In this document: in pieces, positions 1 to 24,290 of the stretch
Layout: each line of letters begins with the position of its first letter
Position numbering within the stretch: position 1 is the first letter of the stretch
Source of the DNA: a virus
DNA: 24,290 nt
IMG/VR virus record: IMGVR_UViG_3300030202_000025
Span: 1-24,290 of that record
Strand: one strand, 5' to 3'
Notes under the pieces: generated by a model
The model's database searches: none
The model's input: the letters and a program-made list of their open reading frames with translations, nothing else
What the model was told of the DNA's origin: nothing
Position numbers and translations under genes: made by a program

Positions 1-93
1 ATAGATCTACGACCCATGTTTGCTGCATATAAAACAAGAACAATGCAAGAACATTTGATGGGGTATCCCCGCAAATGGGCCGCATATTTTTAA
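1..93 (+). CDS. C-terminal end of an unidentified phage protein (partial)
   Basis: Frame 1 is open from the window edge to a TAA at 91-93, giving about 30 residues that include MFAAYKTRTMQEHLM and end GYPRKWAAYF. The start lies outside the window. The tail is basic and aromatic, and I do not recognise its family. It is followed by a 49-base gap and then the small genes leading to the terminase, so it is probably the last gene of the upstream block. An inverted repeat GGGG-TAT-CCCC (60-70) lies inside the coding sequence and is probably incidental. Confidence 0.5.
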   Translation: MDLRPMFAAYKTRTMQEHLMGYPRKWAAYF

Positions 94-120
94 GTATATG
101 TAACTTGGGAGTTCAGCACA

Positions 121-140
121 CAGACACAGACAGACAGACA
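121..140 (+). repeat. CAGA/CAGACA short tandem repeat just upstream of the first complete gene
   Basis: The gap between 93 and 143 ends in a run of CAGACA followed by about 3.5 copies of CAGA (127-140), three bases before the ATG at 143. There is no Shine-Dalgarno-like purine run in the usual window, so this repeat occupies the place where a ribosome binding site would be. Its role is unknown. It could be an untranslated leader element or a slippage-generated microsatellite. Confidence 0.5.
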
Positions 141-142
141 TT

Positions 143-418
143 ATGGTTAAAAAAATACATCAAAATAAAACTGGCGGATTAAGCGAAAGAGGCAGAAAAT
201 TTTTTAACAACAGAGACGGATCTAATTTAAAAGCTCCAGTAAGCAAAGGTACTGGGGGGAGGCGTGTATCATTTGCAGCGAGGTTCGCTGGAATGCGTGG
301 CCCCATGAAAGATGATAAAGGCAACCCAACTAGAAAAGCTCTTGCTCTAAAAAAGTGGGGGTTTAGTTCAGTAGCTGCTGCCAAAAATTTTGCTAACAAA
401 AATAAGAAAACTGCATAA
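143..418 (+). CDS. Small basic phage protein, DUF6321-like
   Basis: This 91-residue, strongly basic protein opens with GGLSERGRKFF (residues 11-21). It continues with a conserved-looking core: LKAPVSKGTGGRRVSFAARF, then GMRGPMKDDKGNPTRKALALKKW. I recognise this arrangement from small proteins common in tailed-phage genomes, which I recall as DUF6321; the name should be verified by a profile search. No catalytic motif or membrane segment is seen. The charge suggests nucleic-acid binding, but that is inference. The start has no Shine-Dalgarno and follows a CAGA repeat. The stop overlaps the next start (TAATG at 416-420), so the two are probably translationally coupled. Confidence 0.8.
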   Translation: MVKKIHQNKTGGLSERGRKFFNNRDGSNLKAPVSKGTGGRRVSFAARFAGMRGPMKDDKGNPTRKALALKKWGFSSVAAAKNFANKNKKTA

Positions 419-612
419 TGGATAATAATTTAAAAAATAAAATGATTACTGCAATGGTATTCCTAGCTGAAGATACAAACGGCATGGTTATCCATCTAAA
501 CGGCTTTGATAATCCAAAGCACGCAAATACTTTTGTTAAAAAATTAATGAAGAATAGTGGGATCGAGTATAACTCAATATTAGATATGGTTGATCTACCC
601 ACATTACACTAG
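418..612 (+). CDS. Small hypothetical protein
   Basis: This 64-residue protein begins MDNNLKNKMITAMVFLAED and ends SILDMVDLPTLH. It has a mixed, probably alpha/beta composition (a hydrophobic strand near residues 10-17, then an HLNGFDNPKHANTFVKKLM helix) and no signal peptide or membrane span. I do not recognise the family. Its ATG shares one base with the stop of the upstream gene, and an AGGAGG directly after its stop serves the next small gene. Its position just ahead of the terminase is where a small terminase subunit might be expected, but it is shorter than usual and shows no clear helix-turn-helix. I therefore leave it unassigned. Confidence 0.7.
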   Translation: MDNNLKNKMITAMVFLAEDTNGMVIHLNGFDNPKHANTFVKKLMKNSGIEYNSILDMVDLPTLH

Positions 613-620
613 GAGGAAGA

Positions 621-719
621 ATGGAAAAAATAATAAAAAAATGGAATAGTTGGAGTAGAAATATAAAAGCAGCTATTGTTATTTCTGCTGTTATTATTTT
701 AATTGCTATTATATTTTAA
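621..719 (+). CDS. 32-residue single-span membrane peptide
   Basis: A short open frame starts at ATG 621 behind a perfect AGGAGG (611-616) and ends TAA at 717-719. The product is 32 residues: a basic, Trp-containing head (MEKIIKKWNSWSRN) followed by an uninterrupted hydrophobic stretch, residues 17-32, rich in Ile, Val and Ala. This is a plausible inner-membrane peptide with its N-terminus in the cytoplasm. The stop overlaps the terminase start (TAATG, 717-721), and the terminase has no visible Shine-Dalgarno of its own. The gene may therefore exist partly to bring ribosomes to the terminase. A mini-holin is another possibility, based only on size and topology. Confidence 0.65.
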   Translation: MEKIIKKWNSWSRNIKAAIVISAVIILIAIIF

Positions 720-1999
720 TGCACATCCAGATACCTTATACACCTCGGCCATTACAAGCGAAGCTGCATGAGGATTTGGATAAACATCGGTTCGCAGTAT
801 TAAATTGCCATAGAAGGTTTGGCAAAACTATTTTGGTTATTCTACATTTGATTAGAAAAGCTCTAACGAATGATAAGAAGAACCCCAGGTATTATCTGAT
901 CGGGCCAACATTTGTTTCGATTAAAAGGGTTTGCTGGGATTATCTAAAGCAATACGCTGGTTGTATTCCTGGTACTACATTTAACGAAACAGAATTAAGA
1001 TGCGATCTGCCAAATGGCGCAAGGATTACTCTGCTATCAAGCGAGGATCCAGATAAGATTAGAGGAATATATGCAGACGGAGTTTGCATAGACGAGTGCA
1101 GCCAAATGAACCCAATACTTTGGCACGAAATTATAAGACCCGCATTATCTGACAGAGAAGGCTTTTGTTATTTTATTTCAACACCAGCTGGAATGTCTAA
1201 TATATTTTATGAGCTATACCAATATGCTTTGGGAGATCCAAAGTGGTTAGCTTACACAGCAAAGTCATCAGAGACAAAGTTAATAGACCAAGAAGAATTA
1301 GACGCTGCTAAAGCACAGATGGGGGAAAGTAAATTTCTCCAAGAATTTGAATGCGATTGGATAGCAAATGTAACGGGAAGTATTTATGGAAAAATAATAC
1401 AGAAATTAGAAGATAACAAACAGATAACCAGGATTGCTTATGATCCATCGCTTTTAGTTTCGACAGCATGGGATTTGGGTTATGGAGACAACACCGCAAT
1501 AGTTTTTTTTCAACAAGTTGGTAATCAAATAATGATTATTGATTATTATGAAAACAACAAAGAAGGCTTGCCGCATTATGTTAAATACATACAAGATAAA
1601 GATTATGTTTATGACGAACACTATGCGCCACACGATATAGAAGTAACAGAATTTAGTAATGGTAAGACAAGACGAGAGATTGCTTATCAATTAGGAATAA
1701 GATTTAGGGTACTGCCAAAACTGCCATTGGAAGATGGCATACACAATTTAAAAATGGTGTTACCTAAATGTTGGTTTGATGCAGATGCTACCAAACCATT
1801 AATAGCTGCATTAAGACATCATCATCGAAAGTTTAACGACAAGATGAGAATTTTTAGTGCAAAACCCGTTAAGGATTTTAGCTCACACGCTTGCGATGCT
1901 GCAAGATACATGGCTACATCTTTATCGGAATTACCAAGACAAAAAATGGCTGAACAAAAGACAGCCGAAAACGATTACGCAATACACCAGGAGAAATAA
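719..1999 (+). CDS. Terminase large subunit (packaging ATPase-nuclease)
   Basis: This 426-residue protein has the full two-domain layout of large terminases. The ATPase part shows a Walker A of the form CHRRFGKT (residues 30-37), a Walker B GVCIDE (121-126, acidic pair D125/E126) and the coupling motif ISTPAG (153-158). The nuclease part begins with AWDLGYGDNTAI (about 250-261), where D252 is the expected first metal ligand and D257 follows. Further acidic residues lie at APHDIEVTE (around 310) and near the C-terminus in SSHACDAARYMA. The protein docks on the portal and pumps and cuts DNA. Its ATG overlaps the stop of the membrane peptide, without its own Shine-Dalgarno. In T7 the homologous gene lies after the tail fibre; here it leads the head genes. 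No small terminase gene is identified. Confidence 0.96.
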   Translation: MHIQIPYTPRPLQAKLHEDLDKHRFAVLNCHRRFGKTILVILHLIRKALTNDKKNPRYYLIGPTFVSIKRVCWDYLKQYAGCIPGTTFNETELRCDLPNGARITLLSSEDPDKIRGIYADGVCIDECSQMNPILWHEIIRPALSDREGFCYFISTPAGMSNIFYELYQYALGDPKWLAYTAKSSETKLIDQEELDAAKAQMGESKFLQEFECDWIANVTGSIYGKIIQKLEDNKQITRIAYDPSLLVSTAWDLGYGDNTAIVFFQQVGNQIMIIDYYENNKEGLPHYVKYIQDKDYVYDEHYAPHDIEVTEFSNGKTRREIAYQLGIRFRVLPKLPLEDGIHNLKMVLPKCWFDADATKPLIAALRHHHRKFNDKMRIFSAKPVKDFSSHACDAARYMATSLSELPRQKMAEQKTAENDYAIHQEK

Positions 2000-2002
2000 A
2001 TT

Positions 2003-2227
2003 ATGAGTTTTTTAATGCCAAAAATGCCAGCGATGCCAGCAATACCCGCACCCCAACCATTACCAGACCCACCAAAATACGATGATGCAGATAGAGCTGC
2101 GGAGACAGCAGCAAAGCAAGCAAAATTAAGAGCTGGTAGAGTAGGTAGATCTGCAACAATTTTAACGTCTGCTTCTGGATTAGAAGATGACGAAACATCA
2201 ACAAAGAAAACTTTATTAGGAGGATAA
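2003..2227 (+). CDS. Small Pro/Ala-rich protein with C-terminal TILT...TLLGG motif (copy 1)
   Basis: This 74-residue protein has a low-complexity, Pro/Ala/Met-rich N-terminus (MPKMPAMPAIPAPQPLPDPP), a short charged helix-like middle (about residues 27-43) and a C-terminal segment containing RSATILTSASGL, ending KKTLLGG. The same C-terminal pattern recurs in the next gene. I have seen this arrangement in small podophage proteins lying beside terminase and portal genes, but I know no established function. An AGGAG lies upstream of ATG 2003. The codons for the final Leu-Gly-Gly contain an AGGAGGA (2218-2224) that serves as the Shine-Dalgarno of the next gene. A virion or connector-associated role is plausible from position only. 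Confidence 0.75.
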   Translation: MSFLMPKMPAMPAIPAPQPLPDPPKYDDADRAAETAAKQAKLRAGRVGRSATILTSASGLEDDETSTKKTLLGG

Positions 2228-2228
2228 T

Positions 2229-2468
2229 ATGGGAGGAGCAGTAGCAAGAGTATTTAGACCAGCACCAAGACCAGTACAAGCACCAGCACCCGCACCAACT
2301 TACGCAGCACCTACAAAAGCTGAAGTATCACAAGCAACATCAACGGCTGCTACATCTACAATGGGATTATCAAGAGGTAAAGGCAGATCATCAACAATAT
2401 TAACTGGCGCAAAAGGTTTAGGCGATAACGCATTAACAACATCTAAAAGAACTTTACTCGGAGGGTAA
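2229..2468 (+). CDS. Small Pro/Ala-rich protein with C-terminal TILT...TLLGG motif (copy 2)
   Basis: This 79-residue protein is a likely paralogue of the preceding gene. Its N-terminus is different but also Pro/Ala-rich (FRPAPRPVQAPAPAPTYAAP), followed by an Ala/Thr/Ser-rich linker. The C-terminal ~27 residues repeat the motif: RSSTILTGAKGLGDN, then KRTLLGG. The start at 2229 lies 4 bases after the AGGAGGA embedded in the upstream stop region. Its own terminal Gly-Gly codons again form GGAGGG (2460-2465), 3 bases before the portal start. The shared tail with divergent heads suggests that the C-terminal peptide is the conserved docking element. The function is unknown. Confidence 0.75.
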   Translation: MGGAVARVFRPAPRPVQAPAPAPTYAAPTKAEVSQATSTAATSTMGLSRGKGRSSTILTGAKGLGDNALTTSKRTLLGG

Positions 2469-4067
2469 ATGGCACAAGATCCAAAAGCAAAAATGGTTAT
2501 AGAGAGATATAAAACTCTCAAAGCACAAAGAGTTACCTGGGAAGATCATTGGCAAGAGATTGCAGATTATTTTTTACCGAGAAAAGCAAACATCACAGAG
2601 AAGCACACAGCTGGCGATAAACGCCACGATCAAATTTTCGATGGAACTGCCACACACGCATTAGAATTGTTGTCTGCGTCTCTTAATGGGATGTTAACCA
2701 ATACTATTTCGCCATGGTTTGTTTTAAAATTTAGAAACCAAATGGCAGCTGACAATGATGCTGCTAACGAATGGTTAGAGAGTTGCGCAAAGATTATGCA
2801 GCAAGTGTTTGCACGATCAAACTTTCAACAAGAAATTTTTGAATTATACCATGAGCTGCTAGCATTTGGTACGTCTGCTATGTTTATTACAGACGATGTT
2901 CAAGATGATTTAAGATTTAGAACATTACATATTTCAGAACTATACATTACTGAAAATGAAAAAGGTTTAGTTGATAGTTTAACTAGAAGATTTCATTTAA
3001 AAAATAAAAATATACCAGGAATGTATCCAGATGCAGATTTACACAAGTCTATTTTAGCTGATATTGAAAAAGCTCCTTATGATGAAACTGTTATTATTCA
3101 TTCAGTTTATCCAAGTGCAACACCTATGGGTTATGACAATAATAAAAATATGGATTTTGTTTCTTGTCATGTTCACGAAAAATCTGGAACTTTATTAAGA
3201 GAAAGTGGATTTAAAGAGTTTCCTTATGTAGTACCACGTTATTTAAAATCTTCTTCTAATGAAGTATATGGTAGATCTCCAGCAATGAATGCTTTGCCAG
3301 ATACCAAGATGTTAAACACAATGTCTAAAACAACTATCAAGGCAGCTCAAAAACAAATTGATCCACCTTTGATGGTTCCCGATGACGGATTTATTTTACC
3401 AGTAAGAACTGTACCTGGTGGATTAAATTTTTACAGATCTGGAACTAGAGAAAGAATTGAACCATTAAATATAGGTTCAAACAATCCACTAGGTTTACAA
3501 ATGGAAGAACAAAGAAGAAAAGCTATTAGAGAAAACTTTTTTGTTGACCAGCTAATGACTACGGGTAATCAAAACATGACAGCAACAGAGGTTATGCAAA
3601 GAACAGAAGAAAAGATGAGATTACTTGGCCCCGTGTTAGGTAGATTACAAAGTGAATTATTACAGCCATTAATTACAAGATCTTTTAATTTATTATTAAA
3701 AAATAATAAACTTCCACCAATACCAGAAGAACTAGGCGATCAAGATGTAGAAATAGAATATGTATCTCCATTAGCCAAAGCTCAAAAGAGCCAGGAGCTG
3801 TCATCAGTTATGCGTGGAATAGAAATATTTGGATCTATGCAAAATATAGCTCCCGTTTTTGATTATATAGATATTGATGGTTTAGTTAATCACATCCAAG
3901 AAGTTTTAGGATTACCAGCTAAAATTATGAGATCAAAAGCAGAAGTACAACAAAGACAACAACAAAAGCAACAAGCTGAAATGGAACAAATGCAGTTACA
4001 ACAAGCGCAGCAAGTTGCAGAAACAGCTGGTAAGATAGCTCCAGCTTTAAAGGTAGCAAATGAATAG
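2469..4067 (+). CDS. Portal / head-to-tail connector protein (T7 gp8-like)
   Basis: This 532-residue protein is of the size and sequence type of the podophage head-tail connector family (Pfam Head-tail_con). Family-typical stretches are WEDHWQEIADYFLPRK near residue 25, IFDGTATHALELLSASLNGM near 56-75, and SPWFVLKF. A later MTATEVMQRTEEKMRLLGPV segment (about 375) is the characteristic helix before the C-terminal crown. The last ~50 residues are Gln/Met/Ala-rich and helical. It forms the dodecameric ring at the packaging vertex, where terminase, internal core and tail tube attach. Start ATG 2469 has GGAGGG immediately upstream. The 3' end overlaps the next gene by 8 bases. Confidence 0.95.
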   Translation: MAQDPKAKMVIERYKTLKAQRVTWEDHWQEIADYFLPRKANITEKHTAGDKRHDQIFDGTATHALELLSASLNGMLTNTISPWFVLKFRNQMAADNDAANEWLESCAKIMQQVFARSNFQQEIFELYHELLAFGTSAMFITDDVQDDLRFRTLHISELYITENEKGLVDSLTRRFHLKNKNIPGMYPDADLHKSILADIEKAPYDETVIIHSVYPSATPMGYDNNKNMDFVSCHVHEKSGTLLRESGFKEFPYVVPRYLKSSSNEVYGRSPAMNALPDTKMLNTMSKTTIKAAQKQIDPPLMVPDDGFILPVRTVPGGLNFYRSGTRERIEPLNIGSNNPLGLQMEEQRRKAIRENFFVDQLMTTGNQNMTATEVMQRTEEKMRLLGPVLGRLQSELLQPLITRSFNLLLKNNKLPPIPEELGDQDVEIEYVSPLAKAQKSQELSSVMRGIEIFGSMQNIAPVFDYIDIDGLVNHIQEVLGLPAKIMRSKAEVQQRQQQKQQAEMEQMQLQQAQQVAETAGKIAPALKVANE

Positions 4068-4281
4068 TAAAGATTTGAAGCAATTAGAACTTGCTTACAA
4101 ACAAACTTTTAGTTCCGATACGGGTAAAGAAGTATTAGAGGATCTAAAAAAAAGATGCAGTTTTTATTCTACGTCACACATAAAAGGCGATAGCCATGAA
4201 AGCGCATTTTTAGAAGGAACAAGATCTGTAATCTTGTTTATTAATAATATGCTCAACAAAAAACCAATGGAGGATAAATGA
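4060..4281 (+). CDS. Small Bbp19-like phage protein
   Basis: This 73-residue protein contains YKQTFSSDTGKEVLEDLKKRC (about residues 13-33), then HIKGDSHESAFLEGTRSVIL and a helical tail. The pattern of a T-G-K-x-V-L-x-D-L start, a D-x-H-E-x-x-x-x-E-G-x-R-S-V core and a position beside the portal fits the family I know as Bbp19-like, whose function is not established. It starts inside the portal gene (8-base overlap) and ends in an ATGA overlap with the scaffold gene, so all three are probably translated as a coupled set. A virion-assembly or connector-accessory role is inference from position. Confidence 0.75.
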   Translation: MNSKDLKQLELAYKQTFSSDTGKEVLEDLKKRCSFYSTSHIKGDSHESAFLEGTRSVILFINNMLNKKPMEDK

Positions 4282-5108
4282 GTAGTGAAACAAACCAGGT
4301 AGCAACGGAACAACCAAGTACGTTGTCTGCGGAAACACCAGTAACACCAGAAACAGTAAGTACAGATTGGAAAGCCAGTTTGTCGGAAGAAATAAGAGCA
4401 GATAAATCTTTAGAAAATATTAAAGATATAGAAGGTTTAGCAAAATCTTATGTTCATGCACAAAAATTAGTTGGCTCGGATAAAATCCCAGTACCTAATA
4501 AATATGCAACAGAACAAGATTGGGATGCTGTTTACGAAAAATTAGGCAGACCCGCAGACGCTGAAGGGTATAAATATGATTTACCAGAAGATCAGCAAAT
4601 AGATGCTGAAGCGTTAAAGAGTTTTTCAAGTCAAGCGCATAAGTTAGGATTACTTCCTGGCCAGGCGAATGGCATGGTAAAATTTTATAATGAAATGACA
4701 AGTGCTGCAATGCAAGAACTAGATACAAAAGCAACAGCAGCAAGAGAAGCTAGCTCTACTGAACTTAAAAAAGAGTGGGGTCAAGCATTCGATCAAAAAG
4801 TAACACAAGCTGCAAATCTTGCTAAATCAGTTGGCGCAACAGAATTGTTTAACGCTAACATGGCAGATGGAACCAAACTTGGAGACCATCCAATTATGAT
4901 TAAAGCATTTGCAGAGTTAGCGGGCAAGATGGGAGAGGATACAATTACTCAATCATCTGGGCCAGTTTTCCAAACACCAGAACAAATAGAAAAAGAAATT
5001 GGAGAACTAACTATGCCAGGTTCAGCGTATTGGGATAAACATCATCCTAACCACCAGGCAGCTATTGCAGAAGTTTTGGCTTTACGAGAAAAGAAAAATC
5101 AAGTATAG
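4278..5108 (+). CDS. Capsid assembly scaffolding protein
   Basis: This 276-residue acidic, helix-rich protein has an N-terminus of Ser/Thr/Glu/Pro low complexity. A conserved block follows: DWKASLSEEIRADKSLENIK (about 29-48), GLAKSYVHAQKLVGSDKIPV, then an EQDWDAVYEKLGRPADAEGY segment. This matches scaffold proteins found between portal and coat in podophages. It would form the internal core that directs prohead assembly and then leave the particle. The ATGA overlap with the upstream gene (4278-4281) and a GGAGG at 4269-4273 support the start. The C-terminal HPNHQAAIAEVLALREKK helix fits the coat-binding end usual for scaffolds, which is inference. Confidence 0.88.
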   Translation: MSSETNQVATEQPSTLSAETPVTPETVSTDWKASLSEEIRADKSLENIKDIEGLAKSYVHAQKLVGSDKIPVPNKYATEQDWDAVYEKLGRPADAEGYKYDLPEDQQIDAEALKSFSSQAHKLGLLPGQANGMVKFYNEMTSAAMQELDTKATAAREASSTELKKEWGQAFDQKVTQAANLAKSVGATELFNANMADGTKLGDHPIMIKAFAELAGKMGEDTITQSSGPVFQTPEQIEKEIGELTMPGSAYWDKHHPNHQAAIAEVLALREKKNQV

Positions 5109-5249
5109 CTCAAAATACTAGGATAATCGCAAGACCCTAGTTGACATTAGGAAAAGACTAACATCTACAAGATGTAAAACCTAGGTTTAGACCCGCAAGG
5201 ATAATCAGCCGTTTAACATTAACATAAACCAAGAAAAAAGGAGAATAGT
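5109..5249 (+). promoter_or_regulatory. Structured leader in front of the capsid gene
   Basis: This 141-base gap is the longest non-coding stretch in the window and holds several elements. A stem ACTAGG/CCTAGT pairs 5117-5122 with 5136-5141. A perfect 6-bp hairpin ACATCT-ACA-AGATGT lies at 5161-5175. A 12-bp palindrome AAACCTAGGTTT lies at 5177-5188. A consensus-like -35 hexamer TTGACA (5141-5146) has only a weak -10 match (TCTACA, 5164-5169) at 17-base spacing. The words GATAATC, GCAAG and ACCC occur twice in reversed order (5122-5137 and 5191-5206). AAGGAG at 5238-5243 is the capsid ribosome binding site. Together these suggest a promoter, processing site or stabilising 5' leader for the most highly expressed gene. 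Confidence 0.45.
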
Positions 5250-6125
5250 ATGTCTATTCAAATTACTACTTCTTTTGTAGAGCAGTATAGTTCAAATGTA
5301 ACTATGCTTTCTCAACAAATGGGAAGTAAATTAAGAGGTTCTGTTGATGTGGAGACTATTAATGGTAAAAACGCTTTCTTCGATCAAGTCGGAGTTACAG
5401 CTGCTCAAATAAGAACGAGCAGACATGGCGATACACCACAAATAGACACGCCTCACAGCAGAAGAAGATTGAGCTTGGCAGATTATGAGTGGGCTGATTT
5501 AGTTGACGATGTCGACAAAGTTAGAATGCTTATAGATCCAACAAGTTCTTACGCAAAAGCAGCAGCATCTGCTATGAACAGAAGTATTGACGATGTAATT
5601 ATTACAGCGATGAATGCGTCTGCTTCAACTGGTGTAGCTGGTGGTACATCTACGGCTTTACCTTCAACGCAAAAAACAGCAACTTCAGACCAATCAGATG
5701 GTTTGACTATTGCTAAACTTTTGTCTGCGAAGAAAATCATGGATGATAACGATGTAGATCCTTCATTGAAGAGATTTATCGTTTGTGGGCCACAACAAAT
5801 ATCAGATCTATTAGGAACAACTTCAGTTACAAGTGCTGACTTTAATACAGTTAGAGCTTTATCAACTGGAGAAGTTAATTCATTCCTAGGATTTGAATTT
5901 ATAATGTCAACAAGACTGAACAAGGATGCAACTAATACTACTGACAGATTAGTTTTTGCTTATACTGAAGATGCTATTAAACTTGGCATGGGAAAAGATA
6001 TATCTGCAAAAATCTCTGAAAGAGCTGACAAGTCTTACTCAACACAAGTGTACTATTGTATGTCACTAGGTGCTGTAAGAATGGAAGAGAAAAAAGTTGT
6101 TCAAATCCCTTGTCACGAAGCATAA
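5250..6125 (+). CDS. Major capsid protein
   Basis: This 291-residue protein has the sequence pattern of a podophage coat family (I recall it as Pfam Phage_capsid_2, HK97-like fold). Typical segments are ITTSFVEQYSSNVTMLSQQ at the N-terminus, GSKLRGSV, NGKNAFFDQVG (about 39-49), then SRHGDTPQIDTPHSRRRLSL and YEWADLVDDVDKVRMLIDPTS. It forms the icosahedral shell. It follows the scaffold gene and a structured 141-base leader, with AAGGAG 6 bases upstream of the ATG. There is no sign of a frameshifted longer form: the frame ends cleanly at 6125 and the next gene has its own strong Shine-Dalgarno. Confidence 0.93.
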   Translation: MSIQITTSFVEQYSSNVTMLSQQMGSKLRGSVDVETINGKNAFFDQVGVTAAQIRTSRHGDTPQIDTPHSRRRLSLADYEWADLVDDVDKVRMLIDPTSSYAKAAASAMNRSIDDVIITAMNASASTGVAGGTSTALPSTQKTATSDQSDGLTIAKLLSAKKIMDDNDVDPSLKRFIVCGPQQISDLLGTTSVTSADFNTVRALSTGEVNSFLGFEFIMSTRLNKDATNTTDRLVFAYTEDAIKLGMGKDISAKISERADKSYSTQVYYCMSLGAVRMEEKKVVQIPCHEA

Positions 6126-6140
6126 TAGGAGGATAGAAAT

Positions 6141-6620
6141 ATGGGAACTAAAAATACTGATCTAGTAGCAAATTTCGAAGCGTCTCCTTCAGTTGCTAAC
6201 AACTCTGCTGAATTACATGGCGTTTTAAGAACAGCTCATGGAACTGTGGAATTAGCATCTGGCGATAGTGATGATAACGATATTGTTATGTTAGCACCAA
6301 TCCCAAGTAACGCTGCTGTACCAAGTTTATTTATTGGTTCAGACACACTTGGCGGTTCGTGTACTTTCAATGTAGGGATATACACTTCAGCTGGCGTAGT
6401 TAAAGACGAAGATGTATTTGCAACTCTAGTAGCTGATGCTGCTGGAATGGCGGATGTTCGTTTTGAAGCTGCTAATATAGATACAGCTGGAAAAAAGATG
6501 TGGGAATTAGCTGGAGACAGCTCTGATCCAGGAGGATATTACTATGTAGCAGCTACAATGGCTGCTGATGGTCAAACTGCTGGAACTATGTCTTGGAACA
6601 TTTCATACGTTGTAAATTAA
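6141..6620 (+). CDS. Probable capsid decoration / minor head protein
   Basis: This 159-residue acidic, Ala/Gly/Asp-rich protein has a predicted all-beta character, with alternating short hydrophobic strands and small residues (for example CTFNVGIYTSAG and TMSWNISYVVN). It has no signal peptide or membrane span. It lies 15 bases downstream of the coat gene behind AGGAGGA (6127-6133). This is the usual place and size of an outer-surface decoration protein. I cannot place it in a named family, so the function is from context. A GC-rich hairpin follows 13 bases after its stop, perhaps bounding a highly expressed coat-decoration transcript segment. Confidence 0.6.
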   Translation: MGTKNTDLVANFEASPSVANNSAELHGVLRTAHGTVELASGDSDDNDIVMLAPIPSNAAVPSLFIGSDTLGGSCTFNVGIYTSAGVVKDEDVFATLVADAAGMADVRFEAANIDTAGKKMWELAGDSSDPGGYYYVAATMAADGQTAGTMSWNISYVVN

Positions 6621-6633
6621 TACAATAAAATTT

Positions 6634-6665
6634 TAGGCGGGGGAAGCGAGAGTGGATCCCGCCTA
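6634..6665 (+). promoter_or_regulatory. GC-rich hairpin between the decoration gene and the next small gene
   Basis: TAGGCGGG (6634-6641) pairs perfectly with CCCGCCTA (6658-6665) around a 16-base purine-rich loop. It is the strongest short stem I found in this AT-rich window. No T-tract follows it, so it is not a standard factor-independent terminator. It ends 6 bases before the ATG of the next gene, in the region where a ribosome binding site should lie. It could stabilise the upstream capsid mRNA end, act as an RNase processing site, or restrict translation of the gene at 6672. Confidence 0.6.
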
Positions 6666-6671
6666 GAGTGC

Positions 6672-6899
6672 ATGACAAAGATCGATAAACCAAAACTTGT
6701 ATTACACTTTAAGAGTGGCAATCATATTTACCGATATGTTTTAGTTGATCGATTTAAACACGATACAAAAAACCATAATGGTTTTGATACCAAACAAGAA
6801 TTAACTGAAGCAGAAATATTTGCTTTGGTTACACCAAGAAAGTTAAGACGTAAATACATAACCAAAAAGGAAGAAAATGGCAAAAGTAACAAAAAGTAA
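6672..6899 (+). CDS. Small basic hypothetical protein
   Basis: This 75-residue protein begins MTKIDKPKLVLHFKSGNH, has a strand-like middle (YRYVLVDRFK) and ends in a very basic tail (KLRRKYITKKEENGKSNKK). I do not recognise a family. The ATG follows a GC-rich hairpin by 6 bases and lacks a clear Shine-Dalgarno, so its translation may be low or dependent on RNA folding. The 3' end overlaps the next gene by 23 bases. It sits in the head-completion to tail-tube interval, where small adaptor proteins occur, but no role can be assigned. Confidence 0.6.
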   Translation: MTKIDKPKLVLHFKSGNHIYRYVLVDRFKHDTKNHNGFDTKQELTEAEIFALVTPRKLRRKYITKKEENGKSNKK

Positions 6900-7008
6900 A
6901 CCAAAACCAAAAAATAAAAAATTAGCAGCGATGTATGGTAATAAAAATAAAATTACTAGAGGCGATATTATTACAGCAGCTAAAAGAAATAATAGGAGAA
7001 CAGCATAA
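6877..7008 (+). CDS. 43-residue Lys-rich small protein
   Basis: A short frame starts at ATG 6877 behind AAGGAAG (6867-6873 region) and ends TAA 7006-7008. The product is 43 residues: a Lys/Pro tract (VTKSKPKPKNKKLAAMYG), then NKITRGDIITAAKRNNRRTA. It is extremely basic, with no hydrophobic segment. It overlaps the upstream gene by 23 bases in another frame and overlaps the next start by one base (TAATG). The good ribosome binding site and the coupling at both ends argue that it is real. The charge suggests contact with DNA or RNA, which is inference. I do not recognise a family. Confidence 0.6.
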   Translation: MAKVTKSKPKPKNKKLAAMYGNKNKITRGDIITAAKRNNRRTA

Positions 7009-7160
7009 TGGCTAAAGCAAAAGGTTTATACGCAAACATTCACGCAAAACGTAAAAGAATAGCAGCGGGTTCTGGAGAAAAAATGAGACGACCAGGAGCA
7101 AAAGGTGCGCCAACAAAAGCAAACTTTACACGTTCTGCAAAAACAGCAAAGAAAAAATAG
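7008..7160 (+). CDS. 50-residue basic phage protein (KGLYANIHAKRKR family)
   Basis: This short frame runs from ATG 7008, overlapping the upstream stop with AGGAG at 6994-6998, to TAG 7158-7160, directly abutting the next ATG. The product begins MAKAKGLYANIHAKRKRI, followed by GSGEKMRRPGAKGAP and a Lys-rich tail. I recognise this conserved string from many marine and cyanobacterial phage genomes, where it is annotated only as a hypothetical or virion-associated protein. It is missed easily because of its size. The recurring GSGEKMRxPGxKGAPT pattern in unrelated phages suggests a selected function. It may be a virion component near the head-tail interface, which is inference. Confidence 0.75.
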   Translation: MAKAKGLYANIHAKRKRIAAGSGEKMRRPGAKGAPTKANFTRSAKTAKKK

Positions 7161-7742
7161 ATGGCATCAGTAATTCAAATTTGTAATTCAGCTCTTAATC
7201 AATTAGGAGCTGGATCAATTACAGCTCTTACAGAAAATTCTAAAAACGCTAGATTGTGTAATGAAAGATACCAAACAGTTAGAGACGCTGTTTATAGATC
7301 TCATCCTTGGAATTGTTTAATTAAAAGAGTTCAATTAGCGCAAGATAGTAATACTCCAGCTTGGGGTTTTACTTTTCAATATACATTACCTTCAGATTGT
7401 TTGCGTGTACTACAAATTAAAGATTACGATGCAGATTATAAAATTGAAGGAAGAAAATTATTAATAAACATAAGCGAAGTTTATTTACTTTATTCAGCAC
7501 AAATTACCGATGTCAATGAATTAGATGTTTTATTAAGAGAAACTATATCTGCGGGTTTAGCTTCAGATATTGCTTATGCTATTACTTCTAATTTACAAGT
7601 TGCAAAACTTATGACAGAAAAATATGGTTTAAAATTATCAGAAGCAAGACATACAGACGCTAGCGAAGGATATAACACAGATCCAACTCTAGGAAATACA
7701 GATCAAATAATAACAGAAGATTTCTTAAACAGTAGATTATAG
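7161..7742 (+). CDS. Tail tubular protein A (T7 gp11-like adaptor)
   Basis: This 193-residue protein carries the recognisable pattern of podophage gatekeeper/adaptor proteins: ICNSALNQLGAGSITALTE (about 7-25), NARLCNERYQTVRDAVYRSHPWNC (29-52) and a LPSDCLRVLQI segment near 75. These proteins form a ring under the portal and the upper part of the short tail. The start follows the preceding TAG directly and has no obvious Shine-Dalgarno, so coupling to the upstream small gene is likely. The next gene begins three bases after its stop and encodes the partner tubular protein B. Confidence 0.9.
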   Translation: MASVIQICNSALNQLGAGSITALTENSKNARLCNERYQTVRDAVYRSHPWNCLIKRVQLAQDSNTPAWGFTFQYTLPSDCLRVLQIKDYDADYKIEGRKLLINISEVYLLYSAQITDVNELDVLLRETISAGLASDIAYAITSNLQVAKLMTEKYGLKLSEARHTDASEGYNTDPTLGNTDQIITEDFLNSRL

Positions 7743-7744
7743 AT

Positions 7745-10513
7745 ATGCCTAAACAACTTTTAAGCATACCGAGCTTTACGGCTGGGGAGCTTTCATCCTC
7801 TATGGAGGGTAGAACAGATTTTGCCAAGTATTTTAATGGTGCAAGTAATATTGAAAATTTTGTTGTATTGCCTCACGGGCCAGTAACTAGACGGCCAGGT
7901 ACTTATTTTGTATCTGAAATTAAAACAAGTTCAGCAAAAACAAGATTAATTCCATTTACATTTTCTACTGAACAAACTTACGTTTTAGAATTTGGTAATC
8001 AATATATTAGATTTTTTAAAGACGATGGCCAAATAACTGAAGGCAATAAAACTATAAGTGCAATTACTGCTGCAAATCCAGCTGTTGTTACTTCTAGTTC
8101 ACATGGTTATTCTAATGGAGATTTTGTTAATATTTCTGGTGTTGTAGGAATGACAGAAGTAAATGGTAAAACATTTAAAGTTGCAGACAAAACTACTAAC
8201 ACTTTTGAATTACAAAATGTTGATGGTACAGACATTAATTCATCTTCTTTTACAGCTTACTCATCTGGTGGTATTGCTAACAAAATTTTTCAAATAACAA
8301 CTGAATATACTACTGCACAACTATTTGATATTAAATTTGCGCAATCGGCAGATGTCATGTACCTATGCCACAATTCTCACGAAGTAATGAAACTATCAAG
8401 AACGGGGCATACGTCTTGGAGTTTAGATGAAGTAGATTTTGGAACCAAGGGGCCATATTTAGATGCTAACACTACAACAACCACTTTAACACCAGCTCAA
8501 TCCGCAACTGGAACTGGAATAAATATAACTGCTTCAGCGATTACTGGTATTAATGGAGGTAATGGCTGGCAAACAACAGACGTTGGTAGAATAATAAAAT
8601 TTAATAGTGGCGAAGCAAAAATTACTGCTAGAACAAATACAACAGTTGTAGTTTGCACCATAACAGATGCGTTTGCTAACACCGATGCAACTGCTTCTTT
8701 TCAACTTGGTTCGTTTTCAGATACCACGGGTCATCCATCTTGTGTTTCTTTCTTTGAACAACGATTAGTATTTGCTGCAACATCAGATCAACCACAAACT
8801 ATGTTTTTTTCTAAATCTGGAGATTACGAAAACATGACAGCTGGTACTAACGCAGATGATGCAATGATTTATACAATTGCATCTAACCAGGTTAATGCAA
8901 TTAAATCTTTAAAAGCTACAAGAACTTTAATTTGCATGACAACGGGTGGCGAATACGCAGTATCATCTGGTACATCGCAAGATGCAATAACTCCATCCAA
9001 TATTAATATTAGAAAACAATCTAACTATGGTTCAGCGGGTGTTGATGCTTTATCAATTGGAAACGCAACTATATTTTTACAACGTGCAAAAAGAAAAATT
9101 AGAGAGCTTGCTTATAACTTTGATACTGATGGTTATGTTGCACCAGACTTAACAATTTTGGCGGATCATATCACAGATAGTGGAGTGGTTCAAATGGATT
9201 ACCAACAAGAGCCATATTCTGTTGTATGGGCTGCAAGAACAGATGGAGTATTATCTGGTCTAACTTACAATAGATTAGAAAATGTCGTAGCCTGGCACAG
9301 ACACGTTATCGGTGGTAAATCAGACACAACTAAAAATATTATACAACAACAAATTTCTTTTACATCTAATTCAACAATAGTTAATACAACTAACAACACT
9401 ATAACTTTATCATCACACGGATTATCTACTGGAGATCCAGTTTATTATTACGCAGCATCAAATATTATTGGTGGATTAGATAACTCTACACTTTACTATA
9501 CAATCGCATCAGACAGTAACACAATTAAATTAGCAACCACAGCAGCTAACGCTACTGCGGGAACAGCAGTTTCTTTAACGTCTGCTCCAAGTTCAAATAC
9601 TACACAATATATTTATCAAGGTGTAAACATATCATCTAATTTTATTTATTCAGAAGCTCATGGTTTTACTACTGGCGATATATTTTATTACGATAATACT
9701 GGAACTACTATTGGTGGTTTAGCTGAAAATGTAAAATATTATATTGAAAAAATAGATAATAACCAATTCAAACTTTATTCTAATAAAACTTTAACAACTG
9801 TTGTTGATATAACTTCAGCTCATACATCAGAACAAACTGATAATATTTTAACTCATGCTAAAGTAGAAAGTGTTGCAGTAATTGATGGCGATGAAGATGA
9901 AGATCAAGTTTGGTTAATAATACAGCGTTGGATAAACGGAGCTGTAAGACGTTATGTAGAATATTTTACACCATTTGATTTTAATGAAGATTTAACTGCA
10001 TTTCATTATCTGGATAGTGGATTAAGTTATGTGGGTGGAGACACTACAACTTTATCTGGTTTAGATCATTTAGAAGGCGAAGTAGTAGATATTATAGGCG
10101 AAGGCTCAACGCAAACTTCTAAAACAGTATCAAGCGGAGCTATAACTTTAGCAACTGCAACTGAACAAGCTAAAGTCGGTTTACTCTATTCATCTGATTT
10201 ACAAACAATGAGATTAGACGAAGGTTATACAGAAACTACACAAACTAAAACAACTCGTATTTATGATCTATCTGTTAGATTTCAAAATACAGTTGGAGCT
10301 AGTGTGGGGCCAAATGCAGCTACATTAACTGCAATAGATTTTAGAGCTAGTGGCTCTGCAATGAACTTGCCTATTCCATTATTTACGGGAGACAAATCCG
10401 TTGAATTTGATACGGGTTACGGCACAGAAGGGTTGGTTTACATTCAACAACCACAAGCATTACCTATGACAATATTGGGTATTTATCCAAGATTGGAGAC
10501 AGAAAGTGTCTAA
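7745..10513 (+). CDS. Tail tubular protein B (T7 gp12-like nozzle) with extra beta modules
   Basis: This 922-residue protein has the usual N-terminus of podophage nozzle proteins: SIPSFTAGELSSSMEGRTDF (7-26), VVLPHGPVTRRPGTYFV and LIPFTFSTEQTYVLEFG. Later come FFEQRLVFAATSDQPQTMFFS and a LTYNRLENVVAWHRH segment. It forms the distal tube of the tail. It is longer than T7 gp12 (about 790 residues from memory). Three copies of a small module with an S-H-G-x-x-x-G-D signature are visible at about 103-178, 544-617 and 626-696; they account for some of the extra length and may be surface-exposed beta domains. It lies three bases after tubular A and overlaps the next gene by 8 bases. Confidence 0.92.
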   Translation: MPKQLLSIPSFTAGELSSSMEGRTDFAKYFNGASNIENFVVLPHGPVTRRPGTYFVSEIKTSSAKTRLIPFTFSTEQTYVLEFGNQYIRFFKDDGQITEGNKTISAITAANPAVVTSSSHGYSNGDFVNISGVVGMTEVNGKTFKVADKTTNTFELQNVDGTDINSSSFTAYSSGGIANKIFQITTEYTTAQLFDIKFAQSADVMYLCHNSHEVMKLSRTGHTSWSLDEVDFGTKGPYLDANTTTTTLTPAQSATGTGINITASAITGINGGNGWQTTDVGRIIKFNSGEAKITARTNTTVVVCTITDAFANTDATASFQLGSFSDTTGHPSCVSFFEQRLVFAATSDQPQTMFFSKSGDYENMTAGTNADDAMIYTIASNQVNAIKSLKATRTLICMTTGGEYAVSSGTSQDAITPSNINIRKQSNYGSAGVDALSIGNATIFLQRAKRKIRELAYNFDTDGYVAPDLTILADHITDSGVVQMDYQQEPYSVVWAARTDGVLSGLTYNRLENVVAWHRHVIGGKSDTTKNIIQQQISFTSNSTIVNTTNNTITLSSHGLSTGDPVYYYAASNIIGGLDNSTLYYTIASDSNTIKLATTAANATAGTAVSLTSAPSSNTTQYIYQGVNISSNFIYSEAHGFTTGDIFYYDNTGTTIGGLAENVKYYIEKIDNNQFKLYSNKTLTTVVDITSAHTSEQTDNILTHAKVESVAVIDGDEDEDQVWLIIQRWINGAVRRYVEYFTPFDFNEDLTAFHYLDSGLSYVGGDTTTLSGLDHLEGEVVDIIGEGSTQTSKTVSSGAITLATATEQAKVGLLYSSDLQTMRLDEGYTETTQTKTTRIYDLSVRFQNTVGASVGPNAATLTAIDFRASGSAMNLPIPLFTGDKSVEFDTGYGTEGLVYIQQPQALPMTILGIYPRLETESV

Positions 10514-10958
10514 AGTTAATATTATTCCATTCGAAAACGAACACGCAAAATTTATTTTGGATCAGCCATTAAATTCTAAATTTTTAGAATTAAAAAGCGA
10601 GCATAAAAAATATGCTTACTATTTAAAAGAAATTGGTATGTCGTTTACGGGTATTGTTAACAATAAACCCATTGCGGCTGGCGGAGTGTTTCCACTCTGG
10701 GATGGCGTAGCCGAAGGGTGGGTGTTGGCTACAAAAGAAATAAATAACTATCCAATAACATTTGCAAGAGTTATGAAGCAAAGAACTGACATGATGATTG
10801 CAAATAATAAAATTAAAAGATTACAAACAAGTGTTAAAGCTGATTGCGATTTAGCTATTCGTTTTGCTAAATGGCTTGGTTTAAAAGAAGAAGGTTTAAT
10901 GAAAAAATATGGAGCAGATGGTTCAGATTATTACAGATATGCGAGGGTTATAGTATGA
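10506..10958 (+). CDS. Internal virion protein, T7 gp13-like (GNAT-like fold)
   Basis: This 150-residue protein starts with GTG at 10506, inside the end of the tubular B gene. Its sequence pattern resembles the T7 gp13 family, which has an acetyltransferase-like fold: a GIVNNKPIAAGGVFPLWDGV segment (about 49-68), EGWVLATKEI, and a late LAIRFAKWLGLKEEGLMKKY followed by DYYRYARV. The last part is the typical GNAT-like end, with a helix then a strand. Activity as an acetyltransferase is not implied; in phages of this type the gene is needed for virion assembly. It ends in an ATGA overlap with the next internal protein gene. Confidence 0.78.
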   Translation: MSKVNIIPFENEHAKFILDQPLNSKFLELKSEHKKYAYYLKEIGMSFTGIVNNKPIAAGGVFPLWDGVAEGWVLATKEINNYPITFARVMKQRTDMMIANNKIKRLQTSVKADCDLAIRFAKWLGLKEEGLMKKYGADGSDYYRYARVIV

Positions 10959-11410
10959 GTTTTTTTGGAGATTTATTTGCGGGTAGAGCTGCACAACAAG
11001 CAGCAAACTATAATGCTAGACTTGCAGAAAATAATAAAAAAATTAAAGACATGGAAGCAAAACAGATTATGTCTGTTCACAATGATTTTAACCTTCCAAA
11101 ATTTGACAAAACAGTTGAAGAAATACAAGGCACAACAAGAGTTTCATATTTAACAAGTGGAGCTGCATTAGAAGGTACTCCAATAACTGCGCTTTATGCA
11201 AACGCATTAGAGTTAGAAACAGATAGAGATATTATGCAATTTAATGCAGAAAACGCTAGAGACACAAAAATTAACGAAGGCATTATGCTGCAAGCAGAAG
11301 CAGATCTACAAAGGTTTAGAGGTAAAGTTGCAAAGAAAGCATCATACTTTGCAGCGGGTCAAAGTTTATTATCAACAGCAACATCATTAAAAACAGCGGG
11401 GTTCATTTAA
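10955..11410 (+). CDS. Internal virion protein, T7 gp14-like
   Basis: This 151-residue protein begins MSFFGDLFAGRAAQQAANYN. I chose ATG 10955 because it overlaps the upstream stop (ATGA) and has GAGGG at 10943-10947. The frame is open further upstream, but those codons lie inside the previous gene. The protein is Ala/Gln/Asn-rich and helical, with an Ala-rich C-terminus (FAAGQSLLSTATSLKTAGF). In size, position and composition it resembles gp14-type ejection proteins, which enter the outer membrane on infection. The assignment rests mainly on gene order and composition. Confidence 0.75.
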   Translation: MSFFGDLFAGRAAQQAANYNARLAENNKKIKDMEAKQIMSVHNDFNLPKFDKTVEEIQGTTRVSYLTSGAALEGTPITALYANALELETDRDIMQFNAENARDTKINEGIMLQAEADLQRFRGKVAKKASYFAAGQSLLSTATSLKTAGFI

Positions 11411-11413
11411 TCC

Positions 11414-13498
11414 ATGGCAATAAAATTATATAAATCACAATTAACACCAACAGCTGAAAGTTCTAATGTGGCAAACACAAATAGAATTAGTATGTCTGAA
11501 GTTCAATCTATTGGTAAAGCCTGGAAAGGTATGGTTCAAGCTGGCGAACAACTTTATGTAACCCACCAAGATATTAAAACTGATAATGAAATTTTAGAAA
11601 AATCTAAAGAAGTAATGAATGGTGGAGAAAACTTTACTGGTTTATCTGAAACTACAATTAACGCTTCACAAATGAAAGATCCAGATCTTGCTGGTAAAGT
11701 ATATAACGATGAATGGCAAAAAATATTTGATAACGTTAATGGCACATTATCAAATGGAATGGCTAAAAAAAAATTTAAAGCCTTTATGACTAAACAAAAT
11801 CTTAAAGATATTAATGCTATTAAAACAGCATCAACAACTAATATGATTAATTCTTTAAGAACTAATAAATTAGATCAAATAGAAACTTTAAAAAAATCTA
11901 TAATTTATGGAACAGCATTAGAAAGTGATTTAGCTTCAAAAGAATTATCTGATTTGTTAGCTAATAAAAAAACAAAAGATATATTTGGTAATACTTTAGA
12001 CAAAGTAACTAAAGATACTAATAAAGAAATAGCTTACTTTGGTTATAAAAATGTACCTATATCAAATCAAGACGCAGCTCTTGCCGCAGCAAAAAAAGAT
12101 AAAAGATTAGATGCTGCTGACGTACAAAAATTAATAACACATTTTAAAACATCAAAATCTACAAACAATAATTTAAACAAAGATAACGTATCTCAAATGA
12201 AATCTAATTTAGATGCGGGTATTATATTTAGTGAAGATGAATTTAATGCAGCAATAGCAATTGCTACACAAAACCAAGACGAAAAAACTTTAATTAAATT
12301 AAAACAAATGGCTACTGATGCGCCAATCATTCAAGATCTCAATACTAAAACTGTTGCTCAAATAGAAGAAAAAATTAATTTTTTTACATCTTTTAAAAAT
12401 AAAGAAGGTGGTATGACAATAGCTGAAGCTAATGAGTTAAGAATATCACAAGAATATTTAGCATCACTTACTACTTCATTAGATAAAGATATAGTTTCAA
12501 CCGCAGCTAATAAAGGTGTTATTTCAATATCTGAAATTAATTTTGAAGATATATTAAATGGTGGCGATATGACTGCGTTTATTGATGGTGCAACAAATAG
12601 AATTGCACAAGCAGATACAGCTGCAAGTTATTATAAAAGAGAAGTAAAATATTTAACAGCAACAGAAGCAAACACTATTAAAAATGTATTTAATAGTGCA
12701 GATACACCAGAACAAATTATAGCTTTATCAAAAGGTATAGTTGAAGCGTTTGGTGTTAAATCAGATAAAGTTTTTAAACAAATTTCAAAAGACGAAAATG
12801 TTTTAGCTCATCTTGGCGGATTAGTTGCAATGAATGATGGTATTCCTGGAGACAATGTAAAACTAGCAGCTGAAGGTTTAATGATTTCTAAAAACGAAAC
12901 TTTAGCAAAACTATATAAAATGTCGCCAACAGATGTAAGAAGCACAAATATAATTAAAAAGTATGCTGAAGTGTTTATTGGTAGTGAAGCAACATTAGAT
13001 AGTACAATAGAATTAACTAACTTAATTTATGCTGCTCAACTAAAAAAAGAAGGTAAAACTACTGCTAACTTTTCTGTTAATTCTTATCGAAAAGCATTTC
13101 TTATGGCAGCTGGCGGTACAACAGTTGATGGTTTTCCTTTTGATAAAAAAATGGGTGGGTTTGATGAAAACACTAGAGGCACAATGGTTCATATTCCACC
13201 TTGGTTAAAAAGAGGCAAGTTTGAAAATGTAATTGAAATGTTAAAAACGGATCCACAATTAGTTTTAAAAGCATCATCAAATGGTAAATCAGCAGTAGCA
13301 ATGGATGGCGAAGAAGTAAATATATTTACTAATGAAGATCCATATTTTGTAAGTGTTGGTAATGGTAAATATAAAATTGCAAATGGCGATAATCCAGTAA
13401 CGGGCCAAAACCCAGAATACTTACTTAATAGTGATGGTGGATATTTCATTATTGATATAAATAAAATTAAAGCAGAAATAATTACGGGTATGCAATAA
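11414..13498 (+). CDS. Large internal virion protein, T7 gp15-like
   Basis: This 694-residue, mostly helical protein lies between the gp14-like gene and two larger ones. The N-terminal ~450 residues are Lys/Asn/Glu-rich helices with no transmembrane segment. The C-terminal ~150 residues hold the most distinctive stretch: NSYRKAFLMAAGGTTVDGFP, HIPPWLKRGKFENVIEML and a late DGGYFIIDINKIKAEI. I recall similar C-termini in ejected podophage proteins. No lytic transglycosylase or other enzyme motif is visible to me. It would be stored in the core stack above the portal and ejected into the periplasm, which is an inference from the T7 system. The start follows a TTTAATCC gap without a clear Shine-Dalgarno, and the stop overlaps the next start (TAATG). 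Confidence 0.72.
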   Translation: MAIKLYKSQLTPTAESSNVANTNRISMSEVQSIGKAWKGMVQAGEQLYVTHQDIKTDNEILEKSKEVMNGGENFTGLSETTINASQMKDPDLAGKVYNDEWQKIFDNVNGTLSNGMAKKKFKAFMTKQNLKDINAIKTASTTNMINSLRTNKLDQIETLKKSIIYGTALESDLASKELSDLLANKKTKDIFGNTLDKVTKDTNKEIAYFGYKNVPISNQDAALAAAKKDKRLDAADVQKLITHFKTSKSTNNNLNKDNVSQMKSNLDAGIIFSEDEFNAAIAIATQNQDEKTLIKLKQMATDAPIIQDLNTKTVAQIEEKINFFTSFKNKEGGMTIAEANELRISQEYLASLTTSLDKDIVSTAANKGVISISEINFEDILNGGDMTAFIDGATNRIAQADTAASYYKREVKYLTATEANTIKNVFNSADTPEQIIALSKGIVEAFGVKSDKVFKQISKDENVLAHLGGLVAMNDGIPGDNVKLAAEGLMISKNETLAKLYKMSPTDVRSTNIIKKYAEVFIGSEATLDSTIELTNLIYAAQLKKEGKTTANFSVNSYRKAFLMAAGGTTVDGFPFDKKMGGFDENTRGTMVHIPPWLKRGKFENVIEMLKTDPQLVLKASSNGKSAVAMDGEEVNIFTNEDPYFVSVGNGKYKIANGDNPVTGQNPEYLLNSDGGYFIIDINKIKAEIITGMQ

Positions 13499-15903
13499 TG
13501 AGTTTTTTCTTTGAAGAAGATACAGCTCTACAAGTAAAAAGCACAGAAAGTATATCTAAAGGCGAAAGAACTGATTTTATGGAAAATGCTAGTAAAGCAT
13601 TTAACGCATTCCGTAGATCAGAAATATTTACATCTGAAGGTAATAACCAGGAAGAAGAATACGTTAATATAGTAAACATATTAACTGCTGCGGGTCATTC
13701 AGATTACATATCTCCATTAGAAGTTAATACAGATCCATTAAGTGAAGATGGCGACATGGGCGCAGTATTTAAAACTAGAGACGAATTACAAAAAGATTTT
13801 TGGGATCAAGTTGGAGTATTACAAACTACTGATGAAAATTTAAAAAATAAATTAACAGAAGCGGGTTTAGATAATTTTGAGAATATGCAAAAAACTATTG
13901 CAGATAAAACTCAAAACGCTTGGAAAGATTATACTGAAGTAAACGAAAGAGCTACTACTGCTGGATGGTGGGGTGGCATGGGAGGTATGGCGGGAGCTGC
14001 ATTTACAGATCCTATTATGCTGATGACTATACCCATATCTTTTGGTTATTCTGTACCCGCTGGTTTTAGTGCAGCTGCATTAAAAATTGCATTGATGGAA
14101 GGTATTATTGGTGGTGTTGCAGAAACAGTAATACAATTAAAAGCACAGCCATACAGAGCAGAATTAGGTTTTGAAGATGCTGGTTTAGCTACTGGTGCAA
14201 AAAATGTTTTAATGGTGGGTGCTGCATCAGCTACATTATCTCCATTATTATTCGGTGCATTTAAAGCATTTGGTAAAGGTGTTGATGTAGGTAAAAAGTT
14301 TTTACACAAACAAACTCCAGAAGATTTACAAACTATTTATAAAGAAATGGGAGATATAAATCCCAAACTAAAAGATAAAGATTTAACAGAATATAAATTA
14401 CCAGAAAAAGATAGTCCGTTTCCAAATACAGCTACTGCAAGAGTTGAGCATAATGAAAGATTGGATACAACAGCAAGAGCTATTGAAAATGGAGAACCCG
14501 TAGATTTACCACCAATAAGATCTACGTTAGAAACACCAACACCAACTAAAATAGAATTTAACGACATAACTGCAAGCAACCCAGCTATTAAAAATACTTA
14601 TGATGAAGTAAGTAATATAAAAAATAAAATTGATGGAGAACAAATTGCAAAAACTGGAGAAATTGAAACACTAAAAACAGAAATAAATCGTTTAGAAAAA
14701 GTTGTTGAAAAACCAAACAAAGTAGAAGTTAGAGATTTTGTTGTTGCAGAAGAAAGTTTAAAAAATGCAAAGACAAGATTAAGAACACTTACAGAAGCTC
14801 CAAAGGTTGCAGAAGTAGAAACTGTATCTAAAAATTTTAATAAAGAACCAACTAGATTAGCTGACGATCAGAATAATGTAAGAGATTTTGATGTACCTAA
14901 TGAAGCAACTTATAGAAATCAAGCGTCTGTTCTTGACGGAGATATGTTTGATGAGGGAACTTCAGCAGCCATTAAAGAAGTTGCTGGTGCTGGATCTGCT
15001 GCAAAGACAGTTCCAACAGATAATCCTTTAGCTAAAACCCAAGATTTAGTATCAAAATCCCAACGTACAGAAGCAGCTCCTTCATCAACAGTTTTTGCAA
15101 CTGCACAAAGTAAACCACCGCTAGTTCTTGGTTCTATTACTAATTCTGTTGGCGACTTTAATTCCATAGGTAAGCAATTATATCATAAATCAGATAATTT
15201 CAACGAAATTTACAAAACACTATCTGGTAAAATTAACGATGTTAAGAAAGAATTACAACCCATAGCAACAAAATATAGTGGCGACTTAAAGGCAAGAATT
15301 AAAGAAAAAGCTAGTTTAAAAGAAAAATTAGCAAGTGATCCTACTTTTACACCACAAAATATGTCTGATGTTTTAGGTACTAGAATTACAGTTGACACCA
15401 TTAACAACGCAAAATTACTTATGGCAGAATTAAATCAAAAATTTAAGTTAATACTTAATGATGATTTTTTAGATGATGTAGGTAGAACTATATCACACAA
15501 TACAGATTACAGAGCTATTCACGCACAAATATTAACTAAAGATGGTTATTCTTTTGAACTACAAATAAGATTAAAAGAGTTAGAAAATTTAACTGAACAA
15601 TCACACGCTATTTATAAAAAAACAAAATACCAAAAAGATCAAATATCTGCCAAAGAATTAACTGATTTATTAACTCAACAAACAACAATAAATAAAAAAT
15701 TATCAAAAAAATATTTTGAAATAAAAGAAAAAGAATTTAACAGATTAAAAAGCGGAGATCCATTAGATCGAGAAATACCTTATGCTTTAAGAATAGATGA
15801 TGCTACTGGAGAAAAAGTACCAGTAACTATAACTGCTAGAGAAGCATTTGAACAAGCAGCTAAAGATGAAACAATGTTAAATAGATTGAAAGATTGTATA
15901 TGA
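13498..15903 (+). CDS. Internal virion protein carrying a RelA/SpoT-like synthetase domain
   Basis: The protein has 801 residues. About 152-265 is a Gly/Ala-rich hydrophobic region (from AGWWGGMGGMAGAAF to FGAFKAFGKG), typical of ejected channel-forming proteins. About 266-540 is a charged, coiled-coil-rich linker. About 555-715 reads as a RelA/SpoT synthetase domain: a basic donor-site segment with R600, K602, S606 and K610 (ARIKEKASLKEKL); DVLGTR (D624, R629); DYRAIH (Y671, H675); FELQIR (E687, Q689, R691); and a following EQSHAIYKKTKY. D624 and E687 match the two catalytic acids of the family. The acceptor-side loop before Y671 (ISHNTD) is unlike the usual PK-x-x-G. No HD hydrolase domain is present. 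The C-terminal ~50 residues (EIPYALRIDD...) look like the conserved tail of phage internal proteins. Confidence 0.85.
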   Translation: MSFFFEEDTALQVKSTESISKGERTDFMENASKAFNAFRRSEIFTSEGNNQEEEYVNIVNILTAAGHSDYISPLEVNTDPLSEDGDMGAVFKTRDELQKDFWDQVGVLQTTDENLKNKLTEAGLDNFENMQKTIADKTQNAWKDYTEVNERATTAGWWGGMGGMAGAAFTDPIMLMTIPISFGYSVPAGFSAAALKIALMEGIIGGVAETVIQLKAQPYRAELGFEDAGLATGAKNVLMVGAASATLSPLLFGAFKAFGKGVDVGKKFLHKQTPEDLQTIYKEMGDINPKLKDKDLTEYKLPEKDSPFPNTATARVEHNERLDTTARAIENGEPVDLPPIRSTLETPTPTKIEFNDITASNPAIKNTYDEVSNIKNKIDGEQIAKTGEIETLKTEINRLEKVVEKPNKVEVRDFVVAEESLKNAKTRLRTLTEAPKVAEVETVSKNFNKEPTRLADDQNNVRDFDVPNEATYRNQASVLDGDMFDEGTSAAIKEVAGAGSAAKTVPTDNPLAKTQDLVSKSQRTEAAPSSTVFATAQSKPPLVLGSITNSVGDFNSIGKQLYHKSDNFNEIYKTLSGKINDVKKELQPIATKYSGDLKARIKEKASLKEKLASDPTFTPQNMSDVLGTRITVDTINNAKLLMAELNQKFKLILNDDFLDDVGRTISHNTDYRAIHAQILTKDGYSFELQIRLKELENLTEQSHAIYKKTKYQKDQISAKELTDLLTQQTTINKKLSKKYFEIKEKEFNRLKSGDPLDREIPYALRIDDATGEKVPVTITAREAFEQAAKDETMLNRLKDCI

Positions 15904-18437
15904 GCCAGTTTAGAAAATGTATTATTAATGGTGCTAAAGAGGGTTTGATAAGTCAAACACAAGCTCAAAAATTACAAGATATGTTAAATGAGTTAGAAGA
16001 TTTTTTTACATATCAAAAAGGTTTAGATAGATCACAAGCTCAAAGAGCTGCTGCTAAAAAAACTTACGATCAATTAAAAATAGAAAGTGCAGAAAAATTA
16101 AGAGCTACATTACTACAAAGAAAAGTAATGGATCAAATCCAGGATAGATTATTAAATTATAGAAATAGTAAAGGCGAAGTAGATGTACCTAATGCAGTTA
16201 GATCTATGTATGCACACGATAATTATTCAACTGAATTTAGTATTGAAAGATTAGTTGATATGGAAAGAGGTAAAGCTCACGCATTAATGAATAATGTTTT
16301 AGATCAGCTAGCTTATAAAATAGGTGGCAGACAAACTAAATTACAAAAAACTAATCTTAAATTAATGATTAGAGAATTAATGGGAGAAAATACTGGTAAT
16401 CAAAATGCTAAACAATTAGCTGAAGCCTGGAAACAAACTGCTGAACATTTAAGAAAAAGATACAATAGTTTTGGTGGTAAAATTTTATCAAGAAAAGATT
16501 GGGGATTACCACAAATACATGACACATTATTAGTTAGAGCTGTCGCAAAACAAGATTGGATTGATTATGTTTTACCAAAACTAGATCTTGATAAAATGAC
16601 AGATGAAAGTACGGGTTTACCATTTACAGATAAAAGTATTCAAAAAGCATTAAGTCAAGTTTACGATAATATTTCAACGGAAGGTATGGCAACTTTTAAA
16701 CCTGGTACTAATTCTTATGGTAAAACATTTGCTAATAGAAGAACCGATCACAGATTTTTAGCTTTTAAAAATGCAGATGCTTGGATGGAATATCAAACAA
16801 GATTTGGTAATCCAGATCCTTTTGTAACTATGATGGAGCATATTAACGGCATGAGTAGAGATATAGCTTTATTAAAAACATTGGGGCCAAATCCAGATGC
16901 AACACACTCATTTTTATTACAAACTATTAAAAAACAATCAACATTAGATACAGCAGCAGAAGCACAAGGTAAATTTAAAAGAAAAAAAACTAAACTTTCT
17001 GGTAGTGAACAAGATAGAGCAAATGCAATAGTTGAAAGTATTAATAATTTATATGCCTATCACAAAGGTACTTTAAACCAACCAGTTAATGCTTTTTTTG
17101 GAAACACGTTTGCTGGTTTAAGACAAATATTAACTTCTGCACAATTAGGAGGAGCAAGTATTATGGCTCTTTCAGATTTTAACTGGTCAAGAATAACATC
17201 TAAATTTAATGGTTTACCATCTTTTAAAGCTAACAAAATGGCTACTAAATTATTATACGATGGTATTAAAAAAGATAGTTCATTAAGTAGAACTGCTATG
17301 CGATTAGGATTAATTGCAGAAATGCAATCAACAGTAGCTGGAGTTCAAGCAAGATATTTAGATGACATAGATACACCTATGTTAGCTAAAAGAATTTCTG
17401 ATGTAATTTTAAGAGGTTCTGGATTATCTCATTTAACACAATCTGGTAAGTGGGGTTTTGGTATGTCTGTACTAGGAACACTTGCAGATGAAAGCGGTAA
17501 AGTTTTTAATAAATTAGATCCAAATTTGCAAAAAGCATTAAGAAAATATGGTATAGATGATGAAGCTTGGGATATTATTAGAGCTACTAAATTATATGAT
17601 GCGGGTATTGATGAACCTTCTATGGTTGGTAAAAATATAACTTTTTTAAGACCCGATGATATTCACGCAAGAGCAGATCTAGCTCCAGATGTAAGAGAAG
17701 ATTTAACAACAAGATTAATGAATTTTGTAACTTCTGAAACTAACTTTGCTGTACCTACTGCATCTGCTAAAGGTAGAACTGTTTTAGCGGGTAGTACTAA
17801 AGCGGGTACTGTTCCTGGAGAATTGATGAAATCAGTTTTGATGTATAAAAATTTTGCAATTACGTTAGGTTATACTCATTTAGCCAGAGGGTTTCAGCAA
17901 GTAGGTTTAAAAGGTAAATTGAAATATTTAGTACCAATGATTGTAACTGGTGGTGTTATGGGTGCTTTAGCTTATGAATTAAAACAAATAGCAGCTGGTA
18001 AAAAACCTACTGAAGTAAAAGATATGGGAGTTAGATATTGGTTAAATTCATTAGTGTATGGTGGTGGATTAGGAATATTTGGAGATTTTTTATTTGCAGA
18101 TCAAAACAGATATGGTGGATCTTTGCAAAAAACTATTGCTGGGCCAGCTGTTGGTTTTATAAATGATGCAATACAATTAACTGTTGGTAATGCTATGCAG
18201 CTAGCTTCTGGGGAAAAAACTAATGCGGGTAAAGAATTAGCGGCATTTATACAAAGATACACTCCTGGTTCAACACTTTGGTACACTAGGTTAGTATTTG
18301 AAAGAATGATTATAGATACACTTGAAAGGTTAATTAACCCAGATTTTGATGCAGATAATAGAAGAAAAGAAAGAAACTTAAAAAATCGTACTGGACAAGA
18401 GTATTGGTGGTCTCCAGGCGAAATTACACCAAATTAA
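15900..18437 (+). CDS. Large internal virion protein, T7 gp16-like
   Basis: This 845-residue protein starts from ATG 15900, which overlaps the upstream stop as ATGA; a TTG two codons earlier is also possible. The N-terminal half is helical and charged, including WKQTAEHLRKRYNSFGGKIL and DWGLPQIHD, strings I associate with ejected podophage proteins. Hydrophobic or Gly-rich segments lie at about 670-695 (VPMIVTGGVMGALAYEL), 710-735 and 745-771, suitable for membrane insertion. The C-terminus ends TGQEYWWSPGEITPN, a recurrent ending of this class. No transglycosylase motif is seen, unlike T7 gp16. It probably forms, with the two preceding proteins, the trans-envelope conduit for DNA. Confidence 0.8.
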   Translation: MSQFRKCIINGAKEGLISQTQAQKLQDMLNELEDFFTYQKGLDRSQAQRAAAKKTYDQLKIESAEKLRATLLQRKVMDQIQDRLLNYRNSKGEVDVPNAVRSMYAHDNYSTEFSIERLVDMERGKAHALMNNVLDQLAYKIGGRQTKLQKTNLKLMIRELMGENTGNQNAKQLAEAWKQTAEHLRKRYNSFGGKILSRKDWGLPQIHDTLLVRAVAKQDWIDYVLPKLDLDKMTDESTGLPFTDKSIQKALSQVYDNISTEGMATFKPGTNSYGKTFANRRTDHRFLAFKNADAWMEYQTRFGNPDPFVTMMEHINGMSRDIALLKTLGPNPDATHSFLLQTIKKQSTLDTAAEAQGKFKRKKTKLSGSEQDRANAIVESINNLYAYHKGTLNQPVNAFFGNTFAGLRQILTSAQLGGASIMALSDFNWSRITSKFNGLPSFKANKMATKLLYDGIKKDSSLSRTAMRLGLIAEMQSTVAGVQARYLDDIDTPMLAKRISDVILRGSGLSHLTQSGKWGFGMSVLGTLADESGKVFNKLDPNLQKALRKYGIDDEAWDIIRATKLYDAGIDEPSMVGKNITFLRPDDIHARADLAPDVREDLTTRLMNFVTSETNFAVPTASAKGRTVLAGSTKAGTVPGELMKSVLMYKNFAITLGYTHLARGFQQVGLKGKLKYLVPMIVTGGVMGALAYELKQIAAGKKPTEVKDMGVRYWLNSLVYGGGLGIFGDFLFADQNRYGGSLQKTIAGPAVGFINDAIQLTVGNAMQLASGEKTNAGKELAAFIQRYTPGSTLWYTRLVFERMIIDTLERLINPDFDADNRRKERNLKNRTGQEYWWSPGEITPN

Positions 18438-18478
18438 TTATAGACAATAAAGACTTTTTTAAATACAGAGAAACATAG

Positions 18479-18511
18479 TGTAGGATTTTCATGCCTACAA
18501 ACTATTTTTTT
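18479..18511 (+). terminator. Possible terminator hairpin before the tail fibre gene
   Basis: TGTAGG (18479-18484) pairs perfectly with CCTACA (18494-18499) around a 9-base loop, and a run of seven T follows at 18505-18511 after a 5-base spacer. The spacer and the 6-bp stem make it weaker than a classic factor-independent terminator. It lies in the 94-base gap that separates the internal protein genes from the fibre genes, a reasonable place for partial termination. The rest of the gap is AT-rich, with no clear promoter and no Shine-Dalgarno for the fibre start. Confidence 0.45.
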
Positions 18512-18531
18512 CACAACCCAAAGTAAAAATT

Positions 18532-20478
18532 ATGACGATAAGCACAACAACTATTTTAAATTCTTATAGTGGTAACGGATCCACAACTGCGTTTGCGTAC
18601 ACGTTTCCAATAAATACAACATCTGAAATATCAGTAATTGAGAGATCTGCTACTGGAACAGAGACAGTTAAATCTGAAGGAACTGGATCAACAAACTATG
18701 GTATAGCTGACAATGGATCTGCGGGTGGAACTATTACTATGGTTACAGCTCCCGCATCTGGTACTACTTTACTAATTAGACGTAATACAGATTTTACGCA
18801 AGAAACTGATTATGTAGCAAACGATCCATTTCCAGCAGAAACTCACGAAGATGCTTTGGATAAACTTCAAATGCAAACACAAGAGCTTGAAGAAGAATTA
18901 AATAGATCATTAAAAATTTCAAGAACAAACTCTATGACAAGCACAGAGTTTACTACTTCTGCTTCTGATAGAGCTTCTAAAGTTTTAGCATTTGATAGTT
19001 CTGGAGAATTATCTGTAACCCAAGAATTAGGTACTTTTAAAGGTAACTCTGCAACTACTACTACGGCAGCTTTTGTAAAAAGAGATATTATTAAAGCAAC
19101 TACAACAGCTCAATTAAATAATATTTATATTTGTGTAGCAGATAGTGTTATTGGAGATACTTTAACAGACACAGATCATTTTGAACTTTTAGTTGACGCT
19201 GTTTCAGCAGCAACTTCAGCAACGACAGCTACCACTAAAGCTACTGCCGCTGCTTCATCTGCAACAGCTGCCGCTAGTTCAGCTTCAACCGCTTCTACAC
19301 AAGCAAGCAACGCATCATCTTCAGCGACAGCTGCGGCTTCTTCTGCAACAGCTGCGGCTAACTCCGCTGATGCTTTTGACGATGTTTATTTAGGAACTAA
19401 ATCTTCTGATCCAAGTACAGATAATGATGGCGATGCTTTAGCAGAAGGTATGCTTTATTTTAATTCTACAAGTGATAGTTTACGTGTTTACAATGGTTCG
19501 TCTTTTCAAGATGCAGCTGTTGATACGACATCTTTTTTAACACTTACTGGAACACAAACATTAACAAATAAAACTCTTACAGCTCCTAAAATTGGTACTT
19601 CTATTTTAGATACTGGTGGAAATGAGTTGGCTAAATTAACAGCTACTGGTTCAGCAGTAAATGAATTTACAATTGCAAATGCTGCATCAAGTGGTAGTCC
19701 AACTTTATCAGCAACTGGTGGAGATAGTAATATTGATTTAGATTTATTAGCTAAAGGTACTGGTCATGTAACCATAAGAGGTAATACTAATCCTGGTGTC
19801 TTACAATTAAACTGTGAAGCTAATACACATGGTCAACAAATAAAATCACAACCTCATTCAACAAATACAACAAATATTATGTTGTTACCAGCTGGTGCTA
19901 GTTCAACTTTAGTATCTTTGGTTTCAACAGATACACTTACTAATAAAACTTTAACATCTCCTAAAATAAATGAAGATGTTGCTGTAACTTCTACTGCTAC
20001 AGAATTAAACAAACTAACTGGTGCAACTGTAGTTGTTGGAGAACTTAATGCTTTAGATTTAGGAAGCACAGCGATTGGAACTGCAATAGCAAGTAAAGCT
20101 GTAGTTTTAGATGCTAACAAAGATTATACTGGAATAAGAAGGTTAGATGTAACGAGAGCAAACATTGCTCAAGTAGCATTATCATCATCGTCAAATGCTG
20201 TAGCTTGGGATGCTGCTGTTGCACCAAACGCTTATCATATAACAACAGAAAATACGACTTTCTCTGCTCCAACTAATAATGTTGAAGGTGCGTTTATTTG
20301 CATTGAGATAAATTACAACGGATCGCACACTATTGCTTTTAATACTATATTCAATTTTGCTGCTGATACTGCTCCAACATTTACATCTACTGATGCAAAA
20401 ACCGATATATTAGTTTTCCGTTTTAATGGAGCTGTATATCAAGAAGTTGGAAGAACATTAAACATAAGTGAGGCTTAA
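18532..20478 (+). CDS. Tail fibre protein with T7 gp17-type N-terminal attachment domain
   Basis: This 648-residue protein has residues 1-~145 that match the T7 tail fibre N-terminal domain: ILNSYSGNGSTTAFAYTFPI, then TLLIRRNTDFTQETDYV and DPFPAETHEDALDKLQMQTQ. This region fixes fibres to the tail. A low-complexity Ala/Ser/Thr stretch (~224-282) follows and could form a flexible or helical shaft. Next comes a beta-rich part with two copies of TLTNKTLT(A/S)PKI (about 343-354 and 468-479) and a KGTGHVTIRGN segment. The C-terminus is short, with no obvious intramolecular chaperone. The start lacks a Shine-Dalgarno and follows a hairpin/T-run gap. It should bind the host surface, and its specificity is unknown. 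Confidence 0.9.
   Translation: MTISTTTILNSYSGNGSTTAFAYTFPINTTSEISVIERSATGTETVKSEGTGSTNYGIADNGSAGGTITMVTAPASGTTLLIRRNTDFTQETDYVANDPFPAETHEDALDKLQMQTQELEEELNRSLKISRTNSMTSTEFTTSASDRASKVLAFDSSGELSVTQELGTFKGNSATTTTAAFVKRDIIKATTTAQLNNIYICVADSVIGDTLTDTDHFELLVDAVSAATSATTATTKATAAASSATAAASSASTASTQASNASSSATAAASSATAAANSADAFDDVYLGTKSSDPSTDNDGDALAEGMLYFNSTSDSLRVYNGSSFQDAAVDTTSFLTLTGTQTLTNKTLTAPKIGTSILDTGGNELAKLTATGSAVNEFTIANAASSGSPTLSATGGDSNIDLDLLAKGTGHVTIRGNTNPGVLQLNCEANTHGQQIKSQPHSTNTTNIMLLPAGASSTLVSLVSTDTLTNKTLTSPKINEDVAVTSTATELNKLTGATVVVGELNALDLGSTAIGTAIASKAVVLDANKDYTGIRRLDVTRANIAQVALSSSSNAVAWDAAVAPNAYHITTENTTFSAPTNNVEGAFICIEINYNGSHTIAFNTIFNFAADTAPTFTSTDAKTDILVFRFNGAVYQEVGRTLNISEA
19201..19376 (+). repeat. 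Ala/Ser/Thr-rich low-complexity repeat inside the fibre gene
   Basis: The region encodes about 58 residues that are almost entirely Ala, Ser and Thr, with repeated units of the form SATAAASSA. The DNA repeats a GCAACAGCTGC(G/C)GCT-type block three times or more (near 19260, 19325 and 19346). Repeats of this type sit between the attachment domain and the shaft of many podophage fibres. They are prone to copy-number change by slippage or recombination. Confidence 0.75.
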
Positions 20479-20481
20479 AAT

Positions 20482-21102
20482 ATGTACGCATTAGTAACAA
20501 ATAACGAAATAACAAAATTAATTAATAATCCTAAAGCTATGGTTATAGGAGATGTGCAATATCCAGCTAAAATATTTTCTATATGGTCAGCTTCAGAATT
20601 AAATAACATAGGTATTTATGAAGTAGTCTTTGATGACAGTAATAAAAAAGATGAGAAGTGGTATATTAATACCAATCAATCTTATGACTTTGATGGTAAT
20701 GAGGTTACTGCAACTTACGGATCAGCTACTGCTAAAGCACACGCAGATACTACTTGGACACAAGAAGATATAGATGATTTAGATGATGCTGGAGATTTAA
20801 CAGCTGGAGATATTAAAACTAGAGGATTAAAATATAATTTAATTAGAGATTTAAAAATAACAGTTGCTAATATTTTATCTGAAACTGATTGGTACATAAC
20901 TAGAAACACAGAAAAATCTACTGCTATACCAAGTGCTATATCTACTCACAGAGATGCTGTTAGAACTAAACAAGCAGAAATGGAAACTGCTATAACAAAC
21001 GCAAGTGATACTCCAGCATTAGAAACTTTATACACATACACAGAGCAAGATGATGGTTCTGTTACTAGACCATTAGGCGAACTTCCAACATTGGAGAGTT
21101 AA
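20482..21102 (+). CDS. Tail fibre assembly-like protein (DUF4376-like C-terminal part)
   Basis: This 206-residue protein has an N-terminal ~60 residues (MYALVTNNEITKLINNPKAM, with YPAKIFSIWS) that look like the small N-terminal domain of phage tail-assembly proteins. The C-terminal part contains LSETDWYITRNTEKSTAIPS, then a helix HRDAVRTKQAEMETAI. The pattern TDWY...R...I...R..VR is widespread in tail fibre assembly and DUF4376-type proteins. It sits directly between the fibre gene (three-base gap) and a lectin-like gene (one-base TAATG overlap). A chaperone or structural role in fibre formation is the likeliest reading, which is inference. No catalytic motif is seen. Confidence 0.7.
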   Translation: MYALVTNNEITKLINNPKAMVIGDVQYPAKIFSIWSASELNNIGIYEVVFDDSNKKDEKWYINTNQSYDFDGNEVTATYGSATAKAHADTTWTQEDIDDLDDAGDLTAGDIKTRGLKYNLIRDLKITVANILSETDWYITRNTEKSTAIPSAISTHRDAVRTKQAEMETAITNASDTPALETLYTYTEQDDGSVTRPLGELPTLES

Positions 21103-22520
21103 TGATTATTCTTGGAACTAACTCCATAAAAGCAGCTGGTGGTTTTGATGTAGCTAACTCATGTAGGTTTAATGATGGTAGTTCAGATTATTTAAATAAA
21201 ACTCATTCATCTGGTGGCGGAACAACAAAAGCAACTTATTCTGGTTGGATAAAAAAATGTACTCTTTCTAATCAAAAAATTCTTTTTATGGAATATGAAA
21301 GTAGTGGCAACTATATGATGATTACTTTTGAAACTGCTAATACTATAAGAATATATGGAGAGAATGGTGGTGCTGAACTTTTTTATTTAAAAACCAATGC
21401 GGTTTATAGAGACCCATCTGCTTGGATGCACATTGTAGTTGCTTTTGATAGTACACAAGGCACAGCCAGTTCAAGAATAAAATTATATGTAAATGGTTTT
21501 CAGGAAACAAGTCTTTCATCAACAACATATCCAAGTCAAAATGCAAATTTAAAATTTAATCAATCTGGAGAAATTCAATATATCGGAGCATATACAGGTT
21601 CTAGTAGTTTTTTTGATGGTTATATGTCTGAAATAGTTTGGATTGATAATCTGGCACTAGACCCAACATCATTTGGAGAGTTTGATAGCGATAGCGGAAT
21701 ATGGAAACCAATAGATGTATCTGGTTTAACCTTTGGCACAAATGGATTCTATTTAGACTTTGAAGATAGTTCAGCTTTAGGAAATGATGCTGCTGGTTCT
21801 AATAACTTTACAGTTAATAACCTTACAGCAATAGATCAATCTACTGATACTTGCACAAATAATTTTGCAACATTAAATCCACTTGATAATTTTTTTGCTG
21901 GTTCAACTCTTGCAGAAGGAAATTGTAAAGTTACCTATTTAAGTGGTTCTGGTAAATATGGTTATAATACAGGAACAATAGCTTTAACTTCTGGTAAATG
22001 GTATCATGAAATTAAAATAGCACAATCTGTTGGAAGTAATTATAATATGTTTGGTATAGAAGAAGATGTTTGTCAATCTGCTGGACATGAATTTTTAAGT
22101 TCTTCAACTGGATATGTTTTAAATGGTAACAATGGAAAAATTATTGCAAGAGGAACAGAAGTTACTTATGGAAATGCTACTGCTGTAAATGATATTATTG
22201 GAGTTTATATAGATTTAGATAATAATAAACTTTATTTTGCAGAAAATGGTACAATAATGAATAGTGGAACTGGACAGACAATAGCAGCAGCATCAGCTAC
22301 TAAACATGGATATTATTTTGTACTTGGTGGCGACTACTCTAGTGGCACAGTTGGGATACATGAATTTAATTTTGGTGGTTCTCCAGCATTTACAGTTTCA
22401 TCTGGTAACACAGATGACAATGGTTTTGGCAACTTTGAATATTCGCCAAATATTACAGGAGATGGTGCAGCAAAAAAATTTTATGCTATATGCACAAAAA
22501 ACCTAGCGGAGTATGGATAA
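21102..22520 (+). CDS. Receptor-binding candidate: LamG/ConA-like plus SPRY-like domains
   Basis: This 472-residue protein starts at an ATG overlapping the upstream stop, with GGAGAG just before it. Residues ~35-205 read as a concanavalin A/LamG-like jelly roll: KATYSGWIKK, then SAWMHIVVAFDSTQGTASSR, IKLYVNGFQETSL and MSEIVWIDNLALDP. Residues ~298-430 read as a SPRY-like domain: SGKWYHEIKIA, DIIGVYIDLDNNKLYFAENG and HEFNFGGSPAF. Both folds bind ligands through loops, often carbohydrate in phage tails. It should be a surface-exposed tail component or adhesin. Codon usage and base composition look like the neighbours. Confidence 0.78.
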   Translation: MIILGTNSIKAAGGFDVANSCRFNDGSSDYLNKTHSSGGGTTKATYSGWIKKCTLSNQKILFMEYESSGNYMMITFETANTIRIYGENGGAELFYLKTNAVYRDPSAWMHIVVAFDSTQGTASSRIKLYVNGFQETSLSSTTYPSQNANLKFNQSGEIQYIGAYTGSSSFFDGYMSEIVWIDNLALDPTSFGEFDSDSGIWKPIDVSGLTFGTNGFYLDFEDSSALGNDAAGSNNFTVNNLTAIDQSTDTCTNNFATLNPLDNFFAGSTLAEGNCKVTYLSGSGKYGYNTGTIALTSGKWYHEIKIAQSVGSNYNMFGIEEDVCQSAGHEFLSSSTGYVLNGNNGKIIARGTEVTYGNATAVNDIIGVYIDLDNNKLYFAENGTIMNSGTGQTIAAASATKHGYYFVLGGDYSSGTVGIHEFNFGGSPAFTVSSGNTDDNGFGNFEYSPNITGDGAAKKFYAICTKNLAEYG

Positions 22521-22551
22521 TGGCTTTTAACAAGTTAAAAGGAATATAAAT

Positions 22552-23628
22552 ATGGCTTATACAGATATAGACGACCCATCAGCATACTTTCAGACAACTC
22601 TTTATACTGGTAATGGTAGTACAAATGCTATTACTAATAGTGGCAATTCTGATCTATCTCCAAATTGGGTTTGGATTAAAAATAGGAGTGGTGCTGACCA
22701 TCATGCTCTTTATGATAGTGTAAGAGGTGCAAATAAATATTTATCCTCAGGTAGAGATATTCTTGAAGCTACCCAATCAGATGGATTAATGTCTTTTAAT
22801 AGTGATGGTTTTACTGTTGGAGCAGATGGTGGTGTAAATACAAATTCAAATAATTTTGTAGCTTGGCAATGGAAAACTGGAACTTCTGTATCTGGAACGA
22901 CAACTGGTTCTGGAACTGGTAAAGCATATTCTGGTTCAGTAAATACTGATGCTGGATTTTCAATTATAACTTATGTTGCAAATGGTACTGCTGGTCATAC
23001 AATCCCACATCATTTAGGTGCAGCACCAAAGTGGGTAATTTGTAAATCAAGATCAGAAAACAGAGGTTTTCCAATTCAACACGTTGGTTTAACAAGTGCG
23101 GCTTATGCTATTTTTCTTTCCCAGAATAATCCACAAGCAGAACAATTTTCTAGTGGTAGTACAAACACTTGGAACAACACAGCCGCTTCTAGCACAGTTG
23201 TAACTTTAGGAAACAATGCAAACAATAATAAAGATAATGATAGTTATATAATGTATTCTTTCGCAGAAAAAAAAGGCTACTCAAAATTTGGAAAGTACAC
23301 AGGAAATGGAAATGCAGATGGAACATTTGTTTATACAGGATTTAAACCAGCTTGGCTTCTTGTAAAGCAAACAACTGGTGCATCTCAAAATTGGTATCTT
23401 TGGGATAATAAAAGAGATACTTTTAATGTTACAGATACACCATTAAAACCAGATGAAAATACAGCTGAAAGTGGTATTGGTGCATATAATATAGACCTAC
23501 TTTCACAAGGTTTTAAATTTAAAGGTACAGAAATTCAAATAAATGCAAGTGGAGAAACATACATTTTCATGGCTTTTTCAGAGCAAAGTTTTGTTTCATC
23601 ATCTGGTGTACCAGCAACTGCTCGTTGA
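22552..23628 (+). CDS. Repeat-containing tail protein, DUF7483-like
   Basis: This 358-residue protein is preceded by AAAAGGA (22537-22543). Three divergent copies of a ~90-residue unit are visible. Each has an LxPxWVxxK-type strand, a short W/Y-D-x-x-R element, a GF or similar turn, and an ending of the form Y-I-x-W/M-x-(W/F)-x-x-K/E. The copies begin near residues 35 (SPNWVWIKNRSG), 157 (APKWVICKSRSE) and 265 (FKPAWLLVKQTT). I recall this architecture as DUF7483, frequent in marine phage tail regions. It is beta-rich, has no signal peptide, and is probably an accessory adhesin or fibre component, which is inference from position after the LamG/SPRY gene. Confidence 0.75.
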   Translation: MAYTDIDDPSAYFQTTLYTGNGSTNAITNSGNSDLSPNWVWIKNRSGADHHALYDSVRGANKYLSSGRDILEATQSDGLMSFNSDGFTVGADGGVNTNSNNFVAWQWKTGTSVSGTTTGSGTGKAYSGSVNTDAGFSIITYVANGTAGHTIPHHLGAAPKWVICKSRSENRGFPIQHVGLTSAAYAIFLSQNNPQAEQFSSGSTNTWNNTAASSTVVTLGNNANNNKDNDSYIMYSFAEKKGYSKFGKYTGNGNADGTFVYTGFKPAWLLVKQTTGASQNWYLWDNKRDTFNVTDTPLKPDENTAESGIGAYNIDLLSQGFKFKGTEIQINASGETYIFMAFSEQSFVSSSGVPATAR

Positions 23629-23631
23629 TTA

Positions 23632-23844
23632 ATGAAGTTCATGCTGCTTATATCGGTATGCTCTTACATACAACACGAATGCAAAGAACCAATAGAATAC
23701 GATTTTAGATTTAACACTTGGAAAGAATGCGCAATGGCTGCGTTAGACACCAGCCAAAAATATTTAGATTTACAAGATGAAGCAACTATAAACAAATATA
23801 GATTAGCAACTAAATTTAGTTGTGAAGAAATTAAGGAAACGTGA
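23632..23844 (+). CDS. Small four-Cys protein with hydrophobic N-terminus
   Basis: This 70-residue protein starts MKFMLLISVCSYIQHEC and contains Cys at 10, 17, 33 and 64, with a Y-D-F-R-F-N-T-W-K-E-C core and an ATKFSCEE end. Similar proteins with the pattern C-x6-C...(T)W-x-E-C...(A)TKFxC are common in marine phages as hypotheticals. The N-terminus resembles a short signal or membrane-anchoring sequence, and the even Cys number would fit disulphides in the periplasm. It lies just before an XhlA-like membrane gene, so a role in the lysis or envelope-facing block is possible. I cannot assign a function. Confidence 0.65.
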   Translation: MKFMLLISVCSYIQHECKEPIEYDFRFNTWKECAMAALDTSQKYLDLQDEATINKYRLATKFSCEEIKET

Positions 23845-24077
23845 TGGTAAAAAAGAATAAACTTAACTCTAATGTAGAAGATCATAATGGTATTAGAATA
23901 TCTTACCATGAAAAGGTTTGCGCTGAACGAATGAAAACTTTGTTTAAAGCAATCGATGAAATGCGTACAGATATTAGATCATTAAAAGCTGACATGAATA
24001 GAGGTAAAGGAGCTGCTACTATAATAATACTCATAGGTGGTTTACTTGGCTCAATCCTCTACTACTTTACGAAATAG
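23844..24077 (+). CDS. Holin-accessory-like membrane protein (XhlA-like layout)
   Basis: This 77-residue protein has a polar N-terminus, a coiled-coil segment (about 23-52: EKVCAERMKTLFKAIDEMRT and onward) and one C-terminal membrane span (57-75: AATIIILIGGLLGSILYYF). The layout matches XhlA/holin-associated proteins. I chose ATG 23844, overlapping the upstream stop (TGATG), because AGGA at 23834-23837 has better spacing to it than to the GTG at 23841. It probably sits in the inner membrane in the lysis pathway. No endolysin or spanin pair is visible in this window. The identity as a holin is inference from topology. Confidence 0.65.
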   Translation: MVKKNKLNSNVEDHNGIRISYHEKVCAERMKTLFKAIDEMRTDIRSLKADMNRGKGAATIIILIGGLLGSILYYFTK

Positions 24078-24290
24078 AAAAACCAACGCTAAAGGTTTAT
24101 CAAATGAACTACTAGCTGCTGCAAATTTTGCCAAGGATCCAAACTTAATAGTCTTTACACCCATTGGTGCGGGGCCAGTAGATATATTAGTTCTTAACAT
24201 AAAGACGGGGGAGTACACGGCTTATGATGTCAAAACACAAAACTATCGCAAGAATGGTTACAAGATCGCTAGAGCTAGAACTGGCGAACA
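24046..24290 (+). CDS. PD-(D/E)XK nuclease-like protein (5' part, cut by window end)
   Basis: A frame is open from upstream of 24046 to the window edge. A TTG at 24046 with AGGTGG (24035-24040) at good spacing is the most plausible start, overlapping the membrane gene by 32 bases. With that start, residues include NELLAAANFAKDPN (E21), PIGAGPVDILVLN (D46) and YTAYDVKTQ (D61, K63). The E...D...D-x-K order and the beta-hairpin spacing fit the PD-(D/E)XK nuclease superfamily, including small phage resolvase-like proteins. A function in DNA branch resolution or host DNA breakdown is possible. The C-terminal half is missing, so the family is not fixed. Confidence 0.7.
   Translation, partial: MAQSSTTLRNRKTNAKGLSNELLAAANFAKDPNLIVFTPIGAGPVDILVLNIKTGEYTAYDVKTQNYRKNGYKIARARTGE

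What the first reader, a model, noticed from the sequence alone, without database searches (positions are those of the whole stretch)
6634..6674. Strong GC hairpin without a T-tract directly before a start codon
TAGGCGGG/CCCGCCTA is the most stable short stem noticed in the window. It ends only 6 bases before the ATG of the 6672 gene, which lacks a normal ribosome site. It may protect the 3' end of the coat-decoration mRNA, be an RNase III-type site, or limit translation of the next gene.
Basis: seen in the sequence. Interest (0 to 1): 0.5.

Follow-up and report, generated by a model that had tools for sequence, protein, structure and literature searches.

The report
Capsid mRNA end hairpin, ocean phages
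Right after the coat genes of an ocean phage lies a strongly conserved RNA hairpin that looks like the end marker and protector of the coat-protein message, but it lacks the run of T that normally makes such hairpins transcription stops.

Summary
The hairpin is real: a 13-bp stem (6630-6642 with 6657-6669) capped by GAA-GC(GAGA)GU-GGA, the most stable local hairpin on the + strand. The window is an HTVC010P-like SAR11 phage. In 73 of 73 readable relatives (7 of 80 dropped) and 9 of 9 named phages, a hairpin sits at the same place, behind the last capsid gene. Its stem covaries strongly, and G-U pairs point to + strand RNA. It stays where the following 75-aa gene is missing. The same caps recur on other stems in unrelated phages: after the MCP of T7-like pelagiphages and after a gene next to primase in HTVC023P-type phages. 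At that spot cyanophage loci carry a canonical T-tract terminator (69 of 74) and HTVC010P-like loci do not (0 of 73), although SAR11-like genomes mostly pair strong gene-end hairpins with T-tracts (8 of 11). Best reading: a 3'-end-defining, mRNA-protecting boundary between high-demand and low-demand genes; U-independent termination is the main rival. No function was measured. No Rfam match. New variant of a known kind, testable in existing RNA-seq.

The parts
6630..6642 (+). 5' arm of the stem (ATTTTAGGCGGGG)
6643..6656 (+). apical cap: 3x3 purine internal loop GAA/GGA, two pairs GC/GU, GAGA (GNRA) tetraloop
6657..6669 (+). 3' arm of the stem (TCCCGCCTAGAGT); no T-tract follows
5250..6125 (+). 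major capsid protein gene
   Evidence: phrog_3437 major head protein, E 7.6e-93
6141..6620 (+). putative decoration or other virion protein, upstream of the hairpin; its stop codon ends 9 nt before the stem
   Evidence: no PHROG for the window's own protein; a homologue in L134 matches 'virion structural protein' families weakly, E about 5e-4; the role is an inference
6672..6899 (+). 75-aa ORF of unknown function directly after the hairpin; no PHROG, no Shine-Dalgarno
7161..7742 (+). tail tubular protein A-like gene, downstream
   Evidence: phrog_394 tail protein, E 5.4e-52; tail tubular A by synteny with HTVC035P and Lederberg
5118..5211 (+). conserved structured 5' leader of the MCP gene (approximate limits); with the 3' hairpin it brackets the capsid genes. 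Whether both act together is unknown
   Evidence: no Rfam match up to E 10

Best explanation
The hairpin is an RNA element of the + strand that marks and protects the 3' end of the capsid (MCP plus putative decoration) message in SAR11 phages. SHOWN: it is a real, covarying stem-loop of the sense RNA; it sits 8-14 nt behind the last capsid stop codon in nearly all relatives read; it carries one of a few recurring caps; it lacks a U-tract; strong ribosome sites lie before MCP and the decoration ORF and none before the next genes in this window. INFERRED: transcripts end here, or are trimmed back to here by 3'->5' exonucleases that the stable capped stem blocks, so the capsid segment of the operon outlives or outnumbers the tail-protein segment. 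This would set the high capsid to low tail protein ratio, as the intercistronic hairpin of the Rhodobacter puf operon does. The cap may help by resisting unfolding or by binding a host factor.
For: Same position in 73 of 73 readable relatives and, by eye, 9 of 9 named phages, four of which lack the decoration gene and carry the hairpin directly behind MCP. Covariation score 0.619 against 0.189 +/- 0.019 in shuffles (0 of 500) and at most 0.168 when slid; all 12 outer pairs have both-side changes; cap-B set 0.528 against 0.161. G-U 137 against A-C 18 at pairs 1-12 of 101 distinct cap-A hairpins; the + strand fold is the more stable in 71 of 71 cap-A and 51 of 57 cap-B hairpins. The same caps occur behind other genes expected to be needed in quantity: the MCP of T7-like pelagiphages, and a phrog_2402 protein of unknown function next to primase. 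The same spot holds a T-tract hairpin in 69 of 74 cyanophage loci, and in LUZ100 an apparent strong terminator immediately downstream of MCP is reported (PMC10134795, passages), so this site is an MCP mRNA end. SAR11-like genomes pair strong gene-end hairpins with T-tracts in 8 of 11 cases, so the T-less phage form is probably not the ordinary intrinsic terminator. puf precedent: PMC11354728, passages.
Against: No RNA data were seen. HTVC010P itself has CC-TTTTT after its stem, and 14 of 77 Pelagivirus loci have a T-run of 5 or more, so some members look like ordinary terminators. 3 of 11 strong host gene-end hairpins also lack a T-run. HTVC023P has no hairpin behind its phrog_2402 homologue. 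The conserved 4x4 internal loop costs stability, which pure protection would not explain. Copy numbers of the proteins are inferred from their roles.
Confidence: 0.5

Rival explanations
1. A U-independent transcription terminator: the GC stem itself, perhaps with its cap, makes RNA polymerase stop, fully or in part, after the capsid genes, without a U-tract, possibly with Rho or another factor.
For: The orthologous position is a T-tract terminator in 69 of 74 cyanophage loci, and P-SCSP2, CRP-114 and LUZ100 have T-tracts there; LUZ100 is reported to have an apparent strong terminator there. Stems are stronger where the T-tract is missing (mean -19.6 against -12.6 kcal/mol). HTVC010P and 14 of 77 Pelagivirus loci keep T-runs.
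Against: SAR11-like genomes use T-tracts at 8 of 11 strong gene-end hairpins; a conserved cap is not a known need of termination (recalled); hairpins occur in phages with their own polymerase (Autographiviridae records) and in Skadi, which is reported to have none (PMC10504331, passages), so one polymerase-specific signal is unlikely.
Confidence: 0.27
2. The cap is a dedicated protein-binding site (phage or host protein), and the stem only presents it; binding controls decay, termination or packaging of the message.
For: Invariant caps on changing stems in unrelated phage groups; one variant (HTVC027P, GAA-GG(GAGA)CU-GGA) swaps C-G for G-C inside the cap.
Against: At the orthologous site in close relatives the cap is exchanged for another or for a plain GNRA loop (A 55, B 12, GNRA 3, TGAAATAT type 3 of 73), so no single ligand is needed. 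The pattern scans required the exact cap, so cap invariance in those sets is partly by construction.
Confidence: 0.2
3. An RNase III-type processing site that cuts the late message between capsid and tail genes, as in T7.
For: A stem of 13 bp interrupted by an internal loop; T7 late mRNA is cut by RNase III (recalled).
Against: Many homologous hairpins have only 6-9 uninterrupted pairs; the variable stems show no conserved cutting region.
Confidence: 0.07
4. A translational brake on the 75-aa gene that starts 2 bases after the stem.
For: The ATG at 6672 directly follows the stem and has no Shine-Dalgarno.
Against: 20 of 66 relatives lack such an ORF by the automatic criterion and keep the hairpin; in cap-B phages the next ATG lies further off (median 32 nt from the start of the cap).
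Confidence: 0.04

Closest known systems
Intercistronic mRNA-stabilising hairpin of the Rhodobacter puf operon (PMC11354728, passages; details recalled)
   Same: A strong hairpin behind high-demand genes inside an operon of an alphaproteobacterial system, before lower-demand genes.
   Different: A phage element; a recurring cap; effect on mRNA stability not measured here.
Post-MCP terminator of T7-like phages (T7 T-phi, recalled; LUZ100)
   Same: The same place: directly behind the major capsid gene and before tail tubular A.
   Different: No T-tract in 73 of 73 HTVC010P-like loci (T-run of 5 or more); conserved cap; HTVC010P-like phages without own polymerase, by the Skadi paper.
T4 intercistronic C(UUCG)G hairpins (recalled; no paper seen)
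   Same: Recurrent capped hairpins between phage genes with variable stems; HTVC027P has one such CUUCGG cap behind gp62.
Structured RNAs of Pelagibacter ubique (Meyer et al. 2009, PMC2704228, passages)
   Same: One host motif is a conserved single bulged hairpin, about half of whose examples are followed by poly-U.
   Different: Host motifs upstream or near host genes; no Rfam family matched the phage hairpin.

Membership tests
Rho-independent (intrinsic) terminator | GC-rich stem-loop in the sense RNA | tested here: met
Rho-independent (intrinsic) terminator | U-tract directly after the stem | tested here: not met
   absent in the window; T-run of 5 or more in 0 of 73 relatives; 2 of 73 have 5 T in 8. 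The type phage HTVC010P does have five T
Rho-independent (intrinsic) terminator | transcripts end there | not testable with these tools
   no RNA data held
Intercistronic mRNA-stabilising hairpin (puf-like) | stable hairpin between high-demand and low-demand genes of one strand | tested here: met
   position between MCP/decoration and tail tubular A; demand is inferred from gene roles
Intercistronic mRNA-stabilising hairpin (puf-like) | upstream segment decays more slowly because of the hairpin | not testable with these tools
   needs half-life measurements
T4-type CUUCGG intercistronic hairpin | C(UUCG)G cap | tested here: not met
RNase III processing site (T7 type) | about two turns of duplex and cutting by RNase III | tested here: inconclusive
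   13 bp plus 2 bp in the window, shorter in many relatives; cutting not testable
Any Rfam 15 family | match to a covariance model | tested here: not met
   no gathering hit in the window; in 6400-6900 up to E 5 one hit, a Tetrahymena snoRNA model at E 4.3 that does not cover the hairpin

The most novel reading that the evidence does not exclude
SAR11 phages share a small vocabulary of RNA caps (GAGA on two pairs above a GAA/GGA or AGC/UAA internal loop, and GAUU-AACAC(A/U)GAC-AAUC), exchanged between unrelated phages, that bind one host factor and turn any GC stem into a U-tract-free end signal for the most needed phage messages: a new class of phage mRNA end element.
Probability: 0.25. Interest if true: 0.75.

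Novelty: new variant of a known kind. Interest (0 to 1): 0.58.

Why it matters
HTVC010P-like phages are described as very abundant marine viruses, yet how they set the ratio of capsid to tail proteins is unknown; for the related phage Skadi the authors state that they could not identify any terminator sequence (PMC10504331, passages). This hairpin supplies a concrete, conserved candidate at the right place, shows that the cap, not only the stem, is kept, and gives a prediction that deposited directional RNA-seq can test at once. If the caps recruit a host factor, they would show how streamlined marine bacteria end or stabilise messages without a U-tract.

Tried and rejected
Chance: rejected. 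Exact cap-A matches in genome contigs, where about this many are expected by chance, have a flanking stem of >=6 bp in 6 of 118 places, against 103 of 120 (cap A) and 96 of 119 (cap B) in viral contigs.

DNA element or - strand RNA: rejected, because G-U pairs outnumber A-C and the + strand folds better. Cap-B hairpins have 11 C-A mismatches at the pair next to the cap, and 6 of 57 fold no better on the + strand.

Known RNA family: none. Host origin of the cap: no match of caps A, B or C in 400 kb of three SAR11-like genomes; this is a part of those genomes only.

Variant cap GNAAGGGAGACTGGA (from HTVC027P): mostly chance in viral contigs, stem >=6 bp in 11 of 120.

Selection told: A1 (41 rows) came from 44 thinned representatives; L001 was replaced by the window and L088, L090, L104 were left out by hand; A2 (42 rows) left out L232 and L248 of 44. 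Both lists had first been filtered for at least 5 of the first 6 pairs (101 of 117 distinct cap-A and 78 of 98 cap-B places passed). This raises the share of paired cells; no tree-based control was made. 7 of 80 loci (L009, L034, L039, L047, L049, L050, L073) were dropped, because no second ORF of 90 aa or more was found after MCP.

The 5' leader is less stable than I expected as a plain fold (z -0.66, 48 of 200 shuffles as good), although its pairs covary.

Papers: PMC12753301 outline, abstract, sections 12 and 21 and passages; PMC10504331, PMC10134795, PMC11354728, PMC2704228, PMC2965389, PMC8632094 passages only; others listings only. Searches for print mention of this hairpin: pelagiphage+hairpin (2 papers, listing only), cap letters anywhere (0 papers), structured-RNA and capsid terms (0 papers, and a listing); these cover only the open-licence library.

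Full report
What it is. The window holds the late genes of an HTVC010P-like pelagiphage: terminase, head-tail adaptor, major capsid protein (5250-6125), a 159-aa ORF (6141-6620), the hairpin, a 75-aa ORF (6672-6899), two short ORFs, and tail tubular protein genes. It is a virus record of 24290 bases. It is the strongest local hairpin of the + strand.

Conservation in relatives. 80 loci with a related capsid gene were fetched (best 80 of more). In 73 the second ORF could be read, and a hairpin follows it in all 73, mean -19.6 kcal/mol, the stem starting 8-14 nt after the stop in 72 of 73. Caps: A 55, B 12, short GNRA 3, TGAAATAT type 3. Of nine named phages read (HTVC035P, Lederberg, HTVC010P, Greip, HTVC203P, HTVC024P, HTVC100P, Skadi-10, HTVC204P), all nine have a hairpin by eye at this boundary; Greip, HTVC024P, HTVC100P and HTVC204P have no second ORF and carry it directly behind MCP. 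46 of 66 relatives with enough sequence have an ORF of 55 aa or more starting right behind the hairpin and 20 do not by the automatic criterion. So the hairpin belongs to the end of the capsid genes, not to the next gene.

Structure and strand. In 41 distinct cap-A hairpins all 12 outer pairs show changes on both sides; covariation score 0.619 against 0.189 +/- 0.019 in shuffles and at most 0.168 for slid partners. 42 cap-B hairpins: 0.528 against 0.161 +/- 0.017, at most 0.167 slid. The two inner pairs never vary in these sets, because the cap letters were the search pattern; the HTVC027P form GAA-GG(GAGA)CU-GGA shows an exchange there. G-U outnumbers A-C 137 to 18 over pairs 1-12 in 101 cap-A hairpins, and 41 to 11 over pairs 1-8 in 78 cap-B hairpins.

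Recurrence. Of 248 places with such a stem and a readable upstream ORF, 101 follow HTVC010P-like decoration/capsid ORFs, 99 a protein whose representative is phrog_2402 (unknown function), 23 a T7-like MCP, and 25 other genes, among them an Hsp20 and a baseplate hub gene. These counts include the loci and may count one contig twice. A third cap, GATTAACAC.GACAATC, has a stem of at least 6 bp in 108 of 120 stretches and follows an MCP in 82 of 101 with an upstream ORF. HTVC027P has further T-less hairpins behind gp03, gp35, its capsid gene gp59 and gp62, the last with a UUCG cap. HTVC023P has none behind its phrog_2402 homologue.

U-tract. At the post-MCP site, a T-run of 5 or more goes with 69 of 74 cyanophage hairpins, 14 of 77 Pelagivirus hairpins and 0 of 73 HTVC010P-like hairpins. 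P-SCSP2, CRP-114 and LUZ100 have T-tracts there; HTVC011P, 019P, 022P, 025P and Jormungand do not. HTVC010P itself has five T. In 353 gene ends of three SAR11-like genomes, 11 hairpins of -16 kcal/mol or better lie within 40 nt of the stop, 8 with a T-run. The LUZ100 paper reports an apparent strong terminator immediately downstream of MCP.

Reading. The site is the 3' end of the capsid message in this broad group of phages. In SAR11 phages the end element is a stronger stem with a conserved cap and usually no U-tract. With host terminators mostly carrying U-tracts, I prefer 3'-end protection and an expression boundary (0.5) over U-independent termination (0.27); the two can act together. Strong Shine-Dalgarno sequences before 5250 and 6141 and none before 6672, 7161 and 7745 fit an expression step at this point. 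None of the functional steps was measured.

Second element. The 5' leader of MCP (about 5118-5211) is itself a conserved structured RNA: 19 pairs, 95% of cells paired, 10 pairs with both-side changes, covariation score 0.475 against 0.169 +/- 0.018; no Rfam match up to E 10. Its plain folding energy is not unusual (z -0.66). The measure 'further pair types' does not exceed its shuffles (397 of 500). It may be a partner of the 3' hairpin; that is not tested.

Literature. I found no description of this hairpin in the library searched; the Skadi paper says that no terminator sequences could be identified.

Noticed in passing
window 5105-5249 (core about 5118-5211), + strand: The 5' leader of the MCP gene is a conserved, covarying structured RNA in HTVC010P-like phages (19 pairs, score 0.475 against 0.169). 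By eye GG-AUAA-UC with GACC occurs twice, the second time with the other end closed, like a circularly permuted copy. No Rfam match.
   Followed up: partly
L619 (HTVC027P) 1831-1860, 19229-19261, 34963-34989, 36123-36144: Four T-less hairpins 8-15 nt behind gp03, gp35, capsid gp59 and gp62, each with a different cap, one UUCG.
   Followed up: partly
L209-L327, cap-B loci: A second small inverted repeat (such as TTCC-ATTCCGGTT-GGAA) often lies just upstream of the GC hairpin behind the phrog_2402 gene, so the element there may be two-part (by eye).
   Followed up: no
L115 1300-1350: Two cap-A hairpins in tandem, 38 nt apart.
   Followed up: no
L447 (HTVC011P) 2449-2560: Two different hairpins in tandem behind MCP, one with a GG(GAGA)CU cap and one with the GATTAACACAGACAATC cap.
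   Followed up: no
window 18532-20478: Repetitive alanine-rich-coding stretches near 19205-19359 make several strong hairpins inside a large ORF; probably codon repeats.
   Followed up: no
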